Positions 1 to 64,000 of a DNA stretch of 64,000 nucleotides are shown here, in pieces. This DNA is from Bacillus sp. RO3 (GTDB lineage: Bacteria > Bacillota > Bacilli > Bacillales > Bacillaceae_B): positions 1-64,000 of the forward strand of contig NZ_JAAXCV010000022.1 in NCBI RefSeq assembly GCF_012911895.1, written 5' to 3'. The notes under the pieces were generated by a model, which saw nothing but the letters and a program-made list of their open reading frames with translations, did not search any database and was not told the DNA's origin. Each line of letters opens with the position of its first letter. The first letter of the stretch is position 1. The translations under genes and the position numbers were made by a program.

Positions 1-111
1 GCTTTGTATGATTATGACGACAATAAAGATGTCATAGACTTGAATCACTTTGCTTGGGATTTCGCAGAATGGTTTGATGGGGAAGAATTTTTCACACAAG
101 CACCACAGTAA
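1..111 (+). CDS. Hypothetical phage protein, C-terminal fragment
   Basis: An open frame enters the window at base 1 and ends at TAA 109-111, giving the last 36 residues of a protein. The visible tail is acidic and aromatic (ends FTQAPQ). It cannot be assigned to a family from so little sequence. Confidence 0.6.
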   Translation, partial: ALYDYDDNKDVIDLNHFAWDFAEWFDGEEFFTQAPQ

Positions 112-154
112 CTGTTGCACAGTCCGACGATGAAGTGAAGGAGTGGGAAACCGA

Positions 155-364
155 ATGGATTTATGTGAGGTATGCAAGAAGAGGCACTACACTAAGCTTT
201 GTGACTTTGCAGTGGGATCCGGAATTATAAGCAGTAGCCGTAATTTTGCTGAACTAACCAGAACGTGTGACAAGAAATTATGTGACAAGTGTGCGGTGAA
301 CATCTGGACGGATTGTGATATCTGTCCAGGTCATGCTGAAGAAGTTAGAAATAAATTAATTTGA
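155..364 (+). CDS. Small Cys-rich phage protein
   Basis: A 69-residue protein with a CxxC pair near the start (LCEVCKK), a second pair (LCDKC) and a CDIC motif, which suggests a small zinc-binding fold. An upstream GTG at 143 sits directly against the AAGGAG ribosome site, so ATG 155 is the better start. No function is recognised. It belongs to the series of small accessory genes in the phage early region. Confidence 0.6.
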   Translation: MDLCEVCKKRHYTKLCDFAVGSGIISSSRNFAELTRTCDKKLCDKCAVNIWTDCDICPGHAEEVRNKLI

Positions 365-373
365 GTGGAGAGG

Positions 374-520
374 ATGAACACCATGAATTGGTCAGAGTAC
401 AAGAAGTCAATTACCTCTTTGTCGGAAGAAGAAAAAACAAAGATTGAACAGGAAGCTAAAGAACTATCTGGAAATTTAGGGAAGGATGAAAGCAATGAAA
501 AACCTGAACTACTTAAATAA
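374..520 (+). CDS. Small phage protein, 48 aa
   Basis: A short charged ORF (starts MNTMNWSEYKK) preceded by GGAGAGG and overlapping the next gene by 35 bases. It is predicted to be helical and acidic. No family is recognised. The ribosome site and the overlap typical of phage operons support it as coding. Confidence 0.45.
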   Translation: MNTMNWSEYKKSITSLSEEEKTKIEQEAKELSGNLGKDESNEKPELLK

Positions 521-842
521 ATTTAGGGTTCCTTTAATGGGCGCTTCAGGTGACAAATACAATGGTGCTTTTATTATGAAAATTAAAGGTGAAACCTACC
601 AAGTGATCGCTTCCAACGGCGGCGGATGGGAACATGTCAGTATTTCTCATAAGCATAAGGTTCCATCGTGGAAGACGATGTGCGAACTAAAAGAACTGTT
701 TTTTGAAGAAGATGAGGTAGTTATGCAGCTGCACCCAGCCAAAGTAAATCACATTAATAATCACAAGAACTGCCTCCACCTATGGCGGCCAGTAACCGAA
801 ACGATACCACTTCCACCCACTGAAATGGTGGGGATTAAGTAA
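486..842 (+). CDS. DUF7694-type phage protein
   Basis: A 118-residue protein whose core matches a widespread phage family of unknown function, recognised by the motifs VIASNGGGWEHVS, PSWKTM, a LFFEEDEVVMQLHP stretch and a closing CLHLWRP. The length is normal for the family. It begins inside the preceding small ORF behind a GGGAAGG ribosome site. In other phages this family sits among small early or accessory genes, as here. The biochemical role is unknown. Confidence 0.8.
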   Translation: MKAMKNLNYLNKFRVPLMGASGDKYNGAFIMKIKGETYQVIASNGGGWEHVSISHKHKVPSWKTMCELKELFFEEDEVVMQLHPAKVNHINNHKNCLHLWRPVTETIPLPPTEMVGIK

Positions 843-862
843 AGAATAGGTGTGATTGTAAA

Positions 863-1072
863 ATGGATGCATTTAAAATCATGTACTGGTTGGAAAAACA
901 CAAAAGAAAAATCATATTATGCGCTTGGGCGATATTGATTACCGAGTCGATCATCATTATTAGAGAAGTAGCAACTGGAGCGTTTGAGATGTTTGGATTA
1001 TCATTCTGGACATTCATATTAGGCTTGATCAATTGGGCATGGCTACAGATATTTTTCCAAGCAGATAAATAA
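863..1072 (+). CDS. Small phage membrane protein
   Basis: A 69-residue protein with two predicted membrane helices (around residues 17-36 and 44-64) separated by a short loop, and lysines at the N-terminus. No family is recognised. It lies between the DUF7694 gene and yopX. Confidence 0.55.
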   Translation: MDAFKIMYWLEKHKRKIILCAWAILITESIIIIREVATGAFEMFGLSFWTFILGLINWAWLQIFFQADK

Positions 1073-1099
1073 CCAAATTGTATTGAAAGGAGAAGAGTA

Positions 1100-1504
1100 A
1101 TGAGAACAATAAAGTTCAACTTCTATAATACCCGCACCAAGAAGTACACAAGGTGGGGAGATGCCAATTCGTCTTTACCAATGATGGCTTTCGAAACACA
1201 TGAACACATCGAGTTTCTTCAGTATACAGGGTTAAAGGATAAAAACGGAACGGAGATTTACGAAGGGGATATCATCTCATTTCCAGATATGGGTGAAGAG
1301 GGTTACGAATACAAAGAAGGCTTTGACTATACAAATGTAGCAACTGTACATTTTGAGGATGGTAGATACGGATTGGAAAAGTTCCAGTGTGACAATAGTG
1401 GTGTGTTAGAAGAATTGAATGATCATGATGAACTTATTTCAACTTTCGAGTCATCAGAAGTCATCGGCAACATAAATAAAAATCCTGACCTGGTGAAATT
1501 ATGA
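1100..1504 (+). CDS. YopX family protein
   Basis: A 134-residue protein matching the YopX family: the conserved segment LQYTGLKDKNGTEIYEGDI is followed by a beta-rich body and a closing EVIGNI motif. YopX proteins are common in Gram-positive phages and their function is unknown. The start ATG follows GAAAGGAGA. Its stop codon overlaps the ATG of the next gene (ATGA), so the two are translationally coupled. Confidence 0.9.
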   Translation: MRTIKFNFYNTRTKKYTRWGDANSSLPMMAFETHEHIEFLQYTGLKDKNGTEIYEGDIISFPDMGEEGYEYKEGFDYTNVATVHFEDGRYGLEKFQCDNSGVLEELNDHDELISTFESSEVIGNINKNPDLVKL

Positions 1505-2037
1505 GCGCGATCAATCAGCAATACCTCCAGTTAAGAACCCTCATCAAGAATAATTCACATAAAGAGATTATTGTAGTTTGCGTTGGAACAGATCGATCTA
1601 CAGGCGATTCCCTTGGTCCATTGGTAGGCACGATTCTCCAAGAGAAAAGATTAGAACATATTCATGTCTTCGGGACCATTGATTATCCAGTTCACGCGGT
1701 AAATTTACACTCCACCTTAGATGGCATAAGCAAGCAATTCCGCAATCCGTATGTAATCGGGATTGATGCCACATTGGGAAGATTGAAAGCAGTCGGGGAA
1801 ATCTCAGTTCACAATAGACCATTAAGACCAGGGGCCGGGTTAGGGAAGGAGCTGCCAGAAGTCGGGGAATGTTCCATAACTGGCACTGTAAATGTAGGGG
1901 GATTCATGGAGATTTTTGTACTTCAAAATACCAGACTGAGCCTAGTGATGAAGATGGCGAAGGATATAGCTGAACTAATCATCCTGGTTGATAAATATCT
2001 TTTAAATATCTTTCAAGGAAGAACAGGACCCTGCTAG
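1501..2037 (+). CDS. YyaC family spore protease-like protein (DUF1256), phage-encoded
   Basis: A 178-residue protein matching the YyaC/DUF1256 family, which is related to the germination protease Gpr and is normally a chromosomal sporulation gene. Visible family motifs are CVGTDRSTGDSLGP near residues 28-42, the GTIDYPVHA segment, GIDATLGR and PGAGLGKELPEVGE. It is slightly shorter than the roughly 200-residue host protein as I recall it. It sits inside a phage operon, coupled by ATGA to yopX, so this is a phage-borne paralogue. A role during sporulation of the lysogen is an inference only. Confidence 0.85.
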   Translation: MSAINQQYLQLRTLIKNNSHKEIIVVCVGTDRSTGDSLGPLVGTILQEKRLEHIHVFGTIDYPVHAVNLHSTLDGISKQFRNPYVIGIDATLGRLKAVGEISVHNRPLRPGAGLGKELPEVGECSITGTVNVGGFMEIFVLQNTRLSLVMKMAKDIAELIILVDKYLLNIFQGRTGPC

Positions 2038-2070
2038 AGGTAGCAGCTTCAAAATAGAGGAGGAGTTAAG

Positions 2071-2247
2071 GTGAACGCTCTTCAAAAGTTGAAAGAAATC
2101 ACGGAAAACCAGAAATCAATCAGCACGAGCCGGTTGGCACCACTTCTTAAAGAAATTGAACTCATGTATATCGGTCAGGGGAAACGTATTGCAAAGCAAA
2201 GGAAGGAATTGAGCCTTCTTCAAATCTCGAAGAAGCGAACAGAATAA
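2071..2247 (+). CDS. Small phage protein, 58 aa
   Basis: GTG start behind a strong GAGGAGGAG site. The protein is charged and helical (starts MNALQKLKEITE) with a basic C-terminus. No family is recognised. Confidence 0.5.
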   Translation: MNALQKLKEITENQKSISTSRLAPLLKEIELMYIGQGKRIAKQRKELSLLQISKKRTE

Positions 2248-2259
2248 GGGGGAGATCGA

Positions 2260-2514
2260 TTGGAGTTTGGGAAAAGGAGACAAGTGAAAACCAGGAAGGT
2301 TCATGAGTGTACAGGATGCTTGAAAGAAATCGAAAAAGGTTCAGCAGCTGTTTACCACACGGGTAAGACAGATGAGGAATTTTATAAAATCCATCTTCAC
2401 CTGGAGTGTCATCAATTTATGGTGAAGCATAAAGAATATTTGAACGAAGGGGTTTGGAAAGGGTGCGTACATGATATCCGGAAAGAGCAGGATAAGGCGA
2501 TTTCGTTTGAATGA
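2260..2514 (+). CDS. Small phage protein with CxxC and His-rich segment
   Basis: TTG start after AAGGGGGAG. The 84-residue protein has HECTGCLKEIEKG near the N-terminus and an IHLHLECHQF segment, together a plausible zinc site. No function is recognised; similar small zinc-ribbon proteins are common in the early regions of Bacillus phages. Confidence 0.6.
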   Translation: MEFGKRRQVKTRKVHECTGCLKEIEKGSAAVYHTGKTDEEFYKIHLHLECHQFMVKHKEYLNEGVWKGCVHDIRKEQDKAISFE

Positions 2515-2524
2515 TAAGAGGGAG

Positions 2525-2698
2525 TTATTCTCCCTCCCCATTCTTTTCTTCTTTCTTTAATTGCTCGATTCCTAACTTGATTATCTCATTAAGCGCCTTA
2601 GATCGTGAGGGTATTCGCTTTCCATACTGATAATCCTCAACTTCTTTAAGAACATCATCGTCAAGAATAACGCTGATAACAGGCTTTTTTGTAGCCAT
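2525..2698 (-). CDS. Ribbon-helix-helix regulator (minus strand)
   Basis: A 57-residue protein on the minus strand: a beta strand (KPVISVILDDDVL), then helices and SRSKALNEIIKLG, the pattern of CopG/Arc-type ribbon-helix-helix DNA-binding proteins. The ribosome site AAGGAGG lies 8 bases upstream of the ATG. It is divergent from a second small ribbon-helix-helix gene (2872-3015), and the 174-base gap contains two perfect inverted repeats. I infer a pair of autoregulators controlling this accessory region. It is the only minus-strand gene in the first 35 kb. Confidence 0.75.
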   Translation of the reverse strand: MATKKPVISVILDDDVLKEVEDYQYGKRIPSRSKALNEIIKLGIEQLKKEEKNGEGE

Positions 2699-2724
2699 AG
2701 TACAACCCTCCTTAATAATATATG

Positions 2725-2842
2725 AGGTTCATAACTTATTATAACAAATATTTTCAAAAAATATAGGTGGAAATGGTTGTTAAGTTATGAACCTTTGTGC
2801 TAACATGTGGTTATGAAGTTAATAACTTTATAACTTCATAAC
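2725..2842. promoter_or_regulatory. Divergent operator region with two perfect inverted repeats
   Basis: Inverted repeat 1 is AGGTTCATAACTTA (2725-2738) with its exact complement at 2781-2794. Inverted repeat 2 is GTTATGAAGTTA (2810-2821) with its exact complement at 2831-2842. All four arms share the half-site ATAACTT/AAGTTAT, with further copies between them. A -10 hexamer TATAAT at 2843-2848 abuts repeat 2, which would put that repeat over the -35 region of the rightward gene. Repeat 1 lies in the leader of the leftward gene. This is the layout of an autoregulated divergent operator. Confidence 0.7.
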
Positions 2843-2871
2843 TATAATCCTATGAAAGAGGTGATGATTAT

Positions 2872-3015
2872 ATGACAGATAAAATCACTATCTCCATTCT
2901 GCTCGAACCAGAAGTGTTTCAGCAGATCACAGAAATGCAGAAAGAAAAAGGTGTGTTCAGCCGGTCTGAGTTAATCAGGCGCATTATTGACGCAGGGATC
3001 AAGAAGGTAAAGTAG
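2872..3015 (+). CDS. Ribbon-helix-helix regulator (plus strand)
   Basis: A 47-residue protein starting MTDKITISILLEPEVF, followed by FSRSELIRRIIDAG, the strand-helix-helix pattern of CopG-type repressors. AGAGGTGAT lies just before the ATG. It is transcribed away from the minus-strand ribbon-helix-helix gene across shared palindromes. The two proteins share the fold and the S-R-S segment but differ elsewhere, so they are paralogues rather than a recent duplication. Confidence 0.7.
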   Translation: MTDKITISILLEPEVFQQITEMQKEKGVFSRSELIRRIIDAGIKKVK

Positions 3016-3041
3016 CTTCAATCGAAAGGAGGTGAAACAGA

Positions 3042-3389
3042 TTGAAGCTCGGACAAAAAGTCTACATCACAGAATACTACATAAAAGCTAAGGCAGTTAA
3101 CTTTGGAGAATTGTCACAAGAGGATAAGGACGATTTGCTGGAAGGCGGCATCTTAAAAAGACCCGCTGTTCAGATTGTTGGATGTCTCTCTGAAGGAATT
3201 ATCGTTGGAAAAAGATCGATTGTTACTTCTAGGGATTTCATATTGAAAGATGATCATGAAACGTGGGAGCAGGTTGCTTACGAACCTCTAGAAGTGACAT
3301 TCAGCCATTTAGAACCGGTTTACCTGGTTGCTACAAACTTAACAACCATTCGCCGGGTACCTGAAAAAGCAATTCAAATAATCGAGTGA
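3042..3389 (+). CDS. Hypothetical phage protein, 115 aa
   Basis: TTG start behind GAAAGGAGGTGAAA. The sequence is mixed and beta-rich, with no motif I recognise. It leads a run of accessory genes downstream of the ribbon-helix-helix pair and may be in the regulated transcript. Confidence 0.6.
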   Translation: MKLGQKVYITEYYIKAKAVNFGELSQEDKDDLLEGGILKRPAVQIVGCLSEGIIVGKRSIVTSRDFILKDDHETWEQVAYEPLEVTFSHLEPVYLVATNLTTIRRVPEKAIQIIE

Positions 3390-3399
3390 GGTGATGTTG

Positions 3400-3795
3400 G
3401 TGACCGAATTTGAGAAACATCTGCTTTCAGTAAGAGAAGTGTTCATCAATTTTCCCAACCGGATTCAAAAGCTCGAACAAGATTTGAAGAAGGCTGATAT
3501 GGAGATCATGGACTTGATGCATGTGATTGAGTTTAAAAGCCTAAACGCATTCGAAGGTTTTAAACTTTGCAAGCAAGTCCAAGAAGCCAGGAGAAGACGC
3601 AGGGCAATCAAAGATGAATTGGATTTCTTTGAACCGATAAAAAGTCTTTTGAGTACAGCCGGAAAGCCGTCGGACCATCATATTAACAAAACCATCGGGA
3701 GCGTCCGAAAGATTGAAATGCACCACAAAACGCGCACATACAAGATGAGGGTGCGGAAGGATCTTCAAAAATTAATAAAGGAGGTCAATGAATGA
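3400..3795 (+). CDS. Hypothetical phage coiled-coil protein
   Basis: About 131 residues, strongly helical and basic (RIQKLEQDLKKADMEI, EARRRRRAIKDEL). Starts at GTG 3391 and ATG 3394 are possible, but the GAGGTGAT ribosome site fits GTG 3400 better. No family is recognised. Confidence 0.55.
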   Translation: MTEFEKHLLSVREVFINFPNRIQKLEQDLKKADMEIMDLMHVIEFKSLNAFEGFKLCKQVQEARRRRRAIKDELDFFEPIKSLLSTAGKPSDHHINKTIGSVRKIEMHHKTRTYKMRVRKDLQKLIKEVNE

Positions 3796-3805
3796 GTAAG
3801 AGGCG

Positions 3806-3835
3806 AATCTTGAAGCCTGGTCAGACTTCAAGATT
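3806..3835 (+). other. 10-bp hairpin after the coiled-coil gene
   Basis: AATCTTGAAG at 3806-3815 is repeated as its exact complement at 3826-3835. No T-run follows, so it is not a standard terminator. A 15-codon ORF (3792-3839) spans it. It may be an mRNA-stabilising hairpin or chance. Confidence 0.3.
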
Positions 3836-3921
3836 CTGAATATTTAGGCGTTAGACGCATTGCTGGGGAAGCTCTAAAGAAAGTAGCAGCCAAATCATAA
3901 ACTTAAAATGGAGGCTTTTTT

Positions 3922-4140
3922 ATGAAAATCGTTATCTGGAAATTAAAAATGTTGATTGCCAAATTGAAGCACCCTGGCGCTGGTTATTACGAAAGAATGT
4001 GCTTAGTTGGTGGATATACTAAAAAGGACATCGACAACATGGTTCGCGAAGCAATCAAAAGAGGGGAATGCGGTGGTTCAGCGGCTGATAAGTGGATTAG
4101 AGAAGAAGTTTGCTATGAAGATATCACCTGCTGGAACTAA
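3922..4140 (+). CDS. Hypothetical phage protein, 72 aa
   Basis: A basic N-terminus (MKIVIWKLKMLIAKLKH) followed by a soluble region with GYTKKDIDNMVREAI. The ATG follows GGAGGC. No family is recognised. Confidence 0.5.
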   Translation: MKIVIWKLKMLIAKLKHPGAGYYERMCLVGGYTKKDIDNMVREAIKRGECGGSAADKWIREEVCYEDITCWN

Positions 4141-4156
4141 AAATAGGAGGGATCGG

Positions 4157-4927
4157 ATGAAGGAATTAGTCTTTATTGAAAACGGTAAAGCTGTAACAGA
4201 TAGTTTGACGGTAGCAGAAGTATTCGGGAAAGATCACGACAAAGTAGTCCGAGATATTGGAGTGCAATTAGCGAAACTGGAAACGGCAGGAGAGATGGAG
4301 TTTTCAACCGCCAACTTTGTCGGGTCAACTTACGACTCAAGAGGTAAACAATATGTTAAGTGGGATATGACAGAAGAAGCTTTCACTTTAATCGCGATGT
4401 CATATACAACTCCAGAAGCGATGAAATTCAAAGTCAAATTCATTCAAGAGTTTAAAAGAATGAGAGAAACACTTAACACGATTCTTTCTCCATCATACAT
4501 GATTGAAGATCCGATCAAACGTGCTCAAAAATGGATTGAAGAGCAAACAGAGAAGAAGATGCTCGAGCAGCAGGTGGCCGAATCCAAGCCGAAAGTAACC
4601 TACTATGATGAAATCCTAAAATCTACTGGTGTCGTCACAATAACTCAGATTGCAAAGGACTATGGAATGTCCGGGCAGAAATTGAACGATCTTTTGCATG
4701 ACAACGGTGTACAGTACAAACAAAGTGGCCAGTGGCTCCTTTATCACAAATATCAGGATCGCGGATACACAAAATCAGAAACGCAGTCATATCGTCGCTC
4801 TAGCGGTGAAACCGGTACTAAACTCCATACCAAATGGACTCAAAAGGGCAGGCTCTTTATATACAACCTCTTATCTAAATTGGACATCGAGCCTCTTATG
4901 GATCGTGAGCAAAAAAAAGAAGCCTAG
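4157..4927 (+). CDS. Rha-type phage regulatory protein with C-terminal antirepressor domain
   Basis: A 256-residue protein. The N-terminal half is a Rha/pRha domain (VFGKDHDKVVRDI at about residues 22-34; ANFVGSTYDSRGKQYV; MTEEAFTLIAM). The C-terminal half resembles the KilA-C/AntC type DNA-binding domain (TITQIAKDYGMSGQKLNDLLHDNG; WTQKGRLFIYNLL). Such fusions act as phage antirepressors or lysis/lysogeny regulators. Start ATG 4157 follows TAGGAGGGAT; the longer upstream frame lacks family similarity and overlaps the preceding gene. It lies directly before the replication genes. Confidence 0.85.
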   Translation: MKELVFIENGKAVTDSLTVAEVFGKDHDKVVRDIGVQLAKLETAGEMEFSTANFVGSTYDSRGKQYVKWDMTEEAFTLIAMSYTTPEAMKFKVKFIQEFKRMRETLNTILSPSYMIEDPIKRAQKWIEEQTEKKMLEQQVAESKPKVTYYDEILKSTGVVTITQIAKDYGMSGQKLNDLLHDNGVQYKQSGQWLLYHKYQDRGYTKSETQSYRRSSGETGTKLHTKWTQKGRLFIYNLLSKLDIEPLMDREQKKEA

Positions 4928-5015
4928 ACGCGGCAACGTCTTCAGGCTCCAAAGTAAACAAATCTATTTTACAGTATATCAGAATTTGGACAAGTTATAC
5001 CAGGAAGGTGAAATA

Positions 5016-5810
5016 ATGGCTAAATTCAGACAGGTGCATACAACATTTTGGCAGGATCCTCGGGTATTGGAGGAGATGACTCCCGAAGACAAATATTTCT
5101 ACCTGTATCTTTTGACCAATCCGAATACGACTCAAATCGGAGTGTATCAGATCACGAAGAAACAGATGGCTTTTGATTTAGGATATTCAACAGAGTCCAT
5201 AAACAGCCTCCTTGAGCGATTCATTAACATGCACGGAGTCGTTAAATACAACGAGGTGACAAGGGAAATCGCCATTATCAACTGGGGAAAATATAACCTT
5301 CATAAAGCTGGCAAACCAGTAATCGATTGTGTGAAGAAAGAATTGGAAGCGGTTAAGGACCGGACGCTCCTTTGGGAAGTCATGAATAATATACCAAATC
5401 AGAGTGTAATCGATGAATTTTCACGATACGTCTACGATACGTCAACGACACGTGGACAAGAAGAAGAAAAAGAACAAGAAGAAGAATTAGAAGAAGAACA
5501 AGAACAACAAGAAGAAAACGTGTATCACTTTTACCAGGAGAATTTCGGAGTCCTTAATCCGTACATTTCACAAAGTTTAACTATGTGGGTGGATGATGTA
5601 GGAATTGATCTAGTAATTGAATCCATGAAAAGAGCATTAGCAAACCAAAAGAGATTCAACTATGCAGAAGGTATTTTGAAACGTTGGCAAAACGAGAACA
5701 TTAAAACACTTGCAGAAGTGGAAGCGTTAGATAAGCAGTTCGCTAACAAAGGAAGTGGTAAGCCTAATGGACAGCCTAAAGAACCAACTCCATACGATAC
5801 TGTCTTCTAA
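5016..5810 (+). CDS. DnaD-like replisome organiser (replication initiation)
   Basis: A 264-residue protein. Residues about 1-105 form the winged-helix replication domain (FWQDPRVLEEMTPEDKYFYL, YQITKKQMAFDLGYS). A low-complexity acidic linker of E, K and Q follows, then a C-terminal DnaD domain (residues about 165-240: FYQENFGVLNPYISQSL, ALANQKRFNYAEGILKRW). It recognises the phage origin and recruits the helicase loader encoded next. The start ATG follows AGGAAGG. Three tandem 11-bp repeats lie within the gene just before the linker, as expected for phage initiators that carry their own origin. Confidence 0.88.
   Translation: MAKFRQVHTTFWQDPRVLEEMTPEDKYFYLYLLTNPNTTQIGVYQITKKQMAFDLGYSTESINSLLERFINMHGVVKYNEVTREIAIINWGKYNLHKAGKPVIDCVKKELEAVKDRTLLWEVMNNIPNQSVIDEFSRYVYDTSTTRGQEEEKEQEEELEEEQEQQEENVYHFYQENFGVLNPYISQSLTMWVDDVGIDLVIESMKRALANQKRFNYAEGILKRWQNENIKTLAEVEALDKQFANKGSGKPNGQPKEPTPYDTVF
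5423..5455 (+). repeat. Three tandem 11-bp iterons in the initiator gene (candidate origin)
   Basis: Three adjacent 11-base units, ACGATACGTCT, ACGATACGTCA and ACGACACGTGG, follow one another without gap at 5423, 5434 and 5445. The period equals one helical turn. They are followed by about 65 bases of purine-rich strand encoding the acidic linker. Position, period and context fit an iteron origin bound by the DnaD-like protein. Confidence 0.6.
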
Positions 5811-6561
5811 GATTGAAGTCATCGGAGAACGCACATGTGAACACTGCCAGGCAACAGTACAGATCATCAAGACAGATAAAGGTGAAGTAAGCGAGTGTAT
5901 CAACTGTGAAAATCTCAAACTATCGAAAGAACATACAGACTTTGTAGAACGGAACAAACCTAAAGACCATGAGTTACTTCATATACGTTACTCAAACGTC
6001 CCATATGACCTAGAGGGTGCTACTTTCAAGACTTACATACCTAGACACCCAACGCAGAAAGAAGCGCTTAAAAAGGCTGTGTGGTACGCCAACAACTTTG
6101 ACGTTTTAACAGACTGGAATTCACTCTTATTCAAAGGAACATACGGTATAGGGAAAAGCCACTTATCAAAAGCCATTATGGACAGGCTCATGGAAAACGG
6201 AAAGAGCTGCATCTTCATAGACGTACCCAGCTTAATGGATAAGATTAAGAACACCTTTAAGACGAATGAATCCACAGACGAGTTATATAACGCAGTCAGT
6301 AAAGCAGATATGGTCATATTCGATGATTTGGGAGCCGAGTATATCAAACAGTCAGAAAACGGTGAATCGTTTGTAGGAGAGGTACTATTCAAAATGTTCT
6401 CCAATCGCAACGGTAAGCCTAAGATCATCACGACAAACTGCGGTTCAAAGGAATTAATCGCTATGTACGGAAAGAATGGGTCCCGGATTATCTCACGCAT
6501 GAGAAAAGGCACGAAGATTGTAAACGTTGAAGGCGAGGATATGAGATTACAAGATTTCTAG
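5767..6561 (+). CDS. DnaC/DnaI-like helicase loader ATPase
   Basis: A 264-residue AAA+ protein. The N-terminal region has a four-Cys zinc motif (C24, C27, C44, C47), Walker A is GTYGIGKS at 124-131, Walker B is VIFDDLG at about 183-189, and an arginine-finger-like SRIISRMR lies near the C-terminus. It loads the replicative helicase at the origin opened by the DnaD-like partner. GTG 5755 is possible, but the AAAGGAAG site suits ATG 5767. It overlaps the end of the initiator gene, consistent with coupled translation. Confidence 0.9.
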   Translation: MDSLKNQLHTILSSKIEVIGERTCEHCQATVQIIKTDKGEVSECINCENLKLSKEHTDFVERNKPKDHELLHIRYSNVPYDLEGATFKTYIPRHPTQKEALKKAVWYANNFDVLTDWNSLLFKGTYGIGKSHLSKAIMDRLMENGKSCIFIDVPSLMDKIKNTFKTNESTDELYNAVSKADMVIFDDLGAEYIKQSENGESFVGEVLFKMFSNRNGKPKIITTNCGSKELIAMYGKNGSRIISRMRKGTKIVNVEGEDMRLQDF

Positions 6562-6572
6562 GAGGAATGGAA

Positions 6573-6830
6573 ATGATTGATATTAGGTTTTTATTACCGA
6601 CAGGAAGAAGTATCACATTGAACAACGAAGGGAAAATTGCAAAGGTTTGGCTCGAAGGTCAAGAAAAAACTCATAAAGTTATTGAGCATACGTATGATGC
6701 AGTTATTTTCAAAAGCTTAAATGGCAATCGGGTTAGAGAAATAAAAAAGTTAGATGTCAATTACCTCACTCCTAACCAACATGGAGGATGGAGAAGTAAC
6801 GTCTTGCACTTTAGGGGGAGTAAAGGATGA
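6573..6830 (+). CDS. Hypothetical phage protein, 85 aa
   Basis: A beta-rich small protein beginning MIDIRFLLPTGRSI. ATG 6573 is 7 bases after TAGGAGG, while ATG 6567 is too close. The stop overlaps the next start (ATGA). No family is recognised. Confidence 0.55.
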   Translation: MIDIRFLLPTGRSITLNNEGKIAKVWLEGQEKTHKVIEHTYDAVIFKSLNGNRVREIKKLDVNYLTPNQHGGWRSNVLHFRGSKG

Positions 6831-7138
6831 ATATTGGAGATAAAGAGTGGATGGAGAAAGTGGAACAGAATTTAACATTGCCGTGTAAGTTAGCCTTCCT
6901 ACTGATTAAAGAGAATGATGGAACAACAGGACTCTTCAGTACACAAGTAAAATCGACTGCGAAGATTGAAAACGTCAAGTATAGCCATATTTCAAAAAGC
7001 ACATGGACAAGTCAAGGGTCTGCGGTGCTTTCAGTCAAGGAGATCACTACTGTTCAAGAATACTTGGAAGAAACATTACACCTAATGAAGGTATGGGACT
7101 TCGCAATCATTAAAAAGGACAAAGAGAATGTGTCCTAA
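6827..7138 (+). CDS. Hypothetical phage protein, 103 aa
   Basis: A soluble mixed alpha/beta protein coupled by ATGA to the gene before and overlapping the zinc-ribbon gene after. No motif is recognised. Confidence 0.55.
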   Translation: MNIGDKEWMEKVEQNLTLPCKLAFLLIKENDGTTGLFSTQVKSTAKIENVKYSHISKSTWTSQGSAVLSVKEITTVQEYLEETLHLMKVWDFAIIKKDKENVS

Positions 7139-7322
7139 ATGCTCCAATCAAGGTCGCTACTACAAACATGAAGCAGGGGTAACACACATTATCCCTTGCT
7201 CATGTAAACAGTCTATGACAGTAAGACAAGCAAAAGAACAGGAATGGCAAAAATTCTGTGAAGGGTTTGAACAGGCTTATGAAAAAGCATTCGGCGTTAA
7301 ACCCAGTAAACTCGGCAGCTAA
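7128..7322 (+). CDS. Small zinc-ribbon phage protein
   Basis: A 64-residue protein with two CxC/CxxC knuckles (MCPKCSNQG and PCSCKQ), then a helical C-terminus. It resembles the zinc-ribbon head of DnaC-type loaders but lacks an ATPase domain. It begins inside the preceding gene. Confidence 0.6.
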   Translation: MCPKCSNQGRYYKHEAGVTHIIPCSCKQSMTVRQAKEQEWQKFCEGFEQAYEKAFGVKPSKLGS

Positions 7323-7488
7323 CAGAAGACAGTTCCTGAAAAGTTACCTGGGGTATTACGGTCACTCGAAGGAAGATCTAAGCGAGATGTCCCTTGCAGA
7401 ACTTGAACAATCCTACATTTCCAGTCGCATCGATCGCACACCTACGACAAACAAAAAAATTTATGGATTTATCATTCCAGTGAGTTGA
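7279..7488 (+). CDS. Small phage protein resembling Fur-regulated basic proteins
   Basis: A 69-residue protein with NRRQFLKSYLGYYGHSKEDL and LAELEQSYI, a helix pattern seen in small Bacillus FbpA/BH0509-like proteins. That resemblance is weak and no role is claimed. ATG 7279 lies inside the preceding gene in another frame. Confidence 0.45.
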   Translation: MKKHSALNPVNSAANRRQFLKSYLGYYGHSKEDLSEMSLAELEQSYISSRIDRTPTTNKKIYGFIIPVS

Positions 7489-7499
7489 GGTGAAAAAAC

Positions 7500-7676
7500 A
7501 TGGGTCGATTATTTAACTCTATGCAGCGAGTATACCATCATCAAAGCAACCACCTATTAGATGAACTCGGGCAGGCTGGGATCACAGAAAACAATGAAGG
7601 TGTCTCCATCCACGAGCTTGATTACCACCAGCTCCGGCACCTACTGGCCACGACGAGGATTAAGAAGGGCATATGA
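7500..7676 (+). CDS. Small phage protein, 58 aa
   Basis: It starts ATG 7500 after TTGAGGTGA and ends with TGA inside the start of the next gene. It is helical and His-rich (VYHHQSNHLL, LDYHQLRHLL). No family is recognised. Confidence 0.5.
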   Translation: MGRLFNSMQRVYHHQSNHLLDELGQAGITENNEGVSIHELDYHQLRHLLATTRIKKGI

Positions 7677-7888
7677 AACAGTATAAAAATCCAGTCATGC
7701 AGAAGGCTTACGAGCAGGGCAAGTCAGATGGCTATGAACTTGGTCTATCTCACAGTGAGGCTCTGGGTATTGCTAAAGCAACAAACTATATTGCCGGCAG
7801 GTTCAGTAGTTTAAATCAGGTACCGGGTATCGGACCAAAGATGATCGAGAAAATCAAGAAGCACTTTGGGGAGGAATACTTCTTCTAA
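7673..7888 (+). CDS. Small protein with helix-hairpin-helix motif
   Basis: A 71-residue protein whose C-terminus carries LNQVPGIGPKMIEKIKKHFG, a clear helix-hairpin-helix DNA-binding motif with the GIG hairpin. It is coupled by ATGA to the gene before. Non-specific DNA binding is likely; the partner is unknown. Confidence 0.65.
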   Translation: MKQYKNPVMQKAYEQGKSDGYELGLSHSEALGIAKATNYIAGRFSSLNQVPGIGPKMIEKIKKHFGEEYFF

Positions 7889-7935
7889 GAAAAATAGTCA
7901 GTCACGAAAGTGTTTATTACCAGGGAGGGGTTAAA

Positions 7936-8244
7936 GTGGAATTTCGTGATGGTGAATGGGTTGAGGTGGTCAACGGTCGCTTTAAAGGGATGGTTGGATA
8001 CATTGATGACGTCGGAACGATGGGAAGTAAGGTGATTCTCACTAAAAATAAAAGAACTGGTAAGAGTGCTACTTACAGTGAAAAAGGAGAATGGATCGCG
8101 AAACACTTCATGGTGGGCATAGGTTTCGACCAGGAGGCTCTCAATGACTGTGTAAATGTTACGTTGGACCTTTTAGATGCAGTTTGGTTTTATGATCTTA
8201 CTGATCGGATGAAAGGAGGATCTAGATGGGAAACCACCTTTTAA
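7936..8244 (+). CDS. KOW-like phage protein, 102 aa
   Basis: GTG start after GGGAGGGG. The N-terminus (RDGEWVEVVNGRFKGMVGYI) resembles a KOW/SH3-like loop as found in NusG and ribosomal proteins. The rest is unassigned. Nucleic-acid or ribosome binding is a guess from that motif. Confidence 0.5.
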   Translation: MEFRDGEWVEVVNGRFKGMVGYIDDVGTMGSKVILTKNKRTGKSATYSEKGEWIAKHFMVGIGFDQEALNDCVNVTLDLLDAVWFYDLTDRMKGGSRWETTF

Positions 8245-8396
8245 ACGCTCAGAAATCTATTGCTAAAGAAATTAAAAAACGCAGCCATCACATACAAAGT
8301 GAATTTGAAAAGGGATCGAAGCACGGCCTAATGATCGCTTCAGGGATTATAGCAGAACAGGTAATGAAAGAAGGGATGAAAGTTGAATCTGATTGA
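8226..8396 (+). CDS. Small phage protein, 56 aa
   Basis: It starts MGNHLLNAQK behind AAAGGAGGAT, inside the end of the preceding gene, and overlaps the dUTPase start. Helical and basic; no family is recognised. Confidence 0.5.
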   Translation: MGNHLLNAQKSIAKEIKKRSHHIQSEFEKGSKHGLMIASGIIAEQVMKEGMKVESD

Positions 8397-9018
8397 ACTG
8401 GACAAGCTACAGAAGGAGTATGAAAGCCGGTTGTTAAAGGTAAAGCAATTGAATCGTAAAGACCTCTTCGATAAAAAGCTTCTTGCATTGAAGACGGAGT
8501 TGGGGGAACTGGCGAACGAGCAACGTTGCTTTAAGTTTTGGAGTGAGGATCAGGAGCCGAGGTCATTTGAACCGAACCCTGATGACGTTTGTAAAGAATG
8601 TAACGGTCAACCGATCTTCTACAAAGACCATGACAGTACTAAAAAGATTATAGGACAATGTACAAATTGTGATGGTTGTGGTGTTCATTTTCATAACCCA
8701 TTACTTGAAGAATTCGTTGATTGCCTGAAGTTTTCACTATCAATTGCAGCTGATCTTGATATAGAACCACAGGATCTTTACCCCTGGCATGAAGCAATTG
8801 ACGAGGACCTTCCAAGAACTTTCAATCTAGCATTCTACTACATCAGCGCTCTATCGGTCACACCGAGTAAGGTATCTCAGAAAAATTACTTCCAGAACTT
8901 TTTTTTACACCTGATGTCCTTAGGATTTAAACATTTCAATTTTACTGAAGAGCAGATTACCCAAGCTTTCAAGGAAAAACATCAGGTCAATTACAATCGA
9001 TTGGAGTCGGGATACTGA
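8383..9018 (+). CDS. Dimeric (MazG-like) dUTP diphosphatase with zinc-ribbon insert
   Basis: A 211-residue member of the all-alpha dimeric dUTPase family, which hydrolyses dUTP to dUMP and keeps uracil out of phage DNA. The metal-binding helices are ELGELANE (E39, E42, E46) and LEEFVD (E110, D113); RCFKFW is the family signature. Between them lies an insert with four or five cysteines (C70, C73, C93, C96 and C99) that looks like a zinc ribbon and is not part of the common family core. TTG start overlapping the preceding gene; the stop is coupled to rusA (TGATG). Confidence 0.85.
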   Translation: MNLIELDKLQKEYESRLLKVKQLNRKDLFDKKLLALKTELGELANEQRCFKFWSEDQEPRSFEPNPDDVCKECNGQPIFYKDHDSTKKIIGQCTNCDGCGVHFHNPLLEEFVDCLKFSLSIAADLDIEPQDLYPWHEAIDEDLPRTFNLAFYYISALSVTPSKVSQKNYFQNFFLHLMSLGFKHFNFTEEQITQAFKEKHQVNYNRLESGY

Positions 9019-9449
9019 TGGTGGAGTTTACTGTTTACGGAAATCCTGTGGCCCAGGGGCGGCCAAGGGCAGGGAAGACCCGGGGAGGCAAGACGGTTCT
9101 GTATGATCCAACCAAGTCAAAGAATTTCAAGCAGTACGTCAAGATGTGCGCTTCCCAGAACAGACCGCCCCGACTGCTCGAAGGTCCGTTGGTACTAATC
9201 GTAAAAGTATACAAGCCCACATTGAAAAGTTTTTCGAAGAAGAAGACACAGGAAGCGGAAGAAGGGCTCATACGACCTGTTACGAAACCAGACCTTGATA
9301 ACTATCTCAAGGGGATATCGGATGCTCTTAATCAGGTAATCTGGCACGATGACAGCCAAATCGTAGAGACGGTGGTCTCAAAATACTATTCACAAACGCC
9401 AAGGGTTGAAATTACGGTTAAAAAATTAGGGGAGCAGGTGGAATCGTGA
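9018..9449 (+). CDS. rusA: RusA family Holliday junction resolvase
   Basis: A 143-residue protein with the RusA fold: N-terminal GNPVAQGRPRAG, then the acidic catalytic segment KPDLDNYLKGISDALNQVIWHDD with D92, D94, D102 and D111/D112 as the metal-ligand candidates. It resolves branched DNA during phage recombination or before packaging. Length and motif order are normal. It is coupled to the dUTPase before it and to the coiled-coil gene after it (GTGA overlap). Confidence 0.92.
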   Translation: MVEFTVYGNPVAQGRPRAGKTRGGKTVLYDPTKSKNFKQYVKMCASQNRPPRLLEGPLVLIVKVYKPTLKSFSKKKTQEAEEGLIRPVTKPDLDNYLKGISDALNQVIWHDDSQIVETVVSKYYSQTPRVEITVKKLGEQVES

Positions 9450-10531
9450 AATTGATCAATGAAAAAAATGATGTCCGTTTCGCTAAAGGATCAAATGAAG
9501 GCTGGAGCCAGAAGAAAGAAGAGTACCGTCTTGCGCCTAACCAGATGAAAGCTTACCTTAACGGTACGCCAATGGATGAAGCTCGCAAGATTGTACCAGT
9601 TTGGGAAGACGGAGAACCAGCGGCAGCACCAACTAACGCTGTAGAAGAGCATAGAGAAGATACTAAGGAAGATTGTACTGAGGTCGAAGTTGATCAGGAT
9701 AAAACTTTAACCCCTGTATTGTATCGTAAACATAAACATGAGGGACTTGCGGATAAAGAAATTATGGATCGGTACGGAATCAATAACGTTTTTCTCACCC
9801 AGTGGAAGAAAGATCACTTCTCTCCAGAAGAAATAAAAGAAATGAGGAAGTCACCCCGTAAAGACTTCACAATCAATCCTAAGAAGACTGCTTTGGCCAA
9901 AGAGGCAGCAAAACAGGAAGCATCAGCTAATGAGCAAATTCAAGAAGTATTGGCTGAGCTTAAGAGAGATCTGGAAAGCAACAAAGAAAAAATGACCATT
10001 AAAAATAACGAGATCCTTAAGCTTTCTAAAGAAAACGGTCAGCTAAAACGTCAGCTTTCACAAGCGCTGGAAGAATTGAAGTCCGGACCGCCGTCCAGTA
10101 GCTATGCTGATGTGAAAATTAATCAATTAAAGGCAGAGGTGAGCAGCTTGAAGAATCAACTAAAAATGTACCAAGACGAGGCAATTATCAGCAATGAAAT
10201 TACTAAAGTCAATGATAAACAAGAACGGGACGTGGAGCTTGAAAACTTGAAGAAAGAAGTTATCGATGCCCATAAACTCGTGACAGACTTCCAAGAACGG
10301 TATGAGCATCTGAAAGAAAGCTATGAAACAGCCATGATCAGCAAGGACTCATTACATCAAGAAAACGTAACACTATCCAATCGGGCAGACTCATTGCTAA
10401 AGAAAATCAAAAACATGGAAGACACTCATTTCCGCTTTAACCAAGATTACTCAAAGCTTGAAGAAGAAACAGTAGCACTTCGTCAGTATGCAGCTGTAAA
10501 AACTCGCTCCGATCTTGAGAGATTCCAATGA
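9446..10531 (+). CDS. Long coiled-coil phage protein with helix-turn-helix-like segment
   Basis: A 361-residue protein. Residues about 90-125 (YRKHKHEGLADKEIMDRYGI, FLTQWKKDHF) look like a helix-turn-helix of the kind found at terminase and transposase N-termini. From about residue 150 to the end it is almost entirely heptad-patterned coiled coil. No family is recognised. A DNA-binding structural or scaffolding role is possible but unproven. Confidence 0.6.
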   Translation: MKLINEKNDVRFAKGSNEGWSQKKEEYRLAPNQMKAYLNGTPMDEARKIVPVWEDGEPAAAPTNAVEEHREDTKEDCTEVEVDQDKTLTPVLYRKHKHEGLADKEIMDRYGINNVFLTQWKKDHFSPEEIKEMRKSPRKDFTINPKKTALAKEAAKQEASANEQIQEVLAELKRDLESNKEKMTIKNNEILKLSKENGQLKRQLSQALEELKSGPPSSSYADVKINQLKAEVSSLKNQLKMYQDEAIISNEITKVNDKQERDVELENLKKEVIDAHKLVTDFQERYEHLKESYETAMISKDSLHQENVTLSNRADSLLKKIKNMEDTHFRFNQDYSKLEEETVALRQYAAVKTRSDLERFQ

Positions 10532-10692
10532 GCCAGGTCCAAGTCATCGATTCTCGGCCGGCTTGGATGAAAAAAGAAGATGTAGAGCATATCTGTTTAT
10601 CCAGGTGCCCGCTTTACCGAAAATGCTCTCGGAGAGTTGGTCTTGAGTGCAGACGTTTAGGTGGAGACACCATTCCTAAAATTAGAGGGTGA
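10528..10692 (+). CDS. Small Cys-rich phage protein, 54 aa
   Basis: It contains HICLSRCPLYRKC and a further Cys (LECRR), a likely zinc knuckle. It is coupled by ATGA to the coiled-coil gene. No family is recognised. Confidence 0.55.
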   Translation: MSQVQVIDSRPAWMKKEDVEHICLSRCPLYRKCSRRVGLECRRLGGDTIPKIRG

Positions 10693-10701
10693 GGTTGAAC
10701 T

Positions 10702-11418
10702 ATGAGTGAACTTAAGGTTTCGTTGTTTGTTGATGGCAAGCGCAATAACCTTCACATTAAAGATGCTTCAGAAGAACTGGTAAAAAGTGTTGCTAACAAC
10801 TTCTTTAGAAATATAGGTGCAGTTGAAGTTGAATTGCCAAGATCCATCGCCAGAGGGTTGCATAAGGGCAATAGCATCACTGGTGATGAGTTTCGGGCAG
10901 AATCAGTTTGGGCACAAGTGGATGATGATTTAGAAGAAATTGAACCAACTTCGGGTCCTATAAGTGAAGAAGAACCGGAAACAGAAAAAGAAAAGCCCAC
11001 ATCAAAGAAGTTACCAATATTAAATCACAATCGCACCCTGAGCCATTCAATGGCAGGAGCACTTAAAGATTATAAAAAGCAATTGTCCGAAATAACGAGT
11101 AAAAGCACAAAGGAAATAGCGGATTCACTTTGTGAAGTATCTGCAAAAGGTGACAGTGGAGACCCGGAGTACTTCAAGACAGGCATCAAAGTCAAAGAAG
11201 GCGTCAAACATTACAAAACCCGTTACTTCTGCAAGAACAGAAAGTGTGGCCATAAAGGGAACCACTACCTGCCGGAAGGGACGGAATTCACCTACTGTCA
11301 CCAGTGTGAAGAGAAGCTGTTGGTCCGGGAAGCTGCGGAGAACGGATTTCCTAACCGCGATGAATGGGGTAACTTCTACGTGGCAGATAGAGCGGTTCCT
11401 GAGGGTGATGAGTCATGA
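10702..11418 (+). CDS. Phage protein with C-terminal zinc ribbon
   Basis: A 238-residue protein. The first 90 residues are unassigned, followed by an acidic linker (EEEPETEKEKP) and a C-terminal zinc-ribbon domain (YFCKNRKCGHKG ... FTYCHQCEEKLL). The ATG follows GAGGGTGAGG. No enzymatic motif is seen; nucleic-acid binding is the most natural reading of the ribbon. Confidence 0.6.
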   Translation: MSELKVSLFVDGKRNNLHIKDASEELVKSVANNFFRNIGAVEVELPRSIARGLHKGNSITGDEFRAESVWAQVDDDLEEIEPTSGPISEEEPETEKEKPTSKKLPILNHNRTLSHSMAGALKDYKKQLSEITSKSTKEIADSLCEVSAKGDSGDPEYFKTGIKVKEGVKHYKTRYFCKNRKCGHKGNHYLPEGTEFTYCHQCEEKLLVREAAENGFPNRDEWGNFYVADRAVPEGDES

Positions 11419-11525
11419 GCAAGAAAAAGAAAAAAGAGAAGTTATCTGATCGTGATCTGAAAGAACTGATGGGTACTAACCAGGCAACGTACCGCCGCCA
11501 TAAAGGGGCTATTCGGAGGAAGTGA
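11415..11525 (+). CDS. Very small basic phage protein, 36 aa
   Basis: It starts MSKKKKKEKLSDRDLKELMG and ends RRK, overlapping the previous stop by four bases (ATGA). Lysine-rich with a short helix. No family is recognised. Confidence 0.5.
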   Translation: MSKKKKKEKLSDRDLKELMGTNQATYRRHKGAIRRK

Positions 11526-11545
11526 GGGGGCTCTGGCTCCCTTTT
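11526..11545 (+). terminator. Short terminator-like hairpin
   Basis: GGGGGC at 11526-11531 pairs with GCTCCC at 11536-11541 (one G-T pair) and is followed by TTTT. The stem is short, so this is a weak candidate. Confidence 0.4.
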
Positions 11546-11578
11546 GACTCATGAAAGAGACAGGAAGGAATGAAGATA

Positions 11579-11800
11579 ATGGCTATAACAAAAAGTGATT
11601 TAGAGTTTATGGAAGAAGCTAAAAAAGCTTTTATGGAAAATGAAGAACTTTCAACTTATAGGGATGGAAACGGCAACTATATTGCACTTAGAACATCCTC
11701 AACTAGATGCCGAGACTCTATAACCGTATTAAATACTGTGTTTGTAGAAGAATTTGAGGGGTTTTTACCAGAGGGTAAACCAATTGGGATTCTAGACTAG
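11579..11800 (+). CDS. Hypothetical phage protein, 73 aa
   Basis: It starts MAITKSDLEFMEEAKKAF. ATG 11579 lies about 10 bases after AGGAAGG, while ATG 11570 would touch it. Charged and mixed in structure; no family is recognised. Confidence 0.5.
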   Translation: MAITKSDLEFMEEAKKAFMENEELSTYRDGNGNYIALRTSSTRCRDSITVLNTVFVEEFEGFLPEGKPIGILD

Positions 11801-11833
11801 TTGCTAATCAATTCAATACTAGGAGTGGAAAAA

Positions 11834-12412
11834 GTGACATTGAAAGATAAAAAAATATTCATACCTGAAATACCGAAAGAGTGGACCCAGCGAACACGTT
11901 CAGGTCATACAAACATTTGGAACGATAGCTTCTATAAAAGTGAATTGCCTGAAACTCAGTTGGATCCTCCAATCCGAGGTTTATATGCTAAAAGATTCGA
12001 AGATGGATGGTATTGGGTGTGCGGTTGTAATAAGTGTTTGGAGAACAATGAAAAATACTCTTATATTGTGTGCGAGGATCATGACCGTTGCATCACTTGC
12101 GGGACACATAGAAAAGAACTTATCGAAATACCTTGGGGACACCCTGACGGATTTCAATGCAAGCCTTGTCGTGCGAAAGAAAAAGAAGAACGCAAGCAAG
12201 AAGCGTTACGTTTAGCAGAAGAAAACAAGCACAACGAATGGGATTGTTTTCGTGAAGATAAAATCATATGTCCTGTTTGCGCTTCGGAATGTTCAAACGA
12301 TGATATGTATGAGCCGGGCGAACATGAAACAGAATGTCATGTCTGCGATACGGAGTTCGTTGTAGAAATTGAATACGAAACCAAATATACATCTACCCTT
12401 AAAAAAAGTTAA
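11834..12412 (+). CDS. Multi-zinc-knuckle phage protein
   Basis: A 192-residue protein with many paired cysteines: CGCNKC, a CITCGTH segment, CKPC, ICPVCASEC and CHVCDTEF. At least two and probably three zinc ribbons are present, joined by a charged helix (RAKEKEERKQEALRLAEE). GTG 11834 fits the AGGAGTGG ribosome site, whereas the longer frame from 11801 does not. Presumably a nucleic-acid or protein-binding adaptor; no family name is claimed. Confidence 0.6.
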   Translation: MTLKDKKIFIPEIPKEWTQRTRSGHTNIWNDSFYKSELPETQLDPPIRGLYAKRFEDGWYWVCGCNKCLENNEKYSYIVCEDHDRCITCGTHRKELIEIPWGHPDGFQCKPCRAKEKEERKQEALRLAEENKHNEWDCFREDKIICPVCASECSNDDMYEPGEHETECHVCDTEFVVEIEYETKYTSTLKKS

Positions 12413-12451
12413 TGCATAGCTCGATGACATACAGATTCAAATTCAGAGGAG

Positions 12452-12694
12452 TTGAAAACAATAGCTAAATTATCTCAAGAGGAAATTAACGTTGATCTAT
12501 TCGAAGAAGTACAAAGGCAAAAGGATGAAATTCGAAAGTTGCAGGCGTTTTATAAATATTTTTCCGGATTGTATGGTCTCGGTTTAGACATTGCAAACTG
12601 GCACGGAAATGGAGACACAGAGCCTCTCGATAACTTCATTGATTCAGCGAAGGACGAAATGGAGGAAGTTTCATGCCGAAAGAGAACCAATTAA
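12452..12694 (+). CDS. Small phage protein with uncertain start
   Basis: The frame starts at TTG 12452, directly against its ribosome site AGAGGAG. Nine bases further, ATA 12461 stands where an ATG would be expected (reading (M)AKLSQEEINVD). Either ATA serves as a weak start or TTG is used. The product is about 77-80 residues, helical, with no family recognised. Confidence 0.5.
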   Translation: MKTIAKLSQEEINVDLFEEVQRQKDEIRKLQAFYKYFSGLYGLGLDIANWHGNGDTEPLDNFIDSAKDEMEEVSCRKRTN

Positions 12695-12816
12695 CTGAAA
12701 AAATGTGGAATGCTCGATTAAAGAATCAATTCCTACAGAAAAACAATCCAAAAACCCTCTCATGGGAGGAAAGAAAGAAGCGGATCAAAGCGATAGAAGA
12801 ATCCAGGCATAAATAA
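12673..12816 (+). CDS. Small basic phage protein, 47 aa
   Basis: It starts MPKENQLTEKMWNARLKNQF within the end of the preceding gene and is preceded by GGAGGAAG. Helical and lysine-rich; no family is recognised. Confidence 0.45.
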   Translation: MPKENQLTEKMWNARLKNQFLQKNNPKTLSWEERKKRIKAIEESRHK

Positions 12817-12898
12817 AAAGAGCCAGGATTACTCCCAGCGGACTGTTTCGAACACAGCTCCATTATATCACGGGGAGGGGTCGAAGATAGAGAGCGAA

Positions 12899-13405
12899 AT
12901 GAAGGACCTTATCAAGCAGTATAACGAATCCTTACGGTTGGCAAAGCAGATGAAAGAACGTGCTTATGGAAATCAAGAAATCCTCATATCCGGAATCATC
13001 TCAGATTTAAACTACTCCCTAGAATGGATGAGGACCGGAAGAAGACCTGGAAACAGAAGAGGGATCGAAAGGAGAGCTGCTTATCAAAGAGAAAGACCAT
13101 TCGATCCTCTGGTGATGCAGAAGTATTTCAGAAGTGAAGAACCAAAGTACAAGTGGGATGAAGAGGAAAGAGAAGTGGAATCAGTCATTACAAGTTATGA
13201 GCGGGATATGATTGAGTGTGCACTCTCAGAGTTAACGGTATTAGAAAAGGAATACTATCTAATGTCTCGTGGAAGAGGAATTCCTTACTCAGACATTGCA
13301 ACCTATTACTGCATTTCCTCTTCAACTGTTCAAACCACTGTCGGACGAGCCGAAAAGAAAGTGGCCAAACATATTAAAGAATGCCTTATCTGTTCTAACG
13401 GATAA
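12899..13405 (+). CDS. Sigma-70 region 4-like late gene activator (Xpf type)
   Basis: A 168-residue protein whose C-terminus is a sigma region 4 helix-turn-helix (LTVLEKEYYLMSRG, IPYSDIATYYCISSSTVQTTVGRAEKKVAKHI). The N-terminal part is helical and basic, without sigma region 2. This architecture matches PBSX Xpf-like positive control factors that switch on phage late genes, and the gene sits right before the structural operon. An in-frame ATA at 12887 lies at ideal distance from GGGAGGGG, so the real N-terminus could be four residues longer. The stop codon lies inside a terminator stem. Confidence 0.75.
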   Translation: MKDLIKQYNESLRLAKQMKERAYGNQEILISGIISDLNYSLEWMRTGRRPGNRRGIERRAAYQRERPFDPLVMQKYFRSEEPKYKWDEEEREVESVITSYERDMIECALSELTVLEKEYYLMSRGRGIPYSDIATYYCISSSTVQTTVGRAEKKVAKHIKECLICSNG

Positions 13406-13414
13406 GGCATTTTT
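13381..13414 (+). terminator. Intrinsic terminator at end of early/middle operon
   Basis: ATGCCTTATC (13381-13390) and its exact complement (13401-13410) form a 10-bp stem followed by TTTT. It overlaps the last codons and the stop of the sigma-like gene, separating it from the late region. Confidence 0.85.
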
Positions 13415-13495
13415 GTGGTTGTAATGCCACCTATATTTGTAGGGGTAGTGTCGAAAAATCTTTATCCTTATAAAAAACAAAAGGGAGGTTGTCGA

Positions 13496-13867
13496 ATGGC
13501 TGGTAAAAGCGTATCGCAACTGAAAATTAATGTAGATGTTGAGGGGCCAGTAAAAGGGTTGAAAGCCCTCCAAAGAGAATTGAAGGAGACGATTAAACTC
13601 CACAAAGAGTTAGAGTCTCACTCAAATAGCAAATTTGGCATTGGCGAAAGTGTCCTATGCTTCTGGGCGGGTAAGGTAAGGGAAGGATTGGTTGTAGACC
13701 CTTATGTCAATTACAACCACGCTTTGGAGTTTTCTGCTGAACACTGTGAGCCTGCTTGCATTATTAGGTTTGAAGGTCAACATAACAAAGAAACTCACTA
13801 CGGGCATCCATTAGGTCTGCATGAGGTTATTCCACATAGAGAAATTAAAAGATTAGCAAATAATTAG
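13496..13867 (+). CDS. Hypothetical phage protein, 123 aa
   Basis: It starts MAGKSVSQLKINVDVEGPVKG at ATG 13496, 8 bases after AAGGGAGG; the upstream extension has no ribosome site. The N-terminus resembles the start of phage minor tail proteins or lambda-gpG-like helices, then it becomes beta-rich with several His. No firm assignment. Confidence 0.5.
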   Translation: MAGKSVSQLKINVDVEGPVKGLKALQRELKETIKLHKELESHSNSKFGIGESVLCFWAGKVREGLVVDPYVNYNHALEFSAEHCEPACIIRFEGQHNKETHYGHPLGLHEVIPHREIKRLANN

Positions 13868-14012
13868 AGATGTGGGGAGCTACTGCTACTGAGCGGGGGT
13901 TCCCCTAAATTGTTCTTTGTATGCAAGGTGATCCAGTAAGCCTGTAAGACAATGGCTCGCAACCAATCTTATAGCTTGGGTATCTTGCCTAGAAAGAATG
14001 AGGAGGAGGCAA
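13868..14012 (+). other. Non-coding gap with nested complementary stems
   Basis: This 145-base stretch has no convincing ORF. Four nested pairs can be read: GCAAG 13923-13927 with CTTGC 13984-13988, AAGC 13938-13941 with GCTT 13974-13977, TAAGA 13945-13949 with TCTTA 13967-13971, and TGG 13953-13955 with CCA 13963-13965. It may be a structured phage RNA or a 5' leader for the gene at 14013. Confidence 0.35.
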
Positions 14013-14207
14013 ATGAAATATCTACCGTTAGTAATGCTGATGAGTGGGATTAGTTTTCTTTTGACGAGGAAGAAGCCAATGGTTGAGGAATGTGGTTATC
14101 ACATCATTAGCGACTACAACGGGAGAGTAACATTTGCTCTCACAGATCCGCAGGGGGATATTATAGATATCATGGTGACAGATGATTATTGGGAGGTAAC
14201 CGGATGA
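14013..14207 (+). CDS. Small phage protein with N-terminal membrane segment
   Basis: 64 residues; the start MKYLPLVMLMSGISFLL is a membrane anchor or signal, followed by a beta-rich exposed domain. ATG 14013 sits 5 bases after AGGAGGAGG. It overlaps the next gene by four bases. No family is recognised. Confidence 0.5.
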   Translation: MKYLPLVMLMSGISFLLTRKKPMVEECGYHIISDYNGRVTFALTDPQGDIIDIMVTDDYWEVTG

Positions 14208-14536
14208 TTCCAAATGAAGTGAAAGTAGCGGGTATTACATATAAGGTCTTGGAAAAAGAGTATGTTGAAATTGAACAAAACAAAAATTATGCTGGTTCAT
14301 GTTGTTACAATGATTCAGAAATAAACGTATTAACCACATTAAGTGATACAAGAAAAGAGCAGGTATTTGTTCACGAACTGGTACATGCTATTCTGATGGA
14401 GGCAGGATTTGACGATCATGATGAGGATCAGGTGAATAGAATTGGAATAGTGCTGCATCAAGTTCTGAAAGAAAACAAGCTATATTTCGGCGGCAACATT
14501 GTTGAAACAGACTGTGGTTTGAAAAAAAACTGTTGA
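14204..14536 (+). CDS. ImmA/IrrE-like zinc metallopeptidase-type protein
   Basis: A 110-residue protein with a zincin motif HELVHAILMEAGF followed by DDHDED, as in short phage ImmA/IrrE-like or SprT-like peptidases. ImmA-type proteases usually cleave a phage repressor. Here no XRE repressor is adjacent, so the target is unknown and a different substrate is possible. Compact length suggests only the catalytic core. Confidence 0.65.
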   Translation: MIPNEVKVAGITYKVLEKEYVEIEQNKNYAGSCCYNDSEINVLTTLSDTRKEQVFVHELVHAILMEAGFDDHDEDQVNRIGIVLHQVLKENKLYFGGNIVETDCGLKKNC

Positions 14537-14610
14537 TTGTTTCTTTTTTTTGCAGGAAATTATCTCCTTTAGTCGAATTTAGTAATAAATTGGAAAAAGG
14601 AGTGTTGATA

Positions 14611-14865
14611 ATGTCTTCGGCTAGATACAAAAGAAAAGATTTGAGATTTTCGCTATTGGAAGCTTTGTATGATCATTACTTTGAAAACGGTGGTACTGCA
14701 CTAAAACTTATTAAGGAAGATCTGGTTAATGATCCTGAAAAAGATTTAGCGTATAACTACTTAGAGAAAAAAGGATTAATCGTTGTGGAGAGACAAGGAC
14801 AGTCAAATTTTTATTTGAAACCATCGGTTCATGGTATAGACCTTGTCGAAGATGCTACAACATGA
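14611..14865 (+). CDS. Small winged-helix-like phage protein
   Basis: An 84-residue protein with helices followed by a wing-like segment (AYNYLEKKGLIVVERQ), as in small winged-helix DNA-binding proteins. The ATG follows AAAAAGGAGTG. It overlaps the next gene start by four bases. Confidence 0.5.
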   Translation: MSSARYKRKDLRFSLLEALYDHYFENGGTALKLIKEDLVNDPEKDLAYNYLEKKGLIVVERQGQSNFYLKPSVHGIDLVEDATT

Positions 14866-15089
14866 AAATCAAAATCGTTATGGACAGCGGAAAAGAGTAT
14901 GTTACTGATAAGTTCCCTACAATAAAGGCTTTCTTGGAAAAGATTATAGCAAGACCCAATACTATAAACCTCATCACGTTGGATGAAAAAGGAAAGGTGC
15001 TCGTTAATACTGCACATATATCATCCATCGAGGTTCTGGGGGATGTTCAAGTTGAGTATGATGAGAGTGATCCATTGATATACGATTAA
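14862..15089 (+). CDS. Hypothetical phage protein, 75 aa
   Basis: A beta-rich protein starting MKIKIVMDSGKEYV, coupled by ATGA to the gene before. No family is recognised. It is the last gene before the terminase operon. Confidence 0.55.
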   Translation: MKIKIVMDSGKEYVTDKFPTIKAFLEKIIARPNTINLITLDEKGKVLVNTAHISSIEVLGDVQVEYDESDPLIYD

Positions 15090-15115
15090 GCGCAGGTATC
15101 CTTCGGGGTGCTTTT
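15088..15115 (+). terminator. Probable terminator before the terminase genes
   Basis: AGCGC pairs with GTGCT, with an inner TCC/GGG stem, and a T5 run follows. The stem is imperfect but the position between operons fits. Confidence 0.5.
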
Positions 15116-15164
15116 TCTTATGTCCGAAACAAACATATATTCCGGAGGTGGCGGTGATGTAACA

Positions 15165-16070
15165 ATGGCTAGGAAACGTGATCCAAGGCGAGATGAAGCA
15201 TTTGAGATATGGAAATCCCATTACGGAGATATTACAAATCGTGCAATAGCCGAAAAGTTAGACATGGATGAGAAGAAAATTGCTGTGTGGAAACAAAGGG
15301 ATAAATGGAATGTTGTACAACAAAACAAAAATAGTGTTGTACAACAAAAGAAAAACACTCCAAATAAAAGTAAAAATGCAGTCACGAAAGAAGAGCGAAT
15401 AATAGAGGACGCGAACGATGAGCTTACTGATAAACAAAGGTTCTTTTGCATGTACTATCTCAAATACTTCAGTGCAACAAAGGCTTACCAAAAAGCTTAC
15501 GATTGCAACTACAATACAGCGAATGCAGAAGGATACAAGCACCTTGTAAAACCTTGTATAAAAAACGAAATATCACGCATGAAAAAAGAGCGAGCAAAGG
15601 GCATTATGCTGGACGCTTCTTTTGTGCTTCAGAAATATATAGATATCGCTTTTGCGGACATTACCGATTTTGTCATGTTCGGCAAGAAAGAAGTACAAGC
15701 CATGGGTGCTTTTGGCCCATTAGAAGATGATGATGGTAATCCAGTGATGGTTGAAATCAATTATGTGGATTTCAAGGAGTCAACTGAAGTTGATGGAACA
15801 ATTATTACCGAAGTGAAAAAGGGGAAAGATGGCGTGTCTGTGAAACTTGCTGACAAGATGAAAGCTCTCGAAAAGCTATCCCTTTATTTTGATCTCTTTC
15901 CTGATAACTTTAAACGCCAGGTCGAAGAAGAGAAGCTCAAGATCGCACATCATAAAGCTTTCAAGGACAACGAAGATGAAGTGTTTGAAGATGATGGCTT
16001 TGAAGATGCTTTAAACGCTGCAACAAGCGAGGTGTGGGCGAATGATAACCCTGCCAAAGAAGACGATTAA
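15165..16070 (+). CDS. terS: Terminase small subunit
   Basis: A 301-residue protein. The N-terminal helix-turn-helix (AFEIWKSHYGDITNRAIAEKL, KKIAVWKQRDKWN) binds the packaging site. A Q/K/N-rich linker with a repeated VVQQ follows, then the terminase_2 core (LTDKQRFFCMYYLKYFSATKAYQKAY) and an acidic C-terminus that contacts the large subunit. It belongs to the PBSX XtmA / SPP1 type. ATG 15165 follows GGTGAT; the longer upstream frame is not supported. It overlaps terL. Confidence 0.92.
   Translation: MARKRDPRRDEAFEIWKSHYGDITNRAIAEKLDMDEKKIAVWKQRDKWNVVQQNKNSVVQQKKNTPNKSKNAVTKEERIIEDANDELTDKQRFFCMYYLKYFSATKAYQKAYDCNYNTANAEGYKHLVKPCIKNEISRMKKERAKGIMLDASFVLQKYIDIAFADITDFVMFGKKEVQAMGAFGPLEDDDGNPVMVEINYVDFKESTEVDGTIITEVKKGKDGVSVKLADKMKALEKLSLYFDLFPDNFKRQVEEEKLKIAHHKAFKDNEDEVFEDDGFEDALNAATSEVWANDNPAKEDD
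15312..15345 (+). repeat. Duplicated 10-bp palindrome in the terminase small subunit gene
   Basis: GTTGTACAAC occurs at 15312-15321 and again at 15336-15345, 24 bases apart. Each copy is self-complementary. The repeat encodes VVQQ twice. In SPP1-like phages the pac site lies inside the small terminase gene, so this is a candidate packaging element. Confidence 0.35.
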
Positions 16071-17373
16071 GAAGTTTTCCTTTATCACTGAAAGAAAAGT
16101 GGTAAAGAAGCCGGCTCCATTTACCTTCAAACCATTCTCGATTAAGCAGAAGAAGGTTTTGACCTGGTGGCGTGAAGGTTCTCCATATAAAGATATGGAC
16201 GGAATCATATGTGATGGTTCTGTACGTGCTGGCAAAACCGTCGTAATGTCCTTATCATACGTTATGTGGGGAATGGCTACTTTCAACGAAGAGAACCTCG
16301 GGATGAGCGGGAAAACGATTGGAGCGTTAAGGCGTAACGTTATCACTCCTTTAAAACGGATGCTGAGATCCAGAGGGTACAAGGTCAAAGATCATCGAGC
16401 AGACAATTACTTGACTGTAACTTATAAAGGGAAAGTCAATTATTTCTACATTTTTGGTGGTAAAGATGAATCATCCCAGGATTTAATACAGGGTATTACC
16501 TTAGCTGGCATGTTCTTCGATGAGGTAGCACTTATGCCGCAGTCATTCGTTAACCAGGCAACCGCTCGTTGTTCTGTTAAAGGATCGAAGTTTTGGTTTA
16601 ACTGTAACCCTGCAGGACCGTACCACTGGTTTAAATTAAACTTTCTAGATAAGCGGAAAGAAAAGAAGCTGCTTCACCTTCACTTTACGATGGAGGACAA
16701 CCTTTCACTTGCCAGAGATGTAATAGAACGGTACAAGCGAATGTATACGGGTATTTTCTTTCAGAGATACATACTCGGTTTGTGGGTGCTTGCTGAAGGT
16801 GTCATTTATGACATGTTCTCTACCAACACACATGTGGTCAGTGAATTGCCTTACAGATTTGACGAATCGTTTATAGGAATTGACTTCGGTACGAATAACC
16901 CAACAACATTTTTGAAGATTGGTCGATCCGGTGATGATTATTACATCTATGATGAGTATTATTACAACGGACGTGAGGAAAGCAGGCAGAAAACGGTCAC
17001 TCAATATTCCAAAGACCTGAAAGAATTCATTGGGTATGATCACATGAATATCTATGTGGATCCGTCAGCCTCTCCTTTGATTGTCCAACTTAAAGAAGAT
17101 GGTATTTATGTTACTGAAGCTGAAAATGCTGTAACTGACGGAATACAGACTGTAGCAATGTTACTTGAAAGTGAAAACCTGTTCGTACATGAGGATTGTA
17201 CCGAAACACTTCGGGAATTCTCTTCTTATATCTGGGATGAAAAAGCTCAGAAAAGAGGAGAAGACAAACCGATTAAAGATAATGATCACTGCTTAGATGC
17301 GATCAGATATGCCCTCCATACATCAATTAACAACCAGATGAATTGGAGCGCAGAACGTCCTGCCGGCTGGTAG
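16042..17373 (+). CDS. terL: Terminase large subunit (PBSX type)
   Basis: A 443-residue packaging motor. The ATPase domain has Walker A GSVRAGKT at 59-66 and Walker B MFFDE with D160/E161. The nuclease domain shows GIDFGTNN around D281 and a final acidic motif DHCLDAIRYAL near residue 418. Length is typical for PBSX XtmB-like enzymes, which mostly belong to headful-packaging phages. It starts inside terS, so the two are translationally coupled. It translocates DNA into the prohead through the portal encoded just downstream. Confidence 0.95.
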   Translation: MITLPKKTIKKFSFITERKVVKKPAPFTFKPFSIKQKKVLTWWREGSPYKDMDGIICDGSVRAGKTVVMSLSYVMWGMATFNEENLGMSGKTIGALRRNVITPLKRMLRSRGYKVKDHRADNYLTVTYKGKVNYFYIFGGKDESSQDLIQGITLAGMFFDEVALMPQSFVNQATARCSVKGSKFWFNCNPAGPYHWFKLNFLDKRKEKKLLHLHFTMEDNLSLARDVIERYKRMYTGIFFQRYILGLWVLAEGVIYDMFSTNTHVVSELPYRFDESFIGIDFGTNNPTTFLKIGRSGDDYYIYDEYYYNGREESRQKTVTQYSKDLKEFIGYDHMNIYVDPSASPLIVQLKEDGIYVTEAENAVTDGIQTVAMLLESENLFVHEDCTETLREFSSYIWDEKAQKRGEDKPIKDNDHCLDAIRYALHTSINNQMNWSAERPAGW

Positions 17374-17407
17374 GGCTTTTATTTTGCTTTGAAAGGATGT
17401 GAGGGAG

Positions 17408-17566
17408 ATGGGTATAAATCCTAAACTTTACACAGAGGAAGAGTTGGAAGTCTTTGGTCAGGTGAAAAAGATGTTTAAACACGAAGAAGATGCAGTGGAT
17501 TTTTTTCATTCTGCATTAAATCTTGCAAGGGCAAGCGAGTTATCGAATGGGGTTGCTGATCTATGA
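17408..17566 (+). CDS. Small phage protein between terminase and portal, 52 aa
   Basis: It starts MGINPKLYTEEELEVFGQV behind GTGAGGGAG; its stop overlaps the portal start (ATGA). Helical and acidic. Small ORFs in this position are frequent in SPP1-like phages; the function is unknown. Confidence 0.6.
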   Translation: MGINPKLYTEEELEVFGQVKKMFKHEEDAVDFFHSALNLARASELSNGVADL

Positions 17567-19089
17567 CGATTGAGTATATCAATAGTTCCTTCCCTCCTCC
17601 GCCATTTGATGATGAATTCAGCCTGATGGCATTCTACCGGGACCTTTACGAAGGAAACCATGAAAACATCTTCCCAAGAGCCCAGCAATTGGCGAAGGAT
17701 GGACAGATCACGAAGAACGATTTGCGGAAGTCCAGGCGGAGGTATTACAAATACAACGCTGAAAAATTAGCCCAGCAGCACGCAGTCTATCATTATGTCA
17801 TCGTGAACTTTGCATCAGTCATAAGCGAATTACCAGCTGACTTGATTAATCGATCACTTGGAAATGTTTCAGCTGATACAGAGAAGGACAAAGAGTATCT
17901 TGATTTTGTTGAAAGTGTAACCAGACACTCCAAAACGAAAAAGAACTTGTGGGCGGCTATCGTTCAACATCAAGTGGATGGATCCGTCGCTTACCGAATC
18001 AGAAAGAAGGATGACAAAGTATGGTTTGAGTGGAAACCTTCAGACTTCTACCTGGAACACGATGATGGTCTTGGGTGTGACATCGCCTGGGTAGAAAATC
18101 ATGGAGCAAACAAAAATGAACAATTCTTGAGGATTGAACGGCAGCGATTAACAGATGACGGACTCTTACTCGAAAATCTTGTGTATGAAATGAAGCACGA
18201 CACTGTTAAGGAAAAACTGGAGATAAGTGAATATGCCAGCCGTTTCGAACTAGATATAATCCCCAGTTTAGAGCTTGATGGCGTTGAGGAACTAATGGCC
18301 GGGCTTGTAGCGAATGACGAAACACTCATGCATCCCCGGGGGCGGTCCGGTCTTAGAAACGTTGATGTAATTCAAGAGGAAATCAATTACACAATCACTC
18401 GGGACTCCATCGTTTTTGAAAAACACGGGAAGCCTAAGCTTGCGATTCCATCATCTCTTTGGAAAAACGTATCGGCAAAGAATAAAGGACACTACGGTGC
18501 CCCTTTCGTCAGGAATGCAGACCTTGAAGTGGTTTCCTATGATGAAAAGAATGGAGCTGTACCTCTTTACATCACATGGAATGCACAAACAGAACAAAGC
18601 TTTAAACATGTTACCAGGCTTATCGATCACATGATGGCTATATCCAAAACATCTCCTGAAGCGGCAGGCATTAACTCTGGTGACGGAGGACGATCGGCTA
18701 TTGCCATTCTTTATGAGTGGATCCAGTCGGTTGTTAAAGCAGAAGCAATTCAGCGGAAATTTGATTCAGGATTGAAAGAGATTTACCGTAAATGTGCAAT
18801 CCTTGAAAATGCATTGGCCGGCAAAAACCTTCCTGAAGCTGATATTGTAATTGAATGGCGTGAAATGCTTCCTAAAGCAAACGATGAACGGAACGATGAG
18901 GAAATCAAAAAGTATGAAGCTGGAACGCAGTCACTTGAGCAGACCGTCCGATCTATGCATCCAGAGTGGTCTGAAGAAGCAATTCAGGCCGAGATACAAA
19001 AGATTGAAGATGAAAAAACGGTGGATAGTTTTAGCCCTCAATTGGTTCAACCTCCTAAAACTGTAATAGGAGGAAATGAGGATGAATAA
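17563..19089 (+). CDS. Portal protein (SPP1 gp6-like)
   Basis: A 508-residue protein of the phage portal family, forming the dodecameric channel at one capsid vertex. Recognisable segments are the N-terminal YHYVIVNFASVISELP, the central MHPRGRSGLRNVDVIQEEINYTITRD, and SGDGGRSAIAILYEWIQSVV before a C-terminal helical crown region. Length matches SPP1 gp6. It is coupled to the small ORF before it and overlaps the minor head gene. Confidence 0.9.
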   Translation: MTIEYINSSFPPPPFDDEFSLMAFYRDLYEGNHENIFPRAQQLAKDGQITKNDLRKSRRRYYKYNAEKLAQQHAVYHYVIVNFASVISELPADLINRSLGNVSADTEKDKEYLDFVESVTRHSKTKKNLWAAIVQHQVDGSVAYRIRKKDDKVWFEWKPSDFYLEHDDGLGCDIAWVENHGANKNEQFLRIERQRLTDDGLLLENLVYEMKHDTVKEKLEISEYASRFELDIIPSLELDGVEELMAGLVANDETLMHPRGRSGLRNVDVIQEEINYTITRDSIVFEKHGKPKLAIPSSLWKNVSAKNKGHYGAPFVRNADLEVVSYDEKNGAVPLYITWNAQTEQSFKHVTRLIDHMMAISKTSPEAAGINSGDGGRSAIAILYEWIQSVVKAEAIQRKFDSGLKEIYRKCAILENALAGKNLPEADIVIEWREMLPKANDERNDEEIKKYEAGTQSLEQTVRSMHPEWSEEAIQAEIQKIEDEKTVDSFSPQLVQPPKTVIGGNEDE

Positions 19090-20128
19090 TACCGAACAAT
19101 TGATTCAACTGTACACTGAAGCTAACCTGCAGATCCTGGCTCTCATTCAAACTCTTGAAGAGGGACCGACAAAGCGAAAAAAGGAACAGCTTCAGAAACA
19201 GGTGCAAAGCATATTGAATCAATTAACTGAGACTGCTGCAGAAGGTGCCCGGCAAATCATTGAGGACTCTTACGGTGGCGGTTCAGCCGCGGCGATCAGA
19301 GAACTCAAACGGCAGGGTCTTCTTGCTTCTCAACTGGAAACGACTATGAAAACCGTTCTCCATACCAGGGCGGTGCAGGCCATCGTAGATGAAACCTTTT
19401 ACCGAATCCTTGAAGCAACCGATCATATGGCGCAAGATGCGAAAGATCGAATCGAGAACATCGTCAGAACGGCGAATCAACGCTCATTGGTCGAAGGGGT
19501 ATCAAGACGTCAGGCAACTAAGGATGCCATTGCTGAAGTGAATCAGGTAGGTATCAGGGGGATGGTAGCGAAGAATGGGGCCGTTATCCCGGCTGATAAG
19601 TATATGGCCAATGTCATTCAATATCATCAGCGCCAGGCTCACGTTGAAGGTGTCCTGAATCGGATGATTGATAACAATAATGATTTGGTTTACGTCAACA
19701 CCGTTGGAATCACATGTCCGATCTGCGCAAAGTATCAGGGCCGGGTATATTCTTTGTCTGGTAGTGATTCAAGGTTCCCTAAACTAACAGTCAGACCTCC
19801 CTATCATGGCCATTGTGTACATTCAACAAGTCCCTGGGTGGAAGAATATCACGATGATCTTGAAGTAAAGCGGATGTTAAAAGACTCTAATCGTCCTTTT
19901 GAAGACAATCGCTCCGAACAAAATATCAAAAGGTATGAGGAAAGACAGAAAGAGAAGTCGCAGAAGAATGAGACCTATAAACAATGGATTCGTTACAAAG
20001 CCAGGATGCCAGACCTCCCGGATCTCCGACAATTCGCCAGTCAAAAGGCAAGGAGTACCAAAACCTTCGAAAGATGGCAAGAGGATTATCGGAAGGTAGG
20101 AGCGAAAATTAAGAATAGAGGTCGTTAG
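19082..20128 (+). CDS. Minor capsid/head morphogenesis protein (Mu gpF / SPP1 gp7-like)
   Basis: A 348-residue protein. The helical N-terminal half is followed by the conserved C-terminal motif TCPICAKYQGRVYSLSG and the RPPYHGHCVHS segment, with its Cys/His metal-ligand candidates, that define phage minor head proteins. These bind the portal and a few copies enter the capsid. ATG 19082 is 8 bases after AGGAGG; ATG 19076 is too close. Confidence 0.88.
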   Translation: MNNTEQLIQLYTEANLQILALIQTLEEGPTKRKKEQLQKQVQSILNQLTETAAEGARQIIEDSYGGGSAAAIRELKRQGLLASQLETTMKTVLHTRAVQAIVDETFYRILEATDHMAQDAKDRIENIVRTANQRSLVEGVSRRQATKDAIAEVNQVGIRGMVAKNGAVIPADKYMANVIQYHQRQAHVEGVLNRMIDNNNDLVYVNTVGITCPICAKYQGRVYSLSGSDSRFPKLTVRPPYHGHCVHSTSPWVEEYHDDLEVKRMLKDSNRPFEDNRSEQNIKRYEERQKEKSQKNETYKQWIRYKARMPDLPDLRQFASQKARSTKTFERWQEDYRKVGAKIKNRGR

Positions 20129-20130
20129 TG

Positions 20131-20322
20131 ATGGATGTTAGCAAAGGAAGATGCCCTAACAAACAAAAGGGCTGCGAATGTAATCGCGTATGTGCAGCTC
20201 TATATGGAAAACACGCTCGTTCTCTTCGTCAAGAAGCGATGGACGAGACAGATCCATTGAAGAAAGAAGAAAAGACCCGCAACTGGCAGGGTTTAATCAA
20301 TAAATACGCAAAGAAAATATAA
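20131..20322 (+). CDS. Small Cys-rich phage protein, 63 aa
   Basis: It has CPNKQKGCECNRVC in the first 20 residues, a likely metal knuckle, then a basic helical tail. It follows the minor head gene directly. No family is recognised. Confidence 0.5.
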   Translation: MDVSKGRCPNKQKGCECNRVCAALYGKHARSLRQEAMDETDPLKKEEKTRNWQGLINKYAKKI

Positions 20323-20342
20323 ATGTAGGAAGGATTGATTGC

Positions 20343-20555
20343 ATGAAGGTTATTAAGCGATGGAGTCCGGAACAAGAACCCCAAATATCAACTAAAGAGT
20401 TAACGAATATACTTATTGAGCGTGAGGGGATATCTGCAATCGAAATTCCTCCAGAAGAAACAGTATCCATTAGAACTAGATTTACAAAAACATCGCTTTA
20501 CAGTCAAGAAATAGAGTTTAAAGGTCCAGCGGTAATAATAATAAACCAAGATTAA
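20343..20555 (+). CDS. Hypothetical phage protein, 70 aa
   Basis: It starts MKVIKRWSPEQEPQISTKEL after GAAGGATTG. Beta-rich, no family recognised. It ends at a terminator. Confidence 0.5.
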   Translation: MKVIKRWSPEQEPQISTKELTNILIEREGISAIEIPPEETVSIRTRFTKTSLYSQEIEFKGPAVIIINQD

Positions 20556-20576
20556 CACTCGGATGAGTGTTTTTTC
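20554..20576 (+). terminator. Intrinsic terminator before the scaffold gene
   Basis: AACACTC (20554-20560) and GAGTGTT (20565-20571) form a 7-bp stem with a GGAT loop, followed by a T-run. Confidence 0.75.
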
Positions 20577-20651
20577 TTTTGTCTTTTCCTCTGTAGACGC
20601 TATAAAGAACAGTGAGAATAGCCCACTAAGGCTTAAATTAGGAGGAAACAC

Positions 20652-21383
20652 ATGAATACCATTAAATCGTTTGTATTAGCAGTAATCGTCCTATGTCGTT
20701 CCTTGTTCTCTAAAGATAATGCTGTAACCAATTCTGCTTTTGTCCCGTTGAAGCTTAATCTTCAATACTTCTCGCAAGACCCAGGAGATCCACCGGCTGA
20801 CCCGCCAGCAGATCCACCAAGTGAAGATGAGCCTTTTGCGACTTTTAAATCAAAAGACGAGTTTGACAAACGCTTGACCCGGGCGGAACGAAAAGGGCAA
20901 AAAGAGTTAGCTAAGGCACTTGGATACGACTCTGTTGAAGCGATGCAGGAAGCTTTAAAGAAACCAGATGAGCCAAATAACAAAGATAAAGACAAGGATA
21001 AGAAAAGCGATCCTGTGGATGTTGATAAGCTCGTCGAAGAGAAGTTAAAAGCGGAACGGGAGAAAACATTTACCCGACTTCGTAATTCCGAGGTGAAGAT
21101 ACAAGCAAAGGAACTCGGCTTTGCTGATTGGGAAGATGCTCTTGCACTCGCCGATCTCTCAGAGGTCAAAGAAGACGACAAAGGTAACATTGTCGGTGTG
21201 AAAGAAGCTCTCGAAGAACTCGCCAAAAAGAAACCCCATCTTTTGAAGGCAAAAAGTAATTCATTTGGAGGAAGTATCCCTAATAGTCAACAGAGCACTA
21301 CTAAGTCTCTGGAAGACATCAAGAAAATGGCGCAATCACGCAATGCATCCAATAACACTGCCTACAATCCGTGGGCGAAATAA
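20652..21383 (+). CDS. Capsid scaffolding protein with Prp-type cleavage motif
   Basis: A 243-residue acidic, helical protein in the normal position between minor head and capsid genes, with an E/K/D-rich centre and a short basic C-terminus, as in phage scaffolds. The first 34 residues include a hydrophobic stretch (FVLAVIVL) and end at LKLNLQYFSQ. That motif resembles the N-terminal extension of ribosomal protein L27 in Firmicutes, which the Cys protease Prp removes. In Staphylococcus phage 80alpha the same motif in scaffold and capsid is cut by host Prp. Cleavage after the aromatic residue pair is inferred here. Confidence 0.82.
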   Translation: MNTIKSFVLAVIVLCRSLFSKDNAVTNSAFVPLKLNLQYFSQDPGDPPADPPADPPSEDEPFATFKSKDEFDKRLTRAERKGQKELAKALGYDSVEAMQEALKKPDEPNNKDKDKDKKSDPVDVDKLVEEKLKAEREKTFTRLRNSEVKIQAKELGFADWEDALALADLSEVKEDDKGNIVGVKEALEELAKKKPHLLKAKSNSFGGSIPNSQQSTTKSLEDIKKMAQSRNASNNTAYNPWAK

Positions 21384-21402
21384 GAAAGAGGAGGAATAGT
21401 AC

Positions 21403-21777
21403 ATGCGTTTACAACCATACAAAGCGTTTGAAGTTGAGGGCGATTATGAAATTTTGGCATCCCGAAAGGTAGTCCGCGAAGTAACGAATGGAATTACAAT
21501 CGATTCTTCTGTGGTCACTGCCGATGGTGACGGCAAGAAAATCCTGAAGAAAGGGTACCCGGTAGGCAAGCTCGCCAATGGTAAATACGGTCCTTACGAT
21601 TCAGGAGCAATTAACGGACAGGAGAGCCCTTCCGTACTAATCAAGGAAACAATCGATGTCACTGCAGGTGATCACATTGTCGGTGGCTATGAAGTGGCCA
21701 AGGTATACGCTGACCGCCTGCCAGTAACCGTTGATGCGACACTTAAGGGCAAAATGCCTCAAATTGTATTTGCTTAA
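21403..21777 (+). CDS. Probable head decoration protein
   Basis: A 124-residue beta-rich protein (ILASRKVVREVTNGITID; ATLKGKMPQIVFA) between scaffold and major capsid genes, the usual place for small head-decoration or stabilising proteins. The assignment rests mainly on position, size and composition. The ATG follows GAGGAGG. Confidence 0.6.
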   Translation: MRLQPYKAFEVEGDYEILASRKVVREVTNGITIDSSVVTADGDGKKILKKGYPVGKLANGKYGPYDSGAINGQESPSVLIKETIDVTAGDHIVGGYEVAKVYADRLPVTVDATLKGKMPQIVFA

Positions 21778-21813
21778 TAAAAACAAACTTATTTTCGAGG
21801 AGGAAAACCACTA

Positions 21814-22944
21814 ATGACTGTAAAGAAACCAAAACTTTTACGCTTAGATATCCAATACTTTGCTGGAGGTAGCGAAGGAGATTCAGTCTCTCACTCACTT
21901 GAACAGGCATTGTCCGGCCAGGAGCTTCTTGTCTATTCCCGAAACTTAGCTACGCCGAACACATACCTGCAAGACCTGCTCTTTCCATCCCGACAAACGT
22001 CTGAATTGACTGTTGACCTTATTCGTGAAGGATCTCGCCTTCCTGTAATGGCGCAAGTCGCTGAACTAGGTACTGAAATCGAATTTGGAGCACGTGAAGG
22101 AATGACTGGTGACCGTGTAACGATCCCTAAGATTCAACGTGGACGCGCAATGGAGGAGAAACTTGTTCGTCTTATGCTTCAAGGTGACCTACGTGCTCCT
22201 GAGGTAGCGGAAATCCGCCGCACTCAATTAGATGACGCTTCATATGCAGTCGATGCTATCAAAGCTCGTAAGGAATGGTTAGCGATGCAAGCCATTTCAA
22301 CAGGGATGGTTCAGTATTCTGAGGGAGGCGTCCAGTTTGCTGCTGACTTTGGTTATACGTCAGAGCAAAAGCCAGTGTTGTCTGGAACTGACAAGTGGGA
22401 TGACACAGTTAATTCCAATCCAATTGATGACATCCAAACTTGGGTTGATCAAGCTGCAGACAAAGGTGTTAGCCTTGGCCGTGCACTTGCTTCCCGAAAA
22501 ATCATTTCATTGCTTCTTCAGAACTTAAATGTGCGTAAAGCATATCACGGTGATCCTTCAGGATCTGCGAATCCACCACAGCTAAACCAGGCGCAATTAA
22601 ATGGGTTGTTCGATACTCTAGGGTTGCCTCAAGTTGTAGCATACGATACTCAAGCTCGTGTTGAAAATCGTGCTCTCTCAGGTGGAAAGGTCGCTTTCTC
22701 CAACGTCCGGATGATGCCACAGAACCGTTTCGTTCTACTTCCACCAAGTGAACTTGGAAACTTCCTATGGGCAACTACAACAGAGGAAATGGTGGCCGGC
22801 ATTGAAGGTGACGTGGACTCAAACGGAATCTTTGTCTTCCGTGACATTGAGAAGAATCCTATTGTTGTGAAGACAATGGGTGTGAATTTGGCATTCCCTG
22901 CATTTGGTCTTAACGATTCAGTTGTCTCTGCTACAGTAATCTAA
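21814..22944 (+). CDS. Major capsid protein with N-terminal Prp-type cleavage motif
   Basis: A 376-residue HK97-fold capsid protein. The body shows typical segments (TYLQDLLFPSRQTSELTV, VTIPKIQRGRAMEEK, NRFVLLPPSELGNFLW). Its first 17 residues contain KLLRLDIQYFAGG, parallel to LKLNLQYFSQ in the scaffold, so both are probably trimmed by the same protease during prohead maturation. It is expected to be the most abundant virion protein. A strong GAGGAGG site and a terminator right after the stop fit high expression. Confidence 0.93.
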   Translation: MTVKKPKLLRLDIQYFAGGSEGDSVSHSLEQALSGQELLVYSRNLATPNTYLQDLLFPSRQTSELTVDLIREGSRLPVMAQVAELGTEIEFGAREGMTGDRVTIPKIQRGRAMEEKLVRLMLQGDLRAPEVAEIRRTQLDDASYAVDAIKARKEWLAMQAISTGMVQYSEGGVQFAADFGYTSEQKPVLSGTDKWDDTVNSNPIDDIQTWVDQAADKGVSLGRALASRKIISLLLQNLNVRKAYHGDPSGSANPPQLNQAQLNGLFDTLGLPQVVAYDTQARVENRALSGGKVAFSNVRMMPQNRFVLLPPSELGNFLWATTTEEMVAGIEGDVDSNGIFVFRDIEKNPIVVKTMGVNLAFPAFGLNDSVVSATVI

Positions 22945-22950
22945 TTTGTA

Positions 22951-22975
22951 AGAGCGTCATGACGGCGCTCTTTTT
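22951..22975 (+). terminator. Terminator after the major capsid gene
   Basis: AGAGCG (22951-22956) pairs with CGCTCT (22966-22971), followed by T5. Confidence 0.8.
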
Positions 22976-22999
22976 ATTTTGTCTAAAGGAGGAGTAATT

Positions 23000-23242
23000 G
23001 TGGAGCTTATCTCGAACGGAGTAATCAAACACAAAGGAAAATGGTACGGTCCTGGAGAGAAGATCACCCAGGTGAAAAAAGACGATGGAGAACGTTTAAT
23101 TGAGTTTGGTGTAGCTAGGCCGGATGAAGAAGCTGAAAAGCGTAAAGCAGAAGAGATGGCGAAGAAAAAGGCAGAAGATGATGCTAAAGCCAATGAAGAG
23201 GGACAAAAGAAGCAGCAAAACAAATCGAAAGATAAGGAGTAG
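23000..23242 (+). CDS. Small phage protein with charged coiled-coil tail
   Basis: 80 residues: a compact N-terminus (ELISNGVIKHKGKWYGPGEKI) that resembles small phage head proteins of the Gp8/DUF7210 kind, then a long K/E/A-rich helix. GTG 23000 fits the AAAGGAGGAG site; TTG 22979 lies before that site. Probably a minor head component by position. Confidence 0.55.
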   Translation: MELISNGVIKHKGKWYGPGEKITQVKKDDGERLIEFGVARPDEEAEKRKAEEMAKKKAEDDAKANEEGQKKQQNKSKDKE

Positions 23243-23247
23243 TCTAA

Positions 23248-23631
23248 ATGGCTATCTCAGTATCCGATGTATATACATTTATTGAACTAAACGTCTTGGA
23301 TAAATCTTCATGGGAAAAGGCAAGCAATCAAGAAATCGCTATTAATCAAGCGACCATTCATCTAAATCGTTGGTATCCTCTTGCAGAACTGACAGCCGAT
23401 GTAGTAGCTTATCAATCCATTTGGGAAGTAGAGGGAACTGATCCGGCCCTTAAGTACCAAAAGCAAGGCGTTAAATATGTGAGTGACGGCGGGGAGCGGA
23501 TTGACTATGACAAACGGGACCGAGTAGCCCCGGATGTAAGGGAAATCCTCGGGCCCCCTGCATTCGAAGTTGTAGAAGAGTTGGAAGAAGCAGAAGAGCC
23601 TGTAGATTTATATGGCGGTGAACTTCTATGA
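23248..23631 (+). CDS. Head-tail connector protein (adaptor, gp15-like)
   Basis: A 127-residue helical protein (IAINQATIHLNRWYPLAEL, LKYQKQGVKYVSDGGERIDY) in the adaptor position right after the capsid block, matching the DUF3199/gp15-like adaptors of SPP1-type phages. The adaptor ring binds the portal and seals the head. Coupled to the next gene by overlap. Confidence 0.75.
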   Translation: MAISVSDVYTFIELNVLDKSSWEKASNQEIAINQATIHLNRWYPLAELTADVVAYQSIWEVEGTDPALKYQKQGVKYVSDGGERIDYDKRDRVAPDVREILGPPAFEVVEELEEAEEPVDLYGGELL

Positions 23632-23945
23632 GTTTATTTGGATACCCTGCTACAGTAATTCATCAACAGGCTGTTTTAGACGATTGGAATCGCGTTACCG
23701 GCTACACGCCTGAAAATAAAAAGGCCAAGGTGATAGAAGAACAAAAGATTGTAAAGAACGCCAATGGTGAAGATGTGCAATCTATTGCTGAAATCCACTT
23801 AGAAGGTCCCCAGCAAATCGATACAAAAGATTACTTCAATTACGTTAATGCACTTGGGGAGACCGTTGCATATTACATTAAGCATATTGAAGTGAAAAAG
23901 CAGCTAGGTACAGACGACATTAAGAAAGTGATCGTCTATGGCTGA
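23628..23945 (+). CDS. Head-tail stopper protein (gp16-like)
   Basis: A 105-residue beta-rich protein in the stopper position (LFGYPATVIHQQAVLDDWN ... KVIVYG), as in SPP1 gp16-like phage head closure proteins. Overlaps both neighbours. Confidence 0.7.
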   Translation: MSLFGYPATVIHQQAVLDDWNRVTGYTPENKKAKVIEEQKIVKNANGEDVQSIAEIHLEGPQQIDTKDYFNYVNALGETVAYYIKHIEVKKQLGTDDIKKVIVYG

Positions 23946-24378
23946 GTTTTATTTTGATATTCAAGGGATTGACTTGATGTTGGATAGGCTTGAGCGGATT
24001 GAACATGAAACAGAAGCGAAGCTAGAACTCACCTTAACGAAACTTGCAACCAAAATCGTATTTGATGCAAAAAAACTGGCTCCTCTCGATTCTGGAGATC
24101 TGGAAGCGGCCCTTGTCGTCGATGAGGTGAAGACGGTTCTTAGACGAAAATACATTGATTTCGGTAACAGCCCAGAGGTAGATGACTATGCAGTCGTCCA
24201 ACATGAAGGGTTCAGAAAGACCAGTAAAGGTACGGTTGTGTATATGACCCCTGGAGAAAAGACGCAATCTAAAGGACCTCATAAGGGGTATCTTCCTGGC
24301 AAGAAGTATTTAGAAAATGCGATTGCTATCAATGAGAGCCTAATCCTTACTGAAATTGCTTTAGCGCTTGATTCCTAA
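23938..24378 (+). CDS. HK97 gp10-like head-tail joining protein
   Basis: A 146-residue protein with the gp10 pattern: N-terminal amphipathic helices, then APLDSGDLEAAL, and YAVVQHEGFRK, with KGPHKGYLPGKKYLENAI at the C-terminal third. It bridges head completion and tail terminator genes. Length is typical. Confidence 0.82.
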   Translation: MAEFYFDIQGIDLMLDRLERIEHETEAKLELTLTKLATKIVFDAKKLAPLDSGDLEAALVVDEVKTVLRRKYIDFGNSPEVDDYAVVQHEGFRKTSKGTVVYMTPGEKTQSKGPHKGYLPGKKYLENAIAINESLILTEIALALDS

Positions 24379-24390
24379 GGCGGTGTATAG

Positions 24391-24804
24391 ATGAGAGCAA
24401 AAGAATTTATTGATCACCTTTCTTCATTTGGGTATTCAGTTTTTCCAGATGCGAACATCATGCCTGAGCTAGAAGTCACCAGGGGACCAACGCTTTTCGT
24501 CATGGGTTCCGCGAGTTCATCAGCAGAACGAGATCTCCCCATTGAATACCCTTCTTTCCAAGTAATTGTAAAAGGGGAGAACTACAAGAATGATGTGCAT
24601 CAAATGGATAAAACTGAACAGTTAGCGAAGCAAGTTATTAATGACATTTCAACTGAAATTAAGGAAGTTATCGGTCAGAATATCGTCTATTACATTCGTG
24701 CAAATCAAAGTAATCCAATACCAATTGGTTTAGATGATCAATATAGACCAGTCTTTTCCACCAATTTCAGTTTAAAAGTCCAACCTATTAAAGAGGGGAG
24801 TTAA
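24391..24804 (+). CDS. Tail terminator/minor capsid protein
   Basis: A 137-residue protein placed between the gp10-like gene and the major tail gene. The sequence (RAKEFIDHLSSFGYSVF ... FSLKVQPIKEGS) fits the phage minor capsid/tail-completion class that caps the tail tube. Confidence 0.72.
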   Translation: MRAKEFIDHLSSFGYSVFPDANIMPELEVTRGPTLFVMGSASSSAERDLPIEYPSFQVIVKGENYKNDVHQMDKTEQLAKQVINDISTEIKEVIGQNIVYYIRANQSNPIPIGLDDQYRPVFSTNFSLKVQPIKEGS

Positions 24805-24809
24805 TTTAA

Positions 24810-25346
24810 ATGGCAGTAAATATTATTAATGTTCCGTTAGGGCCGGGGGAAGTTGAGTTCGGTAAAACTTCTCCAGAAGTTATCGATAAGACAAAGGGTG
24901 GTATAAATTTTAAAGCGAATCATACCAAAAAAGACATCACGATCGACCAGTTTGGCGATACGCCCGTTAAATCAGTATTAAAAGGAGGTACTTGTCAAGC
25001 TACAGTACCAATGGCTACTTATGAGTTGGACAAGTTATCCAAATTTATTCCTAATTCTAAATTCGGTAAGGACGAAACAGATCCACAGAATGTCAAGAAA
25101 CGGTTGAATGTATATGCAAATGCAGGATATGACCTTCTGCAGAAGGCTGATAAGCTAGTATTAAAGCCCCTTGATCCAGATGCTACACCCAACGATTACA
25201 TCACAATACCAAATGCTGTTCCAATGCCAGAGATTGATTGGACATATGACTCTGACAATGAACGAATTGCAATGGTCACATTTATCGGCTATCCAGATGC
25301 AGATGGGTTGCTTTACTTCTTAGGAGATGAAGCTGTAACAATCTAA
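24810..25346 (+). CDS. Major tail tube protein
   Basis: A 178-residue beta-rich protein in the tube position, directly before the tail assembly chaperone. N-terminus MAVNIINVPLGPGEVEFG and the closing FIGYPDADGLLYFLGD are typical of siphophage tube proteins of the TP901/SPP1 class. A strong terminator follows, consistent with high-copy expression. Confidence 0.85.
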   Translation: MAVNIINVPLGPGEVEFGKTSPEVIDKTKGGINFKANHTKKDITIDQFGDTPVKSVLKGGTCQATVPMATYELDKLSKFIPNSKFGKDETDPQNVKKRLNVYANAGYDLLQKADKLVLKPLDPDATPNDYITIPNAVPMPEIDWTYDSDNERIAMVTFIGYPDADGLLYFLGDEAVTI

Positions 25347-25370
25347 AGAGAGCGTAGGCTCTCTTTTTTT
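25347..25370 (+). terminator. Terminator after the tail tube gene
   Basis: AGAGAGC (25347-25353) and GCTCTCT (25358-25364) form a 7-bp stem with loop GTAG and a T7 run. Confidence 0.85.
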
Positions 25371-25380
25371 ATATGGAGGG

Positions 25381-25767
25381 ATGAATATGTTCAATAATTT
25401 TAAAAAGGCATTAATGAGTGAAAATGAAGTCTATCTTGGTGAAAAGAAAGTTCAAATCCGAAAAGTTACTCCTTTACTGTGGAAAGAGATGTTCGGCCTC
25501 CTCGATAAGCTCCCTGGGTTAGTCATGCAAGTAGTCCTTGCCCCCAAAAATGATTATTATCAAACCCTCCTCGTGGCACTTGATGTGGCATTTGATGAAG
25601 TATTAGAAGTCGTTTCTTTATTGTCAGGTATTGAGAAATCCTATTTAGAAGGAAATGCAGGCATTGATGAGATCGTTCTCTATTTGTCGAAGATGGCTAA
25701 GCATAACAATCTTGGAGAAACGGCAAAAAACTTGAAAAGCCTCCTGTCCAAAAACCAGGAGGCGTAG
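25381..25767 (+). CDS. Tail assembly chaperone, unshifted form (gpG-like)
   Basis: A 128-residue helical protein in the position of lambda gpG, between tail tube and tape measure genes. It coats the tape measure protein during tail assembly. Most ribosomes end at TAG 25765-25767; a fraction shift into the -1 frame upstream to make the longer form. The ATG (MNMFNNFKKALM) follows ATGGAGGG. Confidence 0.85.
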   Translation: MNMFNNFKKALMSENEVYLGEKKVQIRKVTPLLWKEMFGLLDKLPGLVMQVVLAPKNDYYQTLLVALDVAFDEVLEVVSLLSGIEKSYLEGNAGIDEIVLYLSKMAKHNNLGETAKNLKSLLSKNQEA

Positions 25768-26093
25768 ATCAAAAAATCACGATTGATGAGTTTCTATACC
25801 AGGCATCGCTTACCTTAAATATATCTCAAAAAACATTAGAAGAGACGTATTACATGAGTGATCTCCCCAGGATCTTAGAGGACAAAGCGATTGAAAAGAA
25901 CAAGCGAATTTTAGAGAAAATCATGATTCGATTAACAACTAACAATCGCTCATTTGATCAAGACCAATATAAAGAAGTCATGAATCAACTAATTAGGGGT
26001 TCTGGTATTGAAGAAGAAAATGAAAAATTTAACCGTCAAGCTTTTGAAAAGCTTAGATTTCTAACAAATATGGGTGCTAACAAGTCGAAATAG
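25381..26093 (+). CDS. Tail assembly chaperone, -1 frameshift product (gpGT-like)
   Basis: The first 117 codons are those of the short form. A -1 shift at A AAA AAC (25725-25731) continues reading from the C at 25731 through about 120 further residues to the stop at 26091-26093. The -1 frame is open across the whole overlap and continues into the ORF visible from ATG 25854 (MSDLPRILEDKAIEKNK), which has no ribosome site of its own. The fusion is about 237 residues. The T-part contacts the tail tube in lambda. Confidence 0.85.
25725..25763 (+). promoter_or_regulatory. Programmed -1 ribosomal frameshift element
   Basis: The slippery heptamer A AAA AAC lies at 25725-25731 in the right phase (codons gcA AAA AAC). 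After a 7-base spacer comes a perfect 8-bp stem, GCCTCCTG (25739-25746) with CAGGAGGC (25756-25763). Heptamer, spacer and stem all match the standard design. Confidence 0.88.
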
Positions 26094-26108
26094 AAAGGAG
26101 GAACGCAT

Positions 26109-28889
26109 GTGGCAACTAAAAGTATTGGGGAACTGCGCGGTAGGTTGAGCATGGAAAGCCGTCAGTTTAGTGATGGAATGAGAGATGCAAGAAGAGCACT
26201 CGAGGAAACAAGAAGCTCTACTATGCGTGCTCGTGAAAGTTTTAACCGGATGCAGACGGCCATGTTTGCGGTAGCTGCGGCTGTTGGAACCGGATTGGGT
26301 GCCTCGATAAATGTGGCACGAAACTTCGAGGAAGCCATGAGCCGTGTTAAAGCGATCAGCGGAGCCACAGGTGCAGAGTTTGATGCACTTAAAGCGAAAG
26401 CTAAGGAGCTTGGAGAAACCACTCAATTTTCAGCATCTGAAGCGGCTCAGGGGATGGAATATCTCTCTATGGCAGGTTTCAAGGTAAATGACATTATCGG
26501 AGCGATGCCCTCAGTATTAAATCTCGCGGCAGCGGCCAAAGTTGATCTTGGTCGATCAGCAGATATTGTTTCTAATATTATGACCGGTTTTGGTATTAAA
26601 GCAGAGGACGCAAGCGGAGCGGTAGATGTGCTTGTAAAGACCATGACAACAGCAAACACTGATCTGCCTCAACTTGGGGATGCAATGAAATATGTGGCTC
26701 CAGTAGCGTCATCTTTAGGAATTTCAATTGAAGAAACTGCAGCAGCTGTCGCGAAGATGAGCGATGCTGGTATCCAAGGATCTATGGCTGGTACAGCGTT
26801 GCGTGCGGCTCTCCTTTCTCTTTCGAATCCAGTCGGACAAGCTGAAAAAGCAATGGAACGATTAAACATTGAAGTATTAACGGCTGATGGGCAAATGAAA
26901 CCCCTTCCTCAATTAATTGGTCATATCGCAGAGAAAATGGAAGGGATGACTGATGCTCAAAGGACTGCAACGGCAGCACAATTAGTAGGAACTGAAGCGG
27001 CTTCAGGTTTTGTTGCATTACTTGGCATCGGTGAGGAAGCTTTGCAGGACTATACGGAGACATTAGAAAACTCTGGCGGAGTGGCTGAAAAGGTTGCCAA
27101 AACTCAAATGGATAACCTGAATGGCTCATTAAAAGAGCTTCAATCAGCTGCTGAAGGTTTAGGGATTGAAATAGGTGAGGAATTACTACCTATCCTTACT
27201 GAACTCGTGAAGTATGGGATAGATGTAGTACGTATGGTTCAAGAAATGGACTCGGCAACTTTACAGGCGAATATTGCCTTTGTAGGTACTACAGCTGCCC
27301 TTGGAGCAATCATTACCACACTACTCAAATTAGGAGTAGCAACCAAAGGGCTATTTGTTTCATTAGGACCTGCAGGGTGGCTTATTGCGGGCTTGTCATT
27401 ACTAGGGGGAGCGATAGTTAGTGCAAGTGTTTATCAAAGAGAATTCAATGAAGTGAACCTGGAAAGCGTAAACGCTCTTCAAGAGCAGAAAGATAAACTG
27501 AATGCGAATATCATCGAATACGAATTATTAAACAGTAAATCACGATTAACGAATGACGAACTAGCAAGGTTTGTTGATATTAATTCAGAAATATCGAAGA
27601 CAGCAAATCCGGATATTATTGCTCAATTAAAAGATCAACAGCAATTTTTATATGAAAAATCTGGATTAACAAATGAAGAGTTAGATCGGATGGTTGCTCT
27701 TAATGGAGACATCGTTGCGGCTGTTCCTGAATCGAATACGGTGCTTACTGAGCAGGGAAATATTCTGCTTGAAAATACAGATGCAGCAAGAGCCTTCAAT
27801 GCAGAGCAAGTTGAGATGATAAGACTTGAGCTTGAAGCAAAGAGAACAAAGCTGGAAGCCAATATGGAGCAATTGTTGCGAGATGAAGAGAATGCTCAAA
27901 AAGACATCAACGCTGCTAAAGAAAGAATGATCGAGTTAGACAAAATGGAACAGGAACAAATTATCCTAATCGGTCAACTTGAAGCTGACTTGGCCGCGGT
28001 CAAAGAAAGAGGAGACACCTTAGAAATTGATCGATTAAACAATACGCTTTCCCTCCACGAAAATAAATTGTCTAGTATCAATAAACAACAAGCGGAACAA
28101 GCACAATTGGTTCTTGAAAAAGCAAAAGAAGTAGATAAGATTCAAGAAGAAATTGGGAAATTGGATATTGTGAAGCAACAAATGGTCGAAATCGAACTTA
28201 AACAAGCAGGCATAAATGCCAAAAAGGGAGAAGAGATGAGAACGCTCGAGAGTGAACTATCTACCCTTTATAAACAGAAAAACGAGATGGACAGGATAAA
28301 GGATTCGGCAACTCGAAATACTGCTGAATACCGTCAAGCCAAAGCGGAAATCGAGACGAAAATCGCTAAGTTAGAAGGAGTTCGCTACAAAATTGCTGAG
28401 ATCATTGGAGTTGCAGACACGCTAAATACACGATTAGGGGCAGATATTACAAAGCGTGTTTTCATCCAAGAATATGGAGCGAGGAATTACTCTCAAGCAA
28501 GAAGGGCTGCGGAGTCTTTAGGAGTTGATACAAGCAGGCACAACGGTGGTCCCTTACCTAGATTACATGTTGGCGGACTGGCTTCTCAATTAGCTTCTGC
28601 ACCTTCTCATAATGAAATTGACGTAAGACTCCTTCGGAATGAAACGGTATTAACAGAAGCTCAGCAGGCTAATCTGTTTAAAATGATCGATGCGGGGATG
28701 TCTCCTGGTGCTGATCCAGCCATTCGAGAAATGGCTATGGAGGTTATAAAAATTCTATCGAGTATTAACCAAAACATTAAAGGTCAAAGTGGGAATGTAT
28801 ACTTTGACACCAGGGAAGTAGGTAAGGTTTTAGAGCCTGTTATTAGCGAATTCCAAAGGTACAACACACAGGACAAAAAAGCATTTTAA
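26109..28889 (+). CDS. Tail tape measure protein (TP901 type)
   Basis: A 926-residue protein. The N-terminal region has the TP901 tape-measure domain (ARNFEEAMSRVKAISGATG; ETTQFSASEAAQGMEYLSMAGF; SDAGIQGSMAGTALRAALL), a hydrophobic segment near residues 390-440, and a long coiled-coil C-terminal half. At the usual rise per residue it predicts a tail of roughly 130-140 nm. GTG start 8 bases after AAAGGAGG. No lysozyme or peptidase domain is visible in it. Confidence 0.93.
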   Translation: MATKSIGELRGRLSMESRQFSDGMRDARRALEETRSSTMRARESFNRMQTAMFAVAAAVGTGLGASINVARNFEEAMSRVKAISGATGAEFDALKAKAKELGETTQFSASEAAQGMEYLSMAGFKVNDIIGAMPSVLNLAAAAKVDLGRSADIVSNIMTGFGIKAEDASGAVDVLVKTMTTANTDLPQLGDAMKYVAPVASSLGISIEETAAAVAKMSDAGIQGSMAGTALRAALLSLSNPVGQAEKAMERLNIEVLTADGQMKPLPQLIGHIAEKMEGMTDAQRTATAAQLVGTEAASGFVALLGIGEEALQDYTETLENSGGVAEKVAKTQMDNLNGSLKELQSAAEGLGIEIGEELLPILTELVKYGIDVVRMVQEMDSATLQANIAFVGTTAALGAIITTLLKLGVATKGLFVSLGPAGWLIAGLSLLGGAIVSASVYQREFNEVNLESVNALQEQKDKLNANIIEYELLNSKSRLTNDELARFVDINSEISKTANPDIIAQLKDQQQFLYEKSGLTNEELDRMVALNGDIVAAVPESNTVLTEQGNILLENTDAARAFNAEQVEMIRLELEAKRTKLEANMEQLLRDEENAQKDINAAKERMIELDKMEQEQIILIGQLEADLAAVKERGDTLEIDRLNNTLSLHENKLSSINKQQAEQAQLVLEKAKEVDKIQEEIGKLDIVKQQMVEIELKQAGINAKKGEEMRTLESELSTLYKQKNEMDRIKDSATRNTAEYRQAKAEIETKIAKLEGVRYKIAEIIGVADTLNTRLGADITKRVFIQEYGARNYSQARRAAESLGVDTSRHNGGPLPRLHVGGLASQLASAPSHNEIDVRLLRNETVLTEAQQANLFKMIDAGMSPGADPAIREMAMEVIKILSSINQNIKGQSGNVYFDTREVGKVLEPVISEFQRYNTQDKKAF

Positions 28890-28901
28890 GGGGGGGGCAA
28901 G

Positions 28902-30317
28902 TTGAGATATAAAGACATACGCAAAGACTTTGTGATGGTAACTTATGTAGAGCGCGAGTATTGGCCAAATGTCACAAATAGCTTACTTGAGTTCCCTGGT
29001 GGTGTTGGAGCCAAACTTAAATCAAGTACCAAAGGGGTACGAATGATCAAAGTCGGACTTGAGGTCCAAGGTAGCAGTAGAGAGGACTTGCTTCTTAAAA
29101 TGGAAGAGCTCGCTGATTGGTTAGTAAGTGACACTGAAGAAGAAGAATTGATTTTAGATGACGAACCCAATCGAACTTACTTCGCCAAAGTGGATGGTAG
29201 CTTTAAACCGACAGACGAGAATTGGACGGAGCTCGAAGGGGAAGTTACTTTCTTATGTCTTGATCCGTATAAATACGGTCAGATTTTCACCAGGACATAT
29301 GAAGATGTGTCGAAACCAATTGCTATTCAAAATTTAGGATCTGCCGAAACGCCTCCAATATTCAAAATTACTTTGAGTGGTCCGACCACATTTCTCGATA
29401 TCATCGGTGAAAATGATTACATGAGAATTGGTCAACCGTATTCTGTAGATCAAACGCCATTTAAAAAGTACGAAAGAATATGGTCTGTTGACGGTCTTAC
29501 CATGACTGGGTGGGGATCAGCAGGATATACACCAGATGGCGGGAATAACTCTGGAACAATGAGTGTCAAAAATGGCAACTTTTACGCCTCTGATTACGGA
29601 AATGGCGCGAGTTGGCATGGGCCAGCAGTCGCTCAATCCATCGGCGCTGTAATTAGCGATTATAAAGTGACTGCCTATTTACATGTGGATGCAAATCCGT
29701 CCCAACGAGCACGGTCAGAAGTCTATTTGCTTGATCAAGCAAGTAATATTATAGGCAAACTGGCAGCGGTAATGAGGAAGTCTACTGGTGAAGTCGAGAT
29801 TGAAATTAATATAAGGAATGGACCAAATTCAAAGTACATTTTATCCAAGGATTGGCTATATCGAGACTTTTTTGGATATGTCGATATTATCAAGGAGGGC
29901 ACAAACTTTACTGTCTATATAGCGCAGCAAGGGAACAATAATGGGATTTATACAAGGTACAAAGAAGATGACTCATTTCCTGATAATAACAATGAGTTTC
30001 AGACTCCGTTGGCTGCTATAGGGATGCATCTTGCCACACACAGTTCATATGAGCCTCCATCAACTAACTTTATCAGGCGTATCGATGTAGAAAGAATCAA
30101 CCAACAGCCTGAAGGTGTTGAATATATCGGCGATGCTGGTGACATTTTCGAGTTTAATCATAAAAATAAGAAAATTTATAAGAATGGTGATCTTTTTCCA
30201 AAAAAGGATTTTGGTTCACGCTTTTTTGATTTTGAAAAGGGTCCCAATAAGTATGTCGTTTATCCTCCAAACGTAGTTGATCAATTACAGATAGAGTGGA
30301 GGGAAAGGTACAAATGA
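28902..30317 (+). CDS. Distal tail protein (Dit), evolved form with inserted domain
   Basis: A 471-residue Dit. The N-terminal hub domain runs to about residue 150 (VMVTYVEREYWPNVTN; VEVQGSSREDLLLKMEEL-like segment; VTFLCLDPYKYG). Residues about 185-400 form a beta-rich insert with GNGASWHGPAVAQ and IRNGPNSKYIL that looks like a carbohydrate-binding jelly-roll. The C-terminal part returns to the Dit core (GDIFEFNHKNKKIYKNGDLF). Plain Dit proteins are roughly half this length, so this is an evolved Dit that probably aids host cell-wall binding. TTG start after a G-rich ribosome site. Confidence 0.82.
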   Translation: MRYKDIRKDFVMVTYVEREYWPNVTNSLLEFPGGVGAKLKSSTKGVRMIKVGLEVQGSSREDLLLKMEELADWLVSDTEEEELILDDEPNRTYFAKVDGSFKPTDENWTELEGEVTFLCLDPYKYGQIFTRTYEDVSKPIAIQNLGSAETPPIFKITLSGPTTFLDIIGENDYMRIGQPYSVDQTPFKKYERIWSVDGLTMTGWGSAGYTPDGGNNSGTMSVKNGNFYASDYGNGASWHGPAVAQSIGAVISDYKVTAYLHVDANPSQRARSEVYLLDQASNIIGKLAAVMRKSTGEVEIEINIRNGPNSKYILSKDWLYRDFFGYVDIIKEGTNFTVYIAQQGNNNGIYTRYKEDDSFPDNNNEFQTPLAAIGMHLATHSSYEPPSTNFIRRIDVERINQQPEGVEYIGDAGDIFEFNHKNKKIYKNGDLFPKKDFGSRFFDFEKGPNKYVVYPPNVVDQLQIEWRERYK

Positions 30318-32152
30318 TTATTAATATCTTGCATCACCAAAGAGACGAAATTATTGGGTGGGTCTCTGAGGTGTATACCGATACTCACAAACACTCCATC
30401 ACCAATAAAGAGACTTATTACTTTGAAGCTCCTTCACAAATGGGGGATATGGACAAAATAGCTAAAAGGAATCGTCTCTTAATTAAAGGTGAAGACGGTG
30501 AGTTTAGAGAGTTCATTGTCCATCGCACAGTTGACGAAACGACGAAGGGCGTTAAAGAAGTTTCTTCGAGAGGATCTTTTGTAGACCTAAACAAGCTCAA
30601 ATGGATTGTGGGTCAGGTTCGAGATGGCGAGACCGTAAAAAGTGCTGCAGAATACGTGTTGCTTGGTTTACCATGGAAAATTGGCATTACAGAGTATAGT
30701 GGGATTAGAAAATGGACAATTGATAAACACATCGGTGCCTATGATGCTCTAAAGGAAATCGCTTCCTTGTTTGAATGCGAACTTCGTTTTCGGGTCACCG
30801 TAAGTGGATACAAAATAACCGGACGGTACGTGGACTTCCTTAAGAAACAGGGGGCAAATCGTAACGAAGAGGTTGTATTCGGCGAGGATCTCTTAAGTCT
30901 CAAACGTATTGTTGACACAGACAATCTCATTACTGCCTTGAAGTGTATAGGTCCAGAGCGAGACGATGGATCTCGCTTGGAGGTTACAGTTACTGACGAT
31001 GCTGCTTACCAGAATTGGAACTATAAAGGCTACCATTTGGTGGGGATGTACGAACCCAAGACCTCAAATCCTGATATTACAGAAGAAGAACTGGAAGAGT
31101 TAGGTGAAGCAGAGCTTAAAAAGCGAATTAGCGCGGCTGTTGATTACGAAATTGAAGCGTCAGCTCTTGAAGGCATTAAACGTTTAGGAGATACGCTCAA
31201 AATAAAGGATGAACACTTCAACCCTCCGATCTACTTGGAATCGAGGGTTATTTATGTTGAGCGCTCCATTTTCGATAAAAGTAAGAAAACACTCCGGCTA
31301 GGAGAAGTAATTGAATTCACCGAGGAAGAAGTATTCAAGGACTGGAAATATATGCAGTCGCTATATGGATTTAAGCAAATAAAATCACCTACCCCTCCAG
31401 TAGGAAGATCGAATATCGAATGGGTGCAAACGGGTGCAGCACAGGGGATAGGGGTTTCTCATTATTGGGACACACTTGATGAGGTTTGGAGGAAGACAAC
31501 ACCAACTGATGCACCTGAAGTAAATTCATACTCTCAATCGGACATTGATACAAAAGATACAGATGCCTATCAGGGAGCTACCATATATACTGACCAAAAA
31601 TTTGTGAACGATCCTTTACTCAGCAACGTTGAAGTGACACTTAATGGGAATATTCTTCCTAAGAACGGCAAGAAAATAACTACTCAACGTTTATCTGACA
31701 GTGATACACCATTAGAAGGAAACTTCATCAATGTTGAAGGAGGCAAGTTAATCAGTTATAAAAATGGTTCAGCACGTACCTTGTTGAATATGAGAGACAC
31801 TATCCCTAAAATCATGGACGGCAACAAACGGTATGGCGGAATTGAACCGGAAGCATACGGAAAGATGTTCTGTTATAGAAAAGAGTTTCTTATTCCAAGT
31901 GCGGGTCATCAATTGGGTGATGTTTATTCATATACAGTCATGATTCCTGATTATACTCTTGTGGGGATTGGTGATGTGTTGGATTTCCAAATCACAACTG
32001 AAAGTGTACGTTTTAGAGCGAATCTAAAGCAAAATTCATTTGTGACTGATGGAGTGGATCTAATGAGTTTTGATATAGAATTAACTCCTGAAGTTTCAAT
32101 CAGCGGTCCATTCACTGTACCGGTTTATATGACTATCATTGGTACAAGGTAG
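30314..32152 (+). CDS. Tail-associated protein Tal (prophage endopeptidase tail family)
   Basis: A 612-residue protein of the phage minor structural/Tal family. The N-terminal gp27-like hub domain shows YYFEAPSQMGDMDKIAKRN and WTIDKHIGAYDALKEIA; the KDEHFNPPIYLESRVI segment and the following region match the Prophage_tail domain. It forms the baseplate hub tip. No clear catalytic peptidase domain is seen at the C-terminus. ATGA overlap with dit. Confidence 0.85.
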   Translation: MIINILHHQRDEIIGWVSEVYTDTHKHSITNKETYYFEAPSQMGDMDKIAKRNRLLIKGEDGEFREFIVHRTVDETTKGVKEVSSRGSFVDLNKLKWIVGQVRDGETVKSAAEYVLLGLPWKIGITEYSGIRKWTIDKHIGAYDALKEIASLFECELRFRVTVSGYKITGRYVDFLKKQGANRNEEVVFGEDLLSLKRIVDTDNLITALKCIGPERDDGSRLEVTVTDDAAYQNWNYKGYHLVGMYEPKTSNPDITEEELEELGEAELKKRISAAVDYEIEASALEGIKRLGDTLKIKDEHFNPPIYLESRVIYVERSIFDKSKKTLRLGEVIEFTEEEVFKDWKYMQSLYGFKQIKSPTPPVGRSNIEWVQTGAAQGIGVSHYWDTLDEVWRKTTPTDAPEVNSYSQSDIDTKDTDAYQGATIYTDQKFVNDPLLSNVEVTLNGNILPKNGKKITTQRLSDSDTPLEGNFINVEGGKLISYKNGSARTLLNMRDTIPKIMDGNKRYGGIEPEAYGKMFCYRKEFLIPSAGHQLGDVYSYTVMIPDYTLVGIGDVLDFQITTESVRFRANLKQNSFVTDGVDLMSFDIELTPEVSISGPFTVPVYMTIIGTR

Positions 32153-32164
32153 GAGGAGGAAAAT

Positions 32165-32401
32165 TTGATTAAATATGAAGTATTAGACGAGCAAGAGCCT
32201 ATCAAAAATGACGTGGAAAAGTTTTTATGTATCAAGGTTAGATACTATAACGATGAAGGCACTATCAACCTAACAGGAGTATGTGAAGTGGCGGTTGATG
32301 CTACAAATGAACAAATTGAAGCAGCTATTGCCAATAGGTATGCTGAGATTTCGCCAGTTGAGCCTCGCCAATACAATAGAGAAGGTGTAATAGGAGGGTG
32401 A
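32165..32401 (+). CDS. Small baseplate-region protein, 78 aa
   Basis: TTG start after GGAGGAGG. A beta-rich protein (MIKYEVLDEQEPIKN ... EPRQYNREGV) between the tal and receptor-binding genes. No family is recognised; small ORFs in this place are often baseplate or XkdX-like components. Confidence 0.5.
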   Translation: MIKYEVLDEQEPIKNDVEKFLCIKVRYYNDEGTINLTGVCEVAVDATNEQIEAAIANRYAEISPVEPRQYNREGVIGG

Positions 32402-32407
32402 TGACTA

Positions 32408-34483
32408 ATGAGATTAGACAAGCTCCATAATTTTTCTGGGATCAAGCAAGGCGACACCAAAAGGAAATTTCAGTTGCAAGCTTTAGACGACAATGAATCA
32501 CCCTTAAGTTTATCTGGGTACAGTAGTGTGAAAGTAGTAATTGGAAATGACAAGGGGAAAATATTAGAGATTACACCAACACTCGAATCAGAAACGGGTG
32601 TTTTTTCTTTTTCCTTTAGTGAAAATGATTTTACTGGCAATGGAGAAATGCAACTGGAACTACACCTTAAGGACTCGGGTGGAAAGTTAAGCATATTGCC
32701 TGAAAGAGGATACTATAAATTTAAGATTGAAAAGAGTATCGATACCATCCAAGGAACCGTTTCAAGTTACACGTTAACTTATTTCCTTGGAGAAGTGGAA
32801 AAAAAGAAAAATCAATTGCAATCAATTGCTGACCAGGCTGTTCAGACAGCTAATACAGCAGACGGCAAAGCAAATAGCGCGGTCGAAACAGCAAACAACG
32901 CTGAAACCACTGCAAACAGTGTCCAGGAACAGTTTAATCAGGTTGTGATTGATGGGGATTCTTCTGTTGAAGCAGCGCAAGCGAGGGTAAAAGCAGATGG
33001 CACTTCCTTCTCAACATTGAAGAACAGACTCGATACCAGTGATGAACTCTTGGCTGAAACTGTGAACTCAGTCGGAGAAAGTATTGAAGGCTTCACAAGT
33101 CTAAAAAATGCAGCCGATACAGTCGGAAGTAATAAAAAAGATATTGTTATCTCAAAACCCATAACGATTAATGAAAATACGACCATTCCGGAGAATGTAA
33201 CCTTAAAATTCACTAGGGAAGGATTAATTACAGTACCTACTGGATTGACGTTGACAATTAACGGATATATTCAAGCAGGAATACATCAGATATTTGATGC
33301 GCAAGGAACAATTGACGGTTTACCGAAGATATGGAAATTGTATCCTGAATGGTTTGGTGCTATGAGTAGTTCATCATCAGCTCCCGTTGATGTGACAACT
33401 CAATTTAATATGGCTTTGAATACTGCTCAAAAATGGGGCTATAAAACAGTCCGAATGATTGAAAATAGAGGACATACTTTAAAAGCTTATCATGTAAAGA
33501 CCTTGTTTATTCGAGCAGAAGTAATGTTAGAAGGGTTAACGAGAGATCGTTCAGCCATTAGACAACTAACAGGAGAGACTGGGCCTGTTATAACAGATGA
33601 TCCCCTCACAGGTGCAAAAGCTATAAGATTAGAAAGATTTAGAATTGATAAAAACAATAATCAGGGCGATGGTATTGTTTTAGGTTTTAATCCTGCTTTT
33701 GTGTGGGGAGTCGAAGGAAGGATAGAAAGTGTTTATGTAGAAAATTGTCCAAATGGTATTGCTTTTAAAGTGAAAAGTTCAGTCACTTCAATGAACGATG
33801 TTATTGCTATAAATTCGAAGATCGGTTTCCATTTTGAGGGTGGTTCTTGTTCAGTTGGGAGTATTATTGGTGATGAGTGTGATACATTTATCCAGTTTAA
33901 AGGCTCCTCAAATAAAATTGCTCATGCGCATTATGAAGGGTTAAGTAGTAGTGTTATAAAGTTTTTATTGGATTCCAAAGAAAATGTAATAGGTCATTTA
34001 TCTATCTTAATGGGAACAAATCCATACACAGATGTGATTCTATTTGAAACCACTACACAACGAAATGGAATACAACACTTAAATTTACAAAACTTTAGCA
34101 CCGCTAGTTTTACTAATGTCGTGAATGATTTAACTTCTAATTATCGTACAACGCAAAATATCACAACATATGTGCAAGGAAAAACACTACCTTTACAGAA
34201 TGTAACGGATACCGAATTGGGCACATATGGAAGTTTCAATGTTAACGGTCAAACTGGTGAAATTATTTATGTTTTTACTGGAACAAGAGCTGATTGTTAT
34301 TTCGTAATACCGCAACCAGTAACAGCCGGCTTAAAAATAACTATTATTAATAAATCAGCTAATCCGATAAAAGCACAAAATGTAACTGGTGGAACAGTAT
34401 TTTATGGTGTTGACACTTTTGTGAGCATTCCATCTAAATCCAGCAAAACGTTTATTAGCGATGGACAACATTGGTTATATTAA
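32408..34483 (+). CDS. Baseplate upper protein / tail spike, receptor-binding protein
   Basis: A 691-residue protein. Residues 1-115 match a BppU N-terminal domain (QGDTKRKFQLQALDDNE ... YYKFKIE). Residues about 130-180 form a heptad trimerisation stalk (QTANTADGKANSAVETANN). From about residue 230 onward it is a right-handed beta-helix type spike with the WKLYPEWFGAM neck motif common in phage depolymerase spikes. Local AT content rises toward the 3' end, suggesting that the receptor-binding part was acquired or diverges fast. No catalytic residues can be named. Confidence 0.8.
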   Translation: MRLDKLHNFSGIKQGDTKRKFQLQALDDNESPLSLSGYSSVKVVIGNDKGKILEITPTLESETGVFSFSFSENDFTGNGEMQLELHLKDSGGKLSILPERGYYKFKIEKSIDTIQGTVSSYTLTYFLGEVEKKKNQLQSIADQAVQTANTADGKANSAVETANNAETTANSVQEQFNQVVIDGDSSVEAAQARVKADGTSFSTLKNRLDTSDELLAETVNSVGESIEGFTSLKNAADTVGSNKKDIVISKPITINENTTIPENVTLKFTREGLITVPTGLTLTINGYIQAGIHQIFDAQGTIDGLPKIWKLYPEWFGAMSSSSSAPVDVTTQFNMALNTAQKWGYKTVRMIENRGHTLKAYHVKTLFIRAEVMLEGLTRDRSAIRQLTGETGPVITDDPLTGAKAIRLERFRIDKNNNQGDGIVLGFNPAFVWGVEGRIESVYVENCPNGIAFKVKSSVTSMNDVIAINSKIGFHFEGGSCSVGSIIGDECDTFIQFKGSSNKIAHAHYEGLSSSVIKFLLDSKENVIGHLSILMGTNPYTDVILFETTTQRNGIQHLNLQNFSTASFTNVVNDLTSNYRTTQNITTYVQGKTLPLQNVTDTELGTYGSFNVNGQTGEIIYVFTGTRADCYFVIPQPVTAGLKITIINKSANPIKAQNVTGGTVFYGVDTFVSIPSKSSKTFISDGQHWLY

Positions 34484-34495
34484 ACATTACAATTT

Positions 34496-34524
34496 TTGAC
34501 ACTATATTTATTCTAAATTATAAT
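34496..34524 (+). promoter_or_regulatory. Perfect consensus sigma-A promoter
   Basis: TTGACA (34496-34501), a 17-base spacer and TATAAT (34519-34524) give an exact consensus vegetative promoter 29 bases upstream of the acetyltransferase start. It would work without phage factors, so the downstream gene should be expressed in the lysogen. Confidence 0.85.
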
Positions 34525-34552
34525 TTTATTAGAAAAATTATGGAGGATTACA

Positions 34553-35104
34553 ATGATAGTGTCGAAAATAAAAGTATTTCTTAAAATATTGAGGGGAGAA
34601 AAACCCTTAGAAACACACATAAAGAATGGTTTGAAAGTCGGTAAGAATTTTAGAATGCAAGAGCATTGTATTATAGATTACTCTCATTCATGGCTAATAA
34701 ATATTGGAGATAATGTTGAGTTAGCTCCAAAAGTCCATATATTAGCCCACGATGGGAGTTTAAACCGAACTTCCCTAAAATGCACCAAAATAGGACTTGT
34801 TACCATTGGTAATAATGTTTTCGTTGGAGCTGGAACTATTATTCTGCCGAACGTAAGAATAGGCAACAATGTAATAATAGGAGCCGGAAGTGTAGTTAAC
34901 AAAGATATACCGGATAACTCAGTAGCAGTTGGTAATCCTATTAGAATAATAAGTAATATCGAAGAGTATGAGAAGAAAAACGCTGAGATAATGAAGGAAA
35001 GACCAGTATTTGAGCGTGATTGGCGCTTGGAAAATGGCATTACTGTAATACAGAAAGAAGAAATGATTCAAAAATTAAAAGGTGGCATCGGATATTTAAA
35101 GTAA
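34553..35104 (+). CDS. Hexapeptide-repeat O-acetyltransferase (moron)
   Basis: A 183-residue left-handed beta-helix acetyltransferase of the WbbJ/maltose acetyltransferase class: repeated hexapeptides (IGDNVELAPKVHILAHD, ITIGNNVFVGAG-type repeats, VRIGNNVIIGAGSVV), the catalytic-type His in ILAHDGS, and the closing DIPDNSVAVGNPIRII. It transfers acetyl from acetyl-CoA, probably to a surface sugar. The gene is AT-rich, has its own consensus promoter and lies between the spike and lysis genes. Lysogenic conversion that alters the cell surface is a reasonable inference. Confidence 0.85.
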   Translation: MIVSKIKVFLKILRGEKPLETHIKNGLKVGKNFRMQEHCIIDYSHSWLINIGDNVELAPKVHILAHDGSLNRTSLKCTKIGLVTIGNNVFVGAGTIILPNVRIGNNVIIGAGSVVNKDIPDNSVAVGNPIRIISNIEEYEKKNAEIMKERPVFERDWRLENGITVIQKEEMIQKLKGGIGYLK

Positions 35105-35152
35105 AGATTAGATACACAATAGGATGATGTAGTTCACTAAGGGCATTAATAA

Positions 35153-35190
35153 AAAGAGCAATCAGAATTTACTCTGACTGCTCTTTTTTT
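35153..35190. terminator. Bidirectional terminator between acetyltransferase and repressor
   Basis: AAAGAGCAATCAGA (35153-35166) pairs with TCTGACTGCTCTTT (35173-35186) with one mismatch. T-runs lie on both strands, and the stem overlaps the 3' end of the minus-strand repressor gene. Confidence 0.85.
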
Positions 35191-35381
35191 CTTTCAATTA
35201 ATTCATGGGGATCACAATCTAATACTTCACAGATCAGATCGAGATTTTCAACTGGAAGTGATTTAGATCGGTTAAGGCACATCTCACTTATTGTTGGCTG
35301 CCTAATACCTGTGAGCCTGGATAATTCCCTTTGGGACATGTTTTTCTCTTTTAACAGCTGGCCAAGTTTAATAATTATCAA
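35169..35381 (-). CDS. XRE-family repressor (Cro/CI-like)
   Basis: A 70-residue helix-turn-helix protein (KLGQLLKEKNMSQRELSRLTGI, RQPTISEMCLNRS). TTG start at 35381, 7 bases after AAAGGAGG; the longer frame reads through this ribosome site. It faces away from the tyrosine recombinase gene over a region with several inverted repeats and promoters, so it probably represses the recombinase and itself. It is not next to the replication genes and so is more likely a dedicated integrase regulator than the main CI. Confidence 0.82.
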   Translation of the reverse strand: MIIIKLGQLLKEKNMSQRELSRLTGIRQPTISEMCLNRSKSLPVENLDLICEVLDCDPHELIERKKEQSE

Positions 35382-35401
35382 TAATAAACCTCCTTTTGAT
35401 T

Positions 35402-35480
35402 GATACGAATATAGTACCATCTTACTATTGAAACGTAAATAGTATCATTGTATGATTAGTTTGACTACGATATTCGTATC
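35402..35480. promoter_or_regulatory. Divergent promoter/operator between repressor and recombinase
   Basis: The rightward promoter is TTGAAA (35428-35433), 17 bases, TATGAT (35451-35456). A leftward candidate is TTTACG, 17 bases, TACTAT, the latter at 35416-35411 on the minus strand. The half-site ATAGTA occurs at 35411-35416, 35423-35428 (inverted) and 35439-35444. A 10-bp pair GATACGAATA (35402-35411) and TATTCGTATC (35471-35480) flanks the region. These are likely repressor operators. Confidence 0.7.
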
Positions 35481-35494
35481 AAAAGGAGGAAGTT

Positions 35495-36484
35495 ATGAAC
35501 AATTCAGAAGAACAATTAATAACTGAACTTGCTGGGTATATATCGTCACTGGTCCCAATTAATGTGGAAGATACGAGAAACAAGTTGTCCTCAATCATGA
35601 CTGACTACCATGTCACAAAAGTGGATAAACATGAAACTCACCCTGATCTGGATGAGAAAATAAATATGTATCTCTCTTCAAAAAGATTGGAAGGATTAAG
35701 TCCTATCACACTTCAAGGTTATGAGCTGGAACTAAATACATTTACAAAGCATGTAAAGAAGAAGGTTGAGAACATCACTACTTCAGATATAAGGATATAT
35801 TTAGGTAACTTCCCACACCTGAAAATGAGTACATTAGGAAGAAAATTATCTGTCTCTAAAAGCTTCTTTGGATGGCTCGCAGCAGAAGAGATTATTCAAC
35901 GGGACCCTACAAAGAAGCTGAAGCCTCCTAAAGAGGAGAAAAGACTTCCGAAGGCACTTACCATAGAAGAACTTGAAATGCTTCGTGAGGCATGCGTGAC
36001 AGTACGACAAAGGGCATTCATTGAAATACTTTATGCTACTGGTTGCCGGCTATCTGAAGTCCATGGTTTGAATAAGAGACATGTAAATCAACAAACAATG
36101 AGTTGCTGTGTAATTGGAAAAGGAGATAAGGAAAGGGAAGTGTACTTTTCCTTCAAAGCCATGTACCACATGAATAAATATTTCAAGAGCCGTGAGGATG
36201 ACTGTGAAGCTCTTATGGTGACTGAGAGAAAGCCATATAGACGGTTATCTAAAAGAGGTATCCAAAGAGAAATATCAGTTATTGCTGCAAGAGCAGGACT
36301 TGAAAAAAAGGTAAGCCCTCACACATTGAGGCACACTTTTGCAACGCTCACTTTAAACAATGGAGCTGAACTGGTTGCAGTCCAGGAGCTTCTCGGCCAT
36401 TCAAGTAGTGAGACAACTTTGAGATATGCAAGAATCACAGAAGAGAGAAAAAGAGATCAACATAAAAAATTCTTAGTTCAATAA
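35495..36484 (+). CDS. XerC/D-like tyrosine recombinase
   Basis: A 329-residue tyrosine recombinase with an N-terminal SAM-like core-binding domain (residues about 50-135) and a complete catalytic set: R185 (ATGCRLSE), K209 or K212, H276 and R279 (HTLRH), H302 (LGHSS) and Y311. Length and motifs resemble XerD rather than a classical lambda integrase, and no N-terminal arm-binding domain is visible. It may integrate or excise the prophage, or resolve dimers of a circular phage form. Its place between tail and lysis genes is far from the attachment site. Confidence 0.9.
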   Translation: MNNSEEQLITELAGYISSLVPINVEDTRNKLSSIMTDYHVTKVDKHETHPDLDEKINMYLSSKRLEGLSPITLQGYELELNTFTKHVKKKVENITTSDIRIYLGNFPHLKMSTLGRKLSVSKSFFGWLAAEEIIQRDPTKKLKPPKEEKRLPKALTIEELEMLREACVTVRQRAFIEILYATGCRLSEVHGLNKRHVNQQTMSCCVIGKGDKEREVYFSFKAMYHMNKYFKSREDDCEALMVTERKPYRRLSKRGIQREISVIAARAGLEKKVSPHTLRHTFATLTLNNGAELVAVQELLGHSSSETTLRYARITEERKRDQHKKFLVQ

Positions 36485-36525
36485 AAGCCTTAGGTCTTTT
36501 TCTTTTTTGAATTAAAGGAGGTGAT

Positions 36526-36570
36526 TTGCTAAAAAATTATCATCAACACAGAGATAAAATGCATCCTTAG
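36526..36570 (+). CDS. Possible 14-codon leader peptide with perfect ribosome site
   Basis: TTG 36526 to TAG 36570 encodes 14 residues (MLKNYHQHRDKMHP) directly behind AAAGGAGGTGAT, a full-length match to the 16S anti-Shine-Dalgarno. The site has no other start codon nearby. It precedes the holin gene by 28 bases and may be a leader or a gene remnant. Confidence 0.35.
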   Translation: MLKNYHQHRDKMHP

Positions 36571-36598
36571 AGGATTTTTAATAAAGGGGGAATAATCT

Positions 36599-36997
36599 AT
36601 GTTAGGAGCAACCAGCGTGGACAAACAACCAGCAGAATTATTAGTTTACGGATTCGACATAACAAATGTAGTGGGGAACTTTTGGTATGTAGCAATAGTC
36701 TTTATTTTATTCGATGTCCTTACCGGGCTATTGGCAGCAGGAGCAGAGAGAAAGATAAACTCATCCATCAACTTTATAGGCTTAATTCGAAAGGTAGCGT
36801 TATTCGTGGCGCTAGCTTTTTTAGTTTTCATTGATGCTTACTTTGGTGCTCAAGGAAATCTAATTAAAGTTGGTGTAGGGTTGATCGTCGCTTATGAAGG
36901 TATCAGCATCATTGAAAACTTCAGCCGTATTGGAATTGACGTGAAGTTTCTGACGAAGTATTTTGATCCGAATAAGATTAGAAAGGATGATAGGTAA
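36599..36997 (+). CDS. Holin (phage_holin_4 / toxin secretion holin family)
   Basis: A 132-residue membrane protein with about three predicted membrane helices (FWYVAIVFILFDVLTGLLAAG, IRKVALFVALAFLVFIDAYF, LIKVGVGLIVAYEGISII). This is the common holin family of Bacillus and clostridial phages. It releases or activates the endolysin by forming membrane lesions. The stop overlaps the amidase start (TAATG). Confidence 0.9.
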   Translation: MLGATSVDKQPAELLVYGFDITNVVGNFWYVAIVFILFDVLTGLLAAGAERKINSSINFIGLIRKVALFVALAFLVFIDAYFGAQGNLIKVGVGLIVAYEGISIIENFSRIGIDVKFLTKYFDPNKIRKDDR

Positions 36998-37899
36998 TGG
37001 CGATCGAACTAAATTATAAGAAAAAGCATATCAAAAAGCACTGGTCCACTCGAACAGGCCTTAAACTTTTAAGGGTACAAGCAGGGATTGACCATTGGAC
37101 GGCCAACTTTGGAGCTTCAGCAGAAGGTCATCACAAGTATTTTGATGAAACCTTGCCGGATCAGAACGACAGGGAGAGAGCCTCGGCTCGCCGGGAGGGC
37201 AGGAAAGAAAAAATCAGGTATGCTTCAGCTCATATATTTGTGGATCGGTTTAAGGCGTTGGAATTAGTACCATTAGACGAAGTTTGCTTTGGAGCGAATG
37301 AACGGGTTGCTGGGCCACTTTTGTCTGCATTAAGGGCTACACACCCTAAGTATCCTGGCGGAAATGCAAACCTTTTATGTATCCACATTGAAATGTGTGT
37401 GGAGCCGGATGGAACAATTCATCCAGATACTATCAGACGAACAGCGTTAGTTCACCAGTATCTACAAAGGTTGTATCCTCAACTAAAGGATACTTACAAC
37501 CGTTTTGTGCGTCACTTTGATGTTACTGGAAAGAACTGTCCGGCTCCAATGGTGAAGGATCAATCTTTATATAAATATCTGCTTGATATGACTTCAGGTA
37601 AAGTTGAAATTAATCCAAAGGCTAAAACACAGCAAAAGGAGGAAGAAGAAATGATTAAAATGGCAGTAGTAGTCTATTCAGATGCAGATTTAAGCGTAGG
37701 GTATGATTTAGCAAATGAAAAGAAATGTGGTCTTTACACTAGAAAGTCCTTGGCAAATGAAGCGCTGAAGATCAACGAGCTGATGGTGGTTGGTGGACCG
37801 ACAGAAGGGTTGGAGAAAAAGACAAACCGAGTTATAGACCTATCTGGTGCAAATCGTTGGGAAACTCGGAAGAAAGTTATTTCATATCTAGGTAAGTAA
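36997..37899 (+). CDS. N-acetylmuramoyl-L-alanine amidase (endolysin)
   Basis: A 300-residue endolysin. The N-terminal amidase_2 domain has zinc-ligand candidates in GIDHWTANFG, the AHIFVD segment and HFDVTGKNCPAP. After a charged linker (KTQQKEEEEM) the C-terminal part (MAVVVYSDADLSVGYDLANEK ... GANRWETRKKV) looks like a putative cell-wall binding repeat 2 domain. No signal peptide is present, so release depends on the holin encoded upstream. Confidence 0.9.
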   Translation: MAIELNYKKKHIKKHWSTRTGLKLLRVQAGIDHWTANFGASAEGHHKYFDETLPDQNDRERASARREGRKEKIRYASAHIFVDRFKALELVPLDEVCFGANERVAGPLLSALRATHPKYPGGNANLLCIHIEMCVEPDGTIHPDTIRRTALVHQYLQRLYPQLKDTYNRFVRHFDVTGKNCPAPMVKDQSLYKYLLDMTSGKVEINPKAKTQQKEEEEMIKMAVVVYSDADLSVGYDLANEKKCGLYTRKSLANEALKINELMVVGGPTEGLEKKTNRVIDLSGANRWETRKKVISYLGK

Positions 37900-37990
37900 T
37901 CCGGGATGCCACTAAGGTGTTTTTTGAATAATATGGTAATGTATGGACTATTGTAGTAATGTAGTAATTAAAAACAAGGAGGTTAGAATA

Positions 37991-38248
37991 ATGGCCTTTT
38001 TCTTAAAGGTTTCTGGTTACATTACTCTAATATGTTCCGTACTAATCGCTTTTTATGTTCTAAGCATTGATTACTTGGACTACAAATTTATTTATGCAAT
38101 CTTGATCATTATCGGCAGCTTACCGATTTCATTAGGAGCGGTATTGATTTCAAGAATATACGAAACATTGGTTGAAGAAAAGTATTCAACTGATGAAGAT
38201 AAAATAAATTATGTTAAAAATAGAAATAGCCAAAGAAGCATGTATTGA
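37991..38248 (+). CDS. Small membrane protein after the lysis genes
   Basis: An 85-residue protein with two predicted membrane helices (VSGYITLICSVLIAFYVL, FIYAILIIIGSLPISLGAVLI) and a charged C-terminus. ATG 37991 is 8 bases after AAGGAGG. It could be an accessory lysis protein, but no family is recognised. Confidence 0.55.
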   Translation: MAFFLKVSGYITLICSVLIAFYVLSIDYLDYKFIYAILIIIGSLPISLGAVLISRIYETLVEEKYSTDEDKINYVKNRNSQRSMY

Positions 38249-38251
38249 AAT

Positions 38252-38280
38252 AAGCCCTTCTCAATCGAGAGGGGCTTTTT
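38252..38280 (+). terminator. Terminator after the lysis operon
   Basis: AAGCCCTTCTC (38252-38262) pairs with GAGAGGGGCTT (38267-38277) with one G-T pair, followed by T-residues. Confidence 0.85.
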
Positions 38281-38598
38281 CTTCTTTTATGGTTTTAGTT
38301 TCATCAATCGTACACACAGCTTCATAAACCTTATCAGGATCTAATCCCATTTCTTTAAAACGGGAGATGACCTCTTCCCACGTTTTTTTTCATACTCCTT
38401 CACCTCATCTTTAATATCTTCCTCATCATTCACCAAGATCTTCTCCACCAGCATATCCCTGCAGCCATGTTCCTTCCAGACTTGATACTTCCATTTGGAA
38501 GCCAGTTCGGGCAACTTATCTCTCCTGCAGTTGAATTGATTGAACCGGAGTATCCCGGTGTCTTCAATTCTCATATGTAATTTCATATCGTATTTCAT
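38261..38598 (-). pseudogene. Minus-strand phage gene interrupted by a frameshift in an A8 run
   Basis: The upstream frame from ATG 38598 (MKYDMKLHMRIEDTG...) reads as a good soluble protein until the A8 run (T8 on the plus strand, 38383-38390), after which it ends quickly at 38341. One added base at the run would join it to an open frame (WEEVISRFKEMGLDPDKV...) that continues to 38261. ATG 38598 has AAAGGAGG 10 bases upstream. This may be a true frameshift, polymerase slippage, or a homopolymer sequencing error. No family is recognised. Confidence 0.55.
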
Positions 38599-38613
38599 TC
38601 GCTTCACCCTCCT

Positions 38614-38770
38614 TTGATGATGTTATCTGACATTTATATATAAGGCAACGATTGAAAGAAATAATTCGTTTTGAACAGGCATATTAATGAACCGACGCGC
38701 ATAAGTTGTTAACGTACAACGTGTTAGCAACTTTTCCAAACTCCCCCGGACAATCCAGGGGAGTTTTTTA
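38614..38770 (+). ncRNA. Candidate small RNA with promoter and terminator
   Basis: The gap contains a promoter-like TTGATG, 17 bases, TATATA (38614-38642) and ends in a strong terminator (38740-38770). No ORF with a ribosome site lies between. The expected transcript is about 120 bases. An imperfect dyad AAGTTGTTA/TTAGCAACTT lies in its middle. Confidence 0.35.
38740..38770 (+). terminator. Intrinsic terminator in the right-arm intergenic region
   Basis: ACTCCCC (38740-38746) pairs with GGGGAGT (38758-38764), followed by T6. No protein gene ends just before it on the plus strand. Confidence 0.8.
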
Positions 38771-38855
38771 TTTGGGTAAATTTAATTGGGACCTGCATTT
38801 CAGAGTCATACCGGTCATACCATGAAATATAGGCAGATAACCAGGAGGCGATTTG

Positions 38856-39152
38856 ATGAGTAACAAAATAATCAAATCAGTATCGTTCAATGTGACTAAT
38901 GAAGATGATAAAAAGATGCTTAAGCATTTGAAGAAGAGGAATTTCAGCGGTTATGTTAAAAAGTTGATCATGAGAGATATTGAATTAAAAGGTGTGAGAG
39001 AAGGAGGGGTTACTGAATCAAACATGTCGATGGTTCTTAAAGAAGAAAAGAAATTAACTGCAGCTGAACGACTTGAACAATTAAAAAAGGAGCGGATAAC
39101 CGCCCCGGAACGCATCACGTTGAAAGTCGATGGGAAGAACCAAGAATTTTAA
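38856..39152 (+). CDS. Ribbon-helix-helix protein of the right-arm module
   Basis: A 98-residue protein. The N-terminus (KSVSFNVTNEDDKKMLKHL, RNFSGYVKKLIMRDI) has the strand-helix-helix pattern of plasmid ParR/CopG-like DNA-binding proteins, followed by a charged helical tail. ATG 38856 is 7 bases after CAGGAGGCG. It heads the transcript leading to the pilin-like, M23 and ATPase genes. A partition or relaxosome-accessory-like role would fit but is inferred. Confidence 0.65.
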   Translation: MSNKIIKSVSFNVTNEDDKKMLKHLKKRNFSGYVKKLIMRDIELKGVREGGVTESNMSMVLKEEKKLTAAERLEQLKKERITAPERITLKVDGKNQEF

Positions 39153-39214
39153 CCAACGAATGAATTCACTGCAAGGCCGATGCCATATCCAACAATTAGC
39201 GCAGCAATAAACAT
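39149..39214 (-). CDS. Possible 21-residue membrane micropeptide
   Basis: ATG 39214 to TAA 39149 on the minus strand encodes MFIAALIVGYGIGLAVNSFVG, a single hydrophobic helix with a GYGIG packing motif. AAGGAAGTGA lies just upstream. Its stop overlaps the stop of the convergent ribbon-helix-helix gene. It is too short for confidence on coding signals alone. Confidence 0.35.
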   Translation of the reverse strand: MFIAALIVGYGIGLAVNSFVG

Positions 39215-39291
39215 GTCATCACTTCCTTATGAATAATTGCTTTTAGCTTGACCTGTTTATGATGATTTATACACGAAGGGAGAAGTTGATA

Positions 39292-39636
39292 ATGGCAAAG
39301 ACAGAAACCATTGCATTTAACGATTTTATGAATAATGAAAGGAAAGATGGCAAAGCTTCACCAGTCAAAAAAGTCTTGTCATCGTCTGGATCTATCGCTT
39401 TAATGACTATGCCAAGGATGGCCATGGCTGCTAGTGCGGATGCCACTTTCGGTAACGTTCATGGAGCCATCATGAACGTGTTTGATGCTGGCGTCGTATT
39501 AGTCATAATTTTCGCAGGAGCTTCTTGGGGCCTGGGGCACCGTACAAAAGCAATTGAGATCCTTATAGGTGTATGTTGCGGATATATCTTGGCACGCCAT
39601 GCAGTAGATATCAGGGACTTTTTAAAGGGGATATAG
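39292..39636 (+). CDS. Pilin-like (VirB2/TrbC-type) two-helix membrane protein
   Basis: A 114-residue protein: a basic N-terminus, a hydrophobic stretch ending PRMAMAASADA (signal-like with an AxA site), then two membrane helices (VFDAGVVLVIIFAGASWGLG and AIEILIGVCCGYILARH) joined by a short charged loop. The same topology is seen in VirB2/TrbC pilins of conjugation systems. No sequence-level family match is claimed. ATG 39292 follows AAGGGAG. It is followed within 5 bases by the M23 gene. Confidence 0.55.
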   Translation: MAKTETIAFNDFMNNERKDGKASPVKKVLSSSGSIALMTMPRMAMAASADATFGNVHGAIMNVFDAGVVLVIIFAGASWGLGHRTKAIEILIGVCCGYILARHAVDIRDFLKGI

Positions 39637-39640
39637 GAAT

Positions 39641-40348
39641 ATGATTACCAAAATAGGCGGAATTGTTATCTCTTCAGGATTTGGAGCAACAGAAAGTTTT
39701 CGCAGGCATCCGCATACAGGTGTCGATATTCCGATGGAAAGTAATAGTATTTTACAGACGTTCACAGATGGCGTTGTAACCAAAGTTTTTGATGGCTCTA
39801 CAGACATCGGTAATGGCATTGCAATTAAGACTAAAGATGGAATGACTCACATCTATGGTCACCTAAACAAAACCGCTGTGGAAGAGGGAGATAAGTTGCG
39901 CGCTGGGGATATTATCGGTTTAAGCGGTAATACCGGTAAATCAACAGGTCCGCATCTTCATTTCGCTACACAAAATGCCGATGGTTCATTTGAGGACCCA
40001 TCTGAACTTGTAGATAAATTAGCTTACTTTAACCCTGAAAAAGGCTTAACGGCTAAGATAGGTGATTGGTTTGCGAATAGGGGAGAGGTGGACCAATATG
40101 GTCACGCTGTAAAATCAGGAGAGCATCCATTTTGGGATTGGGTTGGAGGTAACGTCAATGATGGATTGTTGTATTTGTGGGATCAGTTTGTTTTCTGCCT
40201 ACCCGATATTATCGGTTATACCACTATAGGTGCTGGCATATTTATAATATTGGGATCGATGATTGGAAAAGGAGGCATGTTAAAACCACTTGCATTCTGG
40301 AGCGGAATTGTCATTACAGCAATTTGCATCTTGATGGGAGGATCATAA
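39641..40348 (+). CDS. Membrane-anchored M23 (LytM-type) peptidase
   Basis: A 235-residue protein. The N-terminal catalytic domain has the complete M23 zinc set: H25 and D29 (HPHTGVD), H74 (YGHL), H105 and H107 (GPHLHF). The C-terminal third carries two predicted membrane helices (IIGYTTIGAGIFIILGSMI, PLAFWSGIVITAICILMG). No N-terminal signal is visible, so topology is uncertain. It would cut peptidoglycan cross-bridges locally, the job of the wall hydrolase in conjugation machines. It lies two bases before the ATPase gene. Confidence 0.85.
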   Translation: MITKIGGIVISSGFGATESFRRHPHTGVDIPMESNSILQTFTDGVVTKVFDGSTDIGNGIAIKTKDGMTHIYGHLNKTAVEEGDKLRAGDIIGLSGNTGKSTGPHLHFATQNADGSFEDPSELVDKLAYFNPEKGLTAKIGDWFANRGEVDQYGHAVKSGEHPFWDWVGGNVNDGLLYLWDQFVFCLPDIIGYTTIGAGIFIILGSMIGKGGMLKPLAFWSGIVITAICILMGGS

Positions 40349-40349
40349 A

Positions 40350-42911
40350 ATGACCGAACAGTTACCGATCGTTTGGCAAACAGAAAATGCGGGCGTACCT
40401 GCTTTGTATAATGGCGGACTACCAGCTGAATTTAAAGTCCGAGAAGTAAAACAACCTTGGTTAAAAAAGAAAGTCAAAAGACTAAAGTGGAAAGACTTTT
40501 TCGAAGTGGAGAAAAACCATATGGTCGTTTACCGTATTATTCCTCATGTCGGTGTAACAAATAACAATAAGAGGCTGTGGAAATCATTATATAAAATGTT
40601 CGAAATGTACAGTAGTTTAGGATCCCGGCTGGAACGGGATGGATGGAAGTTTATTTATAGGGAAAAGGATTATTTTTGGTTTGAAGTCATTTTCCGGCAG
40701 GATAAAGGGGAAAGAAAAATTGAGTTCTACGTTTCAACTTCAGAGTACCAGGCGATAAAGTTGAAAAGGAAAATTGAAAACAAGATGGCCGTTACATTCA
40801 AAGAGGCGTCACTTGAAGACATCCATATACCGACTGAAAATACCATAGTGCAAGAAATGAAATACTTAAAACATGACATATTCTCTTTGAACACAAATAG
40901 CAACGAAAGCCAGACTCCAGTTGCTTCAATAATGAACACAGTCGAGGAACTGCAGTTTGATGGAGATATTGCTCGATTAAGTATTTGTGCGGAAGCTGAG
41001 AATCGTCAGAAGTGGGTTAAAAATGCTCAGTGGGCAATGGAGAAGTTACAGAAGGGGAAAGTACCTCAGCGGGCAAATATAAGTGGTAAGCAAGTGAACA
41101 AAGCTATAAAATCAGGTATCGTAGGGACTATAAACGAAATCAATGATCTGCTGGTCGACACGTTCCAGGCGATAAGTAATGTTTTCTTTAAATCAGAAAA
41201 AGAATTCAAAAAGGAGAAGGTTATCGAAAAGGGGTATAGTCTGGAAGATGAGATTGCTTCTACAAGATTGAGTAACGCTAGTCGTGACAAGATGAATTTA
41301 CCCGTTTTTAAAACACGCATTCGAGTAGCTGCCCACTCTTCTGACCGATTGACTCGGGAGACTTTAGGGGAAACCCTCGCTCTCTCCATGAACGATGTTT
41401 CAGAAAACAACGAACTTCATGGGATTAAGATTCGAGTGAATGGCCGTCGCATTGAAGCAATCAATGAGCTGAATACCTTTACTCTCTCACGAAAAACAAA
41501 ACTGGATGCAAACGTCAATTTGGTTTCATCTGATGAAATGAGTAAACTTGCTTTGCAAATACCAGGCAGAGAGCTACAACAACGTTACTCTGACGAGTTA
41601 AATACAAAGAAGCGAGTGGAAACGAGTGTGCCAGCTGTCTTACAGAATCCTAACAATCTAATGCTTGGGGTTGCTGAGTTTAAAGACCAGGTCATACCGG
41701 TAGGACTGCAGCCGAATGAGAAAGAAGAATTTTATTGCGGATATACCTTCATCGGCAAGCAGGGAGCCGGGAAGGATAACGCCATTCAAAACTTTGTCTA
41801 TGAAGGAGCCATGAAGCACGGCATTTCATTCGTAGTACCTGATTGGATATGTCAGTCGGGTCATAAAGGAATGGCTGACGGAATTAGGGACCTTCTGCCG
41901 CCGGATAAGGTCATCGACTTAGATCTATCAAACGAGGAATGGATTATACCGATGGATCTAACGGAAGTAATCGAAAAGTTAGGAAGGAAAGGCGGGTCAC
42001 GTTTTGCCTCTGAAATGATTGATTTCATGAATCTGGGCGGTCTTGCAAGGTCGGAAAAGTATTTGACTGAAGCAGCCAAAGCTTCTAGAGGATCACTTCA
42101 TAATATCAAGAGGATCATTGAGGATGAAGAATACAGATTGAAACGAATTGAAGAATTAATGATTTTCGGTAATATGCGCCTAGCGAATGATTTGATTCAG
42201 TGGGGCACGAATGACGAGCTGGGTGGGAAGGCAGATGCCATACTCAATCGATTAAATCAGTTCTTCGGGGACGATACCCTTTATGACATTTTCTCGCAGG
42301 GACCAAAGAATGAAGTGGATTTTGAAAAGTGGATGAAAGAAGGGAAGACGATCATCATCCGGATGCCAAAAAGGAAATTAGGTCATTCAAGCAATACGTT
42401 GGCCCACTGGGTCACGCTGAAGGTTCTTATGACAAGGATGCTTATGACAGAAGAAGATAAGGATCGCCATGGGTGTTTTATGTTATTCAACGAGCCGGAG
42501 CAAGTGGAGTCGAAAGGACTGGCTCAGCTGATGGGTAGAATAGCGACAGAGGGAAGAAAAGAACGCCTGGGATCCATATTCGCATTCCACCATTGGGATA
42601 AACTACCGGACTATCTCCAAGATAACTTAATTGCAGGCGGTGTGAATCAGTTCCTATTTGCAAACGATCATAAAAAGACCTTCGAGAAAGCCAAGGAGCG
42701 TCTGCAACCTACCTTTACTGTTGAGGAGGCTATGCAAACACCAAAACATTACTCAATCGCCATACTGAACACCAAGGAGCCTTTACATGCGTTTATGATT
42801 CATATGTCTCCACCGGTCCCTGAAGATAAGAGGTATGATAACTCTTTCCTCACAAAAAGACACGCTCAGCTTTACGGTAGGTTCTGGCAAGATCTGCAGG
42901 GGATTATTTGA
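40350..42911 (+). CDS. VirD4/FtsK-superfamily DNA-translocase-like ATPase
   Basis: An 853-residue protein. The N-terminal 450 residues are unassigned but resemble the long N-terminal part of HerA/TraG-like proteins of Gram-positive plasmids. The ATPase domain has Walker A GKQGAGKD at 469-476 and a Walker B-like FMLFNEPE with N714-E715, where Asp-Glu is usual. A downstream segment (GRIATEGRKERLGSIFAFHHWDKL) matches the sensor region of VirD4 ATPases. No membrane helix is evident. I infer a hexameric pump for DNA or a nucleoprotein, working with the pilin-like and M23 proteins. Confidence 0.75.
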   Translation: MTEQLPIVWQTENAGVPALYNGGLPAEFKVREVKQPWLKKKVKRLKWKDFFEVEKNHMVVYRIIPHVGVTNNNKRLWKSLYKMFEMYSSLGSRLERDGWKFIYREKDYFWFEVIFRQDKGERKIEFYVSTSEYQAIKLKRKIENKMAVTFKEASLEDIHIPTENTIVQEMKYLKHDIFSLNTNSNESQTPVASIMNTVEELQFDGDIARLSICAEAENRQKWVKNAQWAMEKLQKGKVPQRANISGKQVNKAIKSGIVGTINEINDLLVDTFQAISNVFFKSEKEFKKEKVIEKGYSLEDEIASTRLSNASRDKMNLPVFKTRIRVAAHSSDRLTRETLGETLALSMNDVSENNELHGIKIRVNGRRIEAINELNTFTLSRKTKLDANVNLVSSDEMSKLALQIPGRELQQRYSDELNTKKRVETSVPAVLQNPNNLMLGVAEFKDQVIPVGLQPNEKEEFYCGYTFIGKQGAGKDNAIQNFVYEGAMKHGISFVVPDWICQSGHKGMADGIRDLLPPDKVIDLDLSNEEWIIPMDLTEVIEKLGRKGGSRFASEMIDFMNLGGLARSEKYLTEAAKASRGSLHNIKRIIEDEEYRLKRIEELMIFGNMRLANDLIQWGTNDELGGKADAILNRLNQFFGDDTLYDIFSQGPKNEVDFEKWMKEGKTIIIRMPKRKLGHSSNTLAHWVTLKVLMTRMLMTEEDKDRHGCFMLFNEPEQVESKGLAQLMGRIATEGRKERLGSIFAFHHWDKLPDYLQDNLIAGGVNQFLFANDHKKTFEKAKERLQPTFTVEEAMQTPKHYSIAILNTKEPLHAFMIHMSPPVPEDKRYDNSFLTKRHAQLYGRFWQDLQGII

Positions 42912-42920
42912 ACAATAAAA

Positions 42921-42943
42921 AAGAGCCCTTCGATTGGGCTCTT
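42921..42943. terminator. Bidirectional terminator between ATPase and lipoprotein genes
   Basis: AAGAGCCC (42921-42928) and GGGCTCTT (42936-42943) form an 8-bp stem; an A-run precedes it, which serves the convergent minus-strand gene. Confidence 0.75.
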
Positions 42944-43448
42944 ACTGAATACTCACTTCTCTGATTACGTAACCGTCTTCAGGCTCGCCGTTGCCATTAT
43001 CTACAGTGGCACCTTCAACAATCAATTCAACATCTTGTTGGCTACCTTCAGCGCGATCAACAGTGGCATTGTATTTAAAAACTTTACTGTAGCTTTCTCC
43101 ATCCCAAAGCTCTAAGGTGTTTTCGTCATCCTGGATGACCTCGAAAGAAGAAAATTGCTTTTTTTGATCTTTTTTAAATTCATCAAAATTTGAAAAGTTT
43201 TTAGTATCAACCAGTTTCCAGTTATGTGATGTATACAAAAACGTTTTCTTCTTTTGATCAAGCTCCTCTGACCCAGTTAATTCGTAGTCGGAAATCCCCT
43301 CTAATTCATTACCAGAATATAAATCGTAGTTCGCTTCACCATCGACTAGATCATCCAGGTAGGTAGTGACCACCTCTTCAGATTCATTATTACCTGAGCA
43401 TGCTGTTAGAGTAATTGATGATAATAAAATGATGACCCACTTTTTCAT
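42942..43448 (-). CDS. Prophage-encoded lipoprotein at the right edge
   Basis: A 168-residue secreted lipoprotein with a lipobox (LTAC, Cys at residue 17) after a basic start and hydrophobic core, then an acidic soluble domain. It is transcribed from the prophage edge inward, against all neighbouring phage genes, the classic placement of a gene expressed in the lysogen. Superinfection exclusion is known for edge-encoded phage lipoproteins such as Ltp of phage TP-J34; whether this one does so is unknown. No family is recognised. Confidence 0.75.
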   Translation of the reverse strand: MKKWVIILLSSITLTACSGNNESEEVVTTYLDDLVDGEANYDLYSGNELEGISDYELTGSEELDQKKKTFLYTSHNWKLVDTKNFSNFDEFKKDQKKQFSSFEVIQDDENTLELWDGESYSKVFKYNATVDRAEGSQQDVELIVEGATVDNGNGEPEDGYVIREVSIQ

Positions 43449-43534
43449 TTCTCCAGCTCCCCGTCCTTGTTATATTTAATTTAGCATATTCTTCCTATCA
43501 TAAACAATGACAAAAAAGATGGCCAGTGTCTCTA

Positions 43535-43561
43535 TTGACCACTGACCACAAGATTGACCAC
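43535..43561 (+). repeat. Three TGACCAC repeats beside the right attachment site
   Basis: TTGACCAC at 43535-43542, TGACCAC at 43543-43549 and TTGACCAC at 43554-43561 lie 140-165 bases from the prophage/host junction, in a 240-base gap without genes. They could be arm-type integrase or excisionase sites. Confidence 0.45.
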
Positions 43562-43681
43562 ACAAAGTTCACACAGTAGCGTAAACTCGTGTTAACTACT
43601 ATTAAGTTAAGAGAAAGTAATAAGTGTTTTAACCGTTGATATAACAGTGTTTTCGTGATAATCGTTCGTCATTGTAAAGTA

Positions 43682-43713
43682 GCGTTAATTCAAAACACGG
43701 TCCAGATATCATT
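43682..43713. other. Right prophage-host junction (attR) inside comGA
   Basis: Upstream codons in the comGA frame (S-V-N-S-K-H-G) do not match the ATPase family, which normally has a R-x-D-P-D-I-I segment. Family similarity starts at PDIIMVGEIRD from base 43702. The crossover therefore lies within or just before CACGGTCCAGATATC. The exact core needs the left junction. Confidence 0.7.
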
Positions 43714-44145
43714 ATGGTGGGGGAGATTAGAGATAGGGAGACGGCGGAAATCGCAGTGAGGGCCGCATTAACGGGACACTTAGTCATTACGACCATGCAT
43801 ACCAGGGATGCAAAAGGTGCGATTTATCGTTTGATGGAATTAGGAATCGAGTGGCATGATATTGAACAAACGTTGCTGGCTGTCTCAGCCCAGCGATTAT
43901 TAAAGCTGGTCTGTCCCGTTTGTCATACGGAATGTGGAGGAAAATGCCTTCCTGGTAAAAACGTCTACAGGGCCTCAGTCTATGAAATTCTAACTGGAAG
44001 GGATTTAAAAGAAGTGTTGAAGGAAGCGAAGGGAGAGTGTGGATTGTATCGGTACGACACACTTCAGACATTGATCAATAAGGGGGTGGCACTTGGATTT
44101 GTTTCAGAACTTGAATATAAGAAATGGGTACATGAAGAAAAATGA
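43702..44145 (+). pseudogene. comGA: comGA, C-terminal remnant disrupted by prophage
   Basis: ComGA is the hexameric GspE-type ATPase that powers assembly of the competence pseudopilus. Only the part from the Walker B motif onward remains (PDIIMVGEIRDRETAEIAVRA, the His-box GHLVITTMHT, and the Cys motif CPVCHTECGGKC), about 147 codons. The N-terminal part with Walker A must lie left of the window. The first ATG (43714) has no ribosome site, so no functional protein is expected. Precise excision would restore the gene. Confidence 0.92.
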
Positions 44146-45154
44146 TGAACAAGGGAAGTTCCTGAAAAGATTAGGCAGTCTGTTGCAAAAGGGTTATACC
44201 TTCTCTGAAGCCATCGATTTTCTCTTACTCCCAAAAGAAAAAAATATGATGAAATTAAAAAAGAGAATGATTGGATCACTCCAAAAAGGAGATTCCGTTT
44301 CCTCGGTCATGACTAAACAATTAAATATCCCTAAACATGTCAGTGCCCAGATATTTTTCGCCGAGCATCACGGCCAGATGGGCCATACGCTTTCTGAAGC
44401 AGGAAGCTATCTCATAAAGCGCAGGAAGACGCAGCAGAAAATAAAGCAAGTCATTCAATATCCCCTCATGCTCGTCATCATTTCGATTCTGATGATGGTA
44501 TTACTTCGCAAAGTACTATTTCCCAGATTTCAGTCCTTATATACTTCAATTGGATACGAACCCTCAACCAATCTGACCTATCTCTTACAATTCATAGAGA
44601 ACTTTCCAGTCTTCATCAGTGTATTCACCATCATGCTCGTGGCTTTTGTCTTTCTGTTCATTATGTTTAAACGTAAGATTTCTCCTATCAGGATTTCTAT
44701 AACCATGTGCAGGATTCCTTTCATTTCTACTTATATAAAGCTTGGTCATGCCCATTTTTTTTCGAGAGAGTTAAGCTTTCTCTTGAAAAGTGGAGTTTCA
44801 ATCACAGATTCACTTCTCATTATGGAAAGTCAGGATTTCCGTCCGACACTACAATACACCTCTAAACGATTGATCATTGGGTTGAAAGAAGGGAAGCCGT
44901 TTCATGATTGCATTTCATCCCTTCCTTTCTTCAAAAAGGAATTGTCATTTGTTGTCCATCACGGACATTCCAATGGCCGATTAGCTGAAGAACTTCATCT
45001 CTATAGTGAGATGTGTCTTCAGGAGTTAGAGGAAAAAACGAGTGCATCACTCAAATACATCCAGCCATTGATCTTTACTTTCGTAGGACTATTCATAATG
45101 GCGATCTACTTCTCAATCATGATGCCCTTATTTCAGATGATGCAGGGGATATGA
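44132..45154 (+). CDS. comGB: Competence pseudopilus inner-membrane protein ComGB
   Basis: A 340-residue member of the GspF/PilC platform family with two T2SSF domains and about three membrane helices (near residues 110-130, 160-185 and 315-338). Motifs GSLLQKGYTFSEAI and the second-domain HFFSRELSFLLKSGVSITDSL are typical. It starts inside the end of comGA. It anchors the pseudopilus at the membrane. With comGA interrupted it lies behind phage DNA and may be poorly transcribed. Confidence 0.92.
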   Translation: MKKNDEQGKFLKRLGSLLQKGYTFSEAIDFLLLPKEKNMMKLKKRMIGSLQKGDSVSSVMTKQLNIPKHVSAQIFFAEHHGQMGHTLSEAGSYLIKRRKTQQKIKQVIQYPLMLVIISILMMVLLRKVLFPRFQSLYTSIGYEPSTNLTYLLQFIENFPVFISVFTIMLVAFVFLFIMFKRKISPIRISITMCRIPFISTYIKLGHAHFFSRELSFLLKSGVSITDSLLIMESQDFRPTLQYTSKRLIIGLKEGKPFHDCISSLPFFKKELSFVVHHGHSNGRLAEELHLYSEMCLQELEEKTSASLKYIQPLIFTFVGLFIMAIYFSIMMPLFQMMQGI

Positions 45155-45274
45155 GTGAAAGGGAGGTATAAGGGAGGTGTTTGGAAAGATGTAAGTATTC
45201 CATTTATATTGTGTGAGATACCACTCCAACCATGAGAAAGGCAACCGGACAATTTTATCTCAAGGAGGAACACC

Positions 45275-45580
45275 ATGCTCAAAAATGAAAAAGGATTCAC
45301 CCTGATTGAAATGATGATCGTTTTGCTCGTGATATCTGTCTTGCTGTTCATAACGATTCCAAATGTGACGAACCAGAGCAATTCGATTAACTCCAAAGGC
45401 TGTGAGGCATTCATTCACATGGTGGAAGGCCAAATCGAGGCTTATAAAATGGATGGAAATCCGCTTCCTGTAACAATGGACACACTTGTTTCAGATGGGT
45501 ATCTGAATGATGATTATAAGGCGTGTCCGGATGGGAGTGCCATCTCCATTGATGCTGAAGGAAAGGTGACTTCCAATTAA
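45275..45580 (+). CDS. comGC: Major competence pseudopilin ComGC
   Basis: A 101-residue prepilin with the leader MLKNEKG cut before FTLIEMMIVLLVISVLLF, the hydrophobic assembly helix with Glu5. Two cysteines (C47 and C83 region) could form the stabilising disulfide. The ATG follows CAAGGAGGAA. Its length is near the 98 residues of the B. subtilis protein. A 120-base gap separates it from comGB; nothing else is seen there. Confidence 0.95.
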   Translation: MLKNEKGFTLIEMMIVLLVISVLLFITIPNVTNQSNSINSKGCEAFIHMVEGQIEAYKMDGNPLPVTMDTLVSDGYLNDDYKACPDGSAISIDAEGKVTSN

Positions 45581-46020
45581 TGAAGGCTAGTAAGGCGGAA
45601 GCGGGATACACACTCATGGAGATGCTTGTGGTCATATTGATCTTTATGACTTTACTCTCATGGGCCAGCTTTTCCATTCTTCCAATGAAAGAACAAAATG
45701 ATAAAGACCTGTTCCTTTCCCAGCTTCAATCAGACCTCTATCACATCCAAAGTCACAGCATCAGTCATGAAACCCCTGTTACCCTGACCTTTTATCCCTC
45801 ATCAAATAAGTACGTAGCCCGAACCATTACAAGACAAACCGTACTCATAAGGGAGCTGTCCCCTCTTATAAAGATCTCAACCAATAGCCTGATTGACATC
45901 ACCTTCTTTCCAAATGGGAATACCAACCGATTTGGAAAGGTGAATTTTAAAATGGGGGATACCATCCTCCAACTAATGTTTCAAATCGGACAAGGGAGAT
46001 TTTATGTACAAGAATACTAA
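45580..46020 (+). CDS. comGD: Competence pseudopilin ComGD
   Basis: A 146-residue prepilin-like protein with cleavage motif EAG/YTLMEMLVVILIF and a beta-rich C-terminal domain. Its ATG overlaps the comGC stop (TAATG). It is a minor pseudopilin of the DNA-uptake pseudopilus. Confidence 0.9.
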   Translation: MKASKAEAGYTLMEMLVVILIFMTLLSWASFSILPMKEQNDKDLFLSQLQSDLYHIQSHSISHETPVTLTFYPSSNKYVARTITRQTVLIRELSPLIKISTNSLIDITFFPNGNTNRFGKVNFKMGDTILQLMFQIGQGRFYVQEY

Positions 46021-46333
46021 CGGATTCTCACTACCTGAAACGTTGATCGCATTCGCCTGCATCATGATGATTGCTGGTCTCTTCTTTCCGTTCCTGATTC
46101 ACTATTCTTTTCAACTGCAGAGACTCCAATATGAAGTGGAGGCATTGAAATTCCTTGAAGAAGGAGTAGAGAAGGCAATCGTCAGCCAGGAGTATATTGA
46201 TGACACAAAAAAGTTTAATGGTGTGAAGTATGAGTTCAGTTGGGAAGGTGGGGAAAATGGAGAAGCGTGCGTGCAATATATGGAAAATAAAGGTATTGAA
46301 ACCGGTGAAGTTTGTATTTCGAAGGGGGAATGA
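46004..46333 (+). CDS. comGE: Competence pseudopilin ComGE
   Basis: A 109-residue prepilin-like protein with NTNG/FSLPETLIAFACIMM, overlapping comGD by 17 bases and comGF by about 29 bases. Length and position match ComGE. It has two cysteines near the C-terminus. Confidence 0.88.
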   Translation: MYKNTNGFSLPETLIAFACIMMIAGLFFPFLIHYSFQLQRLQYEVEALKFLEEGVEKAIVSQEYIDDTKKFNGVKYEFSWEGGENGEACVQYMENKGIETGEVCISKGE

Positions 46334-46760
46334 CGAAGGGTTTACATTGATAGAGGCTCTGTTAAGTTTTACAGTATTTTGCATGATATCACTTAGCATC
46401 CCCCTCATCATGAAGTGTTTTCATACCATAAAGAGTGATCTGATTCCTCCCCATTACTATGAATGGAATCTATTTCATGAAAGCCTGAGAAATGAATTGT
46501 GGAGTGGTGACAGCGTCTTGGTCACACCATTTAGAATCTCATTTACAAAGGGGGCGGATACCATTTCCTACGAAAGATATAATGACTCGATCCGAAGGAG
46601 GGTGAATGATAAAGGACATGAAGTCGTACTACAGTCAATCGATTCATTCAGCTTCTCATCTATTGAGGAGGGGATGCATATGGATTTGGAGTTCGTTGGC
46701 GGAGAGAAAGTGGAGGGAGATTTTTTTTACTTTACTAAAGAGGGATCACCTGAACAATAA
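46305..46760 (+). CDS. comGF: Competence pseudopilin ComGF
   Basis: About 151 residues, with NDEG/FTLIEALLSFTVFCM as the prepilin motif and a C-terminal FSFSSIEEGMHMDLEF domain. GTG 46305 is preferred because AAAGG lies about 11 bases upstream; TTG 46296 is an alternative. The coding frame lies within the end of comGE, so translation is coupled. Confidence 0.85.
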   Translation: MKFVFRRGNDEGFTLIEALLSFTVFCMISLSIPLIMKCFHTIKSDLIPPHYYEWNLFHESLRNELWSGDSVLVTPFRISFTKGADTISYERYNDSIRRRVNDKGHEVVLQSIDSFSFSSIEEGMHMDLEFVGGEKVEGDFFYFTKEGSPEQ

Positions 46761-47103
46761 TGGATTTATTTTACCCTATACGCTGCTCCTTTTAATGCTT
46801 ATTTCATTATTGGGTCTTTCCGCAAGGGATCTTTTTATTACTAAGTATCAGTACTTAACAAATATGAAGAGCATGTATGAGAAAAATGTCAGTGTGTCCC
46901 ACGCGATTCTATTAGAGATGGAGAGTGGGGAGGTTGCTTCGAGGCAGTTGAGAGGGGACTATGGTGAAATCGGTATACAGAGCGAGATCATGAACCCCGA
47001 GGAAATAAAGCTTGAAGTGACGTTTAAACGAAATGGTAAGGTTTTTCTTCCAACTACGGTTGTGTATAATAAGGGAACAAAACACATCATACGTTGGGAG
47101 TAG
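46696..47103 (+). CDS. comGG: Competence protein ComGG (start uncertain)
   Basis: The frame carries NNNGFILPYTLLLLMLISLLG, the ComGG-type N-terminal helix, and a poorly conserved C-terminal domain. No ATG or GTG lies in frame close to the helix. TTG 46696 (giving about 135 residues with a 20-residue lead) is the nearest standard start and lies inside comGF. The gene is complete at its 3' end, ending just before aroK. Confidence 0.75.
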   Translation: MAERKWREIFFTLLKRDHLNNNGFILPYTLLLLMLISLLGLSARDLFITKYQYLTNMKSMYEKNVSVSHAILLEMESGEVASRQLRGDYGEIGIQSEIMNPEEIKLEVTFKRNGKVFLPTTVVYNKGTKHIIRWE

Positions 47104-47107
47104 AAAT

Positions 47108-47617
47108 ATGAAACCGATTTACATTATTGGATTTATGGGAGTAGGGAAAACCACGATCGGTAAGGAGCTTGGAGACAGTCTTCATCTGCCGGTCATTGAC
47201 ATGGATTCATACATTGAGGAGAGAGAGAAGAAATCCATTAAAGAGATTTTTGATCAGGATGGGGAGCAATACTTCAGGGATATCGAAGCCGGTGCGCTTC
47301 TTGATTTGACCAAACAAGAAGCCATTATCACGACAGGTGGTGGTGTGGTGGAGAGAAAAGAGAACAGGGAGGTATTACGTCAACAGGATCTTGTCTTCCA
47401 TCTGACAGCTTCTTTCGAAACATTATGGGACAGGCTGGAAGGCGATGGTGACCGCCCTCTCGTCCTGAAAAACTCAAAAGAAAATTTAAGGAGTTTATTT
47501 AATCGCCGTTTACCTCTTTATGAAAGTGGAAGTTCCATTACCATTCAAACAGATCATAAAACAACTGATGAGGTGATAAAGGAATTACTCCAGCATCTAG
47601 ACGTGAATGCTGTATAA
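47108..47617 (+). CDS. aroK: Shikimate kinase
   Basis: A 169-residue P-loop kinase that phosphorylates shikimate to shikimate-3-phosphate in aromatic amino acid synthesis. Walker A is GFMGVGKTT at 8-16, the shikimate-binding IDMDSYIEER and TTGGGVV motifs are present, and the lid DRPLVL segment follows. ATG 47108 is four bases after the comGG stop. In B. subtilis this position holds no aroK as I recall it, but the arrangement is found in other Bacillaceae. Confidence 0.93.
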   Translation: MKPIYIIGFMGVGKTTIGKELGDSLHLPVIDMDSYIEEREKKSIKEIFDQDGEQYFRDIEAGALLDLTKQEAIITTGGGVVERKENREVLRQQDLVFHLTASFETLWDRLEGDGDRPLVLKNSKENLRSLFNRRLPLYESGSSITIQTDHKTTDEVIKELLQHLDVNAV

Positions 47618-47665
47618 ATTTCTTAATAACAGGGCATTCTGATAAAAGCGGAGGGTGGTGCTTTT

Positions 47666-47845
47666 ATGTCAGTGAATGACTATGTTAAGTTTATAACACA
47701 AACATTTGTCCAACATTATGAAAAATCACCTCATGAACGTAAAAAGATAAAGAAGCAACGAAAAAATGACCGTGAACCATTCCTTTTCAGATGGTTCGGG
47801 ATCATACCTTATGCATTTATGCATCTATTCAAAAAAAATAAATAG
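47666..47845 (+). CDS. yqzE: YqzE family protein
   Basis: A 59-residue protein, MSVNDYVKFITQTFVQHYE, then a basic segment and a hydrophobic end FRWFGIIPYAFMHLF. It matches the short YqzE family found next to comGG in Bacillus. ATG 47666 follows GGAGGGTGG. The function is unknown. Confidence 0.85.
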   Translation: MSVNDYVKFITQTFVQHYEKSPHERKKIKKQRKNDREPFLFRWFGIIPYAFMHLFKKNK

Positions 47846-47851
47846 GTTGAT

Positions 47852-47880
47852 AAAAGACTGTCCCTTGGACAGTCTTTTTT
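47852..47880 (+). terminator. Terminator of the comG-aroK-yqzE transcript
   Basis: AAAAGACTGTCC (47852-47863) and GGACAGTCTTTT (47867-47878) form a 12-bp stem with a CTT loop and T6. Confidence 0.92.
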
Positions 47881-47922
47881 GGTTTTGGAGCAGAAGTGTA
47901 TCACACCTGCTTCATGCAATGA

Positions 47923-48714
47923 TTAATGGATATTCTGTAAATAAAATATCCCGCCATTAATAATATCTATGGAAATCTTTGGTTCATATTGTTCCTTTAG
48001 TGCTTGTTGTTCCAGGAAGTAGGACTCAGGTTTTTCTTCCTGATCCCCATAGAAATGATCCAATAATTGTATATCCTCCTCCCAGGTCTTCCTGGCTTGT
48101 TCTGCCCACTCAACCGGTTCTTTTTTGATGTCCTCATAAAGAAACATTTGAATACGGTTCACTCCACTCCTGGGCTTAATGATCGGTGTCAAAGTGAAAG
48201 AGAAATCAGGAATCTTTGGTGTCAGGTTTCTGACCATCAATGACGAATGAAAATCCTCCTGGATGACTCCGTTAATCAGGTTTAAACCGATACTGCGAAT
48301 ACTGTCTTTCTTCAGATTGGATTGATAGGAAATTTTGATATTCAACCCCAGCCATGGAATTAGTGGGGTTTGTTGTCCGCTGGGGGTTTGCCGGTTTTCA
48401 TATAAACGTATATATCCTGCAAGATTTCTTGTGGAATGGAAGATTTGGTGCAGCCTTGGAGAGCCGAAGTGGATGGACTCTCCCTTCAAGTCTTCCGGTA
48501 CTTTGTCAGGATTGGTTATAAGGGATAATGTCATGGGATTTGGGGTACCCCCGGTCTTTTCAAGATAATGCCAGTAAAACGGACGATTCATCAGCTCCTT
48601 GTCCAGTTCAATCGTGAGCTGGACCGTCATATGCCCGTCTCCATTTGCAACAAGGTCACATCCGTTCGCAACGAAGTATCTCTCAAGAAATTGATGAATT
48701 TCGTGCTGATGCAT
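47923..48714 (-). CDS. yqhG: YqhG family protein
   Basis: A 263-residue protein on the minus strand (MHQHEIHQFLERYFVANGC, later EDIQLLDHFYGDQEE) matching the conserved YqhG family of bacilli, next to yqhH as in B. subtilis. The start overlaps the end of yqhH by 32 bases, so the two are co-transcribed. The function is unknown. Confidence 0.88.
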   Translation of the reverse strand: MHQHEIHQFLERYFVANGCDLVANGDGHMTVQLTIELDKELMNRPFYWHYLEKTGGTPNPMTLSLITNPDKVPEDLKGESIHFGSPRLHQIFHSTRNLAGYIRLYENRQTPSGQQTPLIPWLGLNIKISYQSNLKKDSIRSIGLNLINGVIQEDFHSSLMVRNLTPKIPDFSFTLTPIIKPRSGVNRIQMFLYEDIKKEPVEWAEQARKTWEEDIQLLDHFYGDQEEKPESYFLEQQALKEQYEPKISIDIINGGIFYLQNIH

Positions 48715-50383
48715 TTGATTTCTCCTCCTTTAATTGTTCGGCAAATTGAATCATGCTTGTTAAATTCTCCATTTTAATCTTCATTTCACCCTCTGTTCTG
48801 GATGAAGACATGATATCGGTCACATGTTCTTCAAAGTCACGGAAATCCAGGCGCGTAAGAATCTCGTCCAAATGACCGATCACACGTTCAAATAGGTTGA
48901 TTTTTTCATATAGAAGCTTTAATACATGTTCTTCAACGGTATTTTTAGTGGCGAAATTGTAAATATGAACATCTTCTGTCTGTCCGAGACGGTGTACACG
49001 ACCGATTCGCTGTTCCAATCTCATAGGATTCCAAGGCAGGTCAAAGTTAATCACGTGATGACAGAATTGCAGGTTGATCCCTTCCCCTCCTGCTTCTGTG
49101 GCAATCAGTACTTGTGCATGCTTCTGAAATAATTCACGCATCCAGTCTTTTTTTCCGCGTTTGAATCCTCCCCTGAACGGAACAGAACTGATTCCGTGCT
49201 GCTTTAGGAACCATTGCAGGTAGAGTTGAGTTGCCCGGTACTCTGTGAAAATGATTACTTTATCATTAATCGTTTGGATGATTTCAAGTGCTTCCTGAGC
49301 CTTGGAGTTCATCGTCACGTTCTCTACTTTTTTCATGAGTAATCCAATGGCATTTTCAAAAGAGGACGATGGATTTTCCTTCTTTTCCAGCATGTTTTTT
49401 AGGGTGTAGAATACTGCTTCTCGAGAGCTGCAAGCTTCTCTTTGAAGGGTCAATAGTGAGAATGAGCTTGAACTCGTCCAGGCATCATAATCCCCTTTAA
49501 GCAGATCGATGCTGTTATATAAGTCCCTTTCGGCATCGTTGAAGTCGATTAACACAGTCTTAACGTGACGCTTTGTCCACTCGATGCCCGTATCGCTCCG
49601 TCTATTCCGGATCATCACTTTATTGATGAGGCTCTTTAGATGTTCATCCTCCTGAACCGTACGATCTCCTTTCTTATATCTGTCAGAAAACCCCGATTCA
49701 TTTCCGAGATGTCCCGGCTTCAGGAGAGATACGAGATGAAAAATCTCTTCTACACGATTCTGTATGGGAGTCGCTGTCAGGAGTAAACAGAATTTTTTCT
49801 TTAGATTTTGAACAAATTCATAGTTTTTTGTTTTGTGATTCTTAAGTTTGTGAGCTTCATCAATAATCACCAAATCATAATCCTGCTCATACACTTTCTC
49901 TCTATGAGGGCTGCGCTTGGCAGTATCCATGGAGGAGACCACGATGTCGCATTGATCCCATACATAACTCTTTCTCTGAGGCACAGCCGGTATAAAAAAT
50001 TTACTGTTCAATTCATACGCCCACTGCGAGACGAGGGAAGCAGGAACCAAGATCAATACTTTTTTCACCAATCCTCTAATCATGTATTCTTTCAATATTA
50101 ATCCAGCTTCAATCGTTTTACCCAGTCCTACCTCATCTGCAAGGATCGCTTTTCCGTTCATATTTTCGACGACTTGCCTTGCAGCTTCGAGCTGATGGGG
50201 AAGCGGAGTGACATTTGCCAAATGTTTTGGGGCCTGTAGGCCTTCAAAGTTCGGAATTGCAAGGTGGTGTTCAAATTCGACGGCTAACTTGTAAAGCTCC
50301 CAATTTCCCCAGGGACCATCGTTTTCGATTAGATTTTCCAGCCCCCCGCCCCATTCTTCATCAAATAAAACCTCAACATTCAT
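48683..50383 (-). CDS. yqhH: SNF2-family helicase YqhH
   Basis: A 566-residue DEAD/DEAH-like ATPase of the SNF2 family: helicase motif I DEVGLGKTIEAGL, motif II DEAH (VIIDEAHKLKN), motif III LLTATPIQNR and the C-terminal helicase motifs (GGEGINLQFCH, QRIGRVHRLGQ). It is near the length of the B. subtilis protein. The ATG follows AAGGAGATG. Likely remodels nucleic acid-protein complexes; the target is not known. It is divergent from the gcv operon. Confidence 0.93.
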   Translation of the reverse strand: MNVEVLFDEEWGGGLENLIENDGPWGNWELYKLAVEFEHHLAIPNFEGLQAPKHLANVTPLPHQLEAARQVVENMNGKAILADEVGLGKTIEAGLILKEYMIRGLVKKVLILVPASLVSQWAYELNSKFFIPAVPQRKSYVWDQCDIVVSSMDTAKRSPHREKVYEQDYDLVIIDEAHKLKNHKTKNYEFVQNLKKKFCLLLTATPIQNRVEEIFHLVSLLKPGHLGNESGFSDRYKKGDRTVQEDEHLKSLINKVMIRNRRSDTGIEWTKRHVKTVLIDFNDAERDLYNSIDLLKGDYDAWTSSSSFSLLTLQREACSSREAVFYTLKNMLEKKENPSSSFENAIGLLMKKVENVTMNSKAQEALEIIQTINDKVIIFTEYRATQLYLQWFLKQHGISSVPFRGGFKRGKKDWMRELFQKHAQVLIATEAGGEGINLQFCHHVINFDLPWNPMRLEQRIGRVHRLGQTEDVHIYNFATKNTVEEHVLKLLYEKINLFERVIGHLDEILTRLDFRDFEEHVTDIMSSSRTEGEMKIKMENLTSMIQFAEQLKEEKSNASARNSSIS

Positions 50384-50564
50384 CTTAAAAACATCTCCTT
50401 AATTCGTATAAAAATGATTGCTCAAAACTCGTATTTAATGGTAGGATGAAAATAGATTTTCTAATGTTTAAAAAACTCGAAAATCCGAACATTCACATTT
50501 ACAACATTTCTTCTGTGTATTTCTAGTATGACCAAATGTTTCAAGGAATATTGGCGAATGATAA

Positions 50565-50764
50565 CAAGGGGAGAGACTGTGCATACAGCGCCGAAGGAGC
50601 AAGCACGTAAAGTGTGAATCTCTCAGGCAAAAAGACTCTTGTTGGACGCAACTCTGGAGAGTGTTTCCGTAATGGAAACCACCAAAGGGGAAAGCCGTTC
50701 ATCGGTAAACTTTCAGGTGCAAGGACAGAGAAAACTTCTTTATGAAAAGGGGTTTTTCTGTCCT
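50565..50764 (+). promoter_or_regulatory. Tandem glycine riboswitch with expression platform
   Basis: Two glycine aptamers lie in tandem: the first opens with GGGGAGAGAC near 50569 and closes at the CAGGCAAAAAG segment, the second begins with GGACGCAACTCTGGAGAG near 50643 and ends near CAGGTGCAAGGAC. After them, GGACAGAGAAAAC (50723-50735) can pair with GGTTTTTCTGTCC (50751-50763), followed by T6, a terminator platform. Glycine binding should allow readthrough into gcvT. Confidence 0.93.
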
Positions 50765-50827
50765 TTTTTCATGGAATAAAACTTGGTTAAGGATTATGCA
50801 TGTAAGGAAGATAAAGGGGGAAAGGTC

Positions 50828-51934
50828 ATGTCAGAGTTAAAACAAACACCTTTATACGAAGTGTACAAAGAGTATGGGGGAAAGACCATCGACTTCGGAG
50901 GCTGGGCTTTACCAGTGCAATTCTCAAGCATAAAAGAAGAACATGAAGCGGTGCGAACCCGGGCTGGACTATTTGACGTTTCTCATATGGGAGAAATTGA
51001 AGTGAAGGGCGAAGGGGCTCTTGATTACTTACAAAAAATGATGACAAACGATGTCTCCAAATTGAAAGACGGAGGGGCACAATATACGGCTATGTGCTAC
51101 GAAGACGGTGGTACGGTCGATGACTTATTGGTTTATAAAATAAAAGATCACGATTATTTGCTCGTGGTAAATGCAGCGAATATAGAGAAGGATTTTCAGT
51201 GGTTAAAAGACCATGAAGGTGATGGAGTAGAGGTCACCAACATCTCTCAGCATATGGCGCAATTGGCATTACAGGGACCTCTTGCAGAAGAAGTTCTCCA
51301 AACGATCACACATGAACATAACCTGGGAGATATAGGGTTCTTTAAATTCCAGACGGAAGTGAATATAGATGGTAGACTTGCCCTTGTTTCCCGAACCGGC
51401 TATACAGGGGAAGACGGATTTGAGATTTATTGCGATGCAGCTGATGCAGCTCCTATCTGGAAGACAATCCTTAAAGCAGGCACAGAATATGGGGTCCTTC
51501 CATGCGGGCTGGGTGCACGTGATACATTGCGTTTTGAAGCCAATCTGGCCCTTTACGGACAAGAATTATCTCAATCGATCACGCCGATAGAAGCGGGTAT
51601 CGGTTTCGCCGTAAAGGTTAATAAAGAAGTCCCGTTTATCGGCCAGGAAGTTTTGAAACAGCAAAAAGAAGAAGGAGCTTCCCGTAAAATAGTGGGGATT
51701 GAAATGGTGGATCGCGGTATTCCACGTCATGGCTATAAAGTGTATGCAGGTGAAGAAGAGATCGGGGAAGTCACGACCGGTACGCAATCTCCGACTCTTA
51801 AGAAAAATGTAGGTTTAGCCTTACTTAATAAAGAGTTCACTTCCCTGGATACGGAAGTGCTCGTGGAAATAAGAGGGAAAAAGTTAAAAGCAAAAGTGGT
51901 AGCGACACCTTTTTATAAAAGACCAAAGAAATAG
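50828..51934 (+). CDS. gcvT: Aminomethyltransferase (glycine cleavage T protein)
   Basis: A 368-residue protein that transfers the methylene group from aminomethyl-lipoyl GcvH to tetrahydrofolate. Motifs include [21 protein letters not shown] and [11 protein letters not shown], and the folate-site [19 protein letters not shown] 50828 follows GGGGGAAAGGTC; the frame extends upstream but lacks a ribosome site. First gene of the riboswitch-controlled operon. Confidence 0.95.
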
Positions 51935-51950
51935 GGGAGGAATGACGGTC

Positions 51951-53297
51951 ATGAAGCATCGTTATTTACCGATGACAGAGCAGGATCAAAGGGAAATGTT
52001 AGACAGCATAGGAGTAGCAAGCGTTCACGATCTATTTGAGGATATTCCCGAAAAGGTTCGTTTTAAAGGGGATTACAAAATCAAACAAGCGAAGTCAGAA
52101 ACGGAATTGGTAAAAGAACTGACTAAAATGGCAGCAAAGAATGCCGACCTGAAAAGCCATACATCCTTTTTGGGAGCTGGGGTATACGACCATTACATGC
52201 CGATTATCGTGGACCATGTATTGTCTCGCTCTGAGTTCTATACAGCTTATACGCCTTATCAGCCGGAAATCTCTCAAGGAGAGCTTCAAGCCATTTTCGA
52301 ATTCCAAACGATGATTTGTGAATTGACCGGCATGGATGTTGCCAACTCTTCCATGTACGATGGAGGAACGGCACTTGCAGAAGCCGCGATGCTGAGCGCA
52401 GGTCAGACCCGCCGTAAAAAAGTACTTGTGTCAAGCGCCGTTCATCCTGAATCCCGTGATGTTTTACGGTCATATGCAAAAGGCCAATATATTGAAGTGA
52501 TTGAAATTCCTCATACGAATGGTGTTACAGATGTGGAAGAATTAAAGAAGCTGATGAATGATGAAATTGCAGCGGTCATCGTCCAATACCCTAACTTCTT
52601 TGGACGTGTAGAAGAGCTGAAAGCCATTGAAGAAGTGACTCATGCTGAAAAAGCGATGTTTGTGGTTTCTTCCAACCCGCTGGCGTTAGGTGTACTTACA
52701 CCTCCAGGACAATTAGGTGCCGATATTGTCATTGGGGACGCTCAGCCATTTGGTATCCCGAGTGCCTTCGGAGGACCTCACTGTGGATATTTTGCCGTGA
52801 ATAAGAAACTTATGCGGAAAGTACCTGGGCGCTTAGTGGGACAGACTGTGGACGAGGACGGGATCAGAGGCTTCGTTCTTACCCTGCAAGCCCGTGAACA
52901 GCATATCCGTCGGGATAAAGCCACATCGAATATCTGTTCCAACCAGGCATTGAATGCACTGGCGGCATCTGTTGCCATGACGGCTCTCGGTAAACAGGGA
53001 GTCAAAGAAATGGCCATGCAAAATATCCAAAAAGCACATTATGCGAAAGAGGCTTTTAAAGCAAAAGGATTTGAAATCGCATTCGAAGGGCCGACGTTCA
53101 ATGAATTTGTCGTGAAGGTCAATATGCCGGTTAAAGAAATCAATAAGAGGCTTCTACAAAAAGAGATGATAGGCGGTTACGATTTAGGACTGATGGATGA
53201 CAGCTTATCTCAGCATATGCTGGTAGCAGTTACAGAACTTCGCAGCAAAGAAGAAATCGACGCATTCGTAGCAGAATTGGGGGATTGTCATGAATAA
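51951..53297 (+). CDS. gcvPA: Glycine dehydrogenase (decarboxylating) subunit 1
   Basis: A 448-residue N-terminal half of the PLP-dependent P protein, which decarboxylates glycine. Motifs such as [13 protein letters not shown] and [17 protein letters not shown] are typical. ATG 51951 is 10 bases after GGGGAGG; ATG 51942 is too close. It overlaps gcvPB by eight bases. Confidence 0.95.
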
Positions 53298-54753
53298 GCA
53301 AGATCAACCTCTTATTTTTGAATTATCTAAAGAAGGCCGCACAGGCTATAGCTTGCCTGAAATGGATGTACCGCATGTGGAATTGTCCGACCTGATACCA
53401 TCCGATTATATCCGTTCTGAAGCACCGGGGCTTCCTGAGGTGTCAGAACTGGATATCATGCGCCATTATACAGCATTATCGAAACGTAATCATGGTGTGG
53501 ATTCTGGCTTCTATCCACTTGGATCCTGTACGATGAAATACAATCCAAAGGTGAACGAAAACGTAGCGAGATTGAATGGGTTCGCCCATATCAATCCTCT
53601 GCAGGAAGCTGAAAGTGTTCAAGGGGCACTTGAACTTATGTTTGATCTTCAGGAACATTTGAAAGAAATCACGGGCATGGACGAAGTGACTTTGCAGCCG
53701 GCTGCAGGTGCTCATGGGGAGTGGACCGGTCTTATGATGATCCGTGCCTACCATGAAGCAAACGGCGATACCCGCCGTACGAAAGTGATCGTACCCGATT
53801 CAGCCCATGGAACCAATCCTGCCAGTGCAACGGTTGCCGGCTTTGAGACAGTCACGGTTAAGTCAAATGAAAATGGGCTCGTTGATTTAGAAGATCTTAA
53901 GCGGGTAGTCGGAGATGATACTGCAGCCCTTATGCTGACAAACCCGAACACTCTTGGTTTATTTGAAGAGAATATACTGGAAATGGCTGCAATCATCCAT
54001 GAAGCAGGTGGTAAGCTGTATTATGATGGGGCCAACCTAAATGCAGTCCTGTCAAAAGCGAGACCGGGAGATATGGGATTTGACGTAGTACATTTAAATC
54101 TTCATAAGACATTTACCGGCCCTCACGGTGGAGGTGGTCCTGGAAGCGGACCTGTAGGGGTTAAGGAAGACTTGATTCCGTACCTGCCAAAACCGATCCT
54201 TGTGAAAAATGGAGACCAATTTGAATTCGATTACAATCGCCCTGACTCCATCGGCCGGGTGAAACCTTACTATGGAAACTTCGGAATCAATGTCCGTGCC
54301 TATACGTACATCAGAACGATGGGGCCGGACGGTCTGAGAGCCGTAACGGAAAATGCCGTCTTGAATGCAAACTATATGATGCGTCGCCTTGCACCTTACT
54401 TTGACCTTCCATTCGACCGTCATTGCAAGCATGAATTTGTCATCAGTGGAAAGCGTCAGAAGAAGCTTGGTGTCCGTACGTTGGATATCGCGAAGCGTCT
54501 GTTGGATTTTGGATACCATCCGCCGACCATCTATTTCCCGTTAAATGTGGAGGAGTGCATGATGATCGAGCCGACAGAAACAGAATCGAAAGAAACCCTT
54601 GATTCATTCATCGATGCCATGATCCAAATCGCGAAAGAGGCAGAAGAAACGCCTGAAATCGTCCAGGAAGCTCCTCACACAACCATCGTGAAGCGTATGG
54701 ATGAAACACTGGCCGCAAGGAAGCCGATTCTGCGTTATATGAAAGAAAATTAA
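53290..54753 (+). CDS. gcvPB: Glycine dehydrogenase (decarboxylating) subunit 2
   Basis: A 487-residue C-terminal half of the P protein. It carries the PLP lysine in [20 protein letters not shown] and motifs [12 protein letters not shown] and [12 protein letters not shown]. It forms a heterotetramer with GcvPA. Last gene of the operon; a strong hairpin follows. Confidence 0.95.
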
Positions 54754-54763
54754 TCCGAAACCA

Positions 54764-54794
54764 GAAGCCCCTCCGTCATTCACGGAGGGGCTTC
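54764..54794 (+). terminator. Strong hairpin after the gcv operon
   Basis: GAAGCCCCTCCGT (54764-54776) and ACGGAGGGGCTTC (54782-54794) form a perfect 13-bp stem. No T-run follows (TTCC), so it may act as an RNA end-protecting hairpin as much as a terminator. Confidence 0.75.
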
Positions 54795-55012
54795 CATGAT
54801 GGAGGAAAGTACATCAACGTAAGGATGGAAAAGGGTATCATTTCGCTAATTTTCATCCGAAGACTCACAAAATGGCAATTATGATTATGAGAATCTATAT
54901 TTCATAACGAATTGTTCTTGAACAAAGTAATGAAGGATAGATAAAAAAATGAAATTCAGGCCGTGTATAGTCATTCGATCGGGACAAATTATATTTGCAG
55001 GGTGATAAGTCG

Positions 55013-55684
55013 ATGATAGGAGTAAGTATAGCAACGAAGTGGGAATATGAAGCGACATTAGAATATTTCGGCATAAAAGATAATGAACGTTTCGGTTATC
55101 CTTATGGCGAGTATTTCATACGAACAATGAATGATTCCGAACTTGTTTTTTATAGTACAGGTGTAAGAAAAGTAAATGGTGTTGGTGGTAATCAGTATAT
55201 GATTTCTACATTTCATTTAACGAAAGTAATCGTTGCTGGAACATGTGCAGGAATAGATGATAAGTTCAGTAACTTGGATATTGTTATACCCGATGAAGCC
55301 GTTCAATATGATTGCACAGTAAAAGAAGTCGAGCCTCTTATTAAGCAATCCTTCATAGTCGATATTGATTTATCAAAATATGGAAATGATTTTTATACTG
55401 GAACAATTGGTACCGCCGATAAAGCAGTAGTTATGTGGAAGGACTATATGGAACTTAAAGAAAACGGAATAACAATAGCCGATACAGAAGCGGGTGCAAT
55501 TGCTTATATCTGTAAGAAGAATGATGTTGAATGTATTATTATTAAAGGAATATCTGATTTTCCAACAGATGAAAGAAACGCTGATAAATTCGAATCAAAC
55601 ATGGAACAAATGAATGTTTATTTAGAAAATACACCCAAAGTGATGAACAAAATATTTGGAGAATATTTAATAAGGTTTATATAA
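55013..55684 (+). CDS. Nucleoside phosphorylase-like protein (MTA/SAH nucleosidase superfamily)
   Basis: A 223-residue PNP/UDP-family protein. Visible features are IATKWEYEATLEYFG, VIVAGTCAGIDD, and the substrate-acid segment DTEAGAIAY followed by IIIKGISDFPTDE, where Mtn enzymes have E-x-A and SD-x-A. It probably hydrolyses or phosphorolyses a nucleoside. The gene is AT-rich compared with gcvPB and lipM, and sits alone between two terminators at a place where B. subtilis has no gene as I recall it. The 218-base gap before it holds nothing else that I can identify. Confidence 0.8.
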   Translation: MIGVSIATKWEYEATLEYFGIKDNERFGYPYGEYFIRTMNDSELVFYSTGVRKVNGVGGNQYMISTFHLTKVIVAGTCAGIDDKFSNLDIVIPDEAVQYDCTVKEVEPLIKQSFIVDIDLSKYGNDFYTGTIGTADKAVVMWKDYMELKENGITIADTEAGAIAYICKKNDVECIIIKGISDFPTDERNADKFESNMEQMNVYLENTPKVMNKIFGEYLIRFI

Positions 55685-55729
55685 AAAAAAGTCAGGGGCT
55701 TAAGTTGAACAATAGGCCATTAGAATATA

Positions 55730-55765
55730 AAAAACGCAGAGGATGCTAATACCTCTGCGTTTTTC
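55730..55765. terminator. Bidirectional terminator
   Basis: AAAAACGCAGAGG (55730-55742) and CCTCTGCGTTTTT (55752-55764) form a 13-bp stem with A-run and T-run. It serves the phosphorylase-like gene and, on the other strand, yqhL. Confidence 0.9.
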
Positions 55766-55874
55766 TGTGTGAATTCGTTGTCAATATGCGATTTACCTTG
55801 ATAGTACCTTGTGAATGTAGTTTTTCTACTCCACAACCGAACGATTGACGCCGTATCGTCGATCACTTTTCACC

Positions 55875-56261
55875 TTATTTTTTATGCTTTACTTTGCCTG
55901 TCCACTTTTTAAAGCCGCCCTGCAATTGGTGAAGATCGCGGTATCCTTTACGGTGCAGCATTTGAGCTGCCCGGCCGCTGCGAAGTCCGCTTTGGCAATA
56001 AAGGTACACGGGTTGATCCGAACGGATTTCCTTCTGTCTCATTTTGATCTGGGACAATGGAATATTTCGTGCACCCAGGACATGACCATTATTAAATTCA
56101 TTTGCTTCACGAACATCTATCAATTGAGCTTTGCGATATCCTGCTCGAAATTCTTCTTCAGTCAATGTATTGACAATTCTCTTTTGATAGAAGAACGTAA
56201 AGAGGGAATAGATAATGATTCCACCTAATACGACTAAAAGTATATATAATCCTTCCATCAT
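55875..56261 (-). CDS. yqhL: Membrane-anchored rhodanese YqhL
   Basis: A 128-residue protein with an N-terminal membrane helix (LYILLVVLGGIIIYSLFTFFY) and a rhodanese domain with active-site loop YCQSGLRSG (Cys within CQSGLRS). Such proteins carry sulfane sulfur. ATG ATG start behind AAAGGAGCATGA. Position between gcvPB and lipM is as in B. subtilis. Confidence 0.92.
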   Translation of the reverse strand: MMEGLYILLVVLGGIIIYSLFTFFYQKRIVNTLTEEEFRAGYRKAQLIDVREANEFNNGHVLGARNIPLSQIKMRQKEIRSDQPVYLYCQSGLRSGRAAQMLHRKGYRDLHQLQGGFKKWTGKVKHKK

Positions 56262-56470
56262 TCATGCTCCTTTCTACAAATGCGCTACCTTCTATTATAT
56301 TCATCCTTAAGGTGATAATCAAAACATATTTTTAAATTTTAAAGCAAACTTTCCAATCTGTTTTTCTTTGTTTTTTGGGTGGGATTTGATAGACTGGTAT
56401 CGGACTTAATGGAAGCTGTTTGACTACATAATCCAATCTAAACACAGTAGACGTAAATGAGGTATGTGAC

Positions 56471-57307
56471 ATGAAAAAGGAAACGTGGAGATTCATTGAC
56501 TCAGGAAATTGTTCCCCTTCTTATAATATGGCCCTGGATGAGGCCCTGCTCGATTGGCACAGTGAAGGAAAGATCCCTCCGACGATCCGGTTTTACGGGT
56601 GGGACCCTGCCACCCTTTCCATTGGGTACTTTCAAAAAGTAGAAAAAGAAATCAATATGGATGCCGTTAAAGAACACGGGCTTGGTTTCGTGAGAAGGCC
56701 GACAGGAGGACGCGGGGTCCTTCATGAGCATGAATTGACGTACAGCGTTATTGTTTCAGAAGAACACCCTGAGATGCCCAAAACGGTCACGGAAGCATAC
56801 CGTGTCATTTCCGAAGGGATCTTAAAAGGATTTCAGGGCCTGGGTCTCGATGCCTATTTTGCTGTTCCTAAAACGGCGGAGGAACGAGAAGGGTTGAAAA
56901 ATCCGCGTTCTGCCGTTTGTTTTGATGCACCAAGCTGGTATGAGTTAGTGGTTGAAGGCAGAAAAGTGGCAGGAAGTGCCCAAACCAGACAAAAAGGGGT
57001 CATCCTACAGCATGGTTCGATTCTATTGGACCTGGACGAGCATAAGTTGTTCAGTCTGTTTAACTATCCTTCCGACAGAGTAAAAGAGCGGATGCAGCGT
57101 GCATTCAAGAACAAGGCGGTTGCCATGAACGAAATCAGCTCTCAAACCGTCACGATGGATATGGCAAAGGAAGCATTCAAAAAAGGTTTTGAAGAAGGAT
57201 TGAACATTGACCTGGAGCCATATGAACTTTCTGGTGAAGAAACACAATATGTTGTGTCTCTTGCTAAAACACGCTACGAATCTGATGAATGGAATTTTAA
57301 ACGCTAA
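56471..57307 (+). CDS. lipM: Octanoyl-[carrier protein]:protein N-octanoyltransferase LipM
   Basis: A 278-residue BPL/LplA-fold enzyme that moves octanoate from ACP to GcvH, the first step of lipoate synthesis in Bacillus. The catalytic cysteine C150 sits in [11 protein letters not shown], at the same number as in B. subtilis Lip[19 protein letters not shown] and [12 protein letters not shown] are the substrate-binding motifs. Its position beside the gcv operon fits its partner, the glycine cleavage H protein. Confidence 0.95.
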
Positions 57308-57321
57308 AAAAGTTTTAGAGG

Positions 57322-57347
57322 AAAAAAAGCGATGATTGTCGCTTTTT
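57322..57347 (+). terminator. Terminator after lipM
   Basis: AAAAAAGCGA (57322-57331) and TCGCTTTTTT (57338-57347) form a 10-bp stem ending in T-residues. Confidence 0.85.
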
Positions 57348-57503
57348 TCCTGTTTTACCAACTATTCCGTCGTTTCGATTTATATCAAGTTCTAAATTAA
57401 TAGAAATGGACAGCGTATCATATTGTTTTCTATTAATTACTCCTGTTTTCTATTCTTTATAAAGTATTATCTGTTTGACAAACAAATAAGCTGTTGACTT
57501 AAA

Positions 57504-57552
57504 ACACAATATATGGTGTGTTGTATTATTTTTTGCACACAATATGTTGTGT
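57504..57552 (+). promoter_or_regulatory. Two NrdR boxes upstream of the ribonucleotide reductase gene
   Basis: ACACAATATATGGTGT (57504-57519) and ACACAATATGTTGTGT (57537-57552) match the NrdR box consensus and are 33 bases apart, about three helical turns, as usual for paired boxes. TTGACA (57475-57480) and TTGACT (57494-57499) lie just upstream as -35 candidates. The remaining 350-base gap between lipM and nrdJ is AT-rich and holds nothing else I can name. Confidence 0.9.
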
Positions 57553-57657
57553 TTATTTATTGCTTTTCTAGTAGGGCTGTGATATCGTATTAGTTGTTAA
57601 CAGACATCAACGTAAATAACATAAACTGAAACATTTGAGATAGAAGGAGTTGTCTTT

Positions 57658-60228
57658 ATGACTGTTGCGTCGAAAAACACAATGAAATTAAACACCGAAA
57701 GATTAAATAAGGATATCGGATTATTTCCTCAAGTTCATCCCATTACCCCAGATATGAACACTACACACAAAGGTGTATCCCGTCTTGTCATGATTGATCG
57801 CTACTCTTTCAAAGACACGGAAAAGATTACTCTTTCTGAGGGAGACTTTGTCGTTCTTACCATCAAAGAAGACCCTAAATTCCCTGCAAGAGGATTAGGT
57901 TATATCACAAGCATCGATTGGGAGACCAAAAAAGCAGATGTTTGGATCGAAGAGGAATACAGAAGTGCCATTGATAAACCGGAAGAGATGGAGGCGGGTA
58001 TCGTCTCAAGGACACTCGATGTCATTGAAAAACCACTGGAAGTTTACTATGAACAAATAGCGAAGCGTAACGCAACAGGCTTGGCAGAAGTGGAAGAAAC
58101 TCCTGATAAGAAACAGATCTGGTTTGAAAAGTTTTATCATGAATTAGTGAATATGCATTTTGTTCCTGCAGGACGGGTGCTGTATGGTGCGGGTGCCGGA
58201 ACGGATGTTACGTACTTTAACTGTTACGTGATGCCATACGTGCAGGATTCCCGAGAAGGAATTTCAGAACATCGCAAGCAGGTGATGGAAATCATGAGCC
58301 GAGGCGGGGGAGTAGGAACGAACGGATCGACCCTTCGCCCGCGTAATACACTGGCAAAAGGTGTAAACGGAAAATCTTCCGGTTCTGTTTCCTGGCTGGA
58401 TGATATCGCCAAATTAACGCATTTGGTTGAGCAGGGCGGTTCAAGACGCGGGGCACAAATGATCATGCTTTCTGATTGGCATCCCGATATCATCGAATTC
58501 ATCATTTCAAAAATGCAAAACCCGCGCATTCTACGTTATCTACTGGAAAATACAGAAGATGAAACCATTAAGAAGGCTGCACAGGATAAGCTGAAATTCA
58601 CACCTCTGACAGAACAAGAGGAAGCGATGTATCAAGGCATCCTGAACTACAGACAAATCCCCGGCTATGGTGGATTTGATGCCAAAATCCTTAAGAATGC
58701 AGAAGAAAAGCTGCGTACAGGCGGAACGTACAGTGTCCATAACTCAGAGTTCCTGACTGGTGCGAATATATCTGTTTGTCTGACAAGCGACTTTATGGAA
58801 GCCGTTGAAAACGATCAAGAATATGAGCTGCGTTTCCCTGATGTGGAAAGCTACAATGAAGAGCAAATGAAATACTACAATGAAGAATGGCACAATGTCG
58901 GTGATGTACGGGAATGGGAAAAGCTCGGATACAAAGTACGTACGTACCGCAAAGTCAAGGCGAAAGAGCTTTGGAATCTGATCAATGTGTGTGCAACATA
59001 CTCCGCTGAGCCTGGAATCTTCTTTATCGATAACGCAAATGATATGACGAACGCAAAGGCATACGGTCAGAAGGTGGTTGCTACGAATCCATGTGGCGAA
59101 CAGCCCCTTGCCCCTTATTCCGTATGCAACCTGGCCGCCGTCAACCTTGCTCAGTTTGCCAACAAAGAATCTAAAACGGTTGATTTTGAGAAATTGAAGA
59201 AAACAGTTGAAGTCGGTGTTCGCATGCAGGATAATGTCATCGATGCGACTCCTTATTTCCTCGATGAAAACAAGAAGCAGGCACTGGGAGAAAGACGTGT
59301 TGGTCTTGGAGTGATGGGACTTGCTGACTTGTTGATTTATTGTGAGAAGGAATATGGTTCTGAAGAAGGAAACAGGCTTGTGGACGAGGTCTTTGAAGTC
59401 ATTGCTACAACCGCGTACCGTGCCTCTGTTGAATTATCTAAGGAAAAGGGAAGCTTCCCATTCCTTACTGGAAGTACAGATGAAGAGACGAAAGCGTTAC
59501 GTAAAGCGTTTGTGGAAACAGGCTTTATGAAGAAGATGCCTGAAGATGTTCTTGAAGATATAGAGAAGTACGGCATTCGAAATTCACATCTATTAACGGT
59601 TGCTCCGACAGGTTCAACGGGAACGATGGTAGGAGTATCTACAGGTCTTGAACCTTATTTCTCATTCACGTATTACAGAAGCGGCCGTCTTGGTAAATTC
59701 ATTGAAGTGAAGGCAGATATCGTTGAGGATTATCTGAAGCGCAATCCCGATGCGGATGCAGATAATCTTCCGGAATGGTTTGTTTCTTCCATGAGCCTGG
59801 CCCCGCAGGCACATGCTGATGTTCAATGTGTGATTCAGAATTGGATTGACAGTTCCATCTCGAAAACGGTGAATGCCCCTCGTGGATATACGGTGGAACA
59901 AGTGGAAAAGGTGTATGAGCGACTTTATAAAGGTGGAGCCAAGGGAGGTACGGTGTACGTGGACGGAAGCCGTGATTCTCAAGTCCTTACCTTAAAAGCG
60001 GAAGAAAATAGCTTTGATGACGAGCTTCCAGAAGAGAAGCATGATATACCAACTTCCAAGAAGCCAATCGTATTACTGGATACCATTCAGGATGTCAGGT
60101 CAACCGACGTAACCATTGGCTCTGAAGTGGGTAATACATGTCCTGTCTGTCGTAAAGGAACCGTAAAAGATATGGGTGGCTGCAATACTTGTACTAACTG
60201 CGGTGCACAGCTGAAGTGCGGACTGTAA
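57658..60228 (+). CDS. nrdJ: Adenosylcobalamin-dependent (class II) ribonucleotide reductase
   Basis: An 856-residue enzyme reducing ribonucleotides to deoxyribonucleotides. Visible motifs are VPAGRVLYGAGAG, FNCYVMPYVQDSREG (first redox Cys), SRGGGVGTN, NPCGEQPLAPYSVCNL with thiyl-radical Cys at about residue 479, APTGSTGTMVGVS, and a C-terminal zinc-ribbon-like CPVCRKG ... CNTCTNCG tail. Length matches long NrdJ proteins of bacilli. The NrdR boxes predict repression when dATP is plentiful. It needs B12; no cobalamin riboswitch is seen upstream. Confidence 0.95.
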   Translation: MTVASKNTMKLNTERLNKDIGLFPQVHPITPDMNTTHKGVSRLVMIDRYSFKDTEKITLSEGDFVVLTIKEDPKFPARGLGYITSIDWETKKADVWIEEEYRSAIDKPEEMEAGIVSRTLDVIEKPLEVYYEQIAKRNATGLAEVEETPDKKQIWFEKFYHELVNMHFVPAGRVLYGAGAGTDVTYFNCYVMPYVQDSREGISEHRKQVMEIMSRGGGVGTNGSTLRPRNTLAKGVNGKSSGSVSWLDDIAKLTHLVEQGGSRRGAQMIMLSDWHPDIIEFIISKMQNPRILRYLLENTEDETIKKAAQDKLKFTPLTEQEEAMYQGILNYRQIPGYGGFDAKILKNAEEKLRTGGTYSVHNSEFLTGANISVCLTSDFMEAVENDQEYELRFPDVESYNEEQMKYYNEEWHNVGDVREWEKLGYKVRTYRKVKAKELWNLINVCATYSAEPGIFFIDNANDMTNAKAYGQKVVATNPCGEQPLAPYSVCNLAAVNLAQFANKESKTVDFEKLKKTVEVGVRMQDNVIDATPYFLDENKKQALGERRVGLGVMGLADLLIYCEKEYGSEEGNRLVDEVFEVIATTAYRASVELSKEKGSFPFLTGSTDEETKALRKAFVETGFMKKMPEDVLEDIEKYGIRNSHLLTVAPTGSTGTMVGVSTGLEPYFSFTYYRSGRLGKFIEVKADIVEDYLKRNPDADADNLPEWFVSSMSLAPQAHADVQCVIQNWIDSSISKTVNAPRGYTVEQVEKVYERLYKGGAKGGTVYVDGSRDSQVLTLKAEENSFDDELPEEKHDIPTSKKPIVLLDTIQDVRSTDVTIGSEVGNTCPVCRKGTVKDMGGCNTCTNCGAQLKCGL

Positions 60229-60241
60229 TATAAGAATATGG

Positions 60242-60275
60242 ATAGGAGTGGACATGGTCCCCTCCTATTTTTTTA
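60242..60275 (+). terminator. Terminator after nrdJ
   Basis: ATAGGAG with inner GGAC pairs with GTCC and CTCCTAT (60242-60268), followed by T6. Confidence 0.88.
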
Positions 60276-60335
60276 GTCTAAAATCCTCTTTTGTGAATTA
60301 AAGATGTAGTAAGAAACAAAAGAGGAGTGGAGCCT

Positions 60336-61217
60336 GTGGACATCGACGGCGTTTTTTCAGGTGGAGGCATAAAGGGGCTCGCTTTAATTGGGGCGTACCA
60401 AGCAATAGAAGAGAAAGGCTATAAGTTAAAAAGACTGGCAGGGACAAGTGCCGGTGCTGTTATTGCAGCTTTTATTGCTGCGGGTTATTCAAGCGGGGAG
60501 CTAGTGAAAACGATGGAAGACATAGATTTTCATAAAATGTTGGACTCAAATGCGATCATCTCCCTGCCAATCCTAAAATGGTTTCGTGTTTACTATCGCT
60601 TAGGTTTATATAAGGGGGCGGCATTTGAGAACTGGTTGGAAGGAAGGTTAAAAGCCAGAGGCATCTACACGTTCGCAGATCTTCCACCGAATTCTCTCAG
60701 GGTGATCGCTTCAGACCTTTCAAATGGAAGATTATTAGTCCTGCCTGATGATCTGGATAAATATGGAGTGGCAAAGGAAACCTTTCCTGTTGCCAGGGCG
60801 ATACGAATGAGTGCAAGCCTGCCTTATTTTTTTGAGCCTGTGAAATTACGGTCTTTGGAGGGAACAAGTTATTTGGTGGATGGCGGGGTCCTCAGTAATT
60901 TTCCTATGTGGCTGTTCGACCGTGAAAATGTGAAAAAGGTAAGGCCTGTTATCGGGGTGAAATTAAGTCATGACCTTGTCGGGAAACCGAAGAAAAAAAT
61001 CAAAAATGCAATTGATATGTATGAAGCCCTCTTTACTACGATGAAGGACGCACATGATTCAAGATACATTTCCAGGAAACTCGAGAAAAACATCATCTTT
61101 ATTCCAACTGAAGGTGTACTCACGACAGATTTTGAGTTGTCATCGGAAAGAAAGACAGAGCTCATTCAATACGGAAAATCGAAAGCTGAAGCATTTTTGC
61201 AAAAGTGGACCCACTAA
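60336..61217 (+). CDS. yqhO: Patatin-like phospholipase YqhO
   Basis: A 293-residue patatin-fold protein with the oxyanion motif GGGIKG, nucleophile GTSAG (Ser in AGTSAGAVIAA) and catalytic DGG (YLVDGGVLSNFP). Expected to act as a lipid acyl hydrolase. GTG 60336 is about 8 bases after AGAGGAGTG; GTG 60327 overlaps that site. Convergent with yqhP across a shared terminator. Confidence 0.9.
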   Translation: MDIDGVFSGGGIKGLALIGAYQAIEEKGYKLKRLAGTSAGAVIAAFIAAGYSSGELVKTMEDIDFHKMLDSNAIISLPILKWFRVYYRLGLYKGAAFENWLEGRLKARGIYTFADLPPNSLRVIASDLSNGRLLVLPDDLDKYGVAKETFPVARAIRMSASLPYFFEPVKLRSLEGTSYLVDGGVLSNFPMWLFDRENVKKVRPVIGVKLSHDLVGKPKKKIKNAIDMYEALFTTMKDAHDSRYISRKLEKNIIFIPTEGVLTTDFELSSERKTELIQYGKSKAEAFLQKWTH

Positions 61218-61259
61218 AAAAACAATCGACCCTCTAAAATGAGGCTCGATTGTTTTTTT
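61216..61259. terminator. Bidirectional terminator between yqhO and yqhP
   Basis: AAAAAAACAATCGA (61216-61229) pairs with TCGATTGTTTTTTT (61246-61259), with an inner CCTC/GAGG stem. A- and T-runs on both sides serve both genes. Confidence 0.92.
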
Positions 61260-61599
61260 TATTCTTTTTTCCTTCAATGACGGTGAGATTGGCATTGGAT
61301 TTTTTCCGCATCGACCGTTTTTTTGAAGCATTTGTTACTTGGGATTTGCTAGTGGACTTTTTCTTATGCCGCTTCTTCGATTGTTTGGCTGCTTTAAGAA
61401 ACGCTCTCTGCTCATTGCTGTTTCCAGCCCTTCTGCCGCTGAACCATCTTCGGTAGACAAAGAATATGATCCCGACGACCGCTGCTGTCACGAGCAATTG
61501 TTTTACAAGCCCAAAAGGATTTAAAAATAGGGAAGTCACGAGTCCGACTATCGCTAACAATAGCAAAGTGAAAACAAAAATATTACGAGCGTTCAACAA
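61234..61599 (-). CDS. yqhP: YqhP/SA1362 family small membrane protein
   Basis: About 121 residues, with two membrane helices (FVFTLLLLAIVGLVTSLFL, LLVTAAVVGIIFFVYRRWF) and a very basic K/R/S-rich C-terminal tail. Start TTG 61599 is placed behind AAGGAGGTGG; the upstream ATG would read through the ribosome site. The function is unknown. The 300-base gap between this gene and yqhR is AT-rich with no clear feature. Confidence 0.85.
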   Translation of the reverse strand: MLNARNIFVFTLLLLAIVGLVTSLFLNPFGLVKQLLVTAAVVGIIFFVYRRWFSGRRAGNSNEQRAFLKAAKQSKKRHKKKSTSKSQVTNASKKRSMRKKSNANLTVIEGKKNKKNNRASF

Positions 61600-61902
61600 A
61601 GCCACCTCCTTACCATACATTCCATGTTTAAATGATATCTATACTTATTATTCTAGACAATTCCCTTATTCTTTAACCGCAATTCTAATCAATTTTGTGT
61701 GAATAATGTTCTTATTTTCTGAAATTGGATAGATAATTTCTATTTTACTAAAAAATGAATAAAAGCACTAGAGGAAGGGGTTAAATATCCTTTTTCATCA
61801 TCGTGCATTGTTTGCGGTTCCCCGCTTCTTTGAACATGTAAATAAGCAATTTCATGCAAATGTTTAATGGAATGGGACATACTACGAATGGAGGTGTTAC
61901 AG

Positions 61903-62472
61903 ATGGCGGAACAAAAAGGACAACACGAAAAGATACAAGATGGGACGGAGGAAAGTAAGGAGGATTCCCGTTTAGAACAAAATCAGGGTGAAAAGCCCCT
62001 TTCGTTCATGGCAATGGTTGTTGTGACTGGATTTATAGGAGGTCTGCTGTGGAGCGCAATTGCCTACCTTTGTTACTTCTTTTCATTTACCAAAATCGAA
62101 CCTAATATCATATTTGAACCATGGGCGGTGGGTGACTGGGTGGATAAATGGATTGGCATCGTTCTTTCCATTGTAGCATATGGTGTGATATCCATTGGTG
62201 TAGCCCTTATATATTATGGTGTATTACGCAGATTTAAGTCCATGTGGGTTGGTGCGGCATATGGTATAGCGTTGTATTTAGCTTTTTTTATCATTCTTAA
62301 TCCACTATTCCCGAGCATCAAATCCTTAAAGTCCATTGATTATCACACCCTGATCACAACCTTTTGTTTGTATATTTTATATGGCGTCTTTATTGGATAC
62401 TCCATTTCGTATGAAGAAAACGAGTTGAGACACCAGAATGAGAAAGAAAGATCAGGGGAAGTTACACATTAA
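61903..62472 (+). CDS. yqhR: YqhR family membrane protein
   Basis: A 189-residue protein with an acidic soluble start and four predicted membrane helices (from MAMVVVTGFIGGLLWSAIAYL onward), matching the YqhR family of spore-forming bacilli. ATG 61903 follows TGGAGGTGTT. The function is unknown; sporulation-linked expression has been suggested for the B. subtilis gene, but I see no clear promoter here. Confidence 0.88.
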   Translation: MAEQKGQHEKIQDGTEESKEDSRLEQNQGEKPLSFMAMVVVTGFIGGLLWSAIAYLCYFFSFTKIEPNIIFEPWAVGDWVDKWIGIVLSIVAYGVISIGVALIYYGVLRRFKSMWVGAAYGIALYLAFFIILNPLFPSIKSLKSIDYHTLITTFCLYILYGVFIGYSISYEENELRHQNEKERSGEVTH

Positions 62473-62523
62473 TGATTCCTCATTTTCAGACAATTGAGTA
62501 GGTACGGGTATATGGTTTGTGTT

Positions 62524-62553
62524 AGAATGTTCATGATGAACATTCTTTTTTTT
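62524..62553 (+). terminator. Terminator after yqhR
   Basis: AGAATGTTCAT (62524-62534) and ATGAACATTCT (62536-62546) form an 11-bp perfect dyad followed by a T-run. Confidence 0.85.
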
Positions 62554-62564
62554 AGGGGTTACAT

Positions 62565-63023
62565 ATGATGAAAATCTTGCTTTTGAATGGTCCAAATTTA
62601 AACAGGCTTGGAAAACGTGAACCCGATATCTATGGACATGTGACCCTGCCGGAACTTGAGGGAAAGCTTGCGAAGCAAGCAGAAGATGAAGGCTTCCAAC
62701 TCTTCTCAGCTCAATCAAACCATGAAGGTGAATTGATTGATTATATACATAAGGCTGAAGATGAAGGGGTTGGCGGGATCATTTTGAATCCCGGTGCATT
62801 CACCCATTACAGCTATGCGATAAGGGATGCTGTGGCGTCTGTCTCGGTACCTGTTGTGGAAGTGCATATTTCGAATATCCATGCCAGGGAAGCATTTAGG
62901 CATCAATCTGTTGTGGCAGCTGAATCTGTTGGACAGATTGTCGGGTTTGGGCTTTTTGGTTACGATCTGGCTTTACAAGCGATCATTAAGTATATTAAGG
63001 GAGTGGAAATGGATGAAGATTGA
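62565..63023 (+). CDS. aroQ: Type II 3-dehydroquinate dehydratase
   Basis: A 152-residue enzyme converting 3-dehydroquinate to 3-dehydroshikimate. Motifs are LLNGPNLNRLGKREPDIYG (catalytic Arg/Tyr), NPGAFTHYSYAIRDA and VVEVHISNIHAREAFR. Length is typical. It overlaps the start of the downstream peptidase gene by 11 bases. It works in the same pathway as aroK at 47108. Confidence 0.95.
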   Translation: MMKILLLNGPNLNRLGKREPDIYGHVTLPELEGKLAKQAEDEGFQLFSAQSNHEGELIDYIHKAEDEGVGGIILNPGAFTHYSYAIRDAVASVSVPVVEVHISNIHAREAFRHQSVVAAESVGQIVGFGLFGYDLALQAIIKYIKGVEMDED

Positions 63024-64000
63024 TCGATTACGAGAGACTTTTACAGAACACGATATTGACGGGATTTTACTAACTAGCACATACAACCGTAGATACATGA
63101 CGAACTTTACGGGTTCATCGGGTGTCGCTCTAATTTCCAAAGAGGAAGCATTATTCATAACCGATTTCCGTTACATCGAGCAGGCGAGTGAGCAGGCTTC
63201 CGAATATGAAATTGTCCAGCATACTGGACCAATTCATGAGGAAGTAGCGAAGCAAGTGAAGAAACTCGGAATTAAAAAGTTGGGATTTGAGAAGAATTAC
63301 GTGACTTTTAGTGCGTATGACAGCTATCGTGAAGTGTTGGATGCAGAACTAGTACCGGTATCAGGACTTGTGGAAAAGTTACGCTTGATTAAGACACCTG
63401 AAGAGCTTAAGATAATTAAGGATGCGGCGGATATTGCCGATGCAGCTTTTAAGCATATATTAGATTTTATTAAACCGGGTGTGACAGAATTAGAAGTTTC
63501 CAATGAATTAGAATTTTTCATGAGAAAAGCAGGAGCGACGTCATCCTCTTTTGATATCATCGTTGCTTCAGGTAACCGCTCTGCCCTCCCTCATGGGGTG
63601 GCAAGTGATAAAGTCATCGAAAAAGGTGATTTTGTAACGTTGGATTATGGTGCATACTATAAAGGATACTGCTCCGATATGACACGTACGTTATCTGTTG
63701 GGGAACCAAGCGAGAAATTAAAAGAGATCTATGATGTAGTCCTTCAATCACAGCTTCTTGCTATGGAACAAATCAAGCCTGGAATGACAGGTAAAGAGGC
63801 AGATGCGATCGCTCGTGATTACATAACAGAGAAAGGTTATGGAGAGTATTTTGGCCATTCATTAGGACATGGAATCGGTCTTGAAGTCCATGAAGGCCCA
63901 GGGTTGTCCTCCCGCTCCGATGTGGTTCTAGAGCCTGGAATGATTGTAACGGTTGAACCAGGTGTCTATGTTCCAGGTGTAGGCGGGGTACGGATCGAAG
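63013..64000 (+). CDS. yqhT: Xaa-Pro aminopeptidase YqhT (truncated by window end)
   Basis: 329 codons are visible of a gene that continues beyond the window. The N-terminal creatinase-like domain (residues 1-125) is followed by the pita-bread metallopeptidase domain with metal-ligand motifs LDYGAYYKGYCSDMTRT, GHSLGHGIGLEVHE and VTVEPGVYV. It removes N-terminal residues preceding proline. ATG 63013 lies within the end of aroQ. In B. subtilis efp follows it. Confidence 0.93.
   Translation, partial: MKIDRLRETFTEHDIDGILLTSTYNRRYMTNFTGSSGVALISKEEALFITDFRYIEQASEQASEYEIVQHTGPIHEEVAKQVKKLGIKKLGFEKNYVTFSAYDSYREVLDAELVPVSGLVEKLRLIKTPEELKIIKDAADIADAAFKHILDFIKPGVTELEVSNELEFFMRKAGATSSSFDIIVASGNRSALPHGVASDKVIEKGDFVTLDYGAYYKGYCSDMTRTLSVGEPSEKLKEIYDVVLQSQLLAMEQIKPGMTGKEADAIARDYITEKGYGEYFGHSLGHGIGLEVHEGPGLSSRSDVVLEPGMIVTVEPGVYVPGVGGVRIE

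Follow-up and report, generated by a model that had tools for sequence, protein, structure and literature searches.

Four intact open reading frames lie on the plus strand at positions 38856-42911 of the window (the whole stretch of DNA that was analysed, 64,000 nt), in a phage that sits integrated in comGA. These genes, a short repeat ahead of them and a microgene on the opposite strand were assigned as follows.

38806..38821, plus strand: tandem 9-bp repeat (TCATACC-G-GTCATACC), from sequence match and conservation in relatives
38856..39152, plus strand: small, putative ribbon-helix-helix (RHH)-like DNA-binding protein, 98 aa, counterpart of SPP1 gp31, from phrog_17574 and reading of the sequence
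39149..39214, minus strand: predicted 21-aa hydrophobic microprotein MFIAALIVGYGIGLAVNSFVG, unannotated, from its own profile and third-position bias
39292..39636, plus strand: putative TrbC/VirB2-like prepilin, 114 aa, counterpart of SPP1 gp31.1, from a weak PF04956 match, phrog_5422 and a model
39641..40348, plus strand: M23 peptidase domain fused to a C-terminal two-TM protein, 235 aa, counterpart of SPP1 gp31.2, from PF01551 and phrog_20592
40350..42911, plus strand: predicted VirB4/TrwB/HerA-superfamily ATPase with GKD/NE Walker motifs, 853 aa, counterpart of SPP1 gp32, from phrog_5156 and an AlphaFold model

The preliminary description had presented four consecutive plus-strand genes almost without gaps. 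The four frames stand, and the pilin-like, M23-two-TM and ATPase genes are separated by 4 bp and then 1 bp, but the RHH-to-pilin gap measures 139 bp and contains the antisense microgene 39149-39214. An in-frame TTG is found 3 bases ahead of the RHH start, at 38853, and the pilin-like gene starts at 39292 within a mechanical frame that opens at 39259.

Conservation of the genes and of the elements between them

All four genes are genuine and unbroken, and they are conserved as a group. In 34 loci taken as representatives (ATPases clustered at 95% identity, with a profile score >930 and at least 2.4 kb of upstream sequence; two further loci of this class had too little of it and were left out), the pilin-like gene was present upstream of the ATPase gene in all 34, the RHH gene in 29 and the two-TM gene in 28. 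The wider set of 103 loci gave 83 clusters, and 58 of the 61 clusters scoring >300 had adequate upstream sequence; the RHH gene was upstream in 47 of these 58. Long stretches were retrieved for 40 of the matched ATPase places, the short copies L027-L056 were swapped for longer stretches before counting, and L062, with a broken ATPase gene, was counted within the 22 low scorers. The co-occurrence of the module genes is thus more than chance. The upstream counts and the PDB matches of the ATPase model agree with the earlier proposal that these parts resemble DNA-transfer machinery and occur together, and the neighbourhood and fold checks set beforehand found the genes side by side and the ATPase in a fold that is not unrelated. 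The "complete set" that had been claimed holds for the RHH, pilin-like, two-TM and ATPase proteins but not for M23, which is optional (21/58 loci).

The product of 38856..39152 matches phrog_17574 (function unknown, 8.9e-22); its reading as an RHH protein comes from the sequence itself, and no family match says so. The sequence TMATANCGNTMATANC has a single zero-mismatch match in the window, at 38806..38821, and the repeat is kept 40-70 bp upstream of the RHH genes of relatives, with a consensus that was itself derived by eye from these loci. The repeat is weak when judged by a generic repeat test (5/48 upstream regions at p<=0.05) or by the strict pattern GTNNNACNNGTNNNAC (4/48), and only the relaxed consensus, eye-drawn from these very loci, separates it (score of at least 11/13 in 19/48 regions versus 0.47 expected). 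The RHH protein probably uses the repeat as an operator or as an anchor site.

We found also that the minus-strand microgene, convergent with the RHH gene and located between it and the pilin gene, recurs in relatives. Its profile retrieved, at E<0.01, 25 ORFs from a set of 25,271 small ones, 23 of them between the RHH and pilin genes and the other 2 immediately 5' of the pilin gene, and the corresponding ORFs show third-position bias. The GBK2 record has no annotation at this position. The 21-aa product, predicted to be a membrane microprotein, is a conserved and unannotated gene that is new here, and well-studied phages carry it.

Membrane proteins and ATPase

The pilin-like protein matches phrog_5422 (5.2e-25) and, below the gathering cut-off of 27.9 bits, PF04956 TrbC (E 0.031, 14.9-15.1 bits). 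PF04956 matches 46 of 52 members of the pilin family at E<=1, the best at 2.8e-5, and is assigned to one relative (P0224) in the protein database. The leader ends in AMA at about residue 46-47, leaving a mature part of about 67 aa modelled as two helices. No significant PDB match was obtained for this protein by sequence or by fold (fold search at E<=0.001). The PF04956 matches point weakly to a relationship between the pilin family and TrbC/VirB2.

The M23 domain (PF01551, 2e-23) presents both zinc motifs, HxxxD and HxH (HTGVD, HLHF), and the C-terminus of the same protein corresponds to phrog_20592 (5e-18). Alignment of the window's two-TM protein with M23-less relatives shows M23 as an extra fused domain. 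An ORF with the M23 catalytic motifs lies upstream in 21 of the 58 representative loci, in 14 as a fusion with the two-TM protein; these counts rest on the catalytic motifs, the M23 profile having drifted onto the two-TM domain. As read from these alignments, M23 is an optional domain on a two-TM protein. No VirB3 family was found in a Pfam scan of 27 members and hhalign to TrwM gave 0.2%; the likeness to VirB3 is one of position only.

The ATPase matches phrog_5156 (function unknown, 1.1e-258). In the Pfam scan no family exceeded the cut-off, DUF2500 was the sole entry at E<=1, PF03135 (the VirB4 N-terminal domain) gave no match at E<=1, and PF01580 FtsK_SpoIIIE was not matched. Among the PDB structures listed by VIA/Foldseek, lists that do not prove the absence of unlisted folds, the AlphaFold model (pLDDT 81) was closest to VirB4, DndH, HerA and TrwB, and the modelled protein has the VirB4/TrwB/HerA fold. 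The earlier statement that no VirB4 was seen does not hold, since the ATPase model itself fits VirB4 structures no worse than VirD4/TrwB structures. PF03135 had no match in 61 Bacilli genomes, which left no basis for a Gram-positive VirB4 set; PF02534 was present in 7 of the 61.

The P-loop, on which the preliminary description was silent, reads GKQGAGKD, and the N-E Walker B noted previously is indeed found, as FNEPEQ. GKD was paired with NE in 158 proteins and GK(S/T) with DE in 52, with no mixed pairs. The N-E Walker B is therefore one half of a Walker A/B swap, a single evolutionary event, and offers a clean natural experiment on metal coordination by the P-loop.

Hosts and distant relatives

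The hosts of the ATPase-bearing phages are spore-formers by organism name, with one odd label excepted. A statistical link with sporulation seems strong at first sight but is weak: Spo0A_C was present in 68 of 68 ATPase-positive genomes versus 325 of 398 overall (p 2.4e-7, mostly distant ATPase matches and phylogeny uncorrected), and when the set was narrowed to 18 genomes whose ATPases are of the module type, the link had p 0.024, again phylogeny uncorrected. Membership was checked by eye, and the 20 negatives listed include no ATPase positive. Three families in which Spo0A_C is mostly absent gave ATPase-profile matches in 1/108, 22/333 and 0/29; weak Spo0A_C matches occur in some members of the first. 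Of these 23 loci, 8 were examined, and in all 8 the ATPase adjoins Replic_Relax, with pilin, RHH, two-TM, M23 and actin matches in none; none of the other 15 exceeded 173 bits. It is an old observation that phage genomes can be carried in spores.

Integrative elements carry more distant ATPase and Replic_Relax pairs, and in SPO1 the ATPase, Replic_Relax and an actin-like gene stand together; these pairs and SPO1 gp27.4-gp27.3 share with the module a distant ATPase homology (score <=300 versus >300). Replic_Relax was present in 16 of the 22 low-scoring representative loci, which have no pilin or RHH gene (0/22), and among the 61 higher-scoring loci in SPO1 only. A doubtful pilin-profile match lies 2.6 kb away in SPO1.

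A putative phage translocon

Ordinary conjugation was considered and rejected, no relaxase having come up with three profiles. In agreement with what had been noted before, no relaxase was found in the whole genome with PF03432 and PF02486, whose controls were positive, nor with PF13814, whose control was itself silent. The reading that we prefer, with a probability of about 0.55, is a phage translocon that follows the layout of the T4SS inner-membrane core and pumps phage DNA. The RHH protein would bind the repeat, regulate the operon and mark phage DNA; the prepilin would be cut after its Ala-X-Ala leader and form a two-helix hairpin in the membrane; the two-TM protein might dock the soluble ATPase there. 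When fused, M23 would be an outward-facing peptidase opening the wall locally, and the microprotein may help or inhibit the membrane complex. As a hexamer the ATPase would drive phage DNA across the envelope, protein or only the pilin being less likely cargo. The machine would be accessory, unneeded for plaque growth, and would serve phages of endospore-formers.

As destination of the DNA we favour the forespore. In its full form, this proposal describes virospore formation: a T4SS-derived translocon would load the phage genome into the developing spore. The RHH protein, joined in some phages by an actin filament, would carry the DNA to the polar septum, M23 would open the septal wall, the ATPase would pump and the 21-aa peptide would tune the channel; this bold scheme is rather unlikely to be right. 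If a translocon exists, many Bacillus-type phages, SPP1 and SPO1 included, own a built-in membrane machine, either for spore-carried genomes or as a route of particle-free phage DNA transfer.

Other functions were weighed against a DNA translocon. The RHH protein and the membrane complex might tether or segregate the phage genome as an episome, in the manner of plasmid partition, as suggested by the actin-like partition genes, which lie upstream in 14 of the 58 representative loci and, in 2 others, downstream, and by SPO1 with its actin-like gene, ATPase and Replic_Relax. However, 44 of the 58 loci have no such gene upstream, partition needs no wall peptidase, pilin or pump ATPase, and the phage of the window sits in comGA while the sole ALP_N match of the genome is on another contig; we regard maintenance as improbable. 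VirB4-type ATPases also serve protein-secreting T4SS, so that export of a phage effector, blocking superinfection or killing competitors, might be envisaged. The SPP1 authors speak of macromolecules, not of DNA alone (PMC6316719). Against such an exporter, which we consider quite unlikely, the module showed no conserved gene for secreted cargo, its conserved extra gene coding for the 21-aa membrane peptide, and the RHH protein suggests a DNA partner.

The pilin-like protein could instead be packed in the particle and form, with the early ATPase, a port pulling in the rest of the genome during infection. Mass spectrometry of purified TP-84 particles is reported to have found its pilin-like protein TP84_47 (PMC5889276), a result that would also fit a virion protein or co-purified filaments, and a role in DNA injection has been guessed for the FtsK/SpoIIIE-like genes of phage Pony (PMC3853050). 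The same TP-84 data show the ATPase, TP84_48, undetected in particles or infected cells (PMC5889276), SPP1 31.2 and 32 are reported as dispensable for growth (PMC6316719), and an M23 domain away from tail genes would be atypical of an entry enzyme; an entry device therefore seems a poor candidate.

Compared with the T4SS of R388, the order pilin-like, two-TM, ATPase parallels virB2-virB3-virB4 (trwL-trwM-trwK), with similar protein sizes (~100, 104 and 823 aa for TrwL, TrwM and TrwK). The likeness to a T4SS core lies in the modelled ATPase fold and the pilin architecture, whereas no relaxase was found, PF03135 is unmatched, the two-TM protein has no VirB3 similarity, and RHH and M23 are added. 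Alignments by hhalign to single R388 proteins were weak (TrwK 0.3-1.8%, TrwB 9.4%, TrwL 0.7%, TrwM 0.2%). With the HerA/FtsK/TrwB pumps the module ATPase shares a C-terminal RecA-type ATPase; neither the TrwB all-alpha domain nor the FtsK gamma domain was identified, and the window clade has Asp for the Walker A Ser/Thr and Asn for the Walker B Asp.

Among the closest known systems is SPP1, presumably our contig L082, whose RHH, pilin-like, two-TM and ATPase genes are homologous to those of the window and follow one another in the same order. SPP1 31-32 and GBK2 genes 29-32 have the same gene order and homologous proteins, and their two-TM proteins, unlike that of the window, are without M23. 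The translocon idea is in print: Godinho et al. 2018 suggested a transmembrane translocon for SPP1 genes 31, 31.1, 31.2 and 32 (PMC6316719), in a text whose available part does not describe the microprotein, the repeat, the Walker swap or the host pattern. These four elements, together with the VirB2-B3-B4-like order, the weak TrbC match of the pilin family, the nearest folds of the modelled ATPase and the optional M23 domain, are what is new here beyond the SPP1 proposal.

Prophage setting and module proteins

The four plus-strand genes of the preliminary description are all intact and stand at the end of the prophage. The features of the region are as follows, L148 being a stretch of a contig other than the window's.

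1501-2037, early region of the phage, DUF1256 protein (PF06866, 1.6e-60), "spore protease" in PHROGs
36599-37899, lysis genes, holin PF05105 and amidase PF01510 (Pfam)
38806-38821, tandem repeat TCATACCGGTCATACC, the sole perfect consensus match in the window
38856-42911, plus strand, RHH, pilin-like, M23/two-TM and ATPase genes
39149-39214, strand opposite the RHH and pilin-like genes, in the gap separating them, microprotein MFIAALIVGYGIGLAVNSFVG
43714-44145, comGA C-terminal fragment (PF00437)
L148 8343-9464, 373-aa integrase at the prophage left end
L148 9513-10229, comGA N-terminal fragment

The comGA N-terminal fragment adjoins the tyrosine integrase, repressor-like genes and recT. With the comGA halves on two contigs and the N-terminal one beside the integrase, comGA is the integration site of the phage, whose left arm falls outside the window; the lysogen thus has an interrupted competence pseudopilus ATPase gene. 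A second tyrosine recombinase, XerD-like (PF00589, 35495-36484), is flanked by tail and lysis genes. The ATPase gene is separated from the right end by a minus-strand gene (42942-43448) for a 168-aa lipoprotein-like protein, which matched no family above cut-off and showed a weak resemblance to Cor superinfection exclusion in its signal region only.

The RHH (phrog_17574) and pilin-like (phrog_5422) proteins fall in PHROGs without function, and the ATPase (phrog_5156) in one of unknown function. The third protein has an M23 domain (PF01551) and a C-terminal part matching phrog_20592, a 117-aa phage family, whereas the corresponding gene of GBK2 and of phage 000TH010 codes for the two-TM part alone. 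Reading the pilin-like family by eye, we found a conserved Ala-X-Ala after the hydrophobic leader and, in the mature part, an HRTK loop between two hydrophobic stretches. Of the 52 members, 46 gave weak matches to TrbC (PF04956), with E values of up to 1 and 2.8e-5 for the best. The predicted model, confident in the mature part only, has helices at 24-80 and 84-113; no significant PDB match was found for protein or model.

Gene neighbourhood and Walker motifs of the ATPase

From 103 loci, representing 83 clusters, 58 were kept with an ATPase profile score >300 and enough upstream sequence. Upstream of the ATPase, a pilin-like gene was present in 48, an RHH gene in 47 and a two-TM gene in 28, and 14 loci had an actin-like gene. 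The co-occurrence check called for earlier gave 34 pilin-like, 29 RHH and 28 two-TM genes among the closest 34 loci (score >930). The proposed pairing with M23 held in part, the catalytic motif lying upstream in 21 of the 58 loci (joined to the two-TM protein in 14) and being absent from the others. M23 also precedes distant ATPases in Alicyclobacillus phage MMB025, an A. dauci plasmid and phage vB_BboS-125. None of the 22 clusters scoring below 300 had a pilin or RHH gene and 16 had Replic_Relax, found above 300 in SPO1 only. In SPO1 (L015, 5971-11481), an actin-like gene, small TM proteins, the ATPase gp27.4 and Replic_Relax gp27.3 are clustered together, a link between the phage module and the ATPase/Replic_Relax pair of integrative elements. 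In eight fetched stretches (L154-L161) the distant ATPase adjoins Replic_Relax, several with large recombinase-like genes close by, as integrative elements.

The Walker motifs could be read in 210 proteins, of which 120 were close homologues obtained by a protein search and 90 were others; one further was gapped. Walker B NE always went with GK followed by D (158), and DE with GK followed by S or T (52), with no mixed combination among the 210. In a tree of 87 sequences, built after removal of the swap columns, the 38 GKD/NE tips formed a single clade (support 0.958) with one change; the swap is therefore a single event, not repeated covariation. The P-loop Lys and catalytic Glu are invariant in a 25-row alignment, thus the N-E described earlier as unusual is by itself no sign of a dead enzyme.

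Antisense microprotein and upstream repeat

The stop of the microprotein ORF overlaps the RHH stop in the window; in GBK2, whose record has no annotation at this ORF, it shares 20 bases with the end of the RHH gene. Among 25,271 small ORFs, a profile built from 11 such peptides matched 25 (E < 0.01), seeds included, with 23 in the RHH-pilin gap and two (L060 and L077, other ATPase loci) also antisense and directly 5' of the pilin gene. The matches cover 17 of the 36 GKD-clade clusters having upstream sequence. The window and GBK2 peptides share 20 of 21 residues despite 15 differences in 54 bases, of which 12 fall in third positions; for the window compared with all others, the positional bias was 66, 55, 135. 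No PHROG matched at E up to 0.42.

In relatives, a 9-bp tandem repeat resembling that at 38806-38821 lies 40-70 bp 5' of the RHH gene. With a consensus drawn by eye from the same loci, scores of at least 11/13 were reached in 19 of 48 regions against 0.47 expected, and in 18 of 29 of the closer clade; a generic repeat test on the regions before the RHH gene was negative.

Hosts and likeness to known translocation systems

Four divergent ATPase queries (tblastn, 50,697 phage records) matched 58, 68, 52 and 61 records, named after Bacillus, Geobacillus, Lysinibacillus, Alicyclobacillus, Brevibacillus (one record labelled from sputum), Terrisporobacter, "Deep-sea" (D6E, host unstated) and one Microcystis. 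All these named genera sporulate except Microcystis. The Microcystis phage, MaeS (MT362618.1), is labelled a cyanophage, yet its ATPase belongs to this family and is Slashvirus-like, and the label may be wrong. Staphylococcus, Listeria, Streptococcus, Enterococcus and Lactobacillus names were absent from these matches, whereas a control SPO1 polymerase query gave 140 Staphylococcus, 21 Enterococcus and 21 Lactobacillus records. Only three plasmid records matched the ATPase. Spo0A_C was present in 18/18 genomes with a module-type ATPase (p 0.024, phylogenetically confounded, with contrary matches too). DUF1256 we take to be a sporulation family; a Spo0E-like gene adjoins the ATPase in vB_BpsM-61, and the A. 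dauci plasmid carries a spore protein gene. This host pattern, together with the actin partners and spore genes, is the indirect ground for the forespore as a possible destination. Virospore formation is described as phage genome translocation into the spore (available part of PMC9429907), and Bc431v3 as having an FtsK/SpoIIIE-like gene along with sigF/sigG-like genes (PMC3601020, in part). No published test of the module, or proposal of it for spore entry, was found in a search thin on subscription journals.

As for the translocation system suggested in the preliminary description, no relaxase was found with profiles PF03432, PF02486 and PF13814, as it had stated, the ATPase did not match PF03135, no VirB3 similarity of the two-TM protein was detected and the TrbC matches of the pilin-like family are weak. 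On these tests the module is T4SS-like, not an established T4SS translocon. The module is real and conserved, already glimpsed in SPP1 and extended by the present analysis. In the available part of Godinho et al. (PMC6316719), SPP1 gp32 with gp31.1 and/or gp31.2 is suggested to form a transmembrane translocon, and 31.2 and 32 are reported as non-essential; TP84_47 was detected in TP-84 particles (PMC5889276, in part). The order and sizes of R388 trwL, trwM and trwK parallel those of the pilin, two-TM and ATPase genes, and the module would work as a T4SS-type translocon does.
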